Shown: positions 1-64,000 of the stretch, piece by piece
Layout of the letters: each line of letters starts with the position of its first letter
How positions within the stretch are numbered: position 1 is the stretch's first letter
Assembly (NCBI GenBank): GCA_944326585.1
Contig: CALVEN010000001.1
Location: 372,001 to 436,000 of the forward strand
Length of the DNA stretch: 64,000 bases
DNA from: Candidatus Gastranaerophilales bacterium
GTDB lineage: Bacteria; Cyanobacteriota; Vampirovibrionia; Gastranaerophilales; Gastranaerophilaceae
Direction of reading: 5' to 3'
The notes under the pieces: generated by a model
Told to the model about the DNA's origin: nothing
Databases searched by the model: none
The model's input: only the letters and a program-made list of their open reading frames with translations
Position numbers and translations under genes: made by a program

Positions 1-2
1 AG

Positions 3-398
3 GAGAGAAGAATTACAAGACCTGATAATGATTTGTCTAAAAAGGTTGCCGCAAGCCTCGCACAGGTAAAACCTTCAATGAAAATTAATCCCGAACGTAC
101 AGGCGTTTCATCAAATCCTATTGAAAAGAAAAAAGGCGATTATCTGAACGGTCTGGTTGTGAAATCAGGGTATAATATTGACGAAAACAGAGGTTTTTAT
201 CTCGTAAGCCTTGACGGAGTTACGGCTCTTGTCGGACGGGTTAAAGAAGAAATTTTTGTGCTTAAAAAATTCGACAGCAATGTCGATAAACTTCAGGTAA
301 GGCACGACAATGAAAATGTATACATGGTTAAAGCCGGAGATTTTAAATCTTTAGTTGACGTTGATGAAGATAAAATGGGCGTTTTGATTGAACTTTAA
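3..398 (+). CDS. C-terminal part of an unrecognised protein (5' end outside window)
   Basis: The reading frame is open from the first complete codon at position 3 to a TAA at 396-398, so the true start probably lies upstream of the window. A TTG at 33 is possible but has no ribosome binding site. About 131 residues are visible: a Lys/Pro-rich N-terminal part, then an alternating hydrophobic/polar segment that suggests a small beta-rich domain, with charged residues and no membrane segment. I recognise no family. It ends 16 bases before the solute-binding protein gene, in the same orientation, so the two may be cotranscribed. Confidence 0.6.
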   Translation, partial: ERRITRPDNDLSKKVAASLAQVKPSMKINPERTGVSSNPIEKKKGDYLNGLVVKSGYNIDENRGFYLVSLDGVTALVGRVKEEIFVLKKFDSNVDKLQVRHDNENVYMVKAGDFKSLVDVDEDKMGVLIEL

Positions 399-414
399 CC
401 CCTTTGAGGAATAA

Positions 415-1569
415 ATGTTAAAAAAGTTTTTTATAATTTTAGGGATATTAGGAGTTTTTTTTCTGTGTCTATTGGGATTTAACAAAAGTTCCGATAGCAG
501 AAGAACTGTAATTCAGTTTGCAAGCTGGGGGTCAAAATCGGAAATTGATATTTTGAAACCGCTTTTGGAAAAATTTGAATTGGAAAATCCTGATATAAAA
601 GTGGATTTTATGCATATCCCGCAGAATTATTTCCAAAAAATTCATCTTTTATTTGCTTCAAACACGGCACCTGATGTAATTTTTATAAATAATCATTATT
701 TACCAATGTATGCTAATGCCGGCTTGTTGGAACCTTTGCAAGCGGACAAAAGTTTTTATAAAAAATCGCTTGAGGCTTTGTCATGGGGCAATACTTTGTA
801 TGCAATCCCGCGTGATATTTCAAATCTCGTGATTTTTTATAATAAAGATATTTTTGATAAATATAATGTCCCTTATCCAAAGCCGGGCTGGACATTGGAG
901 GACTTTTTGGCAACCGCTCAAAAACTTACGATTGATGGAATTTTTGGCATAAGCTTTGAAGAAGATGCTTTATTCTATCTGCCGTATTTAATGAGCCAAG
1001 GTGGCGGAATTTTAGCGGATGACCTTTCAAGATTAATTATTTATGATGATAAAAGTCAAAACGGCTTGAATTTTTATGCGGATTTAAGAAAAAAATATCA
1101 CGTTGCGCCGTTAAAAGAGGAAAGTGCAAGTGCAACTATGGCGCAAATGTTTTTGCAGGGAAAACTTGCAATGCATCTTTCAGGCAGATGGCTTGTTCCA
1201 AAATACCGTGAAGAAGCCGTTTTTGATTGGGATGTCGCATTATTTCCGAAAGGCGATGAGGGAAGTATTGTACCTTTAGATGCGTCGGGGTGGGCAATCT
1301 CAAAATCTTCCGTGCATAAAATTGAGGCACGCAGACTGGTTGATTTTTTATCTTCTAAAGAAAGCAGTCAAAAGTTTGCACAAAGCGGTTTAATCGTTCC
1401 GGCGCGTTGTGATGTGGCTGAAAGCTCGTATTTTTTGGATAATAAAAAGCCGCTGCATTCGCGTGTGTTTTTGGATGTTATTGAAACATCCAAGCCGACC
1501 CCTGTTTCGGTTGATTATAAGGAAATTTTGGATAATTTGAACGGCAGGTTTGAAAAATTGTTTAACTGA
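415..1569 (+). CDS. ABC transporter extracellular solute-binding protein, family 1 (sugar type)
   Basis: This 384-residue protein should bind a sugar or other small solute outside the inner membrane and deliver it to an ABC importer. Residues 1-23 are a hydrophobic signal/anchor without a clear lipobox. The mature part has the family-1 pattern: a FASWGS start to the first lobe, APDVIFINN near residue 85, and a later ASGWAISKSS segment typical of MalE/UgpB-like proteins. GAGGA lies 5-9 bases before the ATG. No permease genes are nearby. The only ABC partner in the window is the CUT1-type ATPase near 18 kb, and a functional link between them is only a guess. The substrate cannot be read from sequence. 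Confidence 0.85.
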   Translation: MLKKFFIILGILGVFFLCLLGFNKSSDSRRTVIQFASWGSKSEIDILKPLLEKFELENPDIKVDFMHIPQNYFQKIHLLFASNTAPDVIFINNHYLPMYANAGLLEPLQADKSFYKKSLEALSWGNTLYAIPRDISNLVIFYNKDIFDKYNVPYPKPGWTLEDFLATAQKLTIDGIFGISFEEDALFYLPYLMSQGGGILADDLSRLIIYDDKSQNGLNFYADLRKKYHVAPLKEESASATMAQMFLQGKLAMHLSGRWLVPKYREEAVFDWDVALFPKGDEGSIVPLDASGWAISKSSVHKIEARRLVDFLSSKESSQKFAQSGLIVPARCDVAESSYFLDNKKPLHSRVFLDVIETSKPTPVSVDYKEILDNLNGRFEKLFN

Positions 1570-1577
1570 GATATAAT
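1550..1577 (+). promoter_or_regulatory. Promoter giving a leaderless rsmI transcript
   Basis: TTGAAA (1550-1555) and TATAAT (1572-1577) are 16 bases apart. Only six bases separate the -10 box from the ATG at 1584, so transcription should begin at or next to the A of the start codon. No Shine-Dalgarno is present. The promoter overlaps the end of the preceding gene. Confidence 0.7.
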
Positions 1578-1583
1578 TTTTTT

Positions 1584-2396
1584 ATGAAAGAGTATGATTT
1601 TTATATAGTGCCTACACCTATCGGGAATTTAGGCGATATTACCAAAAGAGCAATTGAGGTATTGAATACAGTTGATATTATTGCATGCGAGGATATCAGG
1701 GTTACGCAAAAACTTCTAAATCATTTTGGGATTAAAACAAAATGTATTTCATATCATAAATTTAATGAAAAAGAACGTATCGAGAAGTTTTTAGGATTCT
1801 TGAATGATGGTAAAAAAATTGCACTTGTATCTGACGCAGGAACTCCTTTGATTTGTGATCCGGGAGCTGTTATTGTAGAAGAATTAAGAAAACGCGGTTT
1901 TAAAATAACATCGCTTGCGGGTGCCAATGCAATTATCACTTTTTTGGCGCAGGTTCCGCGCGAAGATGAACAATTTACATTTGTCGGATTTTTGCCCAAA
2001 TCTCCGGCACAAATTGAACAAATTCTTAACAAATATAAATTTTGTGACTTAGTATTTTATGAGTCGCCAAATAGGATTATAAAAACATTGGAAATTATCA
2101 AATCTTTACGCCCGGAGTGTAAAGCGGCTATCGGACGCGAATTAACAAAAGTTTTTGAAGAAGTTGTTGTTGATGATATATCAAATGTTATCGAATATTT
2201 TAAATCCGGAGATGTAAAAGGCGAAATTGTAGGCATGGTATATCGTCAAAGCCTTGGGAATATTGATTTTAATCTGGATGAAAAAATAAAAATTTTATCC
2301 GATAAAAATTTTAAAGCAAAAGAAATTTCAATAATTTTGTCATCACTTTATAATGTTAATAAAAATGATGTCTACAAGCGGGTTTTGGAAATTTAA
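1584..2396 (+). CDS. rsmI: 16S rRNA (cytidine1402-2'-O)-methyltransferase RsmI
   Basis: RsmI uses S-adenosylmethionine to methylate the ribose of C1402 in the 16S rRNA decoding centre. The 270-residue protein shows the family hallmarks: PTPIGNLGDIT at the N-terminus, CEDIRVTQKLL near residue 35, SDAGTPLICDPG near residue 85 and FTFVGFLP near residue 130, all in the tetrapyrrole-methylase fold. Length is slightly under the usual 280-290. The ATG is preceded by TATAATTTTTTT rather than an SD, so I read it as leaderless. It follows the solute-binding protein gene by 14 bases but has its own promoter. Confidence 0.95.
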   Translation: MKEYDFYIVPTPIGNLGDITKRAIEVLNTVDIIACEDIRVTQKLLNHFGIKTKCISYHKFNEKERIEKFLGFLNDGKKIALVSDAGTPLICDPGAVIVEELRKRGFKITSLAGANAIITFLAQVPREDEQFTFVGFLPKSPAQIEQILNKYKFCDLVFYESPNRIIKTLEIIKSLRPECKAAIGRELTKVFEEVVVDDISNVIEYFKSGDVKGEIVGMVYRQSLGNIDFNLDEKIKILSDKNFKAKEISIILSSLYNVNKNDVYKRVLEI

Positions 2397-2425
2397 AAAA
2401 AGCAATCCAAATGTATGATTTTTCT

Positions 2426-2453
2426 TTGTTTTTTTAGGGTTTTGTGATATAAT
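2426..2453 (+). promoter_or_regulatory. Promoter upstream of bamA with extended -10
   Basis: TTGTTT (2426-2431) and TATAAT (2448-2453) are separated by 16 bases, and a TG dinucleotide one base upstream of the hexamer makes an extended -10 element. The leader is about 33 bases long and carries AAGGAA at 2478-2483. Confidence 0.55.
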
Positions 2454-2492
2454 TTTGTTGAGGATAGTAGAAGTTTTAAGGAATCCGGATTC

Positions 2493-4466
2493 TTGATTTT
2501 TCATAATAAAATTCATAAATTAGTAGTAACCCTTTTTTTGCTATTGGCATTTCCCCTTAATGCTTTTGCTTTCGGGGATTTTTGGGGCAAAAAAAGTATA
2601 GATCCGGATGTTCGGGAAAAACAGGAAGTTCAGCAGGAGAATACTTCTGAAAAATCCGAATCCTCTGAAATCCATGACGATGTTACTCCTAAAGAAGCTG
2701 TAAAAAAAGAAGAAAAAATAATTAAAGACATTGAACTCTACGGTATAAATGCGCTCAGTCCGGAAGATATCCTCGCAAAAATGACATTGCAAAAAGGTTC
2801 CGCATACAGCCGTGATCTGGTTCAGACTGATTTAAGAACTATTTATCAGCTCGGTTATTTTTCCGAAAATATGAAAGCTATACCTGTCAATAATCCTGAC
2901 GGTACCGTTACTTTGAAAATTATTCTTGAAGAAAACCTTCCGGTTAAAGATTTCACTATTGAAGGAAATACTGTAGTTTCCACTGAAGAAATTCTTAATT
3001 GCCTTTTGCCTATGAAAGGCAAGCCGCAAAATATTGCTCAAATAAATCAGGCAATTTATGATATTCAAGAGGTGTATTCCAATAAGGGTTACATTCTTGC
3101 AAGGGTTGAATCCGTTACGGATGACCCGGACGGTACTATTAATATTGCGATAAAAGAAGGCACAATAAATAAAATTTTGATACAGGGTAATGAAAAAACA
3201 AAAGAATACGTTATAGAACGCAATGTTTTGACAGAACCCGGCATGATTTATAACGAAAATTTAATCAAAGAGGATTTGGTAAGATTATATGCAACTCAGG
3301 CTTTTAAAGATGTAACGCGGGAAATTGAACCGACAACAGAGGATCCTGATTCATACGATGTGACAATTAAGGTCGAGGAGCAAAGAACAGCGAGTATTTC
3401 TGTCGGCGGCGGTTTGGATACCGTAACGGGTGTTTTCGGCTCTTTAGGTATCGCGGATAACAACTTCAGAGGGCGTAATCAGCGTTTAGCATTGAACGGT
3501 TTAGTCGGTACCGGTGTAATCTTAAACGATGCCTCCGTTAAAGATCATATGAATATTCAGGCTGAATTGAGCTTTTTTGAACCGTATTTCTTTAATTCTG
3601 ACAACTCTTTAATGTCTAAAATATTCTTCAGAGATTTCGGCAGCTATCAGGTTCCTCTTGCTATTGAACAAAGAATAGGTGCAGAAGTTACTGTTGCACA
3701 CAGAGTAAAAAGTAACAGACATGCCACGGCAACTTTCTCATTAGGTGTTGAAAATGTTGACGTTAAAGAAGGCGATTTCAACAGAATTTCAAGTTTGTAT
3801 AATAAATATAATATTCCGATAAGTGAACGTGCGAATCAATTAGAGGGCGGTTTATTTATGTCATTAAGTCCTGCATTGATTTATGACACGAGAGATTCTG
3901 CTACTGTTACACGACGAGGAACTCTTGCAAGTGTCAGATTCGATGAAGCAATCGGGCTTGACGGTTTTGATAAAACTCACGGTAAATTAACAGGTATGGT
4001 TAAACAGTATATACCTGTCGGGAAAAAATCATCGTTATCATTTACAGCCAAGGCCGGAGGCAGAATCCACGGCGATGATATGCCGGAAGTTATGGCATAC
4101 CGTTTAGGCGGACCTTATACAATCAGAGGTTTCAAAATGAGCGGTGTAGGTACGGGTAATGCATTTGTAATGGGTTCTGCGGAATTTGCAACTCCTATAC
4201 CTTTTATAGACAGAACAAGAATCAAGTTTCTTAATAACGTAAGATTAACGGCATTTGTTGATGCCGGTAAAGTGTTCGACGGAACTGTTTCCGACACGTT
4301 GTATGACCGACCGATGTATGCGGTATCTGCAGGTGTCGGTATAAAATTGTATATCCCCGGTATGGGACCGTTGTCGGTCGATTACGGTATTCCGCTTACC
4401 AACCCGGGTGCTAACGGTTCCGAAAACGGTTACTTTACATTTGGTGTAGGCGATTTAATGTATTAA
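2493..4466 (+). CDS. bamA: Outer membrane assembly factor BamA/Omp85 family
   Basis: BamA folds and inserts beta-barrel proteins into the outer membrane. Residues 1-27 form a Sec signal peptide ending AFA, followed by a charged linker to about residue 75. Three POTRA repeats follow (about 76-150, 151-222 and 223-300), each with the beta-alpha-alpha-beta pattern and GY/G landmarks, then a barrel of about 350 residues. The L6 loop motif IRGF is present near residue 545. Three rather than five POTRA domains is the cyanobacterial-type arrangement. I chose the TTG start because AAGGAA lies nine bases upstream and it gives a complete signal peptide. The ompH-like gene follows after 17 bases, the usual bamA-skp pairing. 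Confidence 0.92.
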   Translation: MIFHNKIHKLVVTLFLLLAFPLNAFAFGDFWGKKSIDPDVREKQEVQQENTSEKSESSEIHDDVTPKEAVKKEEKIIKDIELYGINALSPEDILAKMTLQKGSAYSRDLVQTDLRTIYQLGYFSENMKAIPVNNPDGTVTLKIILEENLPVKDFTIEGNTVVSTEEILNCLLPMKGKPQNIAQINQAIYDIQEVYSNKGYILARVESVTDDPDGTINIAIKEGTINKILIQGNEKTKEYVIERNVLTEPGMIYNENLIKEDLVRLYATQAFKDVTREIEPTTEDPDSYDVTIKVEEQRTASISVGGGLDTVTGVFGSLGIADNNFRGRNQRLALNGLVGTGVILNDASVKDHMNIQAELSFFEPYFFNSDNSLMSKIFFRDFGSYQVPLAIEQRIGAEVTVAHRVKSNRHATATFSLGVENVDVKEGDFNRISSLYNKYNIPISERANQLEGGLFMSLSPALIYDTRDSATVTRRGTLASVRFDEAIGLDGFDKTHGKLTGMVKQYIPVGKKSSLSFTAKAGGRIHGDDMPEVMAYRLGGPYTIRGFKMSGVGTGNAFVMGSAEFATPIPFIDRTRIKFLNNVRLTAFVDAGKVFDGTVSDTLYDRPMYAVSAGVGIKLYIPGMGPLSVDYGIPLTNPGANGSENGYFTFGVGDLMY

Positions 4467-4483
4467 TAAGGAGGTTTATTAAC

Positions 4484-4942
4484 ATGAAAAAAATGAAATT
4501 AGCAGCGTTAACGGCATTAGTGGCTGTATTTGCCGGATTTACAATGACGGCTGATGCCGCAGGTGTCGGCTATATTAATTACACGAAAGTGCAGGAAAAT
4601 TATCCTTTTGCAATGCAGGCTGTTAAAGAAGTTGAATCAAAAGGGCTTGAATTGCAGCAGTATATGCTTGATAAAGATAAGCAGTACAAATCTTTGGATA
4701 CACCGTTGAAAAAGAAAAATTTTGAAGATGCGACAGCACGTGAGTTGAAAGCTAAAGAAGAAGCATTTATGAAATTGAAAATGTCAAAAGAAGAGCAAAT
4801 TTATAACAAAATTCAGGCCGCAACAAAAGATGTTATGGTAGAGCAAAAGCTTGATGCAATTCTTTCTGACAGAGTAATTTTTGTAGGCGGTTTGGATGTT
4901 ACTGATCTTGTCATCCAAAAACTTAAAAACGGTAAATACTAA
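4484..4942 (+). CDS. OmpH/Skp-family periplasmic chaperone
   Basis: A 152-residue secreted protein expected to hold unfolded outer membrane proteins in the periplasm for BamA. It has a signal peptide (residues 1-25, ending ADA), then the family opening GVGYINYTKVQENYP. A long charged, helical, coiled-coil-like middle (about 45-125) and a short hydrophobic end follow. A strong AAGGAGG precedes the ATG. Its position directly behind bamA supports the assignment, although Skp-like sequences are poorly conserved. Confidence 0.85.
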   Translation: MKKMKLAALTALVAVFAGFTMTADAAGVGYINYTKVQENYPFAMQAVKEVESKGLELQQYMLDKDKQYKSLDTPLKKKNFEDATARELKAKEEAFMKLKMSKEEQIYNKIQAATKDVMVEQKLDAILSDRVIFVGGLDVTDLVIQKLKNGKY

Positions 4943-4956
4943 TTTAAGGAGCAGAT

Positions 4957-5733
4957 ATGAATTATTCCCAAAACGGTGAACAGTATCATATAGGTTTAAA
5001 ACATGGTGATGTCGGCAAATATGTTATTTTGCCGGGCGACCCGAAACGCTGTCAAAAAATTGCGGCGTATTTTGATGATGCAAAACCGGTTGCTGATAAC
5101 AGGGAATATATTACCTATACCGGTTTTTTAAACGGTGAAAAGGTAAGTGTTACATCTACCGGTATAGGCGGTCCGTCTGCATCAATTGCAATGCAGGAAT
5201 TGGTTAATGTCGGCGCTGATACATTTATCAGAGTCGGAACTTGCGGCGGAATGGACATAAATGTTAAAGGCGGTGATGTGGTAATTGCAACGGGTGCTGT
5301 TCGTATGGAAGGTACCAGCAGAGAATATGCACCCGTTGAATTTCCTGCAGTGGCTAATTTGGATGTAATAAACGCTCTGGTTAGTTCTGCAAAAAATCTC
5401 GGTTATTCTTATCATACAGGTGTGGTGCAATGCAAAGATTCTTTTTACGGTCAGCATAGTCCTGATATTATGCCTGTAAGTTATGAGCTTAAAAATAAAT
5501 GGGAAGCTTGGAAACGTCTGGGGTGTCTGGCGTCCGAAATGGAATCGGCAGCACTTTTTATTGTGGCAAGCTTTTTGAAAGTCAGGGTCGGGTCTGTGTT
5601 TTTGACTGTGGCAAATCAGGAAAGAGAAAAGTTGAATTTGGAAAATCCGGTTGTCCATGATACGGAAAAGGCTATTAAAACAGCCGTTGAAGCTTTAAAA
5701 ATTCTTATTGCAAGCGACAAAAATAAGGAATAA
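4957..5733 (+). CDS. udp: Uridine phosphorylase (PNP/UDP family)
   Basis: This 258-residue protein fits nucleoside phosphorylase family 1: it would split uridine with phosphate into uracil and ribose-1-phosphate in pyrimidine salvage. Visible motifs are the phosphate loop [10 protein letters not shown] at residue 23, [12 protein letters not shown] near 68, IRVGTCGGM near 89, and ESAALF with the preceding Met-Glu near 195 (ribose binding). The FYGQ region near residue 165 is typical of uridine-specific enzymes. An AAGGAG-type SD is present. Only 14 bases separate it from the ompH-like gene, so it may be in the same transcript without a functional link. Confidence 0.9.
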
Positions 5734-5738
5734 AAATT

Positions 5739-7211
5739 ATGTTTAATAAAAATAAAATGCAGTATGTTGTAAAAACATGTTCCGGCGAAAATGTTCAGGA
5801 TTTGCAGAATTTGTTGAATGAAATGTCTATGAACGGCTGGGAATTATACAGTATGCAGGAAGTTGAAGCTGATGAAGGCATTGTGTATAATTGTATTTTT
5901 ATGACGGAAGCAAAATCATCCAACGATGCCGAAAATGCGGATGTGATTAATATATCCACATTTAAAAGCCAGATGGAAAAAATGCTGTCGCCCAAACTTA
6001 CTCCTTATGAAACTTGTCTTGAAATTCAATCAAAAATAAGACATCAAAAAGATAAAATATCAAAAATAAAGCTTGAATTGGACGGTGCTGATCCTTCCGG
6101 CAGAAAAAAACTTAATGATAAGATTTCTGCAGGTTTGAAAGAACTTGATGATTTAAAATTAAAGCTTTCAAAAGCAATTTCGCCGGATGTCATGTTCGCC
6201 AAATTAGGCGAAGAAAAACTTTCCATAAATTTGAGTGAAGAACTTTTGGGTTATGTTGATGAAGACAGAGATTCTCAAGAAGAAGAACTTATTGCGGAAA
6301 CCGTAAAATCCAGACTTAAATTAACCGAAGAAATCGGCTATGTTATTCCCAAAGTTATTTTTAAAGATGACGAAACTCTAAATCCGTTTGAATTTTGTAT
6401 AAAGGTGAGAGGGCTGGATGTATTCAGAACAATGATTTATCCGGATTATTTGATGTTTTATACGGATGAATTAAAACTTGAAAAGAAGATAAAAAATTCA
6501 ATTTACGATGTTGATAAGATTACCGGAAAAAAAATCGTATGGATTCCGAAAGATAATACAAAGGACTTTTGGTATCACGGTTTAATGGGGTCTGAATATA
6601 TTGCAAAGGCTCTTGAATACGTGGCAGTAAAATATGTTGATGAACTTTTGGATTATGAAGATTTGGATAAGTATCTTGAAGTTGTAAATAACTTTAATCC
6701 GTTTTTGGTAGAAAATGTTGTGCCTGATTTTATATCACTTGCGGATCTGCGGTTTATTTTTACAAGTTTAATCAGAGAAAGAGTTTCAATCAAGGATTTG
6801 ATATATATATTTGAAAAGATAAATGATTATGCGGAAGACAGTATTAAATCCGATTTGTTGAAAAAAATAAGACTTTCGTTTTCAAGCAAAATTTGTAAAA
6901 AATATGAGAACGATGATGGTTCAATTAGTGTGTTTGAGCTGTCAGATAAAACTTATGAGGATATTCTTATGAGCTTTGAAGACGGTGAAGATGCCGTTGT
7001 CAAAATTGATGGCGAATTTGCTGAAAATCTTGCGGATAAGATTATTAAAAAATCAAAAAAACTCGGCGTTGACGTGCCAAAACTTATTGTTCCTATGGAT
7101 TACAGGCAATTGTTCTTCGGACTTTTATCTTTGTATATAAACAATATAGTTGTTCTTGCAAATGAAGAAATCGGATGTAATTATAAATTGGAAATTTTAG
7201 GAGAAATTTAG
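5739..7211 (+). CDS. Soluble FlhA-C-like (FHIPEP cytoplasmic domain) protein with DUF4177-like N-terminus
   Basis: The 490-residue product has no membrane segment. Residues 1-55 resemble a small DUF4177-type domain (GWELYSMQEV). Residues 85-150 are a predicted coiled coil. From about 155 to the end it follows the cytoplasmic domain of FlhA/SctV: an LGYVDED-like entry, then KLTEEIGYVIPKVIFKDD near 195, KVRGLDVFRTMIYPD near 225, LLDYEDLDKYLEVV near 302, and VVPDFISLADLRF plus RERVSIKDLIYIFEKI near 335-355. Full FHIPEP proteins carry about eight N-terminal membrane helices; none are here. An export-gate role is therefore unlikely and the real role is unknown. It starts 5 bases after udp with AAGGA as SD. 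Confidence 0.7.
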   Translation: MFNKNKMQYVVKTCSGENVQDLQNLLNEMSMNGWELYSMQEVEADEGIVYNCIFMTEAKSSNDAENADVINISTFKSQMEKMLSPKLTPYETCLEIQSKIRHQKDKISKIKLELDGADPSGRKKLNDKISAGLKELDDLKLKLSKAISPDVMFAKLGEEKLSINLSEELLGYVDEDRDSQEEELIAETVKSRLKLTEEIGYVIPKVIFKDDETLNPFEFCIKVRGLDVFRTMIYPDYLMFYTDELKLEKKIKNSIYDVDKITGKKIVWIPKDNTKDFWYHGLMGSEYIAKALEYVAVKYVDELLDYEDLDKYLEVVNNFNPFLVENVVPDFISLADLRFIFTSLIRERVSIKDLIYIFEKINDYAEDSIKSDLLKKIRLSFSSKICKKYENDDGSISVFELSDKTYEDILMSFEDGEDAVVKIDGEFAENLADKIIKKSKKLGVDVPKLIVPMDYRQLFFGLLSLYINNIVVLANEEIGCNYKLEILGEI

Positions 7212-7243
7212 CAAAAAAAAATATGTTGGAATGTTAAGACAGT

Positions 7244-9241
7244 ATGCGTATTTTAGGGGTAAGTAGTTCGGTGAATTTTCAAAGACGCCCGACCGGTCAG
7301 GAAGAAGCGGATTTGAAAAAAAATATAAATAAAGCTTATGAAATTATAGGAGTAAAAGAACGCGCAATAATCACACATGGCGCGTGTTTCCCCGCGTATA
7401 TCAGGGATAGTTTTATAGGCTCTCCTTACGGAAATGCCGCAAAAGAATATAATAAATTTGCCGCGCTTTATGGTTTTAATTCAAATCAACTTGGACCTGG
7501 CGGTGAATTGCAAAAAGATTCCGTGTCACCTTATAATGCATCTGCATTTGCGCAAAACAGGTTGTTTATTGATTTGGCTGATTTGAATTCGGACAGATAC
7601 GGCAAATTGCTTTCTGATAAAACGTATGAAAAACTCACCGCAGCGCCCAAAATTACGAACAAAAATTACACAATGACCGATTTTAAAAAGGCTGAAAAAA
7701 TTTATGATATTGCATTAAAAGAGGCTTATCATAATTTCAAAATTAATCTTTTGAACAGTCAGCCGGAGGCTATTGTTCTTAATCAAAAGTATCAGCAGTT
7801 TTTGAAAAAAAATAATTCAAGATTGACTGAAGAAGGTATTTTTAAAGTGCTGTCAAATAAGTATGGCACCGATGATTATACACAGTGGCCGCAAGACAGA
7901 ACTCTTATAACAGATGTGAAAGCCGGAAAGCTTGATGCGAAACAGCGTTTTGATAAAGTTTATTACGATAATTACACGGACGTCCAGCAGTATAAGTTTG
8001 AGCAATTCCTTATAACAAAACAAATTAAAGAACATAAAAAATGGAGAGATGAAAATAATTTTAAATACATAAATGATTTGCTGGTCGGATGTTCAAAAAT
8101 GGACGCGTGGCGTTATGAAGATGTATTTCTGGACGGATGGGAAATGGGTGCTTATGAAGGATCAGGACCTTCTCAAAGATGGCATATACCTGTAATTGAC
8201 CCTAAAAAGATTTTTTTGAACGGGGATTATGATTTGAATGACGGCGGCAAATTCCTCCGCGAAAAAATCGATACGGCGCTTGAATATTGCGAAAATTTGA
8301 GGATAGATCATGTTATGGGGCTTGTGGAACCTTATTTGCTCCTTAAAAATGCGGACGACGAAGATTTTATTACTAATCCGCCGCATTTGAAAAATAAAAA
8401 CAATGAAAAATACATTTCGGAATTAAAAGATCCGGAGAACTCCAATCTTGAATATGACAGGTACTGGGATTATACAAAGATTATAGAACACCTTGTTCTG
8501 CCGGCGTTTAAAGAACACGGTCTGGATAAAAATGAAGCTGTTTGGGAAGATATATGTTCATGGCCGGATCGTTATAAAAAAGTCTATAAAGAACAGGATT
8601 TGCCTGCAATTACAAATCTTGACTGGGCAAGAGCTGAAATTACGACAAAAGAGTTTCCTGAAAATTGGTTTATTTTAGGAAATCATGACAGCTTGCCCGT
8701 GATGAAATACTTACGCCGCAAAGCTAAACTTAATGACGGGCGGGAAGTCGAATATACCAGAAAACAAGCTTCCTGGTCGCCTGAATATCTGGCAGGATAT
8801 TTGAATATGGATGATTCACGTGAAAATATTCAGGAAATCAGAAATAAGCTAATTGATTTATATAAAAATGACGACAGAGCAATTGTTTTTGCTAAATTTG
8901 CCGAATTGATGACCACTCCTAAATTTCAAATATCATTTGATGATTTTTTAGGAATAACGGATGTTGTTTATAATGCCCCTGGCACAGATAATGATATTAA
9001 TTGGCGTGCCAGAATAACCGCCGATTATCAGGAGAAATACTACGAAAATTTATCAAGCGATGCTCCTACGGCGTTAAACATTCCTGAATTGCTGCATCAG
9101 GCGCTGCAGGCAAAGGTTGATATGGAAGTTAAAGCGCATAATTATGATGAAGAATTTAAGCGTTCAATCTACGAAAAAGCACAGCCTGTTTTAGATAAAC
9201 TGCAATATTACGCAGGAGTTTTAAAAGAAAAAGAGGATTAA
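7244..9241 (+). CDS. malQ: 4-alpha-glucanotransferase (GH77, MalQ-like)
   Basis: Transfers alpha-1,4-glucan segments in maltodextrin/glycogen metabolism. Family landmarks: LGPGG and SPYNASAFAQNRLFIDL near residues 85-115, the nucleophile motif RIDH (Asp355), the acid/base segment WEDIC (Glu435, where GEDLG is usual) and NHDS (Asp482). At 665 residues it is longer than the E. coli-independent core type. The N-terminus is not a signal peptide but carries the short SVNFQ motif shared with several unrelated proteins in this window. No clear SD precedes the ATG. It overlaps the next gene, on the opposite strand, by 4 bases at the 3' ends. Confidence 0.82.
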   Translation: MRILGVSSSVNFQRRPTGQEEADLKKNINKAYEIIGVKERAIITHGACFPAYIRDSFIGSPYGNAAKEYNKFAALYGFNSNQLGPGGELQKDSVSPYNASAFAQNRLFIDLADLNSDRYGKLLSDKTYEKLTAAPKITNKNYTMTDFKKAEKIYDIALKEAYHNFKINLLNSQPEAIVLNQKYQQFLKKNNSRLTEEGIFKVLSNKYGTDDYTQWPQDRTLITDVKAGKLDAKQRFDKVYYDNYTDVQQYKFEQFLITKQIKEHKKWRDENNFKYINDLLVGCSKMDAWRYEDVFLDGWEMGAYEGSGPSQRWHIPVIDPKKIFLNGDYDLNDGGKFLREKIDTALEYCENLRIDHVMGLVEPYLLLKNADDEDFITNPPHLKNKNNEKYISELKDPENSNLEYDRYWDYTKIIEHLVLPAFKEHGLDKNEAVWEDICSWPDRYKKVYKEQDLPAITNLDWARAEITTKEFPENWFILGNHDSLPVMKYLRRKAKLNDGREVEYTRKQASWSPEYLAGYLNMDDSRENIQEIRNKLIDLYKNDDRAIVFAKFAELMTTPKFQISFDDFLGITDVVYNAPGTDNDINWRARITADYQEKYYENLSSDAPTALNIPELLHQALQAKVDMEVKAHNYDEEFKRSIYEKAQPVLDKLQYYAGVLKEKED

Positions 9242-10071
9242 ACTTCTTCTTGCGCTTTGCCTACCTGATAACCGGGAACAGAAAGGAATAGCGGAACCAC
9301 GCGGGTTATGGAGCTTGCAACGGGTGAGTCTTTAGAACCCATTAACGTTACAGCAAGGCATAAATCATCAACGTGCGGTGCAAAGTCCGTAGATTTAATT
9401 TTACGTTCTTTTTTCTGCCCGAAGAATTTTTCATTGATGAAATTGGTCACTTTGCTGCCTGTCCAGATTCCTGCAACAAGCGCACCTGCAGTAAGCCCTA
9501 TTGCCGGAATATTTTTGATGAATTTGTTTGCAAAGTTTATATATTTATTATTTTCAAGTCCTATTTGCGGCATTACATTTTTTATCCGGTTTTCATATTT
9601 TTTATAAACACGTGATACACCGCCTACAAAGCCTACAGGTATCAAAACGTTACCGATAAGCTGAGTCAATGCTTCTCTGCCTTTTGCTTTCATATTTTTT
9701 TCGTCAAAAATTGCTCCGCCTATCAAGCCTCCTGCTACGGATCCTGCAGCCAGTGAAATGATTTCTTTTTCTTCAATTTCCAGTAATTTTCTGTCAGGCT
9801 GCTTTTTATTTGCAATTCTGAAAATAGCCCAGTCTTTGAGCGGAAATTTTTTAACTGTTTTCGGGTTTAAAGAAAATCCTTGTTTTTTGACAATAGCCGC
9901 AAGAGTTAATCCCATACCGGTAAGAGAACTTATTGCAGCTCCTGCTTTAATACCGGCCGGAGCTTCTTTTTTTTGCCCTGCAAACTGTGGATTCGCCATA
10001 TATGAGGTTTGTAATGCATTAAATTGGCTGAATCTTTGAGGTCTATTTAGGTCTACGTTATTTATATTCAT
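9238..10071 (-). CDS. Unrecognised glycine-rich membrane protein with N-terminal PQFAG motif
   Basis: A 277-residue protein that I cannot assign to a family. Residues 1-50 are polar and contain NPQFAGQKK. Four hydrophobic Gly/Ala-rich segments follow (about 50-70, 105-125, 140-160 and 190-215), suggesting a multispanning inner membrane protein or membrane-inserting helices. I chose the ATG at 10071 because GAAGGTAG lies 7-9 bases upstream; a TTG five codons earlier has none. It is divergent from the gene at 10272, which encodes another membrane protein with a similar polar N-terminus, so the pair may be functionally related. Confidence 0.7.
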   Translation of the reverse strand: MNINNVDLNRPQRFSQFNALQTSYMANPQFAGQKKEAPAGIKAGAAISSLTGMGLTLAAIVKKQGFSLNPKTVKKFPLKDWAIFRIANKKQPDRKLLEIEEKEIISLAAGSVAGGLIGGAIFDEKNMKAKGREALTQLIGNVLIPVGFVGGVSRVYKKYENRIKNVMPQIGLENNKYINFANKFIKNIPAIGLTAGALVAGIWTGSKVTNFINEKFFGQKKERKIKSTDFAPHVDDLCLAVTLMGSKDSPVASSITRVVPLFLSVPGYQVGKAQEEV

Positions 10072-10271
10072 AGAAACTACCTTCAATTCTACTATACCAA
10101 AAACACGTGAAAAAAACTATTGCCTTAACATTTGAAATATTTAGTGTATTTTTAACATATTTTAATAATTGTTTATGCTACACTACATGTGTAACATTTT
10201 ATTAACGGATATGTGAAAACACGCAAAAAACATGTTTGACAATCATTAGATGAAATGTCAGGTTAGTATAT

Positions 10272-11912
10272 ATGAATATTTCGCCAACAAATATAAATTT
10301 AAAACCCCAAACAATCAAGAACTTTTCCGCTGTACAAAGATTTGTCAGAGGTATGGAATCAAGAGGGCTTGCGCCATTAATTATGCTTGAATGCTGTGTG
10401 ACAGGCGGCAGAACCATACAGGCATTTAAACGAGGCGGTTTTGATGAAGGCAGAGAAAGACTTACCGAAGAAACAATCGGGGCAGCGTTCTGGTTTGCCG
10501 GTGTTAAGGTATTTAACAAAATAAACGATTTTATACTTAAACATCTAATGGGTTTCAAAAATACTAATTTTGACGCACAGGGAGATGCTATTCGGAAACC
10601 GCTTCAAAATTATATGAAGTGGGCAAAAGACAGCGGACAAAATATTCCGTTATCAAAAATTGCTGCGTTTAAATTTACAAAAATTGCATCAAGTATTATA
10701 CTTGCAAACGGTCTTGTCGGGTTTGTTGTACCTAAGATGAATCAGGCAATCACAAGGTATTATCACAGAAATGATAACAAATCCAATCAACCGGTTAATA
10801 TGGAAAATTTCCGGACGATGGGATTTGATCCGCAATTTGGTATGGAGCAGTTTATAGAAGATGCTGAAATAGCTGATGATAAAAAACAAAACAAAAAAGT
10901 TTCCTTTGGAAACGGTGCGCAAACTTTATTAACTCTTGCTCATAAATTTGAAAATGATACGATTTATCAGCTTTTATCCACTGATATTGGTATTTCGGGC
11001 GGTCGTGCCATAAGTGCAAGGAATAACCATGAAAGAATTGAAATATTATGGCGTGATATTTCATCAATATTCTTCTATATGTTCAGTATGCCGTTAATTA
11101 ATAAGTTGATGAACAAAATAGAAATAGATGCACCTTCAAGATTGAATCCGGTTGGCGCAAGACAGGTTACGGATTATATGAAGTATGCGCTGGAACTTTC
11201 CGGACACCATAACAAAGACGCAGGTACATTGTCTATTAAACCTAAAGAGTTTGCTCAGATTATGCTGGGTGATACGGATGTATCAGCGAAGATGAATAAA
11301 GTTAAATCAGGCTTTAAAAACGGTGCAATCAATCTTGATAACTTTATTGAATTGCTTAATAAAGAATTCAGTCCCGAAGATGTCGCGAAATATTCCGATC
11401 TTGCAAAACGTATGTCAAAATTACAGCCGCAGCTGGAAGGTGTTTCAGTCCTTGCTGAAAGTCAAGCCGAAGCTATATTTAAAGGCGGCGCTTTGAATAA
11501 TCCTGAATTCTGGGATAATGTATTCACCGTTGAAAAAGGCATTGAAAAAGAAACCAAAGTTATAAACGGTGTGAGAACGACCGTAGAAACGGCAAATCAT
11601 AAAAATCCGTTCAAATTTGTTGCGCAAAAAGATTTGGATGGACTTATCGAAAATGTCAGAACGTATGTTAAAACTATTGTTAAAAATGCTGAAAAATCTA
11701 AGAAAGATATTAATTTGAGCATGCTCGAAAATGCGTATAAAAATAATATATTCAAAAATACACTCAACTGGGGTACAGGTTTTGTAGTTTCGGCATTGTT
11801 CCTGTCAACGATTATCCCGAAAATCCAATACCTGATTACAAAATTAACCACCGGCTCTGACGCATTCCCCGGAACCGCAGAATATAATAATGCAACAGCT
11901 GCTAAAAAATAA
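10272..11912 (+). CDS. Unrecognised membrane protein, lineage-type N-terminus
   Basis: A 546-residue protein of unknown function. The N-terminus is polar with NFSAVQRF near residue 17 rather than a signal peptide. Hydrophobic stretches occur at about residues 137-160, 260-280 and 505-530; the region between is soluble and rich in Lys and Asn. AGGTTAG lies about 7 bases before the ATG. The 200-base gap to the divergent gene at 10071 is very AT-rich and should hold both promoters, but I see no convincing -35/-10 pair for this gene. The 3' end lies 2 bases from the convergent AsmA-like gene. Confidence 0.7.
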   Translation: MNISPTNINLKPQTIKNFSAVQRFVRGMESRGLAPLIMLECCVTGGRTIQAFKRGGFDEGRERLTEETIGAAFWFAGVKVFNKINDFILKHLMGFKNTNFDAQGDAIRKPLQNYMKWAKDSGQNIPLSKIAAFKFTKIASSIILANGLVGFVVPKMNQAITRYYHRNDNKSNQPVNMENFRTMGFDPQFGMEQFIEDAEIADDKKQNKKVSFGNGAQTLLTLAHKFENDTIYQLLSTDIGISGGRAISARNNHERIEILWRDISSIFFYMFSMPLINKLMNKIEIDAPSRLNPVGARQVTDYMKYALELSGHHNKDAGTLSIKPKEFAQIMLGDTDVSAKMNKVKSGFKNGAINLDNFIELLNKEFSPEDVAKYSDLAKRMSKLQPQLEGVSVLAESQAEAIFKGGALNNPEFWDNVFTVEKGIEKETKVINGVRTTVETANHKNPFKFVAQKDLDGLIENVRTYVKTIVKNAEKSKKDINLSMLENAYKNNIFKNTLNWGTGFVVSALFLSTIIPKIQYLITKLTTGSDAFPGTAEYNNATAAKK

Positions 11913-11914
11913 TT

Positions 11915-14900
11915 TTATTTCAGCCATTTGAAACTTCTGACATAATCGTCACCGTTGATGTCACCGTAAATATCTACGGCAAACATTCTTGCGGTATTGT
12001 TTTCGGTATTCGGGATTTTTTTGATATCGTCGGTTATTACAGACGGTGCTTCCGACACATTAATACCAGGAATTGTATTGAACAGAGTGTTCAAAGATGC
12101 ATTACTTATTTTGCCGAACATGGTTGAAAAATTCTTTGTCAAAGCTCCGAATATCTGCATATCAGCCATTAGGTTTGTAAAGTTGTAGGAACCTTTCATA
12201 TACATATTTAAAACTTTTCCTGATGAAAATATTTGAATGTCATCCGCAATCCCGTTTGCAATATGGATATGACCGTTAATGCTGTCAAAGTTGCCTGTTT
12301 TATACGGTGTAATTAAATCAATAATACCGTTAATAGAAAGTCCGGTGAGTCCGCCTTTTATAAGATTTCCGGCTTTTAAAAGATATTCCAGAGAACCGAG
12401 TTTAGGCATTTTGCCGTCGGTGACGTTAAATTCAGTGTACCCGCCGAGAGTACTGAAACAGGCGTCGTGAGATTGTCCGTTGCAGGATAAATCCGTTTTG
12501 CCCGTAATTGTACCGAAAACCTGTCCTTTTAAGTCAAATAAAGTTTCGGATATAATTTGTGCATTTGCGTCTTTTATGTCGGTAATTACGTTTACAAAAT
12601 TGTTATTAAAATCGTATTTCACCTGACCGGTTACGGTACCTTCCGCCATTATGAATTTAAAATCATCAACTTTAAAAATATGTTTGTCATTCAAAGACAT
12701 GGCGGACGTGAAATCAGTTGCGTTGAGGTTTTTAATTTTTATGTTTTTTGCGAGAATTTCCGCTTTTTTGATAATTACCTGTTTTATATCAGGAATTTGT
12801 GAATTAACATTTGCGGCGGGATTTCTGGAGTTTTCAGCTTCATATTCCTGAAAAGTCGCGATAATTTTATTCAAATCAAGAGTTTCAAGATTGACTTTTA
12901 TATCTTCAATTGTATATGGAGGAGCCGGTTTGTTTTTGATTATTGCGGAAATATTAAGATTATTTGTTAAAACGCTTCCTTTTGATGAAAGATAGATAAA
13001 GTCTTTTTTAAAATCCAAATCAATATCTTTTATTGTCGCATCAAACAGAGGCATATCAATACTTGTTATATTGAGTTTGCCAAGTAGTAAAGGCATTGAG
13101 GCTGTGCCGTTAATCGTCAGATCAGAGGTGAAAATTCCCTGTTTCATCAGCGGTTTTCTGAATAGTATATTAAAGATTTTGGCATCTGTCGGCTGCTGGG
13201 TTTTTACTTTAAAATTATTGAATTTTATATCGTTATTGTCCAAAAATCCAATATTACCGGAGGCAGTAAGTTGTGTTTTTGTATAGATTTTGTTGTTTTG
13301 AGATGGAATTAGCTGATCGTATCGAAAATTATTTATTTTAATTCCCGACGGATAAATTATATTATCAACAGAAATGTTGACCGCATTTGAATCTTGCGTT
13401 TCAACAGGGCTTGTGCTGCCAAGAGTTGCACCCATATAATAAAGACTTGCGTTTTCCGCCAGTTTGATTTCAGTTTTGTTTTTAATTGCATTAAGCGGAC
13501 CGGTTATTGTTGAGGCGAAGTTAATGTCGCCTTTTAATTTTAAAGGATAAACGGATCTGTTATTAAAAAATTGTTCTATGAATTCCTGAGTCGGTTTGGC
13601 ATTTATGTATAAATTCAAAACGGGATTTTTTTCTATATTGTATATTTTTCCGTTTGCGAAAACAGGCATTTCGCCAAAAAGAGAATTTATATTGTTCAAC
13701 ACCAGTAAATCTTTTTTGAGCTGAATTTTTCCGCTCATAATATTCATTTTTATGTTTGAATAAGTGCAGCCTATGTTATCCAGTATTCCATCAGCATAAA
13801 TATTGTTATTTTTTATGTAACCGTGCAGGTCTATTGTGCCTTTCAGGTTATCTATATTGTTTATATTGAAATATTTTGCAAGTTCGTTAATATTTGCAAG
13901 GTTGAATTTCGGGAAATTGAAATTACCGTTTATTGATTGTTTGTCGGATAAAAACTTTGATGCGTTTAAATTCAGAGAAAAAGGATTACCCTTGATTGAG
14001 CCTTTTATTGTTGAAATTTTCAGGTTTGAATTGCGGAGTTCAAAATTTGTGTTTCCGAGTGTTAAATTATTGCCTTTGAGTGCGTATATTTTGCCGTGTA
14101 TATCAAGTTTATCGACTTGAATTTTGTCCATGGCACCGGTGTAGTTCGCGTAAAAACTTGTATGTATGTTCCCGATGTCATCGTTATACGGAAGGTTTAA
14201 ATTCAAAAGTTTAAGGCCGTCTTTTAAAACAAATTTGTCGGAGATTACTTTTATATTGGCATTTTTATCGTTTAAAGTTCCGTTTATTTTAATTTTGGAT
14301 TCAGCAAGGTTGGATGTCAGATTAATATTTGTGTCAAGGTTATTAAAATCAATTTTTCCGGATATGTTGGAAAGGGGCATCCCTTGAGATGTTATGGTAT
14401 TTGAAAACAGGTTGATTGAACCTTTTGCAAAAATATTTTTGTTAAACACAACGTCATTTACATCAATAACCGTTCCGGTGAGGTTGATATTGATGTCTGC
14501 GTTACCTTTTGCTGTATCTATCGGTTTAATCAATTTTTGTATATCAACAAGCATAGGAGAGGTCTTTATCACTTTGATAAGTTGACCGAGTTCTTGTTGT
14601 TTCGCTTCAATGTTGAAATTAAGCACGCCTTTTAATGTACAGGTTCCGTTTACTTTTATTGGTTTGCCGTTGAGGGTTGCGGTTGATGTGTCAAAGGCGG
14701 TATTCTGGTCGTTAAATACGAGTTTGCCTGAGCCGTTTTTTAACACCATATTATGAATATCCAAAAAAGATGCGGTGGTATTTTGGAAATTAAAAACTCC
14801 CCAGGCATGCGGGTTTTTGCGGGTTCCGATAACATGCAGGTCAATATTTCCTATCCCTTTAATATCCATAATCGGAACGGGACCCAGATCAAATTTTAAA

Positions 14901-16333
14901 ATTTCGTGCAGCGGATTTAAAACAGTTTGAGCTGTTTTTAAATCAATATTCGGGGTGCTTTTTATTGATAAATCGGCATTTTTTGTGTTGTATAATTCGA
15001 CGTCACCTTTTACAAGAACGGTTTCGGTTAATGATGCAGGGACTTTGACGTCCATAGCCATTTTTTGTCCGTTGAACGTAAGTTTTATAATGGCTTTCGG
15101 AGTATTATTCGGGAGCGGTTTATTCAAATATCCTTCCGTAACCAGAATTTTGCCTGTAACGTCAGCAGAATCCGCTTTGCCTTTTATATTTAAGTTTCCC
15201 GTTATGTCGCCGTAAAAAGGATTTTTCTTTAACGCGTAGAAGTTAACTTCTTCAATCAGGTTTTCTTCCCCCGGCATCAGCGGTATGAAATTTTCGGTGC
15301 GGGATTTGTTTATCGCGACGTTCATATTGAGATAGGGCATTTTGGAATCAAGTTTTGTTACGCGTCCGTCGACATTTAAGTCAATTCCTTTTGAAAAGAT
15401 TTTCATGTTACGGATATTTATCCCGTTTTTTATTGTGTCAATATCCGTCCTTAAGGTTATTTCGTTGCTGCAGTATATTGAACGGGCATTTTCTTTTTGT
15501 ATAATGCCGAGGTTATCAACTGATAATTGGGTAAAAATATTTTTATGTTTGTCGGGTTTTGAATTTGTATCGGCAATAAAATTTATAATACCGGATAAAT
15601 CTTCTATTTTATTGCTTGAAATTGCTTTTGCATATTCGGAAAAATCAGCCAGATTAAGGTTTGTGATACGGCCTTTGATTTTAAATTGATCTTCGCTGAT
15701 TTTATTTAGCGGAAGTTTTATATCCACGTCAGCCATTATATCGGACGCTTTTTTATCAACGTAGAGATTTGCAAATGTGGAAAGTTTAATTTTTTTGTTG
15801 TTTTTAAATTCATCAACAGTAAGGTAGCTGCCGTCGAGTAATATTGTTTTATTTTGTTTTAAGTCCTTAAGATTGATTTTGTAATTTCCGAGGCGTATGT
15901 AGGCTTTTGTCAAAGTCATATTTGATTTTGACGGCATTTTTAATACGTATTGTCCGAGTTTTAATTCGGAATTTTTTGTATAAAAAAGATTTGCCTCAAT
16001 TTTATCCGAGGAAAAGTTTCCTATATGAATTTTGCCTGCCAAAAGCGGCAAAAGATGAATTTTAACTGCGGAATGCTGCAGATTAAGTGCATTTGTTCCG
16101 TCATTATTAACGAGGGAAATATCCTCTGCCATAAACCAGATTGCGGGAGTGTGCCCCATTTTTATATACGGGTCTGCAACGGATAGTTTGTAACCGGTTT
16201 TTTCTTGAAGCTTTCTTTCAATAACGGGCATCCTGCTCTCAATATTTATAAGTGCAGGAATTCCCCAATAATAAAGCCCGTAAAAGAACGTTAAAACAGT
16301 TATAATTATTAATGATTTTCTTATTTTATCCAT
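11915..16333 (-). CDS. Giant AsmA-like/YhdP-type envelope protein
   Basis: At 1472 residues this resembles the AsmA-like (DUF3971/AsmA_2) family, proteins anchored in the inner membrane by one N-terminal helix that bridge the periplasm and take part in phospholipid transport to the outer membrane. Residues 8-28 form the anchor; the rest is a long series of short beta-strand repeats typical of a beta-taco groove. The C-terminal 250 residues carry the AsmA_2 pattern (GTITGKTDLSCNGQ, GGYTEFNVTDGKMPKLG). A -10-like TATAAT lies 8 bases before the ATG and no SD is visible. It is convergent with the gene at 10272 and downstream of rubrerythrin on the same strand. Confidence 0.8.
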   Translation of the reverse strand: MDKIRKSLIIITVLTFFYGLYYWGIPALINIESRMPVIERKLQEKTGYKLSVADPYIKMGHTPAIWFMAEDISLVNNDGTNALNLQHSAVKIHLLPLLAGKIHIGNFSSDKIEANLFYTKNSELKLGQYVLKMPSKSNMTLTKAYIRLGNYKINLKDLKQNKTILLDGSYLTVDEFKNNKKIKLSTFANLYVDKKASDIMADVDIKLPLNKISEDQFKIKGRITNLNLADFSEYAKAISSNKIEDLSGIINFIADTNSKPDKHKNIFTQLSVDNLGIIQKENARSIYCSNEITLRTDIDTIKNGINIRNMKIFSKGIDLNVDGRVTKLDSKMPYLNMNVAINKSRTENFIPLMPGEENLIEEVNFYALKKNPFYGDITGNLNIKGKADSADVTGKILVTEGYLNKPLPNNTPKAIIKLTFNGQKMAMDVKVPASLTETVLVKGDVELYNTKNADLSIKSTPNIDLKTAQTVLNPLHEILKFDLGPVPIMDIKGIGNIDLHVIGTRKNPHAWGVFNFQNTTASFLDIHNMVLKNGSGKLVFNDQNTAFDTSTATLNGKPIKVNGTCTLKGVLNFNIEAKQQELGQLIKVIKTSPMLVDIQKLIKPIDTAKGNADININLTGTVIDVNDVVFNKNIFAKGSINLFSNTITSQGMPLSNISGKIDFNNLDTNINLTSNLAESKIKINGTLNDKNANIKVISDKFVLKDGLKLLNLNLPYNDDIGNIHTSFYANYTGAMDKIQVDKLDIHGKIYALKGNNLTLGNTNFELRNSNLKISTIKGSIKGNPFSLNLNASKFLSDKQSINGNFNFPKFNLANINELAKYFNINNIDNLKGTIDLHGYIKNNNIYADGILDNIGCTYSNIKMNIMSGKIQLKKDLLVLNNINSLFGEMPVFANGKIYNIEKNPVLNLYINAKPTQEFIEQFFNNRSVYPLKLKGDINFASTITGPLNAIKNKTEIKLAENASLYYMGATLGSTSPVETQDSNAVNISVDNIIYPSGIKINNFRYDQLIPSQNNKIYTKTQLTASGNIGFLDNNDIKFNNFKVKTQQPTDAKIFNILFRKPLMKQGIFTSDLTINGTASMPLLLGKLNITSIDMPLFDATIKDIDLDFKKDFIYLSSKGSVLTNNLNISAIIKNKPAPPYTIEDIKVNLETLDLNKIIATFQEYEAENSRNPAANVNSQIPDIKQVIIKKAEILAKNIKIKNLNATDFTSAMSLNDKHIFKVDDFKFIMAEGTVTGQVKYDFNNNFVNVITDIKDANAQIISETLFDLKGQVFGTITGKTDLSCNGQSHDACFSTLGGYTEFNVTDGKMPKLGSLEYLLKAGNLIKGGLTGLSINGIIDLITPYKTGNFDSINGHIHIANGIADDIQIFSSGKVLNMYMKGSYNFTNLMADMQIFGALTKNFSTMFGKISNASLNTLFNTIPGINVSEAPSVITDDIKKIPNTENNTARMFAVDIYGDINGDDYVRSFKWLK

Positions 16334-16370
16334 TCTTTTATATTATATAAAACAAGCATGGATATGGCAA

Positions 16371-16943
16371 CTAGTAATTTTCGCTAAAAATTTCAAAATA
16401 CGCCTGCGGGTGGTGGCAGTTCGGGCATTTTTGCGGTGCAGATTTACCTTTGAACAGATAGCCGCATTCTCTGCACATCCAGACGACTTCTGTCGGCTTT
16501 TTAAATACCGTTTCATTTTTTATATTGTCAAGAAGTTTTTTATAGCGGTTATAGTGGTGTTGTTCTGAATTAATAACATGGTGAAAAGTATCCGCAATAT
16601 CATCAAAACCCTCTTCACGGGCTGTTTTTTCGCCTTCGGCATAAAGTATAGCCCATTCTTCGTGTTCGCCGTTTATTGCACTTTCAAGATTTTCTTCTGT
16701 TGTTCCGAGTTCAAACGGATAATCGGCATTTACATGTCCTATAGTGTTCCCTATATGTTCATAAAAAAGTTTGGCGTGTTCTTTTTCGTTTTCGGCTGTT
16801 TCTAAAAATATTGCGGCAATTTGTTCATAGCCTTCTTCTTTTGCAGCTTTTGCATAAAATGTATATCTGTTTCTGGCTTGTGATTCGCCCGCAAATGCGT
16901 TTATAAGATTTTGTTCTGTTCTGGTGCCTTTAAGTTTTTTCAT
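16371..16943 (-). CDS. rbr: Rubrerythrin
   Basis: A 190-residue non-haem iron peroxidase that removes hydrogen peroxide in anaerobes and microaerophiles. The ferritin-like diiron domain spans about residues 1-140, with the ligand-bearing motifs GESQARNRY, ENEKEH, EEWAILYAEGEKTAREEGF and EQHHYNRY. The C-terminal rubredoxin-like domain has two iron-binding pairs, CREC and CPNC. Length and domain order match classical rubrerythrins. AAAGGAG lies 7-9 bases before the ATG. Its presence fits an anaerobic lifestyle. Confidence 0.96.
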   Translation of the reverse strand: MKKLKGTRTEQNLINAFAGESQARNRYTFYAKAAKEEGYEQIAAIFLETAENEKEHAKLFYEHIGNTIGHVNADYPFELGTTEENLESAINGEHEEWAILYAEGEKTAREEGFDDIADTFHHVINSEQHHYNRYKKLLDNIKNETVFKKPTEVVWMCRECGYLFKGKSAPQKCPNCHHPQAYFEIFSENY

Positions 16944-17111
16944 AGCTAATCTCCTTTTTAAAAAGGATAATTTTTATTGATAAATTTTACAATTAGAAGA
17001 TGGGATTAGCCATAAGCGGTATTTGAATTTTGAAATACAATGCTTTTCGGGGATTAATCCGGCTATATAAACACGCATAATATTGTTATGTAATAGTCGG
17101 GAAGGTAAATT

Positions 17112-17264
17112 ATGAATTTATTAGCATATACAAAAAAATTGGCAGAACAAATAGCGTATTACGATGCGCTTGCAAAACAGGATCGGGTTAATCCGTATTT
17201 TACAAACCCGTTTACTCAGCCTGTTAATATAACAATTATCTGGGTTGATGAAAAAGATGAATAG
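17112..17264 (+). CDS. Small 50-residue protein of unknown function
   Basis: ATG at 17112 runs to TAG at 17262-17264. GGGAAGG lies about 7 bases upstream, a good ribosome binding site, and codon use looks like neighbouring genes. The product starts MNLLAYTKKLAEQIAYYDAL, an amphipathic helix, then has Asn/Pro/Phe-rich and hydrophobic segments and an acidic tail (VDEKDE). I recognise no family. It lies alone between rubrerythrin (opposite strand) and a repeat block. Confidence 0.6.
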   Translation: MNLLAYTKKLAEQIAYYDALAKQDRVNPYFTNPFTQPVNITIIWVDEKDE

Positions 17265-17274
17265 AATGTTGGGC

Positions 17275-17483
17275 TATACTTATGTCATTCCGAACAGGAC
17301 ACTACTCTGTCATCCTGAACTGCCATAGCCACTACAAGATAATGCCATTCTGAGCGTTAGCGAAGAATCTCTTGTTTAATGAGATCCTTCGGCTATGCCT
17401 CAGGATGACAATATACTAACGGCATCCCGCATTTATTGCTGGATCTTTTTTAAATAAGATGCTGAAACTTGTTCATCATGACC
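17275..17483 (+). repeat. Block of dispersed palindromic repeats (CAGGATGAC/GTCATCCTGA type)
   Basis: Non-coding stretch built of short inverted units: GTCATTCCGAA, GTCATCCTGAA, GAGATCCTTCGGC...CTCAGGATGAC and GATGCTGAAAC. The same units occur at 20832-21285, at 32852-32905 and at 34110-34170. They resemble REP-like elements dispersed in many bacterial genomes, which often create spurious short ORFs. Confidence 0.75.
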
Positions 17484-17559
17484 GGAGGTTAAGCTAACTG
17501 CCCCACTACCATGAGTGAAAAGTAGTTATTATGCGTATTTGCGCCCATTTTTAACCTCC
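17484..17559 (-). repeat. Micro-ORF cassette, copy 1 (76 bp, 9-bp terminal inverted repeats)
   Basis: Bounded by GGAGGTTAA and TTAACCTCC. Closely related to copies at 21286-21360 and 34171-34244 in the same orientation. Here the C/G homopolymer of the other copies is replaced by a mixed sequence with four consecutive C bases (plus strand). On the minus strand the left terminus provides a Shine-Dalgarno and the right terminus is complementary to it. Confidence 0.85.
17489..17548 (-). CDS. 19-residue micropeptide of repeat cassette copy 1
   Basis: GGAGG six bases before the ATG, then codons for MGANTHNNYFSLMVVGQLA and a TAA. The first twelve residues are identical to copy 2. The stop codon lies inside the 3' arm of the stem that can pair with the SD. 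Translation is an inference from the SD, conserved frame and upstream promoter; no homologue is known to me. Confidence 0.4.
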   Translation of the reverse strand: MGANTHNNYFSLMVVGQLA

Positions 17560-17581
17560 AATAAATATGTCAATAATGCCA

Positions 17582-17610
17582 ATATTATATTCTTTTTCCG
17601 GTTTTGTCAA
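17582..17610 (-). promoter_or_regulatory. Promoter reading into micro-ORF cassette copy 1
   Basis: On the minus strand TTGACA (17605-17610) and TAATAT (17582-17587) are 17 bases apart; an overlapping TATAAT gives a 15-base spacer. The promoter lies across the last codons of the ABC ATPase gene and points into the cassette. Confidence 0.5.
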
Positions 17611-18571
17611 ATTTGTATAAATCTTCTTCACGTATGCTTAGCTCAAGTGTTTTATCAAAACTGTAATCCGCGGGAAGCTTTGCGCTGCATTTTTTGTCGC
17701 CGACATTGAAATAAACAATTTTTTCGCTTCCTAAAAGTTCCGTAATATCAATGTCTACTGTCTTTTTAATCTCTCCGCCGCAAATCATTTTTTCGGGTCT
17801 GATTCCGTATAAAATATTTTCGTCAAGCCCTAAATCTTTTCCTTCAATAAAATTCATCTGCGGGGAACCGATAAACCCTGCAACAAAAGTGTTTGAGGGA
17901 TTGTTATAAATTTCTTCCGGCGTATCAAATTGCTGGATTACTCCTTTATCAAGAACTACAATCCTGTCGCCCATAGTGAGCGCCTCTGTTTGGTCATGGG
18001 TTACGTAAATAAATGTCGTCTGTAATTTTTCGTGCAGTTTTTTAATTTCGGAACGCATTTGAACACGTAATTTTGCGTCTAAATTTGACAGCGGCTCATC
18101 CATTAAAAATACTTTCGGATTTCTGACGATTGCACGCCCTAAAGCTACACGCTGACGTTGTCCGCCTGATAATTGTTTGGGCTTTCTATCTAAATATTCC
18201 GTTAAATCCAGAATTTCGGCGGCTTCTTGAACTTTTTGCTCAATAATTTTTTTGTCAATTTTTCGCATTTTTAAGCCGAACGAGATATTTTCTCTGACCG
18301 TCATATGAGGATATAGAGCGTAGCTCTGGAATACAAAGGCTATATCTCTGTCTTTTGGCGGAATATCATTTACCCTATTATCCCCGATAAGAATTTCACC
18401 CGAGGTTATCTCTTCAAGCCCCGCAATCATCCTGAGAATTGTTGATTTGCCGCAGCCGGATGCCCCGACAAGTACTACAAATTCCTTATCTTTTATTTCT
18501 AAATCTATGTTGTTTATAACAACATTTTTATCATAGATTTTTGTTACGTTTTTTAAAACAACATTACTCAT
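17585..18571 (-). CDS. CUT1-type ABC transporter ATP-binding protein (MalK/UgpC/MsmK-like)
   Basis: A 328-residue ATPase that would energise carbohydrate importers from the cytoplasmic side. Motifs in order: Walker A GASGCGKST near residue 36, Q-loop VFQSYALYPHMTV, signature LSGGQRQRVALGRAI near 133, Walker B VFLMDEPLSNLD near 155, H-loop VTHDQ near 190, and a C-terminal TOBE/OB regulatory domain from about 235 (IRPEKM). The length matches multi-importer ATPases of the MsmK/UgpC group. The ATG at 18571 lies within the last codons of the sensor-like gene (ATGAGTAA overlap), which implies translational coupling. No permease is adjacent. Confidence 0.9.
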   Translation of the reverse strand: MSNVVLKNVTKIYDKNVVINNIDLEIKDKEFVVLVGASGCGKSTILRMIAGLEEITSGEILIGDNRVNDIPPKDRDIAFVFQSYALYPHMTVRENISFGLKMRKIDKKIIEQKVQEAAEILDLTEYLDRKPKQLSGGQRQRVALGRAIVRNPKVFLMDEPLSNLDAKLRVQMRSEIKKLHEKLQTTFIYVTHDQTEALTMGDRIVVLDKGVIQQFDTPEEIYNNPSNTFVAGFIGSPQMNFIEGKDLGLDENILYGIRPEKMICGGEIKKTVDIDITELLGSEKIVYFNVGDKKCSAKLPADYSFDKTLELSIREEDLYKFDKTGKRI

Positions 18572-19694
18572 GAAAATTCTTTTCAATAGGAATAATAATA
18601 TTAAAAGTTGTGCCTTTCATAACTTCTGATTCTGCCCAGACAATTCCGTGCAGACGTCTTGCAAGAATATTCGCCGTGCCTAAGCTTATTGAACGGACAA
18701 TATTCTTTTTGTTTGTTTTGTCCAGTTGATTATATGGTTCAAATAGTCCGTCAAGTTCGGTTTCCTGTAAGCCTATGCCTGTATCGGTTATGCTTATCTG
18801 CATCAAGGAATTTTCTTTGAAATTTTCAAAAATTTTCATTCCTTTTATCATTTCAGAATCCGGATAGAAAATTCTGAATGAAATTGAGCCTGTATCCGTT
18901 AATTTTATTGATGTTTCAAAAAGATTTTGTATAATTGTTTTTAAGGTTTTTTCATCGGAAAATATTGCACGTTTTGCAACTTCTTCATAATCAAAGTTTA
19001 CGGTTAATCCTTTGTTTGATACAGCCAAATCGTTTGATCTGATTACATTTTGAATGGCGTTTATAATATCGAAAGTTTGAAAATCGTATTCGTACAAAGT
19101 TGATTCCGCATAGGAAAATTCAATAAGTTTATCCATAAAATTCAATAAATCATTTGAATTTTTGTTAATAATTCCGACGTATTTTTCTTGTTTTTCGGTA
19201 ATTTCTCCGCCCAAACCGTCAAGCAGTGCCTGAGAAAATCCTACGATAGACGTTATCGGAGATTTTATTTCGTTGGATAATTTAACGAGCATGGCATTTT
19301 TTTCTTTATTGAATTGGCTGGTTTGCTCCGCATTGCTTAAAACATTGGTCATAGCTGTTATGTCACGGATTGTAACAATGTAGCGGCTATGGCAGATTTT
19401 TGCATTTAATTCAATAAAAAATTCTTTTGCAGTCGGGGTAAAAGCGCCTGCAATAATCGGGGTTCTTGTTGCTATTGATTTCTCAATTTTTTCTCTGCCT
19501 TTGTCTACTAAATCATCAAAGTGATAACTTTTTAATAGTCTTTTCCCGCCTTCAAAAATTGTTGTTGCTTTATCGTTTACCCAGGATATTCTTCCGTCGG
19601 TTTCCACTATCAAAACAGCGTCCGGAAGGTTTTTTACAACTTTTTTAAAATTTAATCCATATAAAAAATCTCTAAATACATTACCTAAGTTCAT
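18564..19694 (-). CDS. PAS-domain histidine-kinase-like protein lacking the phosphoacceptor His
   Basis: A 376-residue cytoplasmic protein with a PAS domain (about residues 15-115), a HisKA-like dimerisation helix pair and an HATPase-like C-terminal domain. The H-box reads LSNEIKSPITSI, with Asn141 where the phosphorylated His belongs. The N-box (NLFETSIKLT) is changed, G1 is intact (DTGIGL) and the G2 glycines are largely lost (LGTANILARRLHG). Autophosphorylation is therefore unlikely; it may be a scaffold or act on another kinase. I prefer the ATG at 19694 because AAAGGAAC lies upstream, although 13 bases away. It overlaps the ABC ATPase gene, so it may tune sugar uptake. Confidence 0.75.
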   Translation of the reverse strand: MNLGNVFRDFLYGLNFKKVVKNLPDAVLIVETDGRISWVNDKATTIFEGGKRLLKSYHFDDLVDKGREKIEKSIATRTPIIAGAFTPTAKEFFIELNAKICHSRYIVTIRDITAMTNVLSNAEQTSQFNKEKNAMLVKLSNEIKSPITSIVGFSQALLDGLGGEITEKQEKYVGIINKNSNDLLNFMDKLIEFSYAESTLYEYDFQTFDIINAIQNVIRSNDLAVSNKGLTVNFDYEEVAKRAIFSDEKTLKTIIQNLFETSIKLTDTGSISFRIFYPDSEMIKGMKIFENFKENSLMQISITDTGIGLQETELDGLFEPYNQLDKTNKKNIVRSISLGTANILARRLHGIVWAESEVMKGTTFNIIIPIEKNFHE

Positions 19695-19887
19695 AATTTG
19701 CAATAGTTCCTTTATTATTATATAATTCATAATAGCATAAAAAAATATTACGAATATTTAATAATATAATTTATTAATTTTTGTAATTTTTTTTGACCAA
19801 AAGTAGCAAAAAAAATGTTTTGAGTGTTTTAGAATAAAAGATATGCGAGATTAAGAGTTAAAGGCTCAGAAACGGCAGGTGATAGTT

Positions 19888-20214
19888 ATGAGAGAAGTAA
19901 ATAACAATACATCAAATCCAAGCAGCGTTAATTTTCAAGGCATTCCGGCTGTTAAAAAGGATATAAACATGCCGTCGGATGTTATTCCCGTTGAATCTTC
20001 AGAAATAACGGATTTGGGTAAAATGCCGAGTGAAGTTATCGGTCGTTCTCAAGTGCCTAAAACCGCTGCGGAAAAAGATTTAAGTACTTTGTTTGAAAAT
20101 CCTGAAATAGTTAAAAAATCTCTTGAATTTTTTGAGCTTTGTGAAACATACGGCAAATCCCCGGTGGAAGCTGCAGAGTTAATGGGTGCATTTGCGGAAG
20201 AATTTTTCCTGTAA
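19888..20214 (+). CDS. Small unrecognised protein with VNFQG motif
   Basis: A 108-residue soluble protein. AGGTG lies 7 bases before the ATG at 19888; a GTG three codons earlier is less likely. Residues 1-60 are disordered and polar and contain SSVNFQGIPAVKK near residue 13. The C-terminal 40 residues form helices (FENPEIVKKSLEFFELCETYG). No family recognised. The N-terminal motif matches that of MalQ, the membrane proteins near 10 kb and the 5'-nucleotidase at 54 kb. Promoter not identified; it is convergent with aroQ, 1 base apart. Confidence 0.65.
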   Translation: MREVNNNTSNPSSVNFQGIPAVKKDINMPSDVIPVESSEITDLGKMPSEVIGRSQVPKTAAEKDLSTLFENPEIVKKSLEFFELCETYGKSPVEAAELMGAFAEEFFL

Positions 20215-20215
20215 A

Positions 20216-20665
20216 TTAATTTTCCGTTAAGTAATTTACAAGAGCTTTGAGACCTAATTTATAACTGTCGGTTTTAAAACCGGCTATTTGTCCTATGCAG
20301 ACGGGAGCTATAACAGAATCGTGTCTGAAATCTTCTCTTTTATAGATATTGGACATGTGGATTTCAACAACCGGCATGTCGGCTATTATAATCGCATCAC
20401 GGATAGCAATACTTGTATGCGTGTATGCGCCCGCATTCAATATTATTCCGTCAAAATGTTCTCTTGCCTGTTGAATCCTCTCAACAATAGCACCTTCCAT
20501 GTTGCTCTGAAAGGTTTCAATATCAATTCCCAGACCGAATGAAAAGGCATGAAGCTCCTTTTCAAGCTCTTTAAGTGTGGTGCTGCCGTATTGTTCAGGC
20601 TCTCTAAAACCCAGCATATTGAGGTTTACACCGTTAATTATTAAAATTCGCATGCTTTTTCTCAT
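20216..20665 (-). CDS. aroQ: 3-dehydroquinate dehydratase, type II
   Basis: Catalyses the third step of the shikimate pathway, dehydration of 3-dehydroquinate. The 149-residue size and motifs fit type II enzymes: INGVNLNMLGFREPEQYG near the N-terminus (with the catalytic Tyr), FQSNMEG, ILNAGAYTHTSIAIRDA and VEIHMSNIYKREDFRH with the catalytic His. I chose the ATG at 20665 because a TATAAT ends six bases upstream, giving a leaderless message. An internal ATG at 20653 would give a 145-residue version that starts at MRILIING. No other aro genes are adjacent. Confidence 0.94.
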   Translation of the reverse strand: MRKSMRILIINGVNLNMLGFREPEQYGSTTLKELEKELHAFSFGLGIDIETFQSNMEGAIVERIQQAREHFDGIILNAGAYTHTSIAIRDAIIIADMPVVEIHMSNIYKREDFRHDSVIAPVCIGQIAGFKTDSYKLGLKALVNYLTEN

Positions 20666-20671
20666 GCATAT

Positions 20672-20679
20672 ATTATAAT
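20672..20679. promoter_or_regulatory. Symmetric -10 region serving aroQ (minus) and a plus-strand transcript
   Basis: The sequence contains TATAAT on the minus strand (20672-20677) six bases from the aroQ ATG, and TATAAT on the plus strand (20674-20679) reading toward the putative small RNA. Clear -35 boxes are not visible. Confidence 0.5.
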
Positions 20680-20685
20680 ACAAAA

Positions 20686-20828
20686 TCAAGTAAATGTAAA
20701 GATTTATTAAATTTTATTCTACACATGTAACAAATTTGGCATGCTTGCATTATCATGCATGTACAACTATCCCCAAATCTCCTCCCAAGATTATTGTTCA
20801 AAGTCACAAAGATGTGACTTTTTTTTTT
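20686..20828 (+). ncRNA. Candidate small RNA with CU-rich anti-SD segment
   Basis: About 140 bases without a plausible ORF lie between the symmetric -10 box and a strong intrinsic terminator. A first hairpin can form around GCATGCTTGCATTATCATGC (20729-20762 region). It is followed by a single-stranded CU-rich part with TCTCCTCCCA (about 20778-20788), which is complementary to Shine-Dalgarno sequences. The terminator follows. This layout resembles SD-blocking small RNAs such as cyanobacterial Yfr1, but no homology is claimed. The start position is inferred. Confidence 0.4.
20801..20828 (+). terminator. Intrinsic terminator
   Basis: Stem AAGTCACA (20801-20808), loop AAGA, TGTGACTT (20813-20820), then a run of T (ten in a row counting the stem end). 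It ends the plus-strand transcript that starts beside aroQ. Confidence 0.8.
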
Positions 20829-20831
20829 GTG

Positions 20832-21285
20832 CTTGCGGTATGACAACCTGTTGTCATCTTGCACTGAGTCAGAACAACACCTTTGTCTATCTTTAAACGT
20901 CATACCGCACTGCCTGAGGCAGGACAATACACTTAACATTGGTCAAGTTTTACACGTCATCCCGCATTTTACAAAGCGAACCAAAATTTTTGTCATTCTG
21001 AACTTGTTTCAGCATCTCATCAACTTTTTGAGATCCTTCGGCTATCGCCTCAGGATGACCTGTAAAATTACACAGAGACCCCGAATGTTGTCGTGCCTCA
21101 GGCACCTCAGGATGACATGATACTTCCGTCATCCCGGACTTGTTCCGGGATCTTATTTTATCTATTAGATCCCGCAATAAATGCGGGATGACGTTTATAG
21201 TTTGTAGATTTATTTTTTCACAAAGATTTTTGTTTTTTTGAGATGCTGAAACCAGTTTAGCATGACAAGTAAAATTATTATCTGC
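20832..21285 (+). repeat. Block of dispersed palindromic repeats
   Basis: About 450 bases without a gene. Repeated units GTCATCCCGCATTT, GTCATTCTGAACTTG, GAGATCCTTCGGC, CTCAGGATGAC and GATCCCGCAATAAATGCGGGAT occur in both orientations. Short ORFs here read as peptides of the HPEAIAEGSQ type, which are artefacts of this repeat class. The stretch ends in TTGAGATGCTGAAACCAG, the sequence that also precedes cassette copies 1 and 3. Confidence 0.8.
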
Positions 21286-21360
21286 GGAGGTTAAGCTACT
21301 GCCCCCCCCCCCCTGAGTGAAAAGTAGTTATTATGCGTATTTGCGCCCATTTTAACCTCC
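21286..21360 (-). repeat. Micro-ORF cassette, copy 2 (75 bp, C12/G12 tract)
   Basis: Perfect 9-bp terminal inverted repeat GGAGGTTAA/TTAACCTCC. The plus strand has a run of 12 C bases (21302-21313). Nearly identical to copy 3 apart from tract length and a few substitutions. On the minus strand the stem would join the SD to the sequence covering the stop codon. Confidence 0.88.
21291..21350 (-). CDS. 19-residue micropeptide of repeat cassette copy 2
   Basis: GGAGG five bases before ATG; codes for MGANTHNNYFSLRGGGAVA and then TAA. The G12 tract supplies Arg-Gly-Gly-Gly and sets the frame of the last residues; one base more or less would change the C-terminus. Near-consensus promoter 31-59 bases upstream of the start. 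Function unknown; it could be a regulatory leader peptide or a carried-along feature of the repeat. Confidence 0.45.
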   Translation of the reverse strand: MGANTHNNYFSLRGGGAVA

Positions 21361-21380
21361 AATTAATCTGTTACTGTCTT

Positions 21381-21409
21381 ATTATAACAGATATCATGCA
21401 CAAGGGCAA
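21381..21409 (-). promoter_or_regulatory. Promoter for micro-ORF cassette copy 2
   Basis: On the minus strand TTGCCC (21404-21409), 17-base spacer and TATAAT (21381-21386). It would give a leader of about 25 bases before the micro-ORF. Confidence 0.6.
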
Positions 21410-21440
21410 GGAAAATTTAATTTATCAGGGCGAATTTAGA

Positions 21441-21692
21441 TTAATCCAATGAAATTTTAGAGGAAATTTCCGCGAGAATTCTTGCGACGTCGGCTCCGCC
21501 GATGCAGACTTCAAGGATTAAGGGGCTGTGGATAAGGACGGTTTCGCTGTATTCCATTGTGTCAACGTCGATTACGTCAAATTCCACAAAGTCGTCGCCG
21601 GCATAGGTAAGCTTTCCGTACTCTCCCCCTGTTGCCCATCTGATAAACATATATTGATTTTCAAACTCTTTTAATTTTTCTATTAAACGCAT
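21441..21692 (-). CDS. Small unrecognised protein (possibly Sm-like beta fold)
   Basis: An 83-residue acidic protein. ATG at 21692 is chosen because TAGGTG lies just upstream; a GTG two codons earlier falls inside that SD. The sequence alternates strands (YGKLTYAGDDFVEFDVID, YSETVLIHSPLILEV) and ends in a helix (GGADVARILAEISSKI). The strand pattern recalls small RNA-binding Sm-like barrels, but that is a weak impression. Lies upstream of micro-ORF cassette 2 on the same strand. Confidence 0.65.
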   Translation of the reverse strand: MRLIEKLKEFENQYMFIRWATGGEYGKLTYAGDDFVEFDVIDVDTMEYSETVLIHSPLILEVCIGGADVARILAEISSKISLD

Positions 21693-21758
21693 ATACACCT
21701 ACAAATATATATTAGTCATTTTTGTCTAAATGTCAATAAGCCAAATGTTAAAATTCGG

Positions 21759-22403
21759 TTAAATATTAAACTGTTTTCTAACGCCCTCTTCGTGGTAGAA
21801 ACCGCCGCCGCAGATGGTTTCTACAACCTTCAAAACAAATTCGCGCGGAGCGTCAAGCTGGTTTAAGTAAAACTCTCTGTTAGATAAATGTTTTATTTTC
21901 AAAATACTATTCTGATTGGTTTCTGCAGGAACAAATAAAGATGCAACTTCATGTTCAAGCAGTCTGCCCATTTCGTCGTCGTGATTTTTAACTCCCTGCA
22001 TAATTTCGTTGTAATTGCCTTTTATCGCCATAATACGGCCGGAGAAAAGGTGTTCGCCGTTTTCTCTGTATAAAGCTTGCGGCTGATAGTTGCAGCGGGT
22101 TGTAAAGCTTATTTTGTGCCACAAAATATTAATGATTGCGACTGATTTTTGGGAGTCTGTATCAACATAAATATTCTGGGTCGTTATTCCGCGGGAAGAA
22201 AACGCCTGTTTAAGGGTTTCCGATACTGCCTGAAGATTATCAATCATTCTTATAAAAATTTCGTTTGTATTAACCGTTGCATGCTGGTAGTCCAAAAACT
22301 GCTTGTACATGTGTGTTGATACAAGACCTACTCTCTCTTGAATAAGGGAGGACTTTCTTGCGGAAGTCTCAGAATTATCAAAATTTTCGAAATTATTTAG
22401 CAA
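21759..22403 (-). CDS. Unrecognised cytoplasmic protein, 214 residues
   Basis: Starts at a TTG with AAGGGA nine bases upstream; no closer ATG in frame gives a better site. No membrane segment or signal. An N-terminal helical half (residues 15-75, MYKQFLDYQHATVNTNEIFIRMIDNL) is followed by a mixed alpha/beta half with aromatic strands (SVAIINILWHKISFTTRCNY). The C-terminal GGGFYHEEGVRKQF is distinctive. I recognise no family. Separated by about 66 bases from the 83-residue protein downstream on the same strand, so the two could be cotranscribed. Confidence 0.7.
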   Translation of the reverse strand: MLNNFENFDNSETSARKSSLIQERVGLVSTHMYKQFLDYQHATVNTNEIFIRMIDNLQAVSETLKQAFSSRGITTQNIYVDTDSQKSVAIINILWHKISFTTRCNYQPQALYRENGEHLFSGRIMAIKGNYNEIMQGVKNHDDEMGRLLEHEVASLFVPAETNQNSILKIKHLSNREFYLNQLDAPREFVLKVVETICGGGFYHEEGVRKQFNI

Positions 22404-22510
22404 TACAGAATTCCCTTCTATAACCTATTTTAATAATAAACATGTTTTTATGTAAAGATTATAATATTTTTTTTTACAAATTGGAATACATGCAAGGATG
22501 TATTTATTTA

Positions 22511-23263
22511 TTATTTCAGGTCGGATTTTAATTTTGCAATTATGATTACGGGATTGTAAGTCAAGTGAGGCGTGTCATATTTTTCAAGGTATTTTTCGCA
22601 GAAATTTTTAACGTCTTTTATTGTCCAGATATTTGATGCAAGCGAATTTACGCCGGTATTTTTCATGTGGCTTAAAAGTGCCAGAGGGCTTTCAAAATTC
22701 ATAATTTGCGTGTATTCATCCGTGTGTAATATTTCAAACTCGGGCTCTAAAATCCGCATAATTTCATCTTTTGAAAGGTAATTAAGAGTTAATCCGGAGA
22801 TTTCTTTGAGTTCGCGGAAATTTTCTCTGCCGAAAGTTGAAAATGCCAGAATACCGTCATTATTAAGGAATTTTTTGCAGTAATTAATTGCCTCAGGCAG
22901 ATTGTAAAACCACTGGAACATTGCGTTTGATATTATTAAATCAGCTTTTACGGGAGGCTTAATTCTTGAGGCGCTGCCGTGTATGAAATTCGCGTCAGGT
23001 ATTATTTTTTGGACATAATTTTTTGATTTTTCCAGCAGGTCATTTGCATAAAATTTTTGAAAAATCAGGTAAGATTTTATTTGTTTTGTCAAAAGGCCTG
23101 TTCCTGCACCGAGTTCCAGAATTATAGGAAAATCCGTACGGATTTTGGCGGTTTCATTCATAAGCTTTTTGGCTAAATCCTTTTGTATAACAGCATTTTC
23201 GTCGTATTTGTCCAGACTTTTTTCAAATTGTTTTTTTATTGTTTTGCTATTTAAAATTTGCAT
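22511..23263 (-). CDS. bioC: Malonyl-ACP O-methyltransferase BioC
   Basis: Class I SAM methyltransferase that methylates malonyl-ACP so that fatty acid synthesis can build the pimeloyl moiety of biotin. The 250-residue protein has the BioC opening (TIKKQFEKSLDKYDENAVIQKDLA), SAM motif I ILELGAGTGLLT near residue 48, and SNAMFQWF near 110. The ATG overlaps the end of bioG by 13 bases. Together with bioG and bioF this forms a pimelate-entry biotin operon in the order bioF-bioG-bioC. Other bio genes are not in the window. Confidence 0.88.
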   Translation of the reverse strand: MQILNSKTIKKQFEKSLDKYDENAVIQKDLAKKLMNETAKIRTDFPIILELGAGTGLLTKQIKSYLIFQKFYANDLLEKSKNYVQKIIPDANFIHGSASRIKPPVKADLIISNAMFQWFYNLPEAINYCKKFLNNDGILAFSTFGRENFRELKEISGLTLNYLSKDEIMRILEPEFEILHTDEYTQIMNFESPLALLSHMKNTGVNSLASNIWTIKDVKNFCEKYLEKYDTPHLTYNPVIIIAKLKSDLK

Positions 23264-23901
23264 ATTTCGTCCCAGTATTCAAAATTATAGAACGGAAAAT
23301 GTCCGCAATCAAGAAGTTTTGCATTGTTTCCCCACATATTAATCTGATTTTTTGTCGGAATAATTTTGTCAAAATTGCCGACAATTGCAGTGTCGTAAAA
23401 ATGTCCGTCATATGAAATTTTTGCGTTTTTAATAAGTTTATCCAGTGCAATTAATTCATTTACGCGGTTTTCGATTGGTCTTTGAACCGGATTTTGCAGA
23501 TATTTTTTAAGTAATTTGGCATCCGAGAAAACATTTTCGTAAAATTTGCCACGGAGTCCTGTTTCTGCGTATTTTAAAGTAAGATTAAAAGTTTTTACGG
23601 GGATTCCGTAATCATTATCAATAGGGTAAGGTGTTCCGTTTACGGCAATTTTTTTGTTAAACTCTGGCAGCTTATCTTTTAAATAATACGCAATAAAAAC
23701 ACCCATAGACCAGGTTAAAAGGACTTTTTCGCTGTATTCGGCGGGTATTTCGGGCAGATTTAGATCGCTGTAATCATAAAGCATCAGAACGTCGAAGTCT
23801 TTTGTTTTCAGACATTTAAACGGCTGTCCGTCAAAGCTCCAGCCCCCGAAAAACACTATTAATTTGTCGTTATTTTGTTTGTTAAGCCAGTCAAATTGCA
23901 T
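23251..23901 (-). CDS. bioG: Pimeloyl-ACP methyl ester esterase BioG
   Basis: Removes the methyl ester from pimeloyl-ACP methyl ester, ending the BioC-started chain. The 216-residue alpha/beta hydrolase has the BioG pattern: FFGGWSFDGQPF near residue 17 (oxyanion region), nucleophile motif TWSMGV with Ser65, a late Asp and the C-terminal GHFPFYNF with the catalytic His. BioG replaces BioH in many gut and host-associated bacteria. Its start lies 43 bases inside bioF, a long overlap that implies tight translational coupling. A short GGA sits 10-12 bases upstream of the ATG. Confidence 0.87.
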   Translation of the reverse strand: MQFDWLNKQNNDKLIVFFGGWSFDGQPFKCLKTKDFDVLMLYDYSDLNLPEIPAEYSEKVLLTWSMGVFIAYYLKDKLPEFNKKIAVNGTPYPIDNDYGIPVKTFNLTLKYAETGLRGKFYENVFSDAKLLKKYLQNPVQRPIENRVNELIALDKLIKNAKISYDGHFYDTAIVGNFDKIIPTKNQINMWGNNAKLLDCGHFPFYNFEYWDEICKF

Positions 23902-24998
23902 AGTTTTTCCAAATCCTTTTCTGTAATTTCCGTTGTCAGTGAAAATCTTATTCTGGAGGTGCCTTCAGGTACTGTAGGCGGTCTTATCGGAAGTGTAAAA
24001 TAGCCGTTTTCATAGAGGATTTCGCACATTTCAACGGTTTTTTGATTGTCACCCAGAATATACGGAATGATATGGCTGGAACTCCCCATTTTTCTAACTA
24101 ATTCAAGCATATTATTTCTTTTTTCATAAGTGTTCGGCAGTTTATTTTCAATAATCCATTTTGTAAATGCGACATTTATCGGCGGAAGTGCGGTAGAGAA
24201 TATAAAAGAGCGGGATTTGTTGATCAAAAAATCAATGAGAGTTTTATCTCCGACGACAAACGCGCCCATTGACCCTATTGCTTTGCCGAAAGTTCCGATT
24301 AAAAGGTCTATATCGTCAATCACGCCTAAAGTTTCCGCAACGCCAAGTCCTTTTTCGCCGAAAACACCAAAAGCATGGGCTTCGTCAATAATCAGCATGC
24401 AGTTATATTTTTTCTTAAGTTCAATAATCCTTTTTAAATCAGCAATATCGCCGTCCATGCTGAAAACACTTTCCGTAATTATGATTGCATTTTTAAAGTT
24501 TTTACGTTCACGTGCAAGCAGAATTTCAAGGCTGTCCGTATTGTTATGCTGATAGCGGAAAAATTTACCTTTAGACAGCTGCATTCCGTCAATAATACTG
24601 GCATGGTTGAGTTTGTCCGAAAAAATCACGTCGTCTTTTTGTGCTATTGCACTTGAAATCCCGACATTTGCGTGGTATCCGCTGTTAAATAAAAGCGCAG
24701 TTTCTTTGTTGTATAAATTTGCCAGAAGGTTTTCCAGCTCCTTATAAACAGGCAGATTCCCCGTTAAAAGCCTTGCGGAAGCGCTTCCGAACGAATATTT
24801 GCCGCCGACTGTTTTCATAAATTCTTCCGTAATTCTTCTGTTATCGGCAAATCCGAGATAATTGTTTGACGAAAGATTTAGGAGCCTTTTTTCTCCGAAA
24901 TAAACGTATTTTTCATCTTTTTTTGAAAAATTTTTTATTGTGCGGAAATGAGAATGCTCCTCAAGTGTCTTTAAAATATCTGCGTAAGTTTCGTACAT
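23859..24998 (-). CDS. bioF: 8-amino-7-oxononanoate synthase BioF
   Basis: PLP-dependent condensation of pimeloyl-ACP with alanine, the first step of biotin ring assembly. In 379 residues it shows NLSSNNYLGF near 41, FGSASARLLTG near 70, IIDEAHAFGVFG near 204 and the PLP lysine in GTFGKAIGSMGA (Lys239). The start codon is preceded by TGATAAGAT ending six bases upstream and no SD, so the operon message is probably leaderless. The intrinsic terminator of lysS separates it from the upstream gene. Confidence 0.92.
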   Translation of the reverse strand: MYETYADILKTLEEHSHFRTIKNFSKKDEKYVYFGEKRLLNLSSNNYLGFADNRRITEEFMKTVGGKYSFGSASARLLTGNLPVYKELENLLANLYNKETALLFNSGYHANVGISSAIAQKDDVIFSDKLNHASIIDGMQLSKGKFFRYQHNNTDSLEILLARERKNFKNAIIITESVFSMDGDIADLKRIIELKKKYNCMLIIDEAHAFGVFGEKGLGVAETLGVIDDIDLLIGTFGKAIGSMGAFVVGDKTLIDFLINKSRSFIFSTALPPINVAFTKWIIENKLPNTYEKRNNMLELVRKMGSSSHIIPYILGDNQKTVEMCEILYENGYFTLPIRPPTVPEGTSRIRFSLTTEITEKDLEKLCNLTGLTNKITTN

Positions 24999-25010
24999 GA
25001 TTAAATCTTA

Positions 25011-25042
25011 TCATAAAAAAAGACGTCCCGAGGGACGTCTTT
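25011..25042 (-). terminator. Intrinsic terminator after lysS
   Basis: On the minus strand AAAGACGTCC, loop CTCG, GGACGTCTTT, then seven T bases. It begins at the lysS stop codon. The T run reaches close to the bioF -10 box. Confidence 0.88.
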
Positions 25043-26541
25043 TAGTTATCCTTTTTCTTTAATGTCGGGAATGCAATTACATCACGTATGGAAGGTGAGT
25101 TGGTTAAAAGCATTATCAGTCTGTCAATACCGATTCCCAATCCGCCCATAGGAGGCACGCCGTGTTCAAGTGCGCAGATGTAATCTTCGTCAATCGGCAT
25201 GGCTTCTTCATCACCTGCCGCTTTTGCCTGCATTTGAGCTTCAAATCTCATTCTCTGATCTATCGGATCCGTGAGTTCGGAAAATGCATTTGCAACTTCC
25301 CAGCCGTTAATTCTTGTTTCGAAACGCTCTGTCAGTCTGTCATTATCTCTGTGAACTTTTGCGAGCGGTGATATATCACGCGGATAATCAATTATGTGTA
25401 CCGGCTGAATTAAGCCCGGTTCGATTTTTTCTTCAAAAACTCTTTCCACAACCTGACCCCAGTTATCGCAGTCATCAGCATTTACATTGACTGATTTAGC
25501 TTTTGCTTTTGCATCTTCCACAGTAAATATTGTGTTAAAGTCAATGCCTGTAGCTTCTTTGATTGAGCCGAGCATGGTTTTTCTGTCCCATGGCGGTGTT
25601 AAGTCGATTTCATTATCGCCATACTGAATTTTCATTGTACCGAGAACATCTTTTGCAATTGAGGCTATAAGATTTTCAGTTAAAATCATCATTTCGTTAT
25701 AGTCAACGTATGCCTGATACAATTCCATCATAGTGAATTCAGGGTTATGGCGGGTGTCTATGCCTTCGTTTCTGAAGCTTCTGTTGATTTCAAAGATTTT
25801 TTCGGAAAGCCCGCCTACCATAAGTCTTTTCAGGTAAAGTTCAGGTGCAATTCTCAAATACATATCCATATCAAGAGTATTATGGTGTGTAATGAAAGGT
25901 CTTGCGTTAGCTCCGCCTGCCTGCGGGTGAAGCATAGGTGTTTCAACCTCTAAAAATCCTTGATTTGTCAGGTATTCTCTGATTTTTTGGATTATCAAAC
26001 TTCTTGTTCTGAATGTTTTTCTGACGTCTTCATTGATAATCATATCAACGTATCTTTGACGATATCTTGTTTCAACGTCAGTAAGCCCGTGGAATTTTTC
26101 AGGAAGCGGCAATAAGGATTTGGATAACAATTTAAGTTTTGTTGATTTGATTGATAATTCGCCTCGCGGAGTCCTTCTTATTGAACCGTAAAACCCTACG
26201 ATATCACCGATATCAAGAAGTTTTAAGATTTTCATCTGATCTTCGGAGAGATTTTCTTTATGTGAAAATACCTGAATTTTTCCGGATGAATCCATCAGGT
26301 CAATAAACATACCGGTGTTACGGATTGCCATAACACGTCCTGCAACTGCATAAAAATCTTCTGTTTCTTCGCCTGCGGGCAGGTCTTTGTATTTTTCCTG
26401 TAAATCTGCTGCATTAGCGTTTTTATCAAATACATAAGGATACGGATTTACGCCTTTATCAGCAAGGTCGGCGAGTTTTTGTATTCTTGTTTGTCTTATT
26501 TGTGCACCCGGAGATAGGGTTTCTTGAGTTTGTTGTGTCAT
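25042..26541 (-). CDS. lysS: Lysyl-tRNA synthetase, class II
   Basis: Charges tRNA-Lys. The 499-residue protein has an N-terminal OB-fold anticodon-binding domain (VAGRVMAIRNTGMFIDL near residue 66) and the class II catalytic core. Motif 2 is FRNEGIDTRHNPEFTMMELY near 262, and motif 3 GGLGIGIDRLIMLLTN lies near 472. Length is standard. AGAGG lies about 7 bases before the ATG. The gene stands alone between pilT and the biotin operon and ends in an intrinsic terminator. Confidence 0.97.
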   Translation of the reverse strand: MTQQTQETLSPGAQIRQTRIQKLADLADKGVNPYPYVFDKNANAADLQEKYKDLPAGEETEDFYAVAGRVMAIRNTGMFIDLMDSSGKIQVFSHKENLSEDQMKILKLLDIGDIVGFYGSIRRTPRGELSIKSTKLKLLSKSLLPLPEKFHGLTDVETRYRQRYVDMIINEDVRKTFRTRSLIIQKIREYLTNQGFLEVETPMLHPQAGGANARPFITHHNTLDMDMYLRIAPELYLKRLMVGGLSEKIFEINRSFRNEGIDTRHNPEFTMMELYQAYVDYNEMMILTENLIASIAKDVLGTMKIQYGDNEIDLTPPWDRKTMLGSIKEATGIDFNTIFTVEDAKAKAKSVNVNADDCDNWGQVVERVFEEKIEPGLIQPVHIIDYPRDISPLAKVHRDNDRLTERFETRINGWEVANAFSELTDPIDQRMRFEAQMQAKAAGDEEAMPIDEDYICALEHGVPPMGGLGIGIDRLIMLLTNSPSIRDVIAFPTLKKKDN

Positions 26542-26600
26542 AGTTTACCTCTTAATTATCTAATCTTATAATTAGATTTTAACACAAACAAACCGTAATT

Positions 26601-27671
26601 TTAAGAACCTTGAATTTGTCTTTTTAATTCTTCGGGTCTTGAAGAACGGGAAAGTGCGTCTTCAAGCGTAATTAATTTATTTTTATACAATTTTGCAAGT
26701 GACATTTCAAGAGTTTCCATACCGGCACCCTGGCTTGTTTGGATTGTCGAATAAATTTGTGCGGCTTTGGCTTCTCTGATAAGGTTTGCGATTGCAGGGG
26801 TTACAATCATAATTTCCTGAGCCATTACGCGGCCTTTTTTAGTGCCGTCGGGTTGTAATTTTTGCAAAAGTGTTTGTGAAAATACAGCTACAAGAGAGTT
26901 TGCAAGCTGTACACGAATTTGCTGCTGTTGACCTTCGGGAAATACGTCGATGATACGGTCAATAGTTTGAGATGCGGATGACGTATGGAGTGTTCCGAAA
27001 ACCAAGTGGCCTGTTTCAGCTGCAGTTAGCGCAAGAGCTATTGTTTCGTGGTCCCTCATCTCACCTACCAGAATGATATCAGGGTCTTCACGAAGTGCCG
27101 CTCTTAAAGCATTTGCAAATGATCTTGTGTCAGCTCCGAGTTCTCTCTGGTGGATAATACTTTTTTTGGATGTGTGAACAAATTCGACAGGGTCTTCAAT
27201 TGTCAAAATATGTTCCGCACGGGTTCTGTTAATATAGTCAACCATTGCGGCAAGTGTTGTTGATTTACCCGAACCTGTAGGCCCTGTTACAAGAACAAGT
27301 CCGCGCGGTCGTTCGGCAGTTTTTTTAACGATATCAGGCAGCCCCAGATCTTCAAGTTTTGGCGCCTGAGAACTGATTGTTCTGAATGCGGCGGCGTAGC
27401 AGCCTTTATCTTTGTAGAAGTTTACCCTGAAACGACCAACGTTATCTATACCGTAGGAAAAGTCTAATTCCCAGTCCTGCTCAAGGCGGCGTCTTTGCTC
27501 GTTTGAAAGCATCGGAAATAATAAAGATTCAACATCTTCAGGAGTTAATGGTTTTGATTCGTATCTTACGAGTTGTCCGTCTATACGTGCTACAGGCGGC
27601 AGGGCGTTTGAAATATGAAGGTCACTTCCGCCGTCTTTTACTAATCTTTCCAATAATTCTTCAATAATCAT
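26601..27671 (-). CDS. pilT: Type IV pilus retraction ATPase PilT
   Basis: Hexameric ATPase that depolymerises type IV pili. Motifs: N-terminal GGSDLHIS, Walker A GPTGSGKSTT near residue 131, Asp box region TIEDPVEF, Walker B ILVGEMRDHETI near 200, His box HLVFGTLHTSSA near 222, and the C-terminal PilT-type QEIM...AIANLIRE segment. Length 356. The ATG at 27671 has AAGGTG about 6 bases upstream; a GTG three codons earlier overlaps that SD. It follows the 83-residue gene by 10 bases. Other pilus machinery genes are not in the window apart from the prepilin near 33.5 kb. Confidence 0.95.
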   Translation of the reverse strand: MIIEELLERLVKDGGSDLHISNALPPVARIDGQLVRYESKPLTPEDVESLLFPMLSNEQRRRLEQDWELDFSYGIDNVGRFRVNFYKDKGCYAAAFRTISSQAPKLEDLGLPDIVKKTAERPRGLVLVTGPTGSGKSTTLAAMVDYINRTRAEHILTIEDPVEFVHTSKKSIIHQRELGADTRSFANALRAALREDPDIILVGEMRDHETIALALTAAETGHLVFGTLHTSSASQTIDRIIDVFPEGQQQQIRVQLANSLVAVFSQTLLQKLQPDGTKKGRVMAQEIMIVTPAIANLIREAKAAQIYSTIQTSQGAGMETLEMSLAKLYKNKLITLEDALSRSSRPEELKRQIQGS

Positions 27672-27681
27672 ACTCTTCACC

Positions 27682-27933
27682 TTATTCTACAAAGTTCATC
27701 AGTGCATCATTTTCTTTTGCTGCCATTTCTATTAAAAGATATGTCATATAAGCCCCTAGCGCAACGGCTTTCGGATCTAAATCGGTTTTGTTGGCAGCTT
27801 CTATAATTGCCGTATTTATTTCGGGATTCTCTTCTTTTATATAGTGAATCATCTGTTTACGCCATGCCGGCATATCTTTGAATATTTCACTAAAAGCTTG
27901 TGTTGCAATTTCTTCCGATATTATTGGCAGCAT
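27682..27933 (-). CDS. Small protein cotranscribed with pilT
   Basis: An 83-residue helical protein of unknown function. AAAGGAAC precedes the ATG. It has a Trp/Arg/Lys segment (DMPAWRKQMIHYIKEENPEI) and a hydrophobic C-terminal helix (ALGAYMTYLLIEMAAKEN) that could be membrane-associated. Only 10 bases separate it from pilT, so an operon is likely and a role in pilus control is a reasonable guess, no more. Confidence 0.7.
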   Translation of the reverse strand: MLPIISEEIATQAFSEIFKDMPAWRKQMIHYIKEENPEINTAIIEAANKTDLDPKAVALGAYMTYLLIEMAAKENDALMNFVE

Positions 27934-28012
27934 AATTGTTCCTTTATATTTTTTATTATATACAAATTTTTAATAATAGTCCATACTTTACGTATAAATA
28001 CAGTATTTGTAG

Positions 28013-28018
28013 TATAAT
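28013..28018 (+). promoter_or_regulatory. -10 box of leaderless recF transcript
   Basis: TATAAT ends six bases before the recF ATG at 28025; no SD is present. A good -35 box is not visible at 16-18 bases. Confidence 0.6.
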
Positions 28019-28024
28019 TTTTTT

Positions 28025-29131
28025 ATGAAACTTGAGGGACTGGAGTTAAAGAATTACAGAAATTGTGCGGATTTGAAACTGGATTTGAATTCCGCAAAAA
28101 TTCTTATCATAGGGAAAAACGCGCAGGGGAAAACTAATATTCTTGAAAGTATTTATTTTTTATCAGCGTTGAAAAGCCCGCGGACTTCAAATAATATTGA
28201 ACTTATTAATTTTCCAGCCGAAAAATTTGTAATCGATGCGGAAATTATTAAAGCCTGTACTGAGATTACGCTTTCTTGTTCGTATGATAAAGAAAAGTCT
28301 CGCTCGCTTAAGATAAATGGTGTAAAGTCCCGTCCTAAGGATTTTAAGCAGGTTTTGAAAACAGTTTTATTCTCCGCCGCCGATTTGATGCTTTTACGCG
28401 GAACTCCTCAAGACAGACGCGATTGGCTGGACAGGGCTATTTCTCAAATTTATCCCGCTTACGATGAAAGGCTTTCTAAATATGACAAAATCCGCGTGCA
28501 GAAAAATAATTTGTTAAAAGAGTCTGCCAAAAACGGAAACCTTAACGAAACCCTGCTGGATGTGTATAATGAGCAGCTTGTTATAACCGGCAGCAATATA
28601 ATTTATCTCAGAAAGAAATTTTTAAAAGAAATTGAGAAAATTGCCATTGAAAAACATCGTACTATCAGCGAAACAGAAGATTTGAAAATTGATTATGACT
28701 GTTCGTTTTTGGACGGCAGTGAAACTGAAATTGATGAAATTGCGGAAAAATTTAAGCTTACGCTTGAGGAGAGAAAGCTTGAAGAACTCCGCCGTTGTCA
28801 GGCATGCGCCGGACCGCACAGAGATGATATTATATTCTATATAAACGGCAATGAGGCCGTGAAATTTGCATCACAAGGTCAGCAAAGAACTATTGTTCTG
28901 GCTCTTAAATTATCCGAATTGGATATTATAACCGGCAAAACAGGCGATGAACCGATATTACTTCTGGATGATGTTCTGGCGGAACTTGATGATATCAGGC
29001 AGAATTATCTTTTGAAATCCATAAGTCAGAATACTCAGACAATTATAACATCTGTTGATACAGTGCTTTTTGAAGATGAATTTTTGCAAGATGTAAAAAT
29101 TTATAAAATTGAAAACGGGTGTATTATATAA
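28025..29131 (+). CDS. recF: DNA replication and repair protein RecF
   Basis: SMC-like ATPase that helps load RecA at single-strand gaps. In 368 residues: Walker A IIGKNAQGKTNILES near 29, the RecF-typical LKSPRT and LLRGTPQDRRDWLDRAI segments, DNA-binding GPHRDD near 263, ABC signature ASQGQQRT near 283, and Walker B PILLLDDVLAELD near 314. Starts at an ATG with a -10 box immediately upstream. It is divergent from the small gene before pilT and is not next to dnaA/dnaN here. Confidence 0.95.
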   Translation: MKLEGLELKNYRNCADLKLDLNSAKILIIGKNAQGKTNILESIYFLSALKSPRTSNNIELINFPAEKFVIDAEIIKACTEITLSCSYDKEKSRSLKINGVKSRPKDFKQVLKTVLFSAADLMLLRGTPQDRRDWLDRAISQIYPAYDERLSKYDKIRVQKNNLLKESAKNGNLNETLLDVYNEQLVITGSNIIYLRKKFLKEIEKIAIEKHRTISETEDLKIDYDCSFLDGSETEIDEIAEKFKLTLEERKLEELRRCQACAGPHRDDIIFYINGNEAVKFASQGQQRTIVLALKLSELDIITGKTGDEPILLLDDVLAELDDIRQNYLLKSISQNTQTIITSVDTVLFEDEFLQDVKIYKIENGCII

Positions 29132-29165
29132 GCAAATTTTTTCATGTTTTGTTTTTTATTGATTT

Positions 29166-29777
29166 ATGATAAAAGTAGGTCGTATTTTCAGCGGCTGGTG
29201 GCGCAAATCCGTTACTAAGGCCGAACCCATAAATCAGTTACAATCAGCGGCTGTGAAAAATAATGCCGCGGATACGTTTATGAGAATGTGCGAGTGCAGA
29301 TATTCTTATGACCCGTCAGGGTTTACTGTTTTTGGTGATTTTCCGGAAAATTATGTTTTTACAGACAGACTTTGGGTAGAGGCAAAACCTGCAAAATATT
29401 CTCATATGTTAAAAAAAATGATTCCCGAAGAGCCGGCGCATTGGAATATTTCGAAGCGTTTAAAGCCGTGTTATTTTTTGGATCACCTGTATTCTCACGG
29501 AAAAGGTCAAGGAACCCAAGCGGTTAAAGTCGTAGTTATGAAAAGTTTAAATGATACAAGGACGCAAGGCAGAGTTGTATTGCAAGCCGATATCATTGAC
29601 GGTAAAACATCTCCCGCGGGATTTTATTATAAATTGGGTTTTAGGTTTGCAAATGATGAGAGTAATAAAGTTATGCAGAACTGGCTTAAAACTTCAGGCA
29701 GACGTGAAGATTCTCCGATGGAAACGGGGATGATGTTTTTGCCGGCGGAAAATATTAAACATTGTTTGAATTATTAG
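29166..29777 (+). CDS. Putative GNAT-type acetyltransferase
   Basis: A 203-residue protein. Residues 115-165 resemble the acetyl-CoA-binding core of GNAT enzymes: GKGQGTQAVKVVVMKSL followed by a strand, then SPAGFYYKLGFRFAN, the usual final motif. The N-terminal 80 residues are less typical and include a Cys-rich ECRYSYDPSG segment. Substrate unknown. No clear SD; a T-rich stretch lies upstream. It is convergent with yraN, the stop codons being adjacent. Confidence 0.6.
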   Translation: MIKVGRIFSGWWRKSVTKAEPINQLQSAAVKNNAADTFMRMCECRYSYDPSGFTVFGDFPENYVFTDRLWVEAKPAKYSHMLKKMIPEEPAHWNISKRLKPCYFLDHLYSHGKGQGTQAVKVVVMKSLNDTRTQGRVVLQADIIDGKTSPAGFYYKLGFRFANDESNKVMQNWLKTSGRREDSPMETGMMFLPAENIKHCLNY

Positions 29778-30119
29778 TTAGATATTCTGTAAGTGTTCAA
29801 TTTTTAATTCCGGTTCCAGTGTAATTCCGATAACATCTATTCTGTAACTTTTATAATTGTGTTCCGACAAATAATTCAGGGCGCCTTTTTTAATATTTTC
29901 GTGTTTTGTTTTTGTAATTGCTTCAAAAGGTGTGCCGAAGGCGTCAGTTTTTCGGGTTTTGACTTCTACAAAGACAAGAGTATTTTTTTGTTTTGCAACA
30001 ATATCAAGCTCGCAAAATCTTGAATAGTGAACATTGCGGTCAAGAATTTCATAACCGTTGTCTTTCAGGTATTTCGCGGCAATTTCTTCTCCCATATCTC
30101 CGAATTGACGATTGTTCAT
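29778..30119 (-). CDS. yraN: UPF0102 family protein YraN
   Basis: 113 residues with the UPF0102 nuclease-like fold: GEEIAAKYLKDNGYEILDRN near the N-terminus, then CELDIVA and VFVEVKTRK, which form the Asp/Glu-x-Lys metal-site pattern of restriction-endonuclease-like proteins. Biological role is poorly understood. The ATG overlaps the queF stop (ATGA), so it is translated as part of the symporter-queF-yraN unit. Confidence 0.9.
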   Translation of the reverse strand: MNNRQFGDMGEEIAAKYLKDNGYEILDRNVHYSRFCELDIVAKQKNTLVFVEVKTRKTDAFGTPFEAITKTKHENIKKGALNYLSEHNYKSYRIDVIGITLEPELKIEHLQNI

Positions 30120-31021
30120 TGTTTTACCCCGTATCGTGCAAGCTGTGTAATGTCAAGTAAGGCGTCTGCGTCTTTAATTTTGCAATTATATCTTACGGGA
30201 CAAATATCAATGCCGCCGCGGCGTGTGTACAGGGCGCATACAAAAAGTTCATCCCCTTTGTTCAACAAATCAAGAAGCCTTTTAAAAATCATTTCGCAGC
30301 ATTCTTCGTGAAAATGGTATTCCGAGCGAAATGAGCAAAGATATTTGACAAGGCTTGTTTCTTTAATATGCTTTTTTGATTTGTAGTAAATAAATATGTC
30401 GCCAAAATCCGGCTGGTGTGTCACGCGGCAATTTGAACGCAAAGAATCAAAAGTCAAAAAGTGTTTAGTTGTGATATCAGTTGTGTCTGTTTCCAAAACT
30501 TGCGGATTTTCTTTGAAACTTTCTATTTTTAATTCATTTTCGTTAAAAAATTGCATAATATCAGTAAATTTTTGAAAAATTTCGACTTTTTTTGCATTAT
30601 TTGGAATAAAATGTGCAGTAACCTCAGTTTCAAGTTTTTTACTCAAATCATTTTCAATAATTTTTTTACATATTGTAAGACAATCTGTTGTATTTTTGCC
30701 GTATTTTGTCATGTTAAAAGAATTTAAATATAATTTTAAAGACTTGGATTCAACAATAAAAGGACTTGTAGAGTTATATTTTAATTTCAAAAGTCTTGTG
30801 ACCGGTACGCCGTTTTCAGTGAGGCATGAAAATTCATAGGCATGCCATACATCAAAACCCTCAAACGGTAAATTATTTTCGTCAATTTTGTATTGCCTTC
30901 GGTTTTCGCATCTGGGGACGGCAACTAAAAGCTCAGGGTTATAGTTTAAGCTTTCTTTAACATTTTTGCCTAAAAATTTTGATGCTATTTGGTCAGTATT
31001 GGCGGCGTTTTGCGCATCCAT
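30116..31021 (-). CDS. queF: NADPH-dependent 7-cyano-7-deazaguanine reductase QueF (long form)
   Basis: Reduces preQ0 to preQ1 in queuosine biosynthesis. The 301-residue length and internal tandem fold fit the bimodular E. coli-type enzyme. The QueF motif ESKSLKLY lies near residue 91. The catalytic Cys198 is in SNCRVTHQPDFG, and FHEECCEMIF and YTRRGGIDICPVR follow. Start and symporter stop overlap by one base (TAATG), and its stop overlaps yraN. No other queuosine genes are visible. Confidence 0.94.
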   Translation of the reverse strand: MDAQNAANTDQIASKFLGKNVKESLNYNPELLVAVPRCENRRQYKIDENNLPFEGFDVWHAYEFSCLTENGVPVTRLLKLKYNSTSPFIVESKSLKLYLNSFNMTKYGKNTTDCLTICKKIIENDLSKKLETEVTAHFIPNNAKKVEIFQKFTDIMQFFNENELKIESFKENPQVLETDTTDITTKHFLTFDSLRSNCRVTHQPDFGDIFIYYKSKKHIKETSLVKYLCSFRSEYHFHEECCEMIFKRLLDLLNKGDELFVCALYTRRGGIDICPVRYNCKIKDADALLDITQLARYGVKQ

Positions 31022-32343
31022 TACGCAATTTCCTCGTAAGCCGCAGGATTATTTAATAAATCGTAGTTGATTTCGTTTTCGTTATCAGCTATTGCTGCAG
31101 TTACAACAGCATCTGAGGTTACGTTGAGGAGGGTTCTGAACATATCCGTAATTCTTTCGATAGTGAATAAGAATGCAAACCCTGCAACGAGCTGTTCAGG
31201 GCTTAAGCCCATGCCGTTAAGAATAAGTGCAATAGTAATTAAGCCTGCACCCGGTATACCTGCGCATGTGCTTGATGCAATAATTGCCAGAAGCCCGATT
31301 TGAATTACCAAAAACGGAGTGAGGACAACGCCGTAGGCTTGCGCAAGAAATATTACGGCAACGGTTTGCAACAGAGCCGTTCCGTCAAAGTTTAATGTTG
31401 CACCTAAAGGCAGAACAAAGCTTGAAATTTTATGAGAGATTCCTCGTTTTTCGCAGCATGCAATGGTTAAAGGCAGGGTTGCTGAGGAACTTGCAGTTCC
31501 GAAAGCTACCATCATAGCTTCTGCAATCGCAGAAAACAGCATTGCAGCCGAAACTTTTGAGAAAAATCTTAAAAACAGCGGATATACAATAAACATCTGG
31601 ATAGCAAAACCAATTAGTAATACTCCCAAATATTTAGAAATACTCATAAATATATCAATACCAAAGCTTGAAACGGCAGATGCAGTCAATGCAAACACGC
31701 CTGGAGCCGCAAAGAACATAATCCAGTCGGTAATTTTCATTGTAGCGGCAAAAACCGATTCAAAGAATGAAACGATTGGTCTGTTTACGTCACCTACACG
31801 TGCAAGAGCAATGGCAAAGATTACGACAAATACAATAATCGGTACCATATCCCCGGCGGCAAATGAATGCAACGGGTTGCTCGGGATAAAACCGAGGAAG
31901 AGGTTTAAAATATTCCCCTGCTGTTGAGCCATAGCTGTCGCAACCGAGGATTGAACTTCAGTTGCTGTATTCGCTGCAATATAATGTGCTGCACCGAGTC
32001 CCGGTTTCATGAGAAGTGCGAGAGCTCCGCCGATTATTACTGCAATAGTTGTAATAATTCCGTAATACAGAATCATTTTAGTTCCGAATTTGCCGAGCTG
32101 TTTGTTATCGCCAATGCTTGTAATACCTATTATTATTGCAGATACAACAAGCGGTATTACAACCATTTGAATTAATCTTATAAATACCTGTCCAACAAAT
32201 GTCAAAAGGTTTGCGATTAAAGTGTTATAGTGTCCGTGCAGATAAATTCCGACCAAAATACCGGCTATAATACCAAAAAATATGTGCCAGTTGCGTTTAA
32301 TACCCAAACCCAGCGCAATTAAAATCTGCATGTGTACTTTCAT
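31021..32343 (-). CDS. Dicarboxylate/amino acid:cation symporter (DAACS family)
   Basis: A 440-residue inner membrane transporter of the GltP/DctA family, importing glutamate/aspartate or C4-dicarboxylates with protons or sodium. It has about eight hydrophobic helices, the serine-rich re-entrant loop SSSATLPLT near residue 283, and LGATLNFDGTAL near 310. The later CAGIPGAGLITIALIL segment is also typical. The exact substrate cannot be told. AAGAGG lies about 11 bases upstream of the ATG. It heads the queF-yraN operon. Confidence 0.9.
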   Translation of the reverse strand: MKVHMQILIALGLGIKRNWHIFFGIIAGILVGIYLHGHYNTLIANLLTFVGQVFIRLIQMVVIPLVVSAIIIGITSIGDNKQLGKFGTKMILYYGIITTIAVIIGGALALLMKPGLGAAHYIAANTATEVQSSVATAMAQQQGNILNLFLGFIPSNPLHSFAAGDMVPIIVFVVIFAIALARVGDVNRPIVSFFESVFAATMKITDWIMFFAAPGVFALTASAVSSFGIDIFMSISKYLGVLLIGFAIQMFIVYPLFLRFFSKVSAAMLFSAIAEAMMVAFGTASSSATLPLTIACCEKRGISHKISSFVLPLGATLNFDGTALLQTVAVIFLAQAYGVVLTPFLVIQIGLLAIIASSTCAGIPGAGLITIALILNGMGLSPEQLVAGFAFLFTIERITDMFRTLLNVTSDAVVTAAIADNENEINYDLLNNPAAYEEIA

Positions 32344-32544
32344 AAAATCATTAACCTCTTAATTCTGATTGACTTGAATATTATACAATCTTTTTGAAAA
32401 AATTTCAATGAATTATTAAAAATATCATTTTTTTACTTGATATAAATAATGGTTTGTAATAGAATAAATTTTGCGTAATGCCTGTAAATTGAAAATTGAA
32501 TAATTTTGTCAATGTTAAACTGATACAGATTTTCTAAAAGTTTT

Positions 32545-32607
32545 CGGGATGTAGCACTCTGCCGAACAAACGATTGAGTATCGTTTGTGAGAGGTTGGTA
32601 GCGCACC
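32545..32607 (+). pseudogene. Degenerate tRNA-Pro relic interrupted by a hairpin
   Basis: Begins CGGGATGTAGC like the tRNA-Pro genes downstream and resumes with GGTTGGTAGCGCACC, but about 37 bases are inserted in the D-arm and the 3' half is absent. The insert contains a perfect 9-bp stem ACAAACGAT/ATCGTTTGT (32566-32588). It cannot fold as a tRNA. Confidence 0.6.
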
Positions 32608-32733
32608 TTTTTTCAAAAATAATAAAAAGTAACGAATATTCAGAATAATGTCGTGCCGTTTGAAAACCGAATAAGTTCACCAAAACCAGAAGGTTACAGT
32701 TTTTTTATAAAACTTTTTTACAAAAAAAGTTTT

Positions 32734-32810
32734 CGGGATGTAGCGCAGCTTGGTAGCGCACCACGTTCGGGACGTGGGGGCCGCAGGTTCAAATCCTGTC
32801 ATCCCGACCA
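32734..32810 (+). tRNA. tRNA-Pro (anticodon CGG)
   Basis: 77 bases with a 7-bp acceptor stem CGGGATG/CATCCCG, discriminator A and encoded CCA. D-arm GCGCAGCTTGGTAGCGC, anticodon stem CCACG/CGTGG with loop TTCGGGA, T-arm GCAGGTTCAAATCCTGT. It reads CCG codons. Confidence 0.96.
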
Positions 32811-32851
32811 TTTTTAAAGACGGGCGGACTAACACTTTAATAATGAAAGTC

Positions 32852-32905
32852 GTCATTCAGAATTCGGGATCTAAAAATGAGATTCCGAAACGAGTCCGGA
32901 ATGAC
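32852..32905 (+). repeat. Dispersed palindromic repeat unit
   Basis: Imperfect inverted repeat from GTCATTCAGAATTCGG to CCGGAATGAC, of the same class as the blocks at 17.3 and 21 kb. Lies between the two tRNA-Pro genes. Confidence 0.6.
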
Positions 32906-32935
32906 AGATTATATCAGGTCAGTTCTTTATAATTA

Positions 32936-32971
32936 TGAGTATCGTTTTGTGAGAGGTGGTAGCGTGCCACC
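32936..32971 (+). pseudogene. Second tRNA-Pro relic fragment
   Basis: TGAGTATCGTTTTGTGAGAG followed by GTGGTAGCGTGCCACC matches the inner part of the relic at 32545 and the D-arm/anticodon-arm border of the tRNA-Pro(GGG) gene. The rest of a tRNA is missing. Confidence 0.45.
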
Positions 32972-33206
32972 AAATTGACAATTAAATAATAATAGATACG
33001 AATATCCAATATGATATCGTGCCGTTTGAAAACCGAATAGGTTCACCAAAACCAGAAGGTTACAGTTTTTTGTAAAACTTTTTTACAAAAATCGTAAAAG
33101 GTAACGAATATTCAGAATGATATCGTGCCGTTTGAAAACCGAATAGGTTCACTAAAACCAGAAGGTTACAGTTTTTTTGTAAAACTTTTTTTACAAAAAA
33201 AGTTTT

Positions 33207-33283
33207 CGGGACGTGGCGCAGCTTGGTAGCGTGCTACCTTGGGGTGGTAGAGGTCGCAGGTTCAAATCCTGTCGTTCCGACCA
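33207..33283 (+). tRNA. tRNA-Pro (anticodon GGG)
   Basis: 77 bases. Acceptor stem CGGGACG/CGTTCCG with one G-T pair, discriminator A, encoded CCA. Anticodon stem CTACC/GGTAG, loop TTGGGGT. T-arm identical to that of the neighbouring tRNA-Pro. It reads CCC and CCU codons. Confidence 0.95.
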
Positions 33284-33286
33284 TTT

Positions 33287-33315
33287 AAAAAGCGGGGAAG
33301 AAATTCCCCGCTTTT
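33287..33315. terminator. Bidirectional intrinsic terminator
   Basis: AAAAGCGGGGAA and TTCCCCGCTTTT around a GAAA loop, with A and T runs on both sides. It can end the tRNA-Pro transcript (plus) and the prepilin transcript (minus). Confidence 0.88.
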
Positions 33316-33319
33316 CAGA

Positions 33320-34070
33320 CTAATCCTTGTACCAGTAATCTGCATTATTCCAGCGTCTTATCCATTCTCCGCAAGCGCTGCCGTTCATATTGGAATTTGA
33401 TGTCCAATTTTTTGTACAATATTGTCTTATTTCACTATCATTAAAGTTATAACCCAAGGGTAAAATTCCTTTCGGTGTAATCACAAAATTAAAGTGATCT
33501 AACCCCATTCTGTTAAATTTATTTGTAGTGATGAATGCATAAATAGTTCCACAATTATTTGTCATATTATGCGGTGTTCCTTCACTGTCCGTATATACAT
33601 AAGCACAATTTTTATTTACTGATGTATACAGTAAAACAATACCGTTATTAAATTTTTCTTTTACATATAAATCTAAATTCCCGATAGTGCCATAACGTGA
33701 TTCGCCTGTTAATGCCACTACATCAACATTATCAGGGAAACAGCCTTTTGTATGATGGCATTTTTCGGAAATTCTCATGTATTTAGACAGAATATTAGCC
33801 ATACTTTCAGGGGTATTCAAATCCCATGTTTCGGGTACACCGTTTTCTGCAACAGCCATAGTAAATGCATTAGCCAGAGTTGAATAAACCCATTTAAATC
33901 TTGTGACGGTAACTTTTTCCTGATATTTTGCGACAAGCGTAGGAATAGTCATTGCCGCCACAATACCTATTATGGCAAGGGCTATCAAAACTTCCGCCAG
34001 AGTAAACGCGGCTTTTTTTGAAGTTAATAAGGGAATAAGTAAATAAGTGTTTACTGTGAGTTTCGCTCAC
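33320..34070 (-). CDS. Type IV prepilin-like protein, start region frameshifted or non-canonical
   Basis: The mature part is a pilin/pseudopilin: KKAAFTLAEVLIALAIIG at the prepilin peptidase site, a hydrophobic helix (VAAMTIPTLV), then a globular head with Cys pairs and a late GILPLGYNF segment. In the pilin frame the first start codon is a TTG at 33988, inside the signature, and the frame upstream is closed by TGA after about 20 codons with no ATG, GTG or TTG. A GTG at 34070 with GGGAGGGAAG upstream opens a frame for VSETHSKHLFTYSLINFKK that runs into seven A bases (34013-34019). Dropping one A would join it to KKAAFTLAEV. Micro-ORF cassette copy 3 and its promoter lie just upstream. Confidence 0.6.
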
Positions 34071-34170
34071 TAATTCTTCCCTCCCGCCCTTGAGGGGGAG
34101 GGTTAGGGTGGGGGAATTTTTTTGAGATGCTGAAACCGGTTCAGCAAGACAGATAAAAAAGTTATCCGCG

Positions 34171-34244
34171 GAGGTTAAGCTACTGCCCCCCCCCCCCTGA
34201 GTGAAAAGTAGTTATAGTGCCTATTTGCGCCCATTTTAACCTCC
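34171..34244 (-). repeat. Micro-ORF cassette, copy 3 (74 bp, C11/G11 tract)
   Basis: Same 9-bp terminal inverted repeats as copies 1 and 2; the plus strand has a run of 11 C bases (34187-34197). Located between the prepilin gene and its probable promoter, with the micro-ORF in the prepilin direction. Confidence 0.88.
34181..34234 (-). CDS. 17-residue micropeptide of repeat cassette copy 3
   Basis: GGAGG five bases before ATG; codes for MGANRHYNYFSLRGGGQ and ends at TAG. With eleven G bases instead of twelve the frame leaves the tract differently from copy 2 and stops two codons earlier. Substitutions at three residues keep the frame open. Would be the first ORF on a transcript that continues to the prepilin. 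Confidence 0.42.
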
Positions 34245-34265
34245 TGCAAATATTTTTACGTATTT

Positions 34266-34294
34266 ATTATAGCAAATCGTCTTAATTATGTCCA
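34266..34294 (-). promoter_or_regulatory. Promoter for cassette copy 3 and probably the prepilin
   Basis: On the minus strand TGGACA (34289-34294), a 17-base spacer and TATAAT (34266-34271); one mismatch from the sigma-70 consensus. No terminator is evident between it and the prepilin gene, apart from repeat hairpins. Confidence 0.65.
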
Positions 34295-34369
34295 GAATTT
34301 TTACCCTTATGTCGGTATTGAGTTTTTGGGGGATTTATTGTATTCTTATTATAAAAAAGGGGAGAGCAA

Positions 34370-35635
34370 ATGTCAGAAGAATTACAAGAGATAAATGACG
34401 TTGTAAAAGAAATAGCAATGTTTATTCAGGAAGATAAAAGTGTAAAGCCTGATTTTGAGGAGTATTTAAAAACGGTCAGCGGGTCTATGAACCTTCAGGC
34501 AGCATATTTTAATTATATTTTTGAACGTAATCTCGGGATGAAAAGTATTCCTGAATTGTATATTGAAAATTCTAAAAAGCTTTCCGCATCGCATAAAAAA
34601 ATTGCTGAAGCGCTTAAAAAATCAGTTTCATCAGTTTTTGAAGTCAAAAAAGTTATGAAAAGCGGGTTTGAACTTTATAATGTAATTAACGAACGGATTT
34701 ATAATGTTACATCACTTGTAAAAATGACCTCATTTAGGGGCGTTGGCGGCGGTCAATTTGTAATTGCGCGAATTTTTGAGTATAAAAAAGTTTATTATTT
34801 GCTGGAAATTTCGGGAGTTCTTTCTGCCAGCAGAAAAGACGATGCCCTGAGGTTTGCGGTTGCCAAAATTATAGAAAATCCCGAACTTGTTTATGAAGAT
34901 AATCCCGGCAAATTAAAAGAAATAGAAAAGGATATAAAAAAGGTTCACAAAAGCTTTTTGGAATATTTCGGCACAGATGAAGTCGTTACGACCAACAAAT
35001 ATGCCGATGATTTAATCGGAATGTTTAATGATTATGCTGAAGGCGGCGAAAAAACCGACTGGCATGATAAGATTAAGCTGCCTGAAGAATACAAATTTTT
35101 TAACGTTAACGAATTCCATAATTCTTATGAGAATTTTTTGGAAAATTCACTGGGCGGATTTTCTTCTCACAGTGAGGAATACGACGTAGGCGTTATTTTT
35201 GATGAAGAACTCGGAATGTATGCAATTCCGTTTTACGGAACGTTTAACAAAATTTTTGAGGCAAAAGATTATACAAAAATCGTTAATTTTGACAAATGTA
35301 TTGAGTATTTTTTGAATAATGACAAATTTTCAGCAAATTTGATTAAAAGAGTTGCCGAAAAACATGAAAATTTTCTGAAAGTTGTCAATGCCGTTTTAGG
35401 ATGTGATATGACGCTTGACGAAATTCTTAAAAAATACAAATCCCGTTATCTGGATAAAAAAATTGTTTCCTCAACAACGGTTCTTTACCGCTCAAAAGCG
35501 TTTTCAAATACTCTGGGAATTATTGAGGAAGAAGAAAACAGACCAAAAATTGAAATTGATCACAAAATAGGCAGGAATGATCCGTGTCCTTGCGGAAGCG
35601 GTAAAAAATACAAAAAATGCTGCGGGTGTGTGTAA
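34370..35635 (+). CDS. SEC-C zinc-finger-tailed protein of unknown function
   Basis: A 421-residue cytoplasmic protein. The last 28 residues carry the SEC-C metal-binding motif ([17 protein letters not shown]), as in the tail of SecA and in many proteins of unknown role. The remainder is mostly helical and charged with no domain I recognise. GGGGAGAG lies about 5 bases before the ATG and TATTAT just above it could be the -10. It is convergent with maf. Confidence 0.8.
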
Positions 35636-36196
35636 TTATTCAAAGCTTTTAAGCAGTTTTTGAAAAGATTTTGACGAAATACCTATGATATTTTCAAAAT
35701 CACCCTCGACTGATTTGATGTAACCTTTTGGCATTTCCTGAATTCCGTAAGATCCTGCTTTGTCTAAAGGTTTGTAATTTTCTATGTAACTTTTTATCAT
35801 TTCGTCTGTCAGATTTTCAAAAGTTACACTGCTTGTGGTTGAATTTTTGCGGCAAATACCGGTTTGTGTATTTATTATTACAATTGAGGTAACAACTTTG
35901 TGAGTTTTTCCTGACAGTTTTTTGAGCATTAAAAAGGCATCTCGTTCATCTTCCGGTTTTTCAAGGATTTCATTGTTCAAAACAACAACCGTGTCCGCTC
36001 CGATTACAAGCGCCGGCTCTTTTATTTTGTCTGCAACAGCTTTTGCCTTGTTATAAGCTAAATTTTCTGCGTAATCATAAGAAAAAGCCGTCTTCGTGTG
36101 GTTTTCCACATACGGAGACGGAATGATTTCCAATTTGTAATCCTTTAAAATTTCGGCTCTTCTGGGAGATGAAGACGCCAGGATCATTTTTCCCAT
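35636..36196 (-). CDS. maf: Maf family nucleoside triphosphate pyrophosphatase
   Basis: House-cleaning enzyme that hydrolyses non-canonical or excess dTTP/UTP-type nucleotides to monophosphates. 186 residues with the family signatures ILASSSPRR at residue 4, VIGADTVV near 68, KPEDERDAFLML near 80 and KAGSYGIQE near 155. I chose the ATG at 36196 because AAGGA sits 7 bases upstream and the product then starts right before the conserved motif. Longer in-frame starts up to 36256 are possible. Confidence 0.92.
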   Translation of the reverse strand: MGKMILASSSPRRAEILKDYKLEIIPSPYVENHTKTAFSYDYAENLAYNKAKAVADKIKEPALVIGADTVVVLNNEILEKPEDERDAFLMLKKLSGKTHKVVTSIVIINTQTGICRKNSTTSSVTFENLTDEMIKSYIENYKPLDKAGSYGIQEMPKGYIKSVEGDFENIIGISSKSFQKLLKSFE

Positions 36197-36286
36197 TCCC
36201 TGTTCCTTTTTGCTGTTATGTTTTTGTAAAACGTCTGCAGTCATTTTCAAAAACATTTTATCACAAAATGAACAAAAAACTTTTTA

Positions 36287-36526
36287 TTAATATTGTTGTG
36301 CTGTTTTGTTATATCTCGCAGATCGCGCATTAATTGCATAGCACGCAATATTCAGTCGCTGTTTTAAAAGCATCATATTTTTGTGCATGCTTGCATAATC
36401 ATTCATTGCCCCCATCATTTTTTGCGGGTCAATCATTGATTCAATGTTTTCGTGATTGTCTACTTTTTCATCAGCATACTTTTTGACCAATAATTGGTCG
36501 ATGTAATCTTCAGCACCTATTGCCAT
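36287..36526 (-). CDS. Small unrecognised helical protein
   Basis: A 79-residue protein with GGGAGGA upstream of its ATG. Helix-rich and methionine-rich (IDPQKMMGAMNDYASMHKNMM), then an Ala/Arg segment and a polar tail. No membrane segment or known motif. Lies between maf and the divergent U32-like gene. Confidence 0.6.
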   Translation of the reverse strand: MAIGAEDYIDQLLVKKYADEKVDNHENIESMIDPQKMMGAMNDYASMHKNMMLLKQRLNIACYAINARSARYNKTAQQY

Positions 36527-36663
36527 AAGATCCTCCCTATTCAGTTGTCCTCTTTCCTAAGAAAAATAATCCTTAATATCCTATATATATACTAAGTATA
36601 TTCTTCCCTAAAAATTGCTTATTTTTTCGTTTTATCTTTACATTTGTTAATAAAATAATATGA

Positions 36664-36669
36664 TATAAT
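36664..36669 (+). promoter_or_regulatory. Extended -10 of the leaderless U32-like gene
   Basis: TGATATAAT with the hexamer ending six bases before the ATG at 36676. No SD. Confidence 0.6.
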
Positions 36670-36675
36670 AATTTT

Positions 36676-38316
36676 ATGAAAGAGATTGTTATTACTGCAC
36701 CGGTCAAAAAGCCCGAAGATATTGAACTTTTTAGCAGTCAGACCAATTGCAGGGATTATTATGTTTATTATAAAAAGTTTTTGGACAATAATTTTGATTA
36801 TGTAAAAGAGTTTGTCGAAGCTGCAAAAAAGTGCAGATGTCACATATTTATAAACTTCAAGCATGACATAACGGAAGAGAATTTGCCTGAGATTAAAAAG
36901 ATGCTGAAATTTTTAAAGACAGCAGGAATTGACGGAATTTTTATAAACAGTTTTGCAATTTTGGAAGCGATAAAGGTTTTCAAATTGCCGTTTAAGGTAA
37001 TTGTGGATTCTTATTTCGATATTCATAACCTTGCAGGGATTGATTTTATAAACAGTTTTCATAAAGTTGACGGCATAATTATTACGGAAGAAATTTATAT
37101 GAAAAATATCGCAAAGATTAAGAAGTATACAAAACTTCCGCTTGCTATAGATTCAGATAATCTTCCTTGGTGTGCCGAGGATATAAAAAAAATAAAGGCT
37201 ATTGATAATGTTGTTATCAAAGGTAAATTCGCAAATTCCGAGGAAATCCTTGAAGGGATTCAGCTTGTTGAAAAAATTCTTGAAAAGCCGAAACTTTTTA
37301 AAAATCAAAAATTACCTTTTAAGCATGTCCGCAAAAGTATTTATCAGACAAACCATTTTTCGGGTGAGATGATATGTGCGGAAGGCAAGGATTTTAAATT
37401 TAGAAGAAATATTCAGAATTTTGAATGGGATGTTAAACGAACGAAAACGCCTAAAGATTTGACATATGATAATGTTTATCGTTTGAATTTGAGACTTTCG
37501 GCTCTTTCTCAGGTCAATGAACTTGAAAAATATATTAAAAAAATAGGCACAAATCCGATTTATTCAATAGAATACGGAGAGATACTTTCGACGTGTGATC
37601 TTGTGAACAGCAGTTTTAGCCAGCTTATTACGAAAGTGAGAAAATTTTGTTATAAAAATGACATTAAATTTCAGCTCTCAACGCCGAAAATTCTTATTGA
37701 ACGTGATTTTGACAGGGTTTACGAATATGTAAAACAGTTATTACTGGAAGAACCCGCGCCTGATTCGTTGATAATCAATAATATCGGATATTTCTGGGCT
37801 TTTATAAATGATTCCGATATAAACCATATTCCGCTCGAAATCGGGCAGGGGATAAATTTGCTGAACAGTCTTTCGATTAAATGCTTAAACAATCTTGCGC
37901 CTATTGATACGGTGGATTTTACGTCATTTAAGGACATGGAAAGCGCGATAAAAACTATTAAAAAGATTAGGAATGATATTCCGAATCGTAAATACACAAT
38001 CGCGGGAAACAAAAAAGTTCCGAGTATGGGGCTGTGTCCGTTGAATAATGACAGCGCGATAATTTCGCGTTTATCGTGTAAGGCGCCATGCCATAAAGGC
38101 GGATTTGCGTTAAAAGACCCTTCATTGAAAAAAATTTTTCCGTTCACCTGTGACGGTTTTTGCAGAATGCATATGTTTGAAGACACTGTCATGCAGGATT
38201 TTTCGTGTATAAAAGAATTATCCGATGCCGGAGTTAATGAATTTGTCTTTGATTTTAGTGCTTTAGATGCAAAATATATTCCTGTGTTATTGAATGAATA
38301 TTTTCAGAGCTTATAG
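36676..38316 (+). CDS. U32 peptidase-like protein with Cys-rich C-terminus
   Basis: A 546-residue protein that resembles the U32 family, whose characterised members are mostly Fe-S proteins for RNA or ubiquinone hydroxylation rather than peptidases. The N-terminal 200 residues form a TIM-barrel-like pattern (IFINSFAILEAIKVF). A second half contains SIEYGEILS and a Cys-rich end with GLCPLNN, SCKAPCHKGGF and CDGFCRMHMFED, which could ligate a cluster. Similarity is limited, so the family call is moderate. Likely leaderless. Confidence 0.5.
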   Translation: MKEIVITAPVKKPEDIELFSSQTNCRDYYVYYKKFLDNNFDYVKEFVEAAKKCRCHIFINFKHDITEENLPEIKKMLKFLKTAGIDGIFINSFAILEAIKVFKLPFKVIVDSYFDIHNLAGIDFINSFHKVDGIIITEEIYMKNIAKIKKYTKLPLAIDSDNLPWCAEDIKKIKAIDNVVIKGKFANSEEILEGIQLVEKILEKPKLFKNQKLPFKHVRKSIYQTNHFSGEMICAEGKDFKFRRNIQNFEWDVKRTKTPKDLTYDNVYRLNLRLSALSQVNELEKYIKKIGTNPIYSIEYGEILSTCDLVNSSFSQLITKVRKFCYKNDIKFQLSTPKILIERDFDRVYEYVKQLLLEEPAPDSLIINNIGYFWAFINDSDINHIPLEIGQGINLLNSLSIKCLNNLAPIDTVDFTSFKDMESAIKTIKKIRNDIPNRKYTIAGNKKVPSMGLCPLNNDSAIISRLSCKAPCHKGGFALKDPSLKKIFPFTCDGFCRMHMFEDTVMQDFSCIKELSDAGVNEFVFDFSALDAKYIPVLLNEYFQSL

Positions 38317-38415
38317 TGTTTTATATAAAAATTAGAACAAATGGTGCGGCAATACATTGTGTTAACATTGATAATATTGCATTAGGATATAGTAACTTTT
38401 ATTTAACACAAATTC

Positions 38416-38444
38416 TTGTAATAAAACCATATTTTTAATATAAT
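38416..38444 (+). promoter_or_regulatory. Promoter of the kdsA-MBL-pheS operon (leaderless)
   Basis: TTGTAA (38416-38421), 17-base spacer, TATAAT (38439-38444), then six bases to the kdsA ATG. Confidence 0.7.
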
Positions 38445-38450
38445 AGAGAT

Positions 38451-39275
38451 ATGGAAATAATAAAAAAACTTAAATTGAAAGATTTTGAAATCGGCGGGGA
38501 TAAATTAACTATCCTTGCAGGTCCCTGCGCTGCCGAAAGCATGGAAATTCTGGATGAAACAGCAAAAGGCTTAAAAAAAATAACAAAAAAATTGGATATT
38601 AATTTTGTATTCAAATCATCTTTTGACAAGGCAAACCGTTCTTCTATAAATTCATACAGGGGACCGGGCTTAGAAAAAGGGCTTGAAATGCTTCAAACAA
38701 TTAAGTCAAAATATGATATACCCATTGTGACTGATATCCACACACCGGATCAGGCGGAGCCTGTCAGTGAAGTTGCCGATATACTTCAAATTCCCGCGTT
38801 TTTATGCAGACAGACAGATTTACTTGTAGCTGCAGCAAAAACGGGTAAGATTGTAAACATTAAAAAGGGACAATTTTTAGCACCCGAGCAGATGGGACCT
38901 CTGGTCAAAAAAGTTGAAGATTCCGGCAATAACAATATCTTACTTACCGACAGAGGCACCTCTTTCGGCTACAATAATTTAGTTGTAGATTTCAGAGCGA
39001 TTCCTATAATGCTTGAATTCGGATACCCGGTTGTATTTGACGCAACCCACAGTGTGCAGCTTCCTGGTGCAAACGGTACAAGTTCCGGCGGTGACAGAAG
39101 ATTTGTACCTCCGCTTGCGAAAGCTGCTATGGCAGCAGGCGCCAATGCATTATTCTTTGAAGTTCATCCGGATCCTGATAAAGCTTTGTGCGACGGGCCG
39201 AATATGATTGCATTAAAAGATGCTGAAGAACTTTTTAAACAATGTAAAGATATTTTTGAGATTGTGAGAAAATGA
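38451..39275 (+). CDS. kdsA: 3-deoxy-D-manno-octulosonate 8-phosphate synthase
   Basis: Condenses arabinose-5-phosphate with phosphoenolpyruvate to make KDO-8-phosphate for lipopolysaccharide. 274 residues with LAGPCAAESMEIL near 23, FKSSFDKANRSS near 60, GPGLEKGLEML, IVTDIHTPDQAE near 95 and FFEVHPDPDKALCDGPNMI near 230. Evidence that the host makes a KDO-containing outer membrane. It overlaps the next gene by four bases (ATGA). Confidence 0.96.
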   Translation: MEIIKKLKLKDFEIGGDKLTILAGPCAAESMEILDETAKGLKKITKKLDINFVFKSSFDKANRSSINSYRGPGLEKGLEMLQTIKSKYDIPIVTDIHTPDQAEPVSEVADILQIPAFLCRQTDLLVAAAKTGKIVNIKKGQFLAPEQMGPLVKKVEDSGNNNILLTDRGTSFGYNNLVVDFRAIPIMLEFGYPVVFDATHSVQLPGANGTSSGGDRRFVPPLAKAAMAAGANALFFEVHPDPDKALCDGPNMIALKDAEELFKQCKDIFEIVRK

Positions 39276-39886
39276 TTATTAAAACATTTACGGCAGGTCC
39301 TATTGATGCCAACAACTACCTTTTAATCGACGGGAATGAAGCTGTCTTAATTGACTGTTCCGAGGTTAAACACGAAATATTAAAAGAACTTGAGGGCAAA
39401 ATTTTAAAATATATTTTGCTCACTCACGGTCATTTTGACCATGTTTTAGGTATAAACGGCATGAAAGAAAAAACAGGGGCAGAAGTGCTTGTAAATAAAA
39501 ATGATGTTGCCAGAATGGAAGAATCCGCAAGTATTATGAAAACATTCGGTGTTCAAGGTGTTGAAATTCCGCATGCCGACGGGTTTATAAATGACGGGGA
39601 TATAATAGAATTCGGCAATACCAAAATCAAAGCAATTGCGACTCCGGGTCATACAGAAGGCGGCATGTGCTACCTTGTTGACGACAAACTTTTTTCGGGA
39701 GATACTTTATTTAAAGGTACTGTCGGAAGATGCGACCTTGCAGGCGGAAATTTAAAAAAGCTGTCCGACAGCGTGAATAACAAACTTTTCGCAATGGATG
39801 AAAATATTACGGTCTATCCGGGACACGGCCCCGAAACCACTATAGCTTATGAAAAACAATATAATGAAATAAGAGGATTAATATGA
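39272..39886 (+). CDS. MBL-fold metallo-hydrolase (glyoxalase II-like)
   Basis: 204-residue metallo-beta-lactamase fold hydrolase. Metal ligands visible in LLTHGHFDHVLG (HxHxDH) near residue 50, ATPGHTEGGMCYL near 125, SGDTLFKGTVGR near 147 and YPGHGPET near 190. Similar to small hydroxyacylglutathione-hydrolase-like proteins; natural substrate unknown. Translationally coupled to kdsA upstream and pheS downstream by ATGA overlaps. Confidence 0.88.
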   Translation: MIIKTFTAGPIDANNYLLIDGNEAVLIDCSEVKHEILKELEGKILKYILLTHGHFDHVLGINGMKEKTGAEVLVNKNDVARMEESASIMKTFGVQGVEIPHADGFINDGDIIEFGNTKIKAIATPGHTEGGMCYLVDDKLFSGDTLFKGTVGRCDLAGGNLKKLSDSVNNKLFAMDENITVYPGHGPETTIAYEKQYNEIRGLI

Positions 39887-40917
39887 AAACTCAACTGGAA
39901 AATATTTACAAAAATGCCGCACAAGATCTTGAAAAAGCTTCTTCAATCAGCGACATTGAAGAAATAAGAGGTAAATATTTAAGCCGTAAAGGCGAATTTA
40001 ACGAAATAAAAAAAGGCTTAAAAGATTTGTCCGACGCGGATAAAAGAATAATCGGGTCATTGGCAAATGAAATTACCCGAAAGCTTGAAGACGCTTTAAA
40101 AAGTAAATATGATGAGTTTTATAAAAAAGAGCTTAATGAAAAACTTGAAAAAGAAAAACTTGATGTAACTTTACCGGGCAAATTCACACCCGTCGGGCAT
40201 ACACATCCTATTACATCAACAACAAACGAAATTGTATCAATTTTTCAAACTCTTGGATTCTCGGTTGTAAGCGATGAGTTATCTCCAGAGGTGGAAACGG
40301 AATATTACAACTTTGATATGCTGAACGTTCCGAAAGACCATCCTGCACGTGATGTTCAAGATACTTTTTACACAAAACTTGCTAAAAATGTTGTGTTAAG
40401 AAGTCAGACGTCAGGCGCGCAAATTCACGCAATGGAAGGCAAAAATCCTCCGATAAGAGTTATTTCACCGGGCAGAGTTTACAGAAACGAAAACATTAAT
40501 GCACGCAAAAACAACTTTTTCCATCAAATTGAAGGCTTATACGTTGATAAAGGCATCACTTTCGGGGACTTAAAGGGGGTTTTAAACGAATTTATCAGAA
40601 TCTACTTCGGTGCAAGCCGTCCGACAAGGTTCAGAAGCAGCTTTTTCCCGTTCACGGAACCTTCTGCGGAAGTTGACGTACAATGTATTATGTGTGAAGG
40701 TAAAGGCTGCAGAACATGCTCCGGTACCGGCTGGCTGGAAATATTAGGCGCAGGCATGGTTGACCCGAATGTTTTACGCGGTGTCGGAATTGATCCGGAT
40801 GTTTATTCTGGTTTTGCGTTCGGTATGGGCATTGAAAGACTTGCAATGCTAAAATACGCAATCGACGACATCAGATTGTTCTTCAACGATGACGTAAGAT
40901 TTTTGGAACAGTTCTAA
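39883..40917 (+). CDS. pheS: Phenylalanyl-tRNA synthetase alpha subunit
   Basis: Catalytic subunit of PheRS. 344 residues: N-terminal coiled coil (1-95), then the class II core with HPARDVQDTFY near 148, motif 2 RVYRNENINARKNNFFHQIEG near 200, a Cys-bearing loop CIMCEGKGCRTCSGTGW near 265 and motif 3 FGMGIERLAMLKY near 316. The C-terminal DDVRFLEQF is standard. Unusually pheT, which almost always follows, is absent; the next gene is on the other strand. Confidence 0.95.
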   Translation: MKTQLENIYKNAAQDLEKASSISDIEEIRGKYLSRKGEFNEIKKGLKDLSDADKRIIGSLANEITRKLEDALKSKYDEFYKKELNEKLEKEKLDVTLPGKFTPVGHTHPITSTTNEIVSIFQTLGFSVVSDELSPEVETEYYNFDMLNVPKDHPARDVQDTFYTKLAKNVVLRSQTSGAQIHAMEGKNPPIRVISPGRVYRNENINARKNNFFHQIEGLYVDKGITFGDLKGVLNEFIRIYFGASRPTRFRSSFFPFTEPSAEVDVQCIMCEGKGCRTCSGTGWLEILGAGMVDPNVLRGVGIDPDVYSGFAFGMGIERLAMLKYAIDDIRLFFNDDVRFLEQF

Positions 40918-40937
40918 CTATATTAAAATCATAACAT

Positions 40938-41012
40938 ATACCTTATAATTATTTTCTCGACGACGCTCCCGCCTCCGGCTCCGCTATTGTCTCAAAAACA
41001 ATTATAAGGTAT
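40938..41012. repeat. GC-rich repeat core nested in a 13-bp palindrome (copy A)
   Basis: Arms ATACCTTATAATT (40938-40950) and AATTATAAGGTAT (41000-41012) are perfectly complementary. Between them lies a GC-rich core (about 40954-40992) containing CGACGCTCCCGCCTCCGGCT and CGCTATTGT. The same core occurs in opposite orientation at 43617-43689 with unrelated arms. Lies just behind pheS. Confidence 0.85.
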
Positions 41013-41034
41013 TTGTTTATTCGCACAAACTTTA

Positions 41035-42090
41035 TTACTTAACCACTTTATCCAGCCCGTGGGGTTTATCGACGTTTCTGTGGAGTTTCATAGCCACCTC
41101 AAGCGCCAGAAGCTGAATCATTACAGCCACACAAAAATATTTAACAATTTTGCTTTCGCAATCAATGTTTATATTGAATGTTGAATTAATTTTTACGTTT
41201 TTATTGCCGAGAATACAAATAGGCGGGCGATATTCCTCTTTAATTTTATTCAAATTTTTTGTCGCAATATAGCTTAAATCATCCACCAAAATATAAATAA
41301 GCAAACCCTTATTATTCAAAACCGCCACATGCCCGTGCATAAATTCACCTAAAATGTGGGAGGTAACATTCAAATAAGATGTTTCTTTAATCTTCAACGC
41401 TGCTTCTTTTGCAAGCGCATAGGATATTCCGTCCGCACACACAACAATGTTTTTATATTTGGAAACAAACCTGCCGAGCGTTTTAATTTTCGGACGTAAT
41501 TCATAGGTTTTATCAATATATTGAGGAATAGATATTACTTCGTTAACGTAATTTTCAACATCAATACCCTTTAATTTTGCAAACTTTAAGGCAAGAAGGG
41601 TTACGCACATCATCTGAGAAGTCAAGGATTTAGTTGCGGCAATGCTTCTTTCCACACCGGCATGGCAGCAAACCTTGTAGTCAGAAGCATTCCAGATTGT
41701 AGAATCTTCTTTGTTCGTGATGCATAAGGTTCTGACGCCGAATTGTTTCGCTTTAATCAAAGCTTTATTAGTGTCCGAGGTTTCGCCTGATTGGGTTATA
41801 AAGATATAGAGCATATTTTCGGCATGCGGAATAACAGCTTTAAGCAAAAATTCGCTGGAATAAATTGCACGCGCCTCAAGATTAGCAATACTGCCGAAAA
41901 CATCCGCGCCGTACCTTGCGCAATGATAGGAAGAACCGCTTGCGACAAAGACCACCTGTTCAATCCCTTGAGGAACATCAATCAGGATTTCCTCATTATC
42001 GCCGATATACGTATTTACAAGGTGTTCAAGGATTTTTGACTGTTCAAAAATCTCGCGTTCCATGCTGCTTTTTCTTTTTTTAAAAAACAT
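41035..42090 (-). CDS. SIS-domain sugar isomerase, GlmS-like without glutaminase domain
   Basis: A 351-residue protein matching the isomerase half of glucosamine-6-phosphate synthase: two SIS domains with VVFVASGSSYHCARYGAD near residue 45, ITQSGETSDTNKAL near 95, and AATKSLTSQMMC near 148. KEAALKIKETSYL and ILGEFMHGHVAVL follow near 235-255, then the C-terminal DKPHGLDKVVK. The N-terminal glutamine amidotransferase domain is lacking, so it may act as a deaminase or isomerase with free ammonia (AgaS/NagB-II type). GAGG lies upstream of the ATG. Confidence 0.82.
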   Translation of the reverse strand: MFFKKRKSSMEREIFEQSKILEHLVNTYIGDNEEILIDVPQGIEQVVFVASGSSYHCARYGADVFGSIANLEARAIYSSEFLLKAVIPHAENMLYIFITQSGETSDTNKALIKAKQFGVRTLCITNKEDSTIWNASDYKVCCHAGVERSIAATKSLTSQMMCVTLLALKFAKLKGIDVENYVNEVISIPQYIDKTYELRPKIKTLGRFVSKYKNIVVCADGISYALAKEAALKIKETSYLNVTSHILGEFMHGHVAVLNNKGLLIYILVDDLSYIATKNLNKIKEEYRPPICILGNKNVKINSTFNINIDCESKIVKYFCVAVMIQLLALEVAMKLHRNVDKPHGLDKVVK

Positions 42091-42125
42091 ATTTACCTCG
42101 GAAAATCTTTCGTTGGTGCCTATTA

Positions 42126-43568
42126 TTATCCTAAAATTTCTTTTAACAATTCGTTAACCGCTTTCGGATTAGCTCTGCCTTTGGTTTCTTTCATAACCTG
42201 ACCGACAAAGAAGCCTAAAAGCTGAACTTTACCGTTTCTGTAAGCTGTTACCTGATCAGGATTTGCATCAACAACTTTTTGAGCAATTGCTTTTATTGCT
42301 CCTTCATCACTAATCTGGCTTAAACCTTTTTCTTCAACGATTTGAGAAGCTTTTTTGCCTTCTTTCATCATATCAAAGATAATTTGTTTACCGATATTAT
42401 TTGAAATTGTATTTTTTTCGATCAAAGAAATCAACTCGGCAAGATTTTCAGGAGTTAATTTTGTTTCGTTAATCTCAAGTTTTTCTTCTTTTAAATATGC
42501 TGCAATTTCGCCCATCATAAAGTTGACGGCAATTTTCGGAGTTGCACCGAGCTTCAGCACTTCATCAAAGAAAAGTGCAAGCCCCATCTGTTCAACGATA
42601 ACGTTTGCGTCATACTCACTCAAACCCAAATCCATATAGCGCTTGCGTTTTGCAGACGGCAATTCTGGCATTTTTGATCTGATTTCTTCAACCCATTCTC
42701 TTGAAATTTCTAACGGCATCAAGTCAGGCTCAGGGAAATATCTATAATCATGTGCATCTTCTTTACCGCGCATTGAACGGGTTTCGCGTGAATTGTCATC
42801 CCAGAGTCTTGTTTCTTGAACAACTTTTCCGCCATCTTCGACAATTTCAATTTGTCTGTCTATTTCGTATTCAATAGCTCTTTGAAGTGCCGAAAAACTG
42901 TTTACGTTCTTAATTTCAGCACGTGTGCCGAATTCTTTTGAACCTTTCGGCATAATAGAGATATTGGCATCGCATCTCATGGAGCCTTCTTCAAGGTTAC
43001 CGTCGCAGACGCCTATATATCTTACGATATTACGCAATTCTTCCATATAAGCTCTTGCCTCATCTGAACTTCTCATATCAGGTTCGGATACGATTTCCAA
43101 AAGAGGAGTTCCTGCACGGTTTAGGTCAACAAGAGAATAGCTGGAACCTGCAAGTCCGTCAGCACCTGCATGAACGAGTTTCCCTGCATCTTCTTCCAAA
43201 TGCGCACGGGTAATTCCTATTCTTTTTCCGTTTATATCAATGTGACCGTTTACGCAAATCGGTTCATCGTATTGAGAGATTTGATACCCCTTCGGCAAAT
43301 CGGGGTAGAAGTATTGTTTTCTGTCGAATTTGCAGCGGGAAGGGATTTCGCAATTCAAGGCAAGCCCTGTTAAAATTCCCATATTGACGGCTTCTTTATT
43401 CAAAACCGGCAAAACACCCGGCATACCAAGGGTAATCGGACTGATTTCGGTATTTTGTTCTTTACCGAATTCCGTACCGTCCGGTGCAAATATCTTTGAT
43501 TTGGTCTTTAACTGCGCGTGAACTTCCAAACCTATAACTACTTCATACTTATCTCTCAAATTTTCCAT
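42126..43568 (-). CDS. gatB: Aspartyl/glutamyl-tRNA amidotransferase subunit B
   Basis: Part of GatCAB, which amidates misacylated Glu-tRNA-Gln and Asp-tRNA-Asn. 480 residues with [17 protein letters not shown] near the N-terminus, [17 protein letters not shown] near 90, [10 protein letters not shown] near 125, and [20 protein letters not shown] near 150. The C-terminal helical YqeY-like tRNA-binding tail ends in [22 protein letters not shown] precedes the ATG. gatA and gatC are not adjacent. Confidence 0.97.
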
Positions 43569-43616
43569 TATCTTCTCCTTATCGTATGATAATTATAGCA
43601 TAAAAAAACATAAAAA

Positions 43617-43689
43617 ATAAAGATATAAGGTTTCGAAACAATAGCGAAGCCGGAGGCGGGAGCGTCGTTGAGAAACTTTATATCTTTAT
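43617..43689. repeat. GC-rich repeat core nested in a 12-bp palindrome (copy B)
   Basis: Arms ATAAAGATATAA (43617-43628) and TTATATCTTTAT (43678-43689) are perfect complements, extended inward by GTTTC/GAAAC. The core (about 43634-43672) is the reverse complement of copy A with three or four changes, while the arms share nothing with copy A. Lies between gatB and the xre gene. Confidence 0.85.
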
Positions 43690-43691
43690 AA

Positions 43692-43922
43692 TCATACCTT
43701 ATTTTTCGGAACAGCCTTATAAAGGTCATCCAACGGAATATTCAAAACAGTTGCTATGTCATATACTATAAAGGCTGAAGGGGTTTGGTTTCCTTTTTCT
43801 ATTTTTCTGATGGTATTTTCGCTGACATCAATCAACTCGGCAAGTTTATTTTGAGATAAATTTTTTCTTACCCTTTCTGCTCTTATATTACTTGCTAAAA
43901 TGTTTAATCTGGTATCTCTCAT
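43692..43922 (-). CDS. XRE-family HTH transcriptional regulator
   Basis: A 76-residue single-domain DNA-binding protein of the Cro/CI type. The HTH lies at about residues 10-62 (RKNLSQNKLAELIDVSENTIRKIEKGNQTPS). I chose the ATG at 43922 because the product then starts 10 residues before the domain and a -10 box (AATAAT, 43930-43935) with TTGATA 17 bases further ends seven bases before it, suggesting a leaderless message. Longer in-frame starts would run through the promoter region. It is divergent from a 61-residue protein and an inverted-repeat operator candidate lies between them. Confidence 0.85.
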   Translation of the reverse strand: MRDTRLNILASNIRAERVRKNLSQNKLAELIDVSENTIRKIEKGNQTPSAFIVYDIATVLNIPLDDLYKAVPKNKV

Positions 43923-43940
43923 TTGTTTTATTATTGCATA

Positions 43941-43969
43941 TTGACAAAATCTTATCAATACACTATAAT
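43941..43969 (+). promoter_or_regulatory. Consensus sigma-70 promoter of the 61-residue protein gene
   Basis: TTGACA (43941-43946), 17-base spacer, TATAAT (43964-43969): a perfect match at both boxes. It overlaps the minus-strand promoter of the xre gene (TTGATA 43953-43958, AATAAT 43930-43935). Confidence 0.85.
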
Positions 43970-43988
43970 ATCGCATATCGATATTATA
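43964..43988. promoter_or_regulatory. Operator candidate, perfect 10-bp inverted repeat
   Basis: TATAATATCG, spacer CATAT, CGATATTATA. The left arm is the -10 box of the plus-strand promoter, so binding would block it. The adjacent XRE protein is the obvious candidate repressor. Confidence 0.65.
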
Positions 43989-44025
43989 ATAACGCAAAAA
44001 GCTACAATCAGATAGGAGATGATCT

Positions 44026-44211
44026 ATGTCAAAAGAAGATGTAAACAGAATATTGAATGAAGCATGCGATGTAATGCTTTTGTTTTCTATATTTAAAAAA
44101 GCACTGGATGCAGATACGGGAGCATACAGTCCGCTCACGGAAATTATTGATAAAAAAATAACGAAATTGTTTAACGATATTGACGAATATGAAACAAAAC
44201 TCTACTTTTAA
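44026..44211 (+). CDS. Small 61-residue protein controlled by the divergent XRE promoter
   Basis: ATG with AGGAGATG upstream and a perfect promoter about 60 bases away. The product is helical and acidic: residues 4-28 are amphipathic (DVNRILNEACDVMLLFSIF), and a second helix follows a short Gly/Pro loop (SPLTEIIDKKITKLFNDI). No known family. Strong promoter plus overlapping operator suggests expression is normally repressed and can be high. It is convergent with the LOG gene. Confidence 0.72.
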   Translation: MSKEDVNRILNEACDVMLLFSIFKKALDADTGAYSPLTEIIDKKITKLFNDIDEYETKLYF

Positions 44212-44216
44212 TATAG

Positions 44217-44804
44217 TTATCTTGCATAAATCGCGTTTTTATCTACATTAAGCTCCGACGGCTTATAAGTTTTCAGATATTCAATTACGTCTTGAGGGGT
44301 ATCGGCAAGATAATAAAGACTTCTGACGTTTTTGTTTGCGAATTTCTGTTCAATAACTTCTTCAAAAAAGTCGTTCAATTTATTATAAAATCCGTTTGTA
44401 TTCAAAATAATAATAGGCTTTTTGTTGTACCCTAATTGTTTTTGGACAATCATCTCTGACAATTCTTCAAGGGTTCCGAAACCACCGGCAAGAGCTACAA
44501 CAGCATCCGAAATACTGTCGATTTTGGCTTTTCGCTCTCTCATACCCTCAGTTACGATAAATTCGTCGCAGCCATCTGTGAATACGCCCATATTTTGAAG
44601 TTTTTCGGGCATAACACCGGTAAGTTTTGCGCCATGAGCTTTTGCAGCGCCGGCACAAGCCCACATCAAGCCTAAATTGCTTCCGCCATAGACCATATCA
44701 TAACCGTTTTCCGCAATCAAACGCCCGAGTTCCGCAGCATCTTTATAATAGAGCGGCTGCAGGAAGTTTGAAGATGATGCAAATACACAAATCCTTTTAA
44801 TCAT
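44217..44804 (-). CDS. LOG family protein (nucleotide 5'-monophosphate phosphoribohydrolase type)
   Basis: 195 residues with the Rossmann-like lysine-decarboxylase-like fold of the TIGR00730/LOG family: CVFASSS at the N-terminus, YGGSNLGLM near 46, GMRERKAKI near 95 and AGGFGTLEEL near 114 (the PGGxGTxxE motif with Ala for Pro). Such proteins split purine nucleotide monophosphates into base and ribose-5-phosphate. The ATG at 44804 overlaps the preceding gene's end by 8 bases. Confidence 0.9.
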   Translation of the reverse strand: MIKRICVFASSSNFLQPLYYKDAAELGRLIAENGYDMVYGGSNLGLMWACAGAAKAHGAKLTGVMPEKLQNMGVFTDGCDEFIVTEGMRERKAKIDSISDAVVALAGGFGTLEELSEMIVQKQLGYNKKPIIILNTNGFYNKLNDFFEEVIEQKFANKNVRSLYYLADTPQDVIEYLKTYKPSELNVDKNAIYAR

Positions 44805-45441
44805 TAAACTCACCGCCAATTCTATAGAAATAAGAACAATCAACACCCGTACCGTTTTCGGAACAGTCTTCCGCAAGAGCATCCATGCTCTTTTCATAAC
44901 CGAACGGACGAATTTTTCCTTCATCCAGAATATAAATACCAAAAATATCTTTGCCCCAGGTATTCGGAGGCAGAACACCGTTTATGTCAAACATCATCAT
45001 AAACCACGGTGCGTTATTTTCGTGTTTTACAATATCTTTAATCCCGACAACATGCATTCCGTTATCAGCGAAATAAAATTCATTAAAATAATAATAGTTA
45101 TCTTTCGGAACTCTGTCGCCGTTCATAAATTTGGGCCGGTAACGTTTCGGGAACTTGTCGGATTGATGAATTCTGAGATACGGTTTTACAAGCTGGAGAA
45201 GTAATTTTTCCCTCTGCTCGGGTGTTTTTGCAGCCGCAAAACTTTTTAAAATCTCGTCGTCCGTCTGTGCATTAATTACGGTAAACATATATGCAACTTT
45301 ATTATATCTGTCATTCCATTTTGATATCATGCCGGCTTGAAAATAATTTTCAATTTTCAAAGGCACAAAAAGCATAATCAGCCCTAAAATTACAAATAAA
45401 GTAATAGAATATTCAAGTTGCCAGAATTTTTTCTTTGTCAT
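44797..45441 (-). CDS. Membrane-anchored protein with pilin-like head
   Basis: 214 residues. A single N-terminal helix (about 12-30, SITLFVILGLIMLFVPL) follows MTKKKFWQLEY; there is no FTLxE prepilin cleavage motif. The C-terminal region has the pattern of pseudopilin heads of this lineage: MFDINGVLPPNTWGKDIFGIYIL, then KIRPFGYEK and a late Cys pair (DCSENGTGVDCSYF). It may be an uncleaved pilin relative or an assembly factor. No clear SD; it starts 3 bases after the PHP gene stop and overlaps the LOG gene. Confidence 0.6.
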   Translation of the reverse strand: MTKKKFWQLEYSITLFVILGLIMLFVPLKIENYFQAGMISKWNDRYNKVAYMFTVINAQTDDEILKSFAAAKTPEQREKLLLQLVKPYLRIHQSDKFPKRYRPKFMNGDRVPKDNYYYFNEFYFADNGMHVVGIKDIVKHENNAPWFMMMFDINGVLPPNTWGKDIFGIYILDEGKIRPFGYEKSMDALAEDCSENGTGVDCSYFYRIGGEFND

Positions 45442-45444
45442 AAT

Positions 45445-46299
45445 TTACGCCATATCAATTAATTTTTTTTCTTTCACAAGTTTGTCATAAACCCATTCAG
45501 GTACGAAATTTTTACCCAGAATAATCTGTCCGTTCATAATATTCGGGGTATGAAAATCAGACCCGCCCGTTACAATCAGACCTAATTCTTCAGCCATAGA
45601 TGAAAAATACTCAACACAGGCAGGAGAATGTTTTCTGTGGTATGCCTCAATTCCCCTTAAGCCGTAATTCATAAGCTCCTTTATCAAACTTTCCGCGATA
45701 TCAATATCATGCGGATGCGCAATAACAGGAATCCCGCCGGCATCATAGATTATTTCAACGGCATCATGCGGAGAAACAGTTTTTCTTTGGACATAAACCG
45801 GTGAATCATCGTGGATATATTTTGCATACGCGTCCATAACTGTTGTTGTGCCGCCGGCATTTGTAATAGCTTTTGCAATATGCGGACGCCCTATACTTCC
45901 GCCTTCCGCTACCATCTTTTTAACATCATCAAATTTTATTTTGATACCTTCTTTTTTAGCAAGAAGAGCAAGAATTTCTTTTGTCTGCTTAACCCTTGCC
46001 AGCTGCTGTGTTTTTAACATTGCCTGAAAATCACTGTTTTCCGGATTCATAAAATATCCGAGAATGTGTACTTCGTAATTTTTATAAAGTGTATTTACTT
46101 CAATCCCGCGTATAATTTCAATTTTATCTTCCAGCCCTTTGTCTTTTATATGTTTTTTGGCGACATCATAAGCCAGAACATTATCGTGATCGGTTATAGC
46201 TATTGCCTGAAGCCCGACATCGACCGCGGTGTCGACAATTTTCTCAGGCGAGAATACACCGTCCGAATAATAGGTATGGATGTGTAAATCTGTCTTCAT
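45445..46299 (-). CDS. PHP-domain phosphoesterase (nucleoside 3',5'-bisphosphate phosphatase-like)
   Basis: 284 residues. Metal-binding PHP motifs are complete: DLHIHTYYSDG at residue 4, ITDHDN near 36, RGIEVNT near 64, IAHPHDIDIAE near 195 and TGGSDFHTPN near 246. Architecture matches the YciV/TrpH group that removes phosphates from pAp or short RNA ends. It sits behind ymdB and rny, overlapping ymdB by four bases, so the cluster looks like an RNA-turnover operon. Confidence 0.88.
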   Translation of the reverse strand: MKTDLHIHTYYSDGVFSPEKIVDTAVDVGLQAIAITDHDNVLAYDVAKKHIKDKGLEDKIEIIRGIEVNTLYKNYEVHILGYFMNPENSDFQAMLKTQQLARVKQTKEILALLAKKEGIKIKFDDVKKMVAEGGSIGRPHIAKAITNAGGTTTVMDAYAKYIHDDSPVYVQRKTVSPHDAVEIIYDAGGIPVIAHPHDIDIAESLIKELMNYGLRGIEAYHRKHSPACVEYFSSMAEELGLIVTGGSDFHTPNIMNGQIILGKNFVPEWVYDKLVKEKKLIDMA

Positions 46300-47108
46300 T
46301 CCTTTATTTCCTCTTTTCTACTGCACAAAATTCTATTTATAGCAACAGTATGCCCCGTTGAAGATTCAATTTCCACTTCAACAGCGTTAACCTGAACGCT
46401 CTTACCGTCTGCTACCTCATATCGTTCGGGAATACCAGTTACAAAACGTGTTAAAGATGTTTTGTATTCCATACCTATAACCCCGTCCGATGCCCCGCAA
46501 AATCCGGCATCGGTTATATATCCCATATTATTTATAATGGTTTCATCTGATGTCTGTACATGCGTATGTGTTCCGAAAAACGCACTGACTCCCAATTCCG
46601 AACAATATTTACCAAAACAAATTTTTTCCGCCGTTGCTTCCGCATGAAAATCTACAACCACAATCGGCGTAATTTCTTTTAACCTTTTAATCTCTTCCGT
46701 TACCAGATCCCATTGAAAATCTACAACGTTAATAAAAACCTTGCCCAGTATATTTATCACGGCAATTTTATAATCTCCCAAATCAAATACTCTGCTGCCG
46801 GCACCTTTTGTACCTGACGGATAATTAAACGGACGAATTAATTTGTCGGCATTTTCAATAAAACCGAAAATATCCCGCTTATCCCAGATATGATTTCCGC
46901 TTGTCATACAATTGACGCCGTAGCTTATTAATTCATTATAATTTTTTTCGGTTAACCCGAACCCGTGGGAGGCATTTTCAACATTTGCAATTACAAAATC
47001 ATATTTTTCGGCATTTTCCGATAAAAAATCACGCACGGCATATCTTCCGGGCTTGCCGACCATATCACCAAAAAATAAAATTTTTATTGTTTTTCCATCA
47101 CCTGACAT
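46296..47108 (-). CDS. ymdB: YmdB-type metallophosphoesterase (TIGR00282)
   Basis: 270 residues; a calcineurin-like phosphodiesterase related to Bacillus YmdB, which cleaves 2',3'-cyclic nucleotides. Motifs: FFGDMVGKPGR at residue 12, NVENASHGFG near 41, TSGNHIWDK near 69, VVDFHAEATAEK near 150 and GTHTHVQT near 178. It follows rny, the conserved neighbourhood in many phyla, after a hairpin. AAGGA lies 8 bases upstream of the ATG. Confidence 0.92.
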   Translation of the reverse strand: MSGDGKTIKILFFGDMVGKPGRYAVRDFLSENAEKYDFVIANVENASHGFGLTEKNYNELISYGVNCMTSGNHIWDKRDIFGFIENADKLIRPFNYPSGTKGAGSRVFDLGDYKIAVINILGKVFINVVDFQWDLVTEEIKRLKEITPIVVVDFHAEATAEKICFGKYCSELGVSAFFGTHTHVQTSDETIINNMGYITDAGFCGASDGVIGMEYKTSLTRFVTGIPERYEVADGKSVQVNAVEVEIESSTGHTVAINRILCSRKEEIKE

Positions 47109-47123
47109 TTATATTCCTTGGAA

Positions 47124-47146
47124 AAGAGCAGGATTAACCTGCTCTT
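47124..47146 (-). terminator. Hairpin between rny and ymdB (attenuator-like)
   Basis: AAGAGCAGG/CCTGCTCTT with a 5-base loop; on the minus strand the stem begins at the rny stop codon and is followed by TTTTCC. The short T run suggests partial termination or mRNA protection rather than a full stop. Confidence 0.55.
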
Positions 47147-48665
47147 ATTTTGCTATTTCCGTTGTTCTGAATTCTCTGACTACCGTTACTCTGATTTGAC
47201 CCGGATAATCAATTTCATCCTCAATACGTTTTGCTACATCTCTTGCAAGCTTTTGAGATGCCAGATCATCAAACATTTCAGCCTGAACAATAATTCTGAC
47301 CTCACGTCCTGCCTGAACGGCAAATGATTGTTTAATTCCGTCGTAACTGTTTACGATTTCTTCAATTTTTTGCAGACGTTTAATATAAATTTCCAGAGTA
47401 TCGCGTCTTGCGCCCGGTCTGCCTGCTGAAATTGCATCAGCAATTTTTACAAGAACAGCCTCAATTGTATTTGCCACAACATCATCATGGTGAGCTTCAA
47501 TTGCGTGAATAATTTCGGGCTTTTCACCGTATCTTGCCGCAAGTTCAACCCCGAGCTGAATATGTGTGCCTTCCTGTGTTTGGTCAACGGCTTTTCCTAT
47601 GTCATGCAAAAGTCCTGCACGCTTTGCCACAGCCTCATTTGCTCCGAGTTCCGCAGCGAGCATGCCTGCAATATGTCCGACTTCAAGCGAATGTTTCAAA
47701 ACATTCTGTCCGTAGCTTGTTCTGTAATATAAACGTCCGAGAGTTTTGATAAGCTCTTTATTTAAGCCCATAACTCCCATTTCAAACGCTGCATTTTCAC
47801 CCTCAGTCCAAATTTTCTTTTCAATTTCTTCTCTGGCTTTTTCAACCATTTCTTCAATTCTGACAGGGTGAATACGCCCGTCAACAATAAGTTTTTCAAG
47901 CGCGAGTTTTGCAATTTCACGTCTTACCGGATCAAAACTTGATAATACAACAGCTTCCGGCGTGTCATCAATAATCAAATCAACACCTGTCAAAGTTTCC
48001 AAAGCTCTAATATTACGTCCCTCACGACCGATTATACGACCTTTCATTTCATCACTGGGCAATGCCACAACGGAAACCGTTGTTTCCACAACCTGTTCAA
48101 TCATACAGCGCTGCATTACCGTTGATAAAATTTCTTTAGATTTTTCCAGTGAAATTTCTTTTATTTTTGCCTCATTTTCACGGATTAACTGCATTTGTTC
48201 CTGCGCCAGATCGTGTTTTAATTGTTCCAGAAGCATATTTTTAGCTTCATCAGCTGACATGCCGGAAATTCTTTCAAGCTCCGTTGTCTGCTTTTGCACG
48301 ATTTCTGCGAGATAATCTTCTTTATCAAGCAATTCATCAAGTTTTCTCTGAACTTGAATATCTTTTTCAGTATATTCCTGAATTTTATCTTCAAGCATAT
48401 CTTCACGCTTGGCCAATTTTTGTTCGAGACGGTTAAGCTCTTGCCTGCGTTCTCTTTCTTCTTCGTTAAGTTTTTCTCTGTCGTTTTGAAGTTCTTCAAT
48501 TGCTTTAATTTTAGCTTCTTTAAGCAAAAGTTTTTCTTTTTCTTCTAAATCCAAACGGTCTTGTTGAGTACTCTGGAGTACACTTTTGACCTTGTTTTGC
48601 TGAATTATCAGCACGGCGATTAAGATTATTACCAAAATAATCGCGGCAACCAGTAAAAAGTCCAT
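47145..48665 (-). CDS. rny: Ribonuclease Y
   Basis: Membrane-anchored endoribonuclease that starts mRNA decay. 506 residues in the standard order: N-terminal membrane helix (4-22), long coiled coil (25-190), KH domain with [15 protein letters not shown] near 213, then the HD domain with [10 protein letters not shown] near 322, LLHDIGKA near 345 and EAHHDDV near 385. AAGG lies five bases upstream of the ATG. The ymdB and PHP genes follow on the same strand. Confidence 0.97.
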
Positions 48666-48848
48666 AATACCTTATCCTATTCTATTTTTCATATAATACA
48701 CGCATTGCCCGATACATATATCCTATCGAGCTTCTGATTATTTAATTTAATCGAATTTTAATGCATATATTTCCAAAAAATATTAAACTACTACATCTGT
48801 AAATATTTTAACATGACATATCTGTTTTGTATATAGGTAATTTATAAT

Positions 48849-48878
48849 TTGATACATTTATATTAATAGTGCTATAAT
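48849..48878 (+). promoter_or_regulatory. pepA promoter
   Basis: TTGATA (48849-48854), 18-base spacer, TATAAT (48873-48878), followed by a 15-base leader with AAGGAGAGAG before the ATG. Confidence 0.75.
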
Positions 48879-48900
48879 AATTTCAGAAAAGGAGAGAGAA

Positions 48901-50298
48901 ATGGAAATAAAAGTTTCAAATGATGTCAAAAACCTTGCTGTTGATGTGATTGTAATCAACATGTTTGAAGGTGAAAAAACATCTCAAGATCTGGCAAATA
49001 CTTATGCCATTGACCGGGACAAATTTGAAGGCAAATTGGGACAAACTTATTTGCTTCAAACTTACGGACAAATTCCGGCACAAAAAATTCTTGTAACAGG
49101 ATGCGGCAAACGTGATGAATTCGGAGAAAACGAAGTTCGTACTGCCTTTTATAAATCAGTCAAAAAATTACAACAAATGCATGCCAAAACTGCGGCATTT
49201 GATTTTGAAACAGGATTTGACTACGGAAAATCAGCCGCAATCGGTGCTATGCTTGCGGATTATGCTTTTGACAAATATAAAAGCGAAAAAGCAACCCGAG
49301 TCGATGAAATTACTTTCGGAAATGTCCTTGAAGACAGCGTAAATGCAGGAAAATCTTTCGGCAATGCAATGAAATTGACCCGTGATTTAGCAAACGAGCC
49401 TGCAGCATTCGCAACCCCTTCAAAATTAGCCGAAATTGCACAAAATCTTGAAGGTATAACAACGGAAATCTATGACAAAGACGAAATTGAACGTATGGGA
49501 ATGGGCGCATTTCTTGCAGTTTCAAAGGGAAGCATTCAGCCGCCGAAATTCATTCACATGAAATACACCGGCAAAAACGTTAAAAAGAAAATCGCGATTA
49601 TCGGCAAAGGGCTTTGCTTTGATTCAGGCGGAATGGACTTGAAACCGCCCTCATCAATGCTTACAATGCGCGATGATATGTCAGGCGCCGCATGTGTACT
49701 GGGTGTGATGAGTGTTTTGAAAGACTTTAACCCTGATGTTGAAGTTCACGGCATCATTGCGGCATGCGAAAATATGGCAAGCGGAAGCGCATATAAACCG
49801 GGCGATATTCTAACCGCGAAAAACGGTAAAACAATTGAAGTTGATAATACTGATGCGGAAGGCAGATTAACCCTTGCAGACGCACTTGTATATGCGTGCG
49901 AACTCGGGGTTGATGAAGTTATTGATATTGCGACACTCACAGGTGCCTGCATGGTTGCTCTCGGAACATCAGTTGCCGGAATTATGGGCAACGATGACGA
50001 AATGATGCACAAAATCATTGAAACAGGCAAAAATCTCGGCGAAAAATTCTGGCAATTGCCGATGTATAAAGAATATTTCAACAGCCTGAAATCCGATATT
50101 GCCGATATGAAAAACACAGGTTCCCGTTACGGCGGAGCATCCGCAGCAGGCGTATTTTTACAGGAATTTGTAAAAGACGTTAAATGGGCGCACATTGATA
50201 TTGCGGGTACCGCATTTTTGGAAAAACCGGAAAGCGAATTCATTAAAGGTGCAACCGGTGCAGGCGTCAGAACAATCCTAAGCTACATATTAAATTAA
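48901..50298 (+). CDS. pepA: Cytosol (leucyl) aminopeptidase, M17
   Basis: Two-metal exopeptidase that removes N-terminal residues from peptides. 465 residues: a variable N-terminal domain (1-150), then the catalytic domain with KKIAIIGKGLCFDSGGMDLKP near 220 (metal ligands Lys and Asp), DDMSGAACVLG near 260, and the signature NTDAEGRLTLADAL near 316. ATLTGACMVALGT near 342 is also conserved. AGGAGAGAG is an excellent SD. Ends in an intrinsic terminator. Confidence 0.95.
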   Translation: MEIKVSNDVKNLAVDVIVINMFEGEKTSQDLANTYAIDRDKFEGKLGQTYLLQTYGQIPAQKILVTGCGKRDEFGENEVRTAFYKSVKKLQQMHAKTAAFDFETGFDYGKSAAIGAMLADYAFDKYKSEKATRVDEITFGNVLEDSVNAGKSFGNAMKLTRDLANEPAAFATPSKLAEIAQNLEGITTEIYDKDEIERMGMGAFLAVSKGSIQPPKFIHMKYTGKNVKKKIAIIGKGLCFDSGGMDLKPPSSMLTMRDDMSGAACVLGVMSVLKDFNPDVEVHGIIAACENMASGSAYKPGDILTAKNGKTIEVDNTDAEGRLTLADALVYACELGVDEVIDIATLTGACMVALGTSVAGIMGNDDEMMHKIIETGKNLGEKFWQLPMYKEYFNSLKSDIADMKNTGSRYGGASAAGVFLQEFVKDVKWAHIDIAGTAFLEKPESEFIKGATGAGVRTILSYILN

Positions 50299-50300
50299 TA

Positions 50301-50326
50301 AAAGGCGGTTTATAACCGCCTTTTTT
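50301..50326 (+). terminator. Intrinsic terminator of pepA
   Basis: AAAGGCGGTT, short loop, AACCGCC and six T bases, three bases after the pepA stop codon. Confidence 0.9.
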
Positions 50327-50330
50327 AATA

Positions 50331-50357
50331 AAAAAAAGAGCCTTTATTCAAGGCTCG
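50331..50357 (-). terminator. Minus-strand intrinsic terminator with no obvious gene
   Basis: GAGCCTT/AAGGCTC with a 5-base loop preceded by seven A bases on the plus strand, so on the minus strand the stem is followed by T7. No minus-strand gene lies upstream within 6 kb; it either ends an unannotated small RNA from the 50.36-50.52 kb gap or blocks antisense entry into pepA. Confidence 0.65.
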
Positions 50358-50525
50358 TTGGAATTAAGAATAGCTGGAAGTATGAAAAAGATTTAATTAT
50401 ATTAAACCCCTTATAACAATAATTAACAATTACCTACATGACCTATTATCAGGTTTAAAACATATTACATAAATGTATGCACTCAGGTAATAGTTATAAT
50501 TTGAACTGTTTTTATAATTATTTTT

Positions 50526-51440
50526 ATGAACAATAAATTTTTTGAATTGTTAAAGCAAAAAAAAGTTTTATCCGTAATTTTAACTCTTATAGTATTAAGC
50601 GCTATTTATGTTGCCTTTAAAATGCTGACAAATATATATATTACAATTCAATTTGACGAACTGGCTCCGTTTGAGGCAAACATGCCGGTTTATTACAAAG
50701 GATTCAGAGTCGGAAGAACAAGAAGCATCAAACCGGACAAAGATTTCAAGCATACACTTGTAAAAGTTGTACTGGATTATAAAGATTTAAAACTTCCTAA
50801 AAATACAACAGCGCTCGTCAAAAAAATTGATAAAGGCGAAAAAGAAGGAAGATTTGATTATATTGAACTGGAATACCCGGATTCACCGTCAATTTATTAT
50901 CTTAAGACCGGTTCCTATATAGAAGGTAAAACCTCTCTTGATTGGAATGCTTTAATTGCCCAGCAGGCAGATAAAGGAACACTTGATGATATAAGCGACG
51001 GTATTGATGAACTTTTGGGCAGTCTTAAAGATACCAGTGATTCGTTGAATACAATTTTTATAACTCTTAATGATATTCTTGCCGAAAACAGACCGAATAT
51101 TTTGAATGCTTCAAATAACCTGTCAAAAACAACTAATAATCTTCAGGAAGTTTCTCTGAGGATGAATAATTCTCTTTCTCAGGAAAAATTGGATAATACA
51201 ACAACGGGTTTTGAAGGTTCTTCAACAAATGTCAACGAAGTTACAAGAAATTTGAAAGAAGTAAGCGAAAATCTTAATCAAATGATGCCGTATATTGATG
51301 CAACTATTGTTGATGTTAATACTACTATGTGCAATGTAACACAGATTTCACATGGAATTTTGGAAACACTTCAAAAACGTCTTGGGCTTATGAGGCTTTT
51401 AATGGGGCAGCCGGTTAAAAAGAAAAAATGCTGTCCTTAA
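50526..51440 (+). CDS. Mce/MlaD family protein
   Basis: 304 residues; periplasmic subunit type of lipid ABC transport systems. One N-terminal membrane helix (about 14-36), an MlaD domain (about 40-125, FEANMPVYYKGFRVGRTRSI), then a long helical tail rich in Asn/Thr/Ser (150-290) and a Lys/Cys C-terminus (KKKKCCP). Start codon follows TATAAT by 7 bases with no SD. The partner ATPase and permease (MlaF/MlaE) are not here. Confidence 0.85.
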   Translation: MNNKFFELLKQKKVLSVILTLIVLSAIYVAFKMLTNIYITIQFDELAPFEANMPVYYKGFRVGRTRSIKPDKDFKHTLVKVVLDYKDLKLPKNTTALVKKIDKGEKEGRFDYIELEYPDSPSIYYLKTGSYIEGKTSLDWNALIAQQADKGTLDDISDGIDELLGSLKDTSDSLNTIFITLNDILAENRPNILNASNNLSKTTNNLQEVSLRMNNSLSQEKLDNTTTGFEGSSTNVNEVTRNLKEVSENLNQMMPYIDATIVDVNTTMCNVTQISHGILETLQKRLGLMRLLMGQPVKKKKCCP

Positions 51441-51463
51441 TATTTTTATGATATACTCTGGCT

Positions 51464-52768
51464 ATGGAAATATTGCTTAACCCTGTTGTGATATCAGTAG
51501 TTTTGTTATGTATATTATGTCTTTGCAAGATTAACGTACTTCTTGCAATTATGATTTCAGCTATTGCGGGCGGACTTGCCGGACATATGTCCGTGCAGGA
51601 TATAATGCATATTTTTATAAGCGGTATGGGCGGAAATTCCGAAACCGCTTTAAGTTATATATTGCTCGGAGCCTTTGCCGCTTCAATGACTCATACAGGA
51701 CTTGCTCCGCTTCTTGCTAAAAAAATCGGCAGCATTATTAAATCAAATAAATATTTATTGATTGCTATTCTGACAGGAATCGCAATAATGTCACAAAATT
51801 TAATTCCAGTACATATAGCATTTATTCCGATTTTAATTCCGCCGCTTTTGAATATTATGAATAAGTTAAAAATTGACAGACGGGCAATTGCCTGTGCACT
51901 TGCTTACGGGCTTAAAACGCCCTATATTGTTATCCCTGCCGGATTTGGGCTTATATTCCAGGGGCTTCTGGCTGATAATTTAACGCAAAACGGCATTACA
52001 ATTGCAAGAGCGGATATATGGCATTATACCTGGTTTCTAGGGATAGCCATGACTGTAGGACTTTTTATTGCAATATTTTTATCCTACAGAAAACCAAGAG
52101 AATATGATGACATTAAAATTTCCGGATATGACGGCACAGAAAATTTGAAATTTAATAAAAATCATTATATAACTTTATTTGCGGCATTCATGACGCTTGT
52201 TATCCAATTATGGACGAACTCATTACCGCTGGGCGCGCTTGTCGGACTCGGTATTATTTTCGGGACGAGAGCAATCGACCACGACAAAATGGATAAACTT
52301 ATCAACGACGGCATAGGAATGATGGGTTATGTCGCTTTTGTAATGCTTGTTGCAGCCGGATTTGCTTTCGTATTAAAAGAAACCGGCGGTGTGGAAGCTC
52401 TCGTGAATGCAATCACGCCTTTTATGGCCGGGAGTAAATTGCTTGCCGCAGCCTTGATGCTTTTTGTCGGCTTGTTTGTCACTATGGGCATAGGTACGTC
52501 CTTTGGTACAATCCCGATTTTAGCTGTATTGTATGTACCTATATGTATAAGTTTAGGGTTTAGTTTGCCGGCTGCTGTCATTGTAATTGCTGCTGCCGCA
52601 GCACTCGGTGATGCCGGTTCTCCGGCTTCCGATACAACTTTAGGTCCGACTGCCGGTCTTGATGCGGATGGTCAGCATAACCATATTTGGGATACGTGTA
52701 TTCCTACTTTTTTGCATTATAATATCCCTTTAATCTTGTTTGCATTACTTTCTGTTATAATATTTTAA
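51464..52768 (+). CDS. Na+/H+ antiporter family protein (YuiF-like)
   Basis: A 434-residue polytopic inner membrane protein with about eleven hydrophobic helices. The GDAGSPASDTTLGPTAGLDA segment near residue 384, followed by HNHIWDTCIPTF, is characteristic of the YuiF-type family usually annotated as sodium/proton antiporters or amino acid exporters. The ATG is preceded by TATACT ending six bases upstream, with no SD, so it has its own leaderless promoter although only 23 bases separate it from the Mce gene. Confidence 0.82.
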   Translation: MEILLNPVVISVVLLCILCLCKINVLLAIMISAIAGGLAGHMSVQDIMHIFISGMGGNSETALSYILLGAFAASMTHTGLAPLLAKKIGSIIKSNKYLLIAILTGIAIMSQNLIPVHIAFIPILIPPLLNIMNKLKIDRRAIACALAYGLKTPYIVIPAGFGLIFQGLLADNLTQNGITIARADIWHYTWFLGIAMTVGLFIAIFLSYRKPREYDDIKISGYDGTENLKFNKNHYITLFAAFMTLVIQLWTNSLPLGALVGLGIIFGTRAIDHDKMDKLINDGIGMMGYVAFVMLVAAGFAFVLKETGGVEALVNAITPFMAGSKLLAAALMLFVGLFVTMGIGTSFGTIPILAVLYVPICISLGFSLPAAVIVIAAAAALGDAGSPASDTTLGPTAGLDADGQHNHIWDTCIPTFLHYNIPLILFALLSVIIF

Positions 52769-52825
52769 CGTTTTATAGTAATTAATTTTGAGTTATGTTA
52801 TCATATTCATAAAAAGGAGTATATT

Positions 52826-53548
52826 ATGTTTGAAAAATTAGAAAAATATCAAATTACTTTATTGGCATTAATATTAGCTTTCGGTATTTTTTCAGCTACA
52901 AAATATGCAGCTAATTCTCTTTCGCGTGAAGGAATTTCCGTTACCGGTTCGGCTTATGAAATCGTAAAATCAGATTCCGGAAAACTTTCTTTTGATATTA
53001 ATATTCAGGCAAAATCCAAAGCCGAAGCTTATAACTTGATGAAATCACAACTTCCAGTTGTAAAAAATTATCTGAAAGAAAACGGTATTGAAAATATTGA
53101 TATAAAAACCTATAACGGATATTACACATATAAATACAATAATGTTACAAGAAGCTATACAAATGAAGTTGATTTTTATAAACTCAGCCAGCCGGTTGAA
53201 GTCACATCCGCCGACGTTAATAAAATAAAAGAGCTTTCTATAGATATTCAAAGCCTTCTTGACAAAGGTATTGATATTAACGTCAATCAGGCATCATATT
53301 TTTATTCAAAACTTCCTGATTTAAAAGTGAAACTTTTGGGAGAAGCTACAACGGATGCAAAAGACAGAGCATCCGCTATGTTAAAAGCAACTCATAACAG
53401 AGTAGGGAAAATCCAATCAGTAAAAATGGGTGTTTTCCAGATTACGGATGTTGATTCAACAAGTGTTTCGGATATGGGAATAAATGATACGTCGACTATT
53501 GATAAAAAAGTAACTGCAGTTGCAAATGTTGTATTTAAGATTAAATAA
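52826..53548 (+). CDS. SIMPL-domain (DUF541) protein
   Basis: 240 residues with an N-terminal membrane anchor or signal (12-32), then the SIMPL domain: ISVTGSAYEIVKSDSGKLSF, the NIDIKTYNGYYTYKY region and a conserved AKDRASAML near residue 180. Found in envelope-associated proteins of many Gram-negatives; function unclear. AAGGAG lies seven bases before the ATG. The next gene starts 11 bases later. Confidence 0.85.
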   Translation: MFEKLEKYQITLLALILAFGIFSATKYAANSLSREGISVTGSAYEIVKSDSGKLSFDINIQAKSKAEAYNLMKSQLPVVKNYLKENGIENIDIKTYNGYYTYKYNNVTRSYTNEVDFYKLSQPVEVTSADVNKIKELSIDIQSLLDKGIDINVNQASYFYSKLPDLKVKLLGEATTDAKDRASAMLKATHNRVGKIQSVKMGVFQITDVDSTSVSDMGINDTSTIDKKVTAVANVVFKIK

Positions 53549-53559
53549 AAAGGATTAGT

Positions 53560-53904
53560 ATGAAAAAGATTATTTTGTTATCAGGATTAATATTCACCTC
53601 AATATCGGCAGCTTATGCATATTCGGGTATTGATATAAATCCGGGTGCTATGCAGCCATTGCAGTTTATTCAGCAGCAAACATTTCAAAAAAATGACATC
53701 TATGACTACAGAAGATTTACCGATGCGTACAATAATCCGGTAGAAAAACGCAACGAAAGTCCGGAAGAAATTCAGGCTGAATTTGAAGAAATTCAAAATA
53801 TGAAACAGCCGACAAAAATCCAATTAGGTCAGCCTAAAAAAGAGTCTGAAATGGAACTAATCCAAGATAACGGTCACATTCACATAAAACATATGGAAGA
53901 TTAA
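53560..53904 (+). CDS. Small secreted protein of unknown function
   Basis: 114 residues. Residues 1-20 are a Sec signal peptide (KKIILLSGLIFTSISAAYA). The mature protein is polar, rich in Gln, Glu and Pro, and likely disordered, with PMNP-free repeats absent. AAAAGGA precedes the ATG by about seven bases. Directly behind the SIMPL gene, so probably cotranscribed and periplasmic like it. Confidence 0.7.
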   Translation: MKKIILLSGLIFTSISAAYAYSGIDINPGAMQPLQFIQQQTFQKNDIYDYRRFTDAYNNPVEKRNESPEEIQAEFEEIQNMKQPTKIQLGQPKKESEMELIQDNGHIHIKHMED

Positions 53905-53978
53905 TTTCTAAAACTGTCTTTTAAGGTAATTAAATTCTCCAAAAATATTTGTATAATCAAAATAAAAGGAGATATGTT

Positions 53979-54308
53979 ATGGCATTATTTTTAAGATGGT
54001 TACTTTATACGCTTGCTTTAATTTTTACATCATGGGTGGTACCGGGGATTGAAGTTTCAAGTTTTTTAAACGCAATGTTTGTAGTTGTTATAATTGCCTT
54101 GATTAATACATTTATCAAGCCGCTGCTGCAAATTATAACATTACCGATTAATATTTTGACGCTCGGGTTATTCAGCTTTGTGATAAATGCTTTATTATTA
54201 ATGCTTGCAGGCTATATAACTCCCGGGTTTGAAGTCGAAGGATTTTTAAGCGCATTATTAGGCTCGATAGTTTTATCTTTGTTCGCGCTCGGTATCAGCA
54301 GAATTTAA
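53979..54308 (+). CDS. Phage holin family 4 / YvlD-type membrane protein
   Basis: 109 residues with four closely packed hydrophobic helices. The pattern VVPGIEVSSFLNAMFVVVII then INTFIKPLLQIITLPINILTLGL is typical of the YvlD/holin superfamily IV proteins found on many bacterial chromosomes, not necessarily phage-derived. I chose the ATG at 53979 because AAGGAG lies nine bases upstream. A -10-like GTATAAT precedes it. Confidence 0.85.
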   Translation: MALFLRWLLYTLALIFTSWVVPGIEVSSFLNAMFVVVIIALINTFIKPLLQIITLPINILTLGLFSFVINALLLMLAGYITPGFEVEGFLSALLGSIVLSLFALGISRI

Positions 54309-54402
54309 ACAACGTATTTTAAAGCTTTTTGTAATATTTTGTAATCTGGACAACAAAAATTTTTTTGTTTAATATTTATGAATATTAAACTCCGGAGAAA
54401 AA

Positions 54403-56100
54403 ATGATTACAAAAATCCAAGGATATAACCCTGCATTTAAAGCAGCACAGGTAAATATTGTAGCTACATCCGACAATCACGGTAATTTTTTAACCTGGCC
54501 TTTACTGGCACAAACCGTTCAAAATAATAAAAAAGATATTTTTATCAAATCCGAGGATGCCAGTACTTTAAACCTGTTGGCAATCGCAGGCGACTGGTTT
54601 ATTAATCCTTCCAAAAAAGGATTTCTCACAAGCCCTAATGCTACAAACGGTTCAGTCCAAAATAAATTTTTAAATAATTTTATAAACTTTGTACGTAAAC
54701 AGGCTGGTAAAGATGCAAATTTTGATGCTTTATTTACTATGGGTAACCACGACCTTGATGCAGGAGATACATTTATTTACAAAGTAATGAAAAATCCTGA
54801 TATGAAAACTCTGATTACAAATGTTGATATAGAAAATTCCCCCGGTATAAAAAAAATTATGCAGGATTCAGACAATGTGGTGAAATCCCACATATATGTC
54901 ATTCCTGATGACAAGAATCCGAATATACAGCATAAAATACTGTTTTTGGGTGTTACAATACCCAGTATGCAATTTTATAATCCGGGATTATTAAAACAAA
55001 TGACATTTTTCGATGATTGCGACAAAAAAGACGCGTATCTGACAGAAAATGATTTGCAAAATACGTTTATGTCAGTAAAAAAAGAAGTTGATAAATTTAA
55101 ATCGGAAAATCCCAAAGGTGCGGTTATACTTATGTCACATACAGGTGCCCCGATTTCAAAAATGATAAGAAAATATGTACCTGATATTAATATAATACTG
55201 AACGGGCATGACCACAAAAAACTCACCTCTATGAAAGACCACACAAATATTGATTCCCTCGGGAAGGATAACGAAATAATTAAAGCAATAAACATTAAAT
55301 TTGACGATGACGGTGATTTGGAAAAAGATGTTAATACTTATTTTTCTCAAACGACTTCTAAAGTTGATTTAGACAAAAATCCGCTTCAAATTTTGCTGTA
55401 TAAACTTTTATCCGAAGATTTAAAACCGCTTGTAAGTTTGACTGATATTTCAGGAGATGAAGCAGAGCTTGTATATACGGAAAAAGATATAAGATGTAAA
55501 AACAGCGAACTTGCAAATTGGCTTACAAGCGCAGTAAAACGTACTGTTCGGGACATAACCGGAAATGAAAACGTAATAGTAGGAATTCAATCCTCCATAA
55601 TTCGCGGAGGTTTAAAAAATGATTCCAACAATCTTGATATAATGAAAGTATTCGACGGTGTAAGTGAAGATCTTTCCAATATACAAATCGGCACCCTGAC
55701 AGGTGAAGAACTTGTCGGATTAATTGTTGAAAATATTACAAGCAATCTTAAAGATTCAAAACGTAATACAATTATTCAATGGTCGGATATTCAGGTAAAC
55801 AGAACATTAATTTCAGATATATTAAACAAAGAATCAAACAAATCTTTTGAAGATGCAATAAAAATCCGCAATGAAGCAACCAACGAATTTCAGCTGGTAA
55901 ATCTTGAGGACTGTTATACAATAGCCATCGGAGAAAAATTCCTTGTTAAAAATGATATTGTATGGCCCGGCAAAATCAGAGATAGATTTACTTCTTTAGA
56001 TGAAACATATGACAGATTGCTCAGGAGTTATATAGCATCTGAGGAGATTAATTATCAGTTGAAAATTACGCCTAAAACCAGAGAAAAACGTATAATTTAA
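54403..56100 (+). CDS. 5'-nucleotidase-like metallophosphoesterase without signal peptide
   Basis: 565 residues in the UshA/5'-nucleotidase architecture. The N-terminal calcineurin-like domain shows SDNHGNF near 23, GDWF, MGNHDLDAGD near 110, LMSHTGAP near 245 and NGHDHKKL near 267. The C-terminal nucleotidase domain has IQSSIIRGGLK near 400 and GTLTGEELVGLI near 434. Secreted relatives have signal peptides; this one starts MITKIQGYNPAFKAAQVN, another example of the short N-terminal motif of this lineage. CGGAG precedes the ATG. Confidence 0.82.
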   Translation: MITKIQGYNPAFKAAQVNIVATSDNHGNFLTWPLLAQTVQNNKKDIFIKSEDASTLNLLAIAGDWFINPSKKGFLTSPNATNGSVQNKFLNNFINFVRKQAGKDANFDALFTMGNHDLDAGDTFIYKVMKNPDMKTLITNVDIENSPGIKKIMQDSDNVVKSHIYVIPDDKNPNIQHKILFLGVTIPSMQFYNPGLLKQMTFFDDCDKKDAYLTENDLQNTFMSVKKEVDKFKSENPKGAVILMSHTGAPISKMIRKYVPDINIILNGHDHKKLTSMKDHTNIDSLGKDNEIIKAINIKFDDDGDLEKDVNTYFSQTTSKVDLDKNPLQILLYKLLSEDLKPLVSLTDISGDEAELVYTEKDIRCKNSELANWLTSAVKRTVRDITGNENVIVGIQSSIIRGGLKNDSNNLDIMKVFDGVSEDLSNIQIGTLTGEELVGLIVENITSNLKDSKRNTIIQWSDIQVNRTLISDILNKESNKSFEDAIKIRNEATNEFQLVNLEDCYTIAIGEKFLVKNDIVWPGKIRDRFTSLDETYDRLLRSYIASEEINYQLKITPKTREKRII

Positions 56101-56360
56101 CCGATTTCAGGAACTTTATAATCTGATTTAGGCATATCATTCACATCCCGTGTCATAGGTTTATTAATCACGGGACGGGGCTGCGTTTTGGACGGCTGCG
56201 GCATAACTTTTTCAGGTACGGGCGTAATAATAACGGGAGTATTCTTTTCTTCGTGTGAAGCTTTGTTCAATGTAATAATAAGATATCCAAGAACAACCAG
56301 CAAAATTATACAAATAATTATGCCGCCGGTTTTTATAATATTTTTAAAATTATTATTCAT
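56097..56360 (-). CDS. Small single-pass membrane protein with Pro-rich tail
   Basis: 87 residues: one hydrophobic helix (13-32, GIIICIILLVVLGYLII) and a Pro/Lys-rich tail (VIITPVPEKVMPQPSKTQPR), probably periplasmic. No family recognised. Convergent with and overlapping the 5'-nucleotidase stop by four bases. The tRNA-Leu lies just upstream. Confidence 0.6.
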   Translation of the reverse strand: MNNNFKNIIKTGGIIICIILLVVLGYLIITLNKASHEEKNTPVIITPVPEKVMPQPSKTQPRPVINKPMTRDVNDMPKSDYKVPEIG

Positions 56361-56382
56361 AATAAAAGCTCCGTATTAAAAA

Positions 56383-56463
56383 TGTCGGAGGAGGGGCTCG
56401 AACCCTCATGAATTTCTTCATACGCACCTGAAACGTACGTGTCTACCATTCCACCACTCCGAC
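56383..56463 (-). tRNA. tRNA-Leu (anticodon CAG)
   Basis: 81 bases without encoded CCA. Acceptor stem GTCGGAG/CTCCGAC, class II long variable arm (TGAAGAAATTCA), anticodon loop TTCAGGT on stem TACGT/GCGTA, T-arm AGGGTTCGAGCCCCT. CCA must be added after transcription, unlike the other tRNAs in this window. Confidence 0.94.
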
Positions 56464-56544
56464 AGAATTTATATAATTATATTATAATACAAAAAAATGT
56501 CATGTGAAAATTTGTCAAACAAAAATATAATATTTTTTATATAT

Positions 56545-57393
56545 TTACAAATTATTATTTAAAACTTCTTTTAACGTTTTAAGAGCCGCTAATGTATTCG
56601 GAAATCCCACATAAGGAAGACATTGTATAATTGCCGCGGTTATGGTTTCTTTAGAATTTCCTGCTTTTAGGGAACCTTTAAGGTGACTTTTCAAGGTTGT
56701 ATTGTTACCTGTTGTTACAAGAGCGGCGACAAAAAGTAATTCGCGTGTTTTAATGTCCAGACCTTCTCTTGTATAAAAATCACCGAAACATACTTCTGTT
56801 AAAAATCTTGCAACATCAGCACCCATGTCATCAGGCAGATCTTTCATTGCTTGTTTTATTTCATCGCCGTAAAGAGGATTTTGAATTGCCAGACCTTTTA
56901 TAAAACGTTCTTCTTCGTTTATGGCGGCAGTCGATTTTAGCGGTGTTTCAATTCCCCTTTCTTTAAACACTTCATTTAATACACCTAAAGCATTTAAAGT
57001 TTTTGGAAAGCCGATAAAAGGTGCAAGCTGATAAATTGCTTCTCGAAGTTCAATTGGGGTAACCCCGACATTTAAAGCTGCATTAATATGTGCCTTTAGT
57101 TGCGGCAAAGTTTGCTGAACGGCTAAGGAGGTTACCGTTATAAGTTCTCTGGTTTTAATATCAAGTTCTCCGACAGTAAAGATTTCTCCAAAAATATATT
57201 TTTGTAAGATTGCCATCATCTCGGGATCATCGCCGGTTGGTGACAAGGCTTCGCCTTGGAAAAGAATTTTATAATTTTTTTTACAAATATCTGTTCTTGT
57301 CATATTTTTATCCTCATTTTGTATAGCGGTTGCAAATATGAAATTTTGCGAAACCAATACAACTAAAAATAATGTCAGTACTTTTTTTAACAT
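56545..57393 (-). CDS. Secreted carboxymuconolactone decarboxylase family protein (two domains)
   Basis: 282 residues. Signal peptide 1-22 (LKKVLTLFLVVLVSQNFIFA), then two tandem CMD/AhpD-like domains (about 60-150 and 185-280), each with TRELxxVxxL and a later PFIGFPKTLNAL / PYVGFPNTLAAL segment. The AhpD CxxC is absent, so a peroxidase role is unlikely. I chose ATG 57393 because AGGTGG lies just upstream and the signal peptide starts there. Last gene of the hydrolase-cupin-CMD operon. Confidence 0.82.
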   Translation of the reverse strand: MLKKVLTLFLVVLVSQNFIFATAIQNEDKNMTRTDICKKNYKILFQGEALSPTGDDPEMMAILQKYIFGEIFTVGELDIKTRELITVTSLAVQQTLPQLKAHINAALNVGVTPIELREAIYQLAPFIGFPKTLNALGVLNEVFKERGIETPLKSTAAINEEERFIKGLAIQNPLYGDEIKQAMKDLPDDMGADVARFLTEVCFGDFYTREGLDIKTRELLFVAALVTTGNNTTLKSHLKGSLKAGNSKETITAAIIQCLPYVGFPNTLAALKTLKEVLNNNL

Positions 57394-57400
57394 AAACCAC

Positions 57401-57853
57401 CTACTTGTATTCTTCATCGGTGACAGCATCAAGCCAGATTGTTTGATTGTTTAGAAGATTCGGCTCAATTGAAATATGAGCGAAGTCACTGTCTGGAGCT
57501 GCACCGTGCCAGTGCTCAACTTCCGGAGGAATTTTTACGACATCGCCGGCTTTTAAAATTTGGATTTCTTTACCTTTTGCCTGATATCTTCCTTCTCCTG
57601 CCGTTACAAGAAGAAGCTGCCCGCCGGAATGTTTGTGCCAGTTGGTTCTTGCGCCTTTATCAAATGTTACGTTACCGATAGAAGAGTTCCAGATAGTATC
57701 TTTTTCAACAAGCATTTTCAGATGTGTTGTACCTGTAAAAAATTGGCTGTAAGGATTAAGTTCTCCTTTTGCAAACGGTTGATTTAATTCTGTTGCCATA
57801 GTTATACCTCCTGTTAATATTATTGCCACTGATACCAATAATATTTTTTTCAT
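57401..57853 (-). CDS. Secreted cupin-domain protein
   Basis: 150 residues with a signal peptide (1-20) and one small beta-barrel cupin. Metal-binding residues are visible in NWHKHSGGQ near 73 and EHWHGAAP near 112, together with a Glu in the first half. Such cupins commonly pair with CMD proteins. The ATG overlaps the hydrolase stop (TAATG), and it ends seven bases before the CMD gene start, so the three genes are one operon. Confidence 0.86.
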   Translation of the reverse strand: MKKILLVSVAIILTGGITMATELNQPFAKGELNPYSQFFTGTTHLKMLVEKDTIWNSSIGNVTFDKGARTNWHKHSGGQLLLVTAGEGRYQAKGKEIQILKAGDVVKIPPEVEHWHGAAPDSDFAHISIEPNLLNNQTIWLDAVTDEEYK

Positions 57854-58875
57854 TATTTACTCTCCTTTAAGTATGTTCTAAAGAAACTTTCAATTTTATC
57901 AAACGGGATTTTGTCAAGATTGTCGTATAAATCTACATGGTTTGCACCTTCAACAATATATAATTCTTTATTATCGCCTTTTAATTTTTTAAAAGCATCT
58001 TCCGAAAAATATCTGCTGTGAGCTTTTTCGCCATGAATCATTAATACTGCATTTCTGATTTCATCACTGTAAGCTAAAATCGGCATATTAATTAATGCCA
58101 GTGATGCCGTAGTATTCCAGTTGCCGTTCGAATTAATTGAACGTTTGTGAAATCCCCGCGGTGTCTTATAATATCCGTAGTAATCCTTAACGAATTGGGG
58201 TTCTTCGCCTGTAAGTTTTTCCGGCAATCCGGAAGCTTTTGCATAAGTTTTATTTTTAAAATCTTCTGTTCGCTGCTTATTTAGAGTTTCTTTAAGCGCA
58301 TAACGGGCATCTGCATCCATTGAATCAAAGTAGCCGTTTGCGGTAACACGTGTCATGTCATACATAGTAACAGGTACTGTTGCTTTAATTCTTGTATCAA
58401 TAGCAGCTGCATTCAAACCGAAACCGCCGAATCCGCAAATTCCGATTATACCTATTTTTTGTGGATCTACATCGGGTTGGTTAACTAAAAAGTCAACAGC
58501 AGCACTAAAATCTTCTGTGTTAATTTCCGGTGAAGAAACGTGCCTCGGCTCTCCGCTGCTTTCGCCGGTATATGACGGGTCAAATGCTAAAGTTATAAAC
58601 CCTCTTTCCGCCATTTTTTGTGCGTATAAACCGGATGCCTGTTCTTTTACGGCTCCAAAAGGTCCTGCAACTGCAATTGCAGCCATTTTTTCAGTCGATT
58701 TATTCTTGGGTATATATAAATCTCCAACGAGCGTAATACCGTATCTGTTTTTAAAACTTACTTTTTTAACCTCAACCTTGTCACTTTGCGGGAAGGTTTT
58801 ATCCCAATCGCTTGCCGTACTCATTGTACCTCCTATAATTAGCGTCATTACGGAAATCAAAAGTTTTTTCAACAT
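57853..58875 (-). CDS. Secreted alpha/beta hydrolase with Cys nucleophile elbow
   Basis: 340 residues: a short signal peptide (1-22), then a dienelactone-hydrolase-like alpha/beta fold. The nucleophile elbow is GICGFGG (Cys147), with GFITLAFDPSYTGES near 92 and the C-terminal catalytic His in EGANHVDLYD near 315. AGGAGA precedes the ATG. Heads the operon with cupin and CMD proteins; all three are exported. That points to a periplasmic modification of a small, possibly aromatic or quinone-like compound, but no substrate is known. Confidence 0.82.
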   Translation of the reverse strand: MLKKLLISVMTLIIGGTMSTASDWDKTFPQSDKVEVKKVSFKNRYGITLVGDLYIPKNKSTEKMAAIAVAGPFGAVKEQASGLYAQKMAERGFITLAFDPSYTGESSGEPRHVSSPEINTEDFSAAVDFLVNQPDVDPQKIGIIGICGFGGFGLNAAAIDTRIKATVPVTMYDMTRVTANGYFDSMDADARYALKETLNKQRTEDFKNKTYAKASGLPEKLTGEEPQFVKDYYGYYKTPRGFHKRSINSNGNWNTTASLALINMPILAYSDEIRNAVLMIHGEKAHSRYFSEDAFKKLKGDNKELYIVEGANHVDLYDNLDKIPFDKIESFFRTYLKESK

Positions 58876-59008
58876 AATTGTCTCCTGTGCTTTGCAAATT
58901 GTCTATATAATCATTATGTATTATTTGTTAATAAATAGCAAATACCTATATTGTATGTAGAAAAATGCTTAATGAGCATAACGAATTGTACAATAAATTT
59001 GCAAAAAA

Positions 59009-59902
59009 TTATTTTTTTAAAAGTTTAAACTCTATGCCAAAAACTGTAACAATTTTATATTTAACGGCATCTTCCTTATAATTTTTTATCGAAAATAAAT
59101 TTTCCAGAAAATTACGTTTTCTTGTAGCCCTTTTTAAAACCTCTTTTAATTCGTCTGGCGTTAAAAATTCAGCACATCTTTTTTCGTATTCTTTAATCAA
59201 CGAAGGATCAGTCAAATTGTATGACTTAATAACAGTGCTAATTTTGTATTTATTAAACTCAGTTTTTAATTCATCCCATAGATTATGCTTAATAATAAAC
59301 TCTTTCATACAATTAACGTTATTAAAAACATCAAAACTGTAATAACTTTTTGAATGTGCTAAAGAGCCCTTTCTCAATCTGTAATAATATAAATAATCAT
59401 TCAGATAATAAATTCTTTTAGCCAGCAAAATAGCACTGTTTGTAAAAAGTTGATCTTCACCATACCTGCTTTGCGAAAATTCAATACCGTTTTCTTTAAT
59501 AAATTTTGTATTATAAACAAATGCCCAAACATGCCAATCCAGATAACGAAGGCAACCGTTTTTAAAAGTTCTCCAACTGTAATAAGGTGACTTTAAAAGA
59601 TTATAATTGTAGTGTTTTTTAATTCTTTTACCGAAATTAACTTTTTTAATTTTATTAAAATACTCAATGTATTCAAAATTATCAAAATGAACCACTTCTG
59701 CGTCATTTTGTTTTGCATAATCATACATTTGTTGAAAAGCAGTATTTTTGCTAATCCAATCGTCAGGATCAACAAAAACCAGATATTCACCTGAAACTTT
59801 TTGGAGGCACAAATTTCTGGCAATACCGACGCCGCTGTTTTTTTGAGAAATTATTATAAATCTGTTGTCCCTTGAGGCATACTCTGTTAATATGTTTAAA
59901 GA
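59009..59902 (-). pseudogene. Glycosyltransferase family 2, C-terminal part of split gene
   Basis: The frame runs from SLNILTEYASRDNRF through GVGIARN and GEYLVFVDPDDWIS (the DxD-like metal motif) to a Lys-rich end with FGIEFKLLKK. That is a normal GT2 middle and C-terminus lacking the first 50 residues. They are found at 60693-60838, beyond a 790-base insertion. Joining the parts after DDGSTDNS restores one continuous GT2 of about 350 residues. A TTG at 59812 could start a truncated product but has no SD. Confidence 0.8.
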
Positions 59903-60692
59903 TTAAATTTAACATTTATAATAAATAAAAAATAAACATTAGTTCTGTAGGATGCGGTAAATCACAGATTTACCGCATCAACAATATAAAATAAACATTT
60001 TAATAATCAGAGATTACCAAAACTACGGGGTTCCGGCTTACTGTTGACTCTCATATATTTTGAGAAAAATTATCAACAGTGTGGGAATAAAAAATATAAG
60101 AAATACAAATATTGTTGTGATTTGATTGTAGTTTGGATTCCTCAAGTTCCGAGAAATTGCTTCCGCAGATTTAAAAAATTGGATAATTTTACTAAAATTT
60201 CTCAAACCTGATGTTAGTCATTCTTTTTTGCTATAAATATCTGTTATTATTGAATTTTCGTTATTTTAATTTGAAACGGTTTTATTGAGTTTGAGACATC
60301 AAGGTTCCGCATTTTTTAGTTCCGCAAAATTTCTAACATGTATAATTTGCCATTCATACCTATCTTAATTAAATTTCCGACCTATTCGTTTGTAGTCATT
60401 TTATATGTTACTTTACATCCACCTAAATTTAAAATTTTGAAAAATTTTTCAACACTGTCCTGTCCCAAAATTCCTGAACTGTCCCAAAATTCCTGAACTG
60501 TGTCTAAATTCCCGCCATTTAAGGTTTTGAGACACTGTCTTGTTTTAGACATTGACGGACAGTAATCAGACTTTTTTGCCAGTTCAGGAATTTCATTTTT
60601 AGCGATTTCCGACTAAAAAAATCAAGATATATTTGAAACACACCCCTATTAGTTCAAAAAAATCAAATTCCTGCAATGTCTGTTCAATGATA
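59903..60692. mobile_element. 790-bp non-coding insertion in the GT2 gene, with 5-bp target duplication
   Basis: AAAGA occurs at both edges (59898-59902 and 60693-60697) and the host frame is restored when one copy and the insert are removed. The insert has no ORF of note. Near one end is a perfect 12-bp hairpin GATGCGGTAAAT/ATTTACCGCATC (59951-59979). At 60460-60497 a 19-bp unit (CTGTCCCAAAATTCCTGAA) is tandemly doubled. Ends share only a weak inverted match (ATTnAACA). A non-autonomous element or decayed IS is likely. Confidence 0.6.
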
Positions 60693-60838
60693 AAAGAATT
60701 ATCAGTTGAGCCGTCATCAATACAGATAATTTCAATATCCCGCAATGTTTGATTAATTATTGAATCCAAGCATTCACAAAGATATTTTTCAGCATTATAA
60801 ACAGGAATAATAACAGATATACAAGGGGAATTCAACAT
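60693..60838 (-). pseudogene. Glycosyltransferase family 2, N-terminal part of split gene
   Basis: ATG at 60838 with GGGAGA upstream begins a typical GT2: CISVIIPVYNAEKYL, CLDSIINQTLRDIEII and CIDDGSTDNS. The frame then enters the insertion and ends after about 30 unrelated residues at 60599. As a peptide of 79 residues it would be non-functional. The C-terminal remainder is at 59009-59902. Confidence 0.8.
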
Positions 60839-60870
60839 AAAAATTTCTCCCGTCCGGCATTTAACATAAA

Positions 60871-60944
60871 ATCATTATAATTTATACTCCAATAATAGTT
60901 AAATAAAATCATTATAATTTATACTCCAATAATAGTTAAATAAA
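60871..60944 (-). repeat. Two perfect tandem copies of a 37-bp promoter-containing unit
   Basis: The unit ATCATTATAATTTATACTCC...AATAATAGTTAAATAAA repeats exactly (60871-60907, 60908-60944). On the minus strand each copy carries TATAAT-like boxes upstream of the GT2 start at 60838, so the promoter has been duplicated. Confidence 0.85.
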
Positions 60945-60987
60945 ATCAGCACTAAACTCTCTGCTATAAAATAGAATTTCTTAAAAA

Positions 60988-61064
<77 letters not shown>

Positions 61065-61144
61065 TTAAATTCTCTTACACCCCATTATTAAACGCTAAAA
61101 AACAAAAATCAAGTCCCATGATTTTTTATTAAAAAATAGACCTT

Positions 61145-61163
61145 CCCTACAATTATTGTAGGG
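61145..61163. promoter_or_regulatory. Inverted repeat upstream of the DUF4238 gene
   Basis: CCCTACAA, TTA, TTGTAGGG: a perfect 8-bp palindrome about 50 bases before the DUF4238 start. It could be an operator or a small hairpin; no T run follows on either side. Confidence 0.35.
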
Positions 61164-61211
61164 ATGTTTGTAAGTATGGCACAGAATAGATTTTTAATAT
61201 ATGATATTTGT

Positions 61212-62324
61212 ATGAATAATACAAAGAACAATCATTATGTTCCAAGATTTTACCTAAAAAAGTTTTGCGATATAGATAATAGGATATGGAAATTAGACAA
61301 AACAAATAATAATATATATCATCCTGAAACATTAAACTCTGAATGCAGCAGGAAAAACCTATATACTGTAAAAAATAAAATTACAAAAATGGAAATAGAT
61401 ATAATCATAAAGGTTTTCAATCTTAATGAAAATAAGATGATTTTAGAAACATTGAAACATTTAGTCTATTTTCTAAATGATGAGATTGGTAATTTATTTA
61501 GTGTTAAATATTCAAAAGATAGAGAAATAGAAAAGCAAATAAATGATACTTTAAATAAAGGTTTAAACAATAATGGTATATCAAGAACACAAGAAATTTT
61601 AATCACAGAATTATTTGAACAAAGATTCATTCCAATATATGAGCGAATTTTACAGACAAATAGCCTTGATTTTATTGAACAAAAGTATGACGAAGAAAGT
61701 CTTACTTTTTATAGTTGTATAAACATTACAAAATTTGTATATATTTATTTGCAAAGAAAATTAGAAGGTCTTGCAAATGCTAAAATACCTGATGACATAC
61801 AAACTGCTAAAATAACAGATAATCATTTCTATAATTTTGTATTATTTATACTTCTACAAGAAGTAAGAACATATAATGTAATTAAACAATTACAAGAAGC
61901 TCCAGCATTATCTAAATTAAAACAATATATTGATATAAATAATGAAAATTTTTCATTTCTATCTATGATTATGCTATTACTTTTATTTACAGAAAAACTA
62001 TTTTTTAAAGATACTGCTTTTAAATTTATATTATTGAAAAATGAAACCAATATCAGTTTTATCACTTCTGATTGCCCTTGTGTTAATATTTATTCTTCAT
62101 TTATAAAAGACAGGCCATTACAAGAACACGAAATAGAGTTTTTATTTCCTTTATCTCCAAAGCTTTCTATATTAATAACAGATAAAACTTGTTATACAGC
62201 AAATAATATTTCTATAGTACAAGAAAGAGATATTGATATATACAATAAAACTATTATCAATACTGCTCACAGATATATTTATTCAAATTCTAACAATGTA
62301 CTACAAAGATATATATTAAATTAA
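61212..62324 (+). CDS. DUF4238 domain protein
   Basis: 370 residues. The hallmark NHYVPRFYLKKF lies at residues 6-17, FITSDCPC near 290 and FPLSPKLSILI near 325. The function of DUF4238 is unknown; members often occur in accessory and defence-rich regions. I chose the ATG at 61212 because the domain then begins almost at once and TATGAT ends six bases upstream, suggesting a leaderless message. An in-frame start at 61164 would add a hydrophobic stretch. Base composition is more AT-rich than the core genes. Confidence 0.82.
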   Translation: MNNTKNNHYVPRFYLKKFCDIDNRIWKLDKTNNNIYHPETLNSECSRKNLYTVKNKITKMEIDIIIKVFNLNENKMILETLKHLVYFLNDEIGNLFSVKYSKDREIEKQINDTLNKGLNNNGISRTQEILITELFEQRFIPIYERILQTNSLDFIEQKYDEESLTFYSCINITKFVYIYLQRKLEGLANAKIPDDIQTAKITDNHFYNFVLFILLQEVRTYNVIKQLQEAPALSKLKQYIDINNENFSFLSMIMLLLLFTEKLFFKDTAFKFILLKNETNISFITSDCPCVNIYSSFIKDRPLQEHEIEFLFPLSPKLSILITDKTCYTANNISIVQERDIDIYNKTIINTAHRYIYSNSNNVLQRYILN

Positions 62325-62405
62325 GTATTTTATAAATACCAATAAAACTGATTATATCAAGCAAGGGAAATAATTTTAAATAATTCTTATGAGCGGACAA
62401 GCTAC

Positions 62406-63119
62406 CTAAGCATTTTTTATCCAAGCTTTTTCAAAAACAGATTTTACATTTAAATCATAATAATGGAATGTTTGATGAATATTAAATAGTAACAAATAAT
62501 ATTTGTGTACTAAATTTTGTAATTGCATTACGCTTTGTTCGATATCATCGTAAGTAGGCACTTTTTTAACTTTTGTATTAGTTAAATGTGCCAATTTTTT
62601 GTGACGTAATTTTTTGATTTTATTAAAAATTTGTTCTATTTCCTCAATATCCTTATTAAGCATTACAGAAAAATCTTTTTCCTTATAAGATAATCCTGTT
62701 ATTTCTTCAAATTCCTTTTGCGCATCTTCTATTGTTAATGCAGCTTCATATATTTTTATATTTCCAAAACAATCTATAAGCTTTTTATCAGCTTTTTTGC
62801 TTGGGGGTATGCTATAAGTTTTTAAAAACCTTTCAAAAGATATATAGTTGTGTATTTTTAAATTTTCTAACAATTTAATAAAATTTCTATCATCTTTTTT
62901 AGTAATGCATGGGTCTGTAATACTTCCAATTGTCATGACCATACGATAAGTATAGTTTTGATTTTGCCAGTGTTGAAAATGCCGTCCACATTTTTTAAAA
63001 TAATCACTATTATTTTGTATTTCTGTAACCTGTTGCCAAACATCAAGTGAAAAGGTTAAACCAATCACCTCTTCTGAAATTTCATTAAGCCATTTTTGAT
63101 ACTTATCTAATTTATTCAT
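62406..63119 (-). CDS. AbiU2-like HEPN-domain protein
   Basis: 237 residues, helical and basic. Near residue 172 the sequence RHKKLAH gives the Rx(4-6)H motif of HEPN nucleases, followed by the YDDIEQSVMQLQNLVHKYY helix seen in AbiU2-type proteins. The N-terminal part (WLNEISEEVIGLTF, YFKKCGRHFQHW) fits the same family. AbiU2-like proteins are linked to abortive infection. No antitoxin-like partner is adjacent. Very AT-rich. Confidence 0.6.
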   Translation of the reverse strand: MNKLDKYQKWLNEISEEVIGLTFSLDVWQQVTEIQNNSDYFKKCGRHFQHWQNQNYTYRMVMTIGSITDPCITKKDDRNFIKLLENLKIHNYISFERFLKTYSIPPSKKADKKLIDCFGNIKIYEAALTIEDAQKEFEEITGLSYKEKDFSVMLNKDIEEIEQIFNKIKKLRHKKLAHLTNTKVKKVPTYDDIEQSVMQLQNLVHKYYLLLFNIHQTFHYYDLNVKSVFEKAWIKNA

Positions 63120-63305
63120 ATATCCATATTAACATAAATTACCCCATACAGCCCGTCTCATTGCGTGATGATGTTTCTTAGTCATGGACACAAGTTTTCG
63201 GCTGTGAGATTTTTCTCGGTTACAAAACCGCCGGTGGTGATTAAAAAGAATGAGAGCATTCTCTGGCAGATGATGAAATGTTTATGGGCGGCGAGGTATA
63301 AAATA

Positions 63306-64000
63306 TTATTTAACATTCCGATAACTTAATTCTTGCTCACAAAACTCATTTGGACTAATTTTAGAAATTTTAAAAGTCAAACTTGTTATTTTGTCATTCA
63401 TATTTTTATCAACTTTAAACTGGATATTATAAATTTTTTCAGACAAATTAAAGTCTTTTAGATTTTTTATTTTATTAACAACTTTTTTAGTAATAGTTTT
63501 TGAAAATATTTTAAAATAAAGAGCTTCACAGTATATTAAAAAAACATCTAACTCTGCATTGAACTCTTTTGCTGGCGGTATGAAATCATATAATATGAAG
63601 AACTGCGGATATTGTTGATTACCATTTATACAATAGTATTTATTCATATCATCTTTGTTATATGAAAGTGCCTGATAGTTACCATACCCTTCCGAACAAC
63701 CTATATATTTATATTTTGCAGGTAAAAAGCCAAAATCTTTCATATAATTTAGGGCAACATTTAATTTTACTTCATCAGTATTCGACTCGGGTTCAATGTA
63801 TTTATACCGTTGTTTAAATTCATTTATTAAGTCATCTAAATTTGAATTTTTATTATTACTGCGATTTAATAATAAAAAATCCCACCACAGATTTAATCTT
63901 TCTATATTTGTTCCGCATAAACAAATAATTTTGAATGTTATCTGAAACCTAGAACTGTTTTGTTGTAAATCCTTTCTAAGGACAAATAAACGAGATAACA
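63306..64000 (-). CDS. Unrecognised protein, N-terminus outside window
   Basis: The frame is open from the right edge of the window to TAA at 63306-63308, so at least 231 residues are present. An ATG at 63743 is internal rather than a start, since the frame upstream is open and protein-like (ERLNLWWDFLLLN, INEFKQRYKYIEPES). Aromatic-rich, Lys/Asn-rich, no membrane segment; QYPQFFILYDFIPP is distinctive. No family recognised. Codon and base use match the DUF4238 and HEPN genes, which suggests a common accessory region. Confidence 0.6.
   Translation of the reverse strand, partial: LSRLFVLRKDLQQNSSRFQITFKIICLCGTNIERLNLWWDFLLLNRSNNKNSNLDDLINEFKQRYKYIEPESNTDEVKLNVALNYMKDFGFLPAKYKYIGCSEGYGNYQALSYNKDDMNKYYCINGNQQYPQFFILYDFIPPAKEFNAELDVFLIYCEALYFKIFSKTITKKVVNKIKNLKDFNLSEKIYNIQFKVDKNMNDKITSLTFKISKISPNEFCEQELSYRNVK

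Follow-up and report, generated by a model that had tools for sequence, protein, structure and literature searches.

The short dispersed cassette present in three copies in the 64,000-nucleotide stretch of Candidatus Gastranaerophilales DNA analysed here (the window) is, with a probability of about 0.88, the 5' end of a type IV prepilin-like gene, where it serves as a phase-variation switch acting on translation. Its parts are a promoter, a Shine-Dalgarno (SD) sequence, a start codon, a genus-typical N-terminal word, and a poly-G tract, and slipped-strand changes in the length of this tract would decide whether the ATG shares a frame with the long leader that runs to the cleavage site G/A↓FTLAE. 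In phase (e.g., with A+G10 or G13 before CAGTAGC), the leader would be translated and then cleaved away by prepilin peptidase. In the other phases, translation would soon run into TAG or TAA and yield only a peptide of about 16 to 20 amino acids. Because the leader would be cleaved off, it could tolerate inserted repeats as long as the frame is kept. Across the family Gastranaerophilaceae, the pattern is best explained by a large pilin repertoire under slipped-strand phase variation.

The window copies all have 9-bp ends of the form GGAGGTTAA...TTAACCTCC (Table 1), an arrangement that occurred in 0 of 100 dinucleotide shuffles. The initial annotation had listed all three, although the start of the third is at 34170, one base before the position given there. 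On the minus strand each consists of an SD and an ATG opening MGANTHNNYFSL / MGANRHYNYFSL, and the far arm covers an in-frame stop, just as had been described. The ORF reads ATG GGC GCA AAT ACG CAT AAT AAC TAC TTT TCA CTC into the G run, and the copies with G12 continue as GCA GTA GCT TAA, with OFF-frame ORFs that encode MGANTHNNYFSLRGGGAVA and a stop in copy 2 (21291-21350) and MGANRHYNYFSLRGGGAVA and a stop in copy 3 (34175-34234). In copy 1 the tract has degenerated, and TGGTAGTGGGG stands in place of poly-G. Putative promoters precede all three; the 17-base spacing previously claimed for every copy holds for copies 2 and 3 but is 15 in copy 1.

Table 1. Cassette copies and the associated prepilin-like gene in the window (promoter elements are putative)
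Feature	Position	Strand	Details
Cassette copy 1, orphan	17484..17559	-	SD, ATG at 17548, OFF-frame ORF 17489-17548
Copy 1 -10 box TATAAT	17584..17589	-	TTGACA 15 nt further upstream; from sequence
Cassette copy 2, orphan	21286..21360	-	SD GGAGG 21356-21360, ATG at 21350
Copy 2 poly-G tract G12 (C12 on + strand)	21302..21313	-	
Copy 2 promoter TTGCCC - 17 - TATAAT	21381..21409	-	from sequence
Cassette copy 3, upstream of prepilin gene	34170..34244	-	ATG at 34234
Copy 3 poly-G tract G12	34186..34197	-	
Copy 3 promoter TGGACA - 17 - TATAAT	34266..34294	-	from sequence
Leader, cassette to prepilin cleavage site, with dispersed repeats	34007..34169	-	
Type IV prepilin-like body FTLAEVLIALAIIGIVAAMTIPTLV...	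33320..34006	-	frame open upstream to 34066

A collection of 99 cassettes from the window's genus and other genera, found with a pattern that itself requires the SD, the ATG, and the G run, gave a broader view of these elements. An exact TATAAT lies within 50 nt upstream in 71 of the 99, against a shuffle expectation of 13, mostly 19 to 21 nt before the SD. The N-terminal word has a pN/pS of 0.59 in frame versus 0.81 and 1.09 when the frame is shifted, in agreement with the synonymous bias that the initial annotation had proposed to look for; residues N4, H6, and Y9 are near-fixed and their third bases vary. Frame-breaking indels before the G-tract, named there as an observation that would overturn the idea, were not seen. 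The proposal of a translated, promoter-bearing, dispersed cassette is thus borne out, with the cassette now placed as a 5' element.

What the initial annotation did not contain was the prepilin gene downstream of copy 3 and the dependence of the reading frame on G-tract length. The ORF at 33320-34066 matches PF07963 (N_methyl, E 7e-7) and scores above the cut-off of TIGR02532. Where the tract of a relative has a different length, the cassette ORF extends into a prepilin of 220 to 340 amino acids. At loci L011, L012, and L013 it reads GGC AGT AGC TTA ACC TCC with no stop, then runs from -SLTS- through dispersed repeats to KKAAFTLAEVLITLGIIGIVAAMTIPTLI, a type IV prepilin motif, and at L010 and L014 the motif comes almost directly after TTAACCTCC. 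One natural ON ORF reads MGANTHYNYIPVRGGGADSEF...MKKLGFTLAEVLITL.... The motif behind the cassettes, K-K-A-A↓FTLAEVLITL..., with its cleavage site G/A↓FTLAE, is an N-terminal methylation and cleavage motif with E5 and a small residue at −1 (A in 45, G in 20). Two motif hits, FSMTEIL in L001 and L008, proved false under a stricter motif. The window's own genome encodes a prepilin peptidase (PF01478), and the ON products would be processed by PilD and assembled into pili. A PilT-like T2SSE ATPase, a component of the type IV pilus machinery, is encoded in the window at 26601-27680 on the minus strand.

The frame relation between the tract and the pilin carries the main reading. Among the 72 cassettes with a prepilin motif in the sequence examined, 66 have an unbroken frame from the G-tract to the FTLAEV motif, over a leader of 0 to 147 codons (mean 55). 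Among the 59 leads of at least 20 codons, the two alternative frames are free of stops in 1 and 0 cases, but these leads had been preselected as open in the pilin frame, and 66/72 is therefore the fair figure. A non-coding mobile repeat, REP- or MITE-like with only an incidental ORF, is refuted by this continuity and is to us extremely improbable; its dispersed copies, inverted ends, orphans at 17484 and 21286, and other nearby repeats have to be set against a positioned promoter and SD, a pN/pS that is lower in frame, and a word free of frame-breaking indels before the tract. Dispersed palindromic repeats occur in the window at 21000-21280 and 17300-17480 (GATGCTGAAAC..GTTCAGCAT and ATCCCGGAACAAGTCCGGGAT), and such repeats are read in frame within the pilin leaders of ON copies.

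In the 66 genes the ATG is in phase with the pilin in 11 (ON) and out of phase in 55 (OFF; 36 and 19), which puts ON below a one-third share (p about 0.004, with copies that share a tract length not being independent). All 45 OFF bodies that were followed to their natural stop are full length, like the ON bodies. In the OFF frames a stop follows within 4 codons past the tract in 31/59 and 47/59 cases, versus 31% in the remaining leaders. The ORF that had been taken for a micropeptide is an OFF truncation of a prepilin leader: the position of its stop shifts with the phase of the tract, ON copies read through, and in relatives it reaches the prepilin, which led us to reject a micropeptide gene.

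An exception to intact downstream ORFs is copy 3 in the window. Its promoter is common to L011, and compared with the intact copy L001 its leader is short of one 8-bp TTATTAAC unit, because of which the frame is broken in every tract phase. The A7 tract was rejected as the source of this break, since L001 also has A7. Copies 1 and 2 have no prepilin within 1.5 kb downstream, and their prepilin genes were likely lost between flanking repeats. With two copies lacking a prepilin and the third broken, no window copy functions as a switch at present.

Tract length ranges from G6 to G13 across copies. With each species represented by a single assembly, the orthologue comparisons below run between species and revealed no switching inside any strain; the G9-G13 lengths in assemblies could each be wrong by one base. 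The clearest pair consists of L095 (G12, ON) and L101 (G11, OFF), from two species, whose pilins are 95% identical; in the compared stretches the promoter and word are the same, the 45 bases after the tract are identical, and one base in the SD region differs. L005 (OFF) and L012 (ON) have a common promoter and pilins 91% identical, and L051, L107, and L110 carry G11, G9, and G10 before pilins 98-99% identical. The homopolymer lies in the 5' part of the ORF, and its length and frame differ between copies and near-identical orthologues, as at contingency loci. Slipped-strand mispairing would be the cause of these differences, and switching would be reversible within a strain.

G9-G13 runs are prone to polymerase slippage, and slippage during transcription could give a constant mixture of frames in which the tract sets the level of expression and does not turn it on or off. 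The intactness of the OFF genes would agree with this, but the enrichment of early stops in the OFF frames right behind the tract and the differences in tract length between close orthologues make it quite unlikely. We also considered that the cassette mainly switches leader length, giving a long or a short prepilin by way of an internal SD-ATG start. Candidate in-frame internal starts with an SD-like sequence between tract and motif are present in 20 of the 66 genes, e.g., GGAGAT-CAA-ATG-AAA-AAA-TTA-GG↓FTL in L051, L095, L107, and L110. In about ten of these, a clear GGAG and ATG stand 5-13 codons before FTL, and the cassette there may therefore change the length of the leader and not switch the gene off. 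As a general explanation this is unlikely, the other 46 genes having no SD-preceded in-frame start before the motif and including the bulk of the SLTS class, of which the window copies are members.

The initial annotation had instead seen a self-sequestering stem, in which a 9-bp SD/anti-SD pairing would control translation and the micropeptide itself would matter as a self-regulated leader peptide or attenuator. The complementarity is perfect in the three window copies, the predicted fold pairs the arms (z −1.2 to −3.1), and an early stop follows the tract in the OFF frames. Across copies with the CCTCC arm, however, the match is perfect in only 17/50, the 3' arm TTAACCTCC is kept in 26/32 with a changed 5' arm, and 20 further related cassettes have no such arm. 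One possible compensatory change was found, and covariation of the paired arms, as expected of an SD-sequestering leader RNA, was not. The ON frame translates the arm as SLTS and on into the pilin. We therefore regard the self-regulated leader peptide as very improbable and abandon the stem. The arm may instead be kept without pairing because TTAACC encodes L-T in the ON frame and also provides the TAA of one OFF frame.

Within the class, the SD-ATG-polyG cassette is nearly confined to one family. The window's own genome (1.70 Mb, 16 contigs) contains nine or ten copies of the cassette, and under relaxed search criteria about 95 matches turned up in 9 of 16 genomes of the genus. When one genome per GTDB species was scanned for the cassette 3' end, with the window's own genome possibly omitted, the only matches were in Candidatus Gastranaerophilales and a MAG matching the congener G152. 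Cassettes of the form SD-ATG-20..50 nt-G9 occur in 95/288 family genomes and 16/41 genera, with reversed controls near zero, and class-wide, SD-ATG-polyG cassettes are carried by 40/52 family genomes versus 1/94 others. The ten genomes counted have from 7 (own genome) to 86 distinct cassettes. Most genomes have a few N-words of their own (MGANTH..YFS, MAKNADYITSLS, MKNLFTRA, MRNKEFKN), which suggests spread or homogenisation of the 5' cassette.

Most of the loci checked in other genera lead to prepilins too. At L036, L037, and L038, a poly-G cassette leads to a non-pilin ORF of about 500 amino acids with a signal-peptide-like start, and at L028 to an acyltransferase-like ORF; these are possible further phase-variable surface genes. 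Genome G168 has a second cassette family of the MRNKEFKN type (L183 and others), nearly all with exactly G9, and L183, the one copy of this type checked there, showed no prepilin motif in an open frame.

The 335-amino-acid pilins vary in sequence at their C-terminal end. One pilin, L157, was modelled (mean pLDDT 81): the model shows a long N-terminal helix (3-53), predicted at low confidence, and a C-terminal domain predicted with confidence (residues 183-333), whose best structural neighbours are C-type-lectin-like with Z up to 8.6 (VIA). Outside this domain, pilin matches are weak (Z 3.0-3.5) and the N-terminus has low pLDDT, and Foldseek alone gave no significant structural match to the model. 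In the congener G038, four phase-variable pilins correspond to a template beside a reverse transcriptase (RT): compared with template L177, pilins L128, L052, L072, and L127 have 17-20 mismatches at template A and 2-5 elsewhere. These pilins thus combine an adenine-biased variable region with a nearby RT, as do targets of diversity-generating retroelements (DGRs). Three DGRs were recorded, L177 (G038 C19), L170 (G038 C8), and L179 (G178 C118), with templates that match the C-termini of G038 pilins L052, L063, L072, L127, and L128 with adenine-biased mismatches; a bAvd-like protein is encoded beside another such RT in G178. A DGR RT and template were not found in the window's own genome, where the only RT found is that of a type II-A retron (L165, C10:15872-16474) with a nucleoside-deoxyribosyltransferase-like partner. 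Tentatively, at a little under even odds, pilin diversification in Gastranaerophilaceae has two layers: tens of pilin-lectin genes would lie behind spreading poly-G cassettes with a species-wide N-word, slippage would choose which pilins are shown, and a retroelement would hypermutate their tips.

A handful of pathogens provide the best-known cases of phase variation. In this common and largely uncultured gut family, from the non-photosynthetic sister lineage of cyanobacteria, it would be a principal feature, with switches aimed almost wholly at pilins, up to 86 in a 2.3 Mb genome. In the literature searched, which takes in a minority of subscription journals, no paper was found to link phase variation to Melainabacteria, Gastranaerophil*, or Vampirovibrion*. 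The switch also suggests a source of the short "hypothetical" ORFs and start-less pilin genes that these genomes may hold, because OFF-phase assemblies would be mis-annotated, and it makes testable predictions for existing gut metagenome reads.

Several known systems resemble parts of this one. Leader-peptide attenuators likewise have a short ORF and a strong SD after a promoter, but here the ORF extends into the controlled protein when in frame, and the stem is not conserved. Antigenic variation of pilE in Neisseria also diversifies a surface pilin, through gene conversion from silent copies, whereas here many complete genes would be switched by poly-G frame changes. As in DGR targets, the variable regions of the G038 pilins differ mainly at template adenines with an RT adjacent, and the model of a related pilin has a predicted C-type-lectin-like C-terminal domain; here the target also lies behind a phase-variable start. 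The closest parallels are the poly-G/poly-C contingency loci of Neisseria, Campylobacter, and Helicobacter (e.g., pilC, capsule, and glycan genes), with which the cassettes have in common a 5' homopolymer, a switch between full-length and truncated frames, many loci, and surface targets. Unlike those loci, the cassettes belong to a different phylum, in non-photosynthetic cyanobacteria of the gut; prepilins make up nearly all of the targets checked; one genome can carry up to 86 cassettes; the switch lies in a leader whose removal by cleavage is expected; and paralogues have in common a dispersed cassette of promoter, SD, and N-word.
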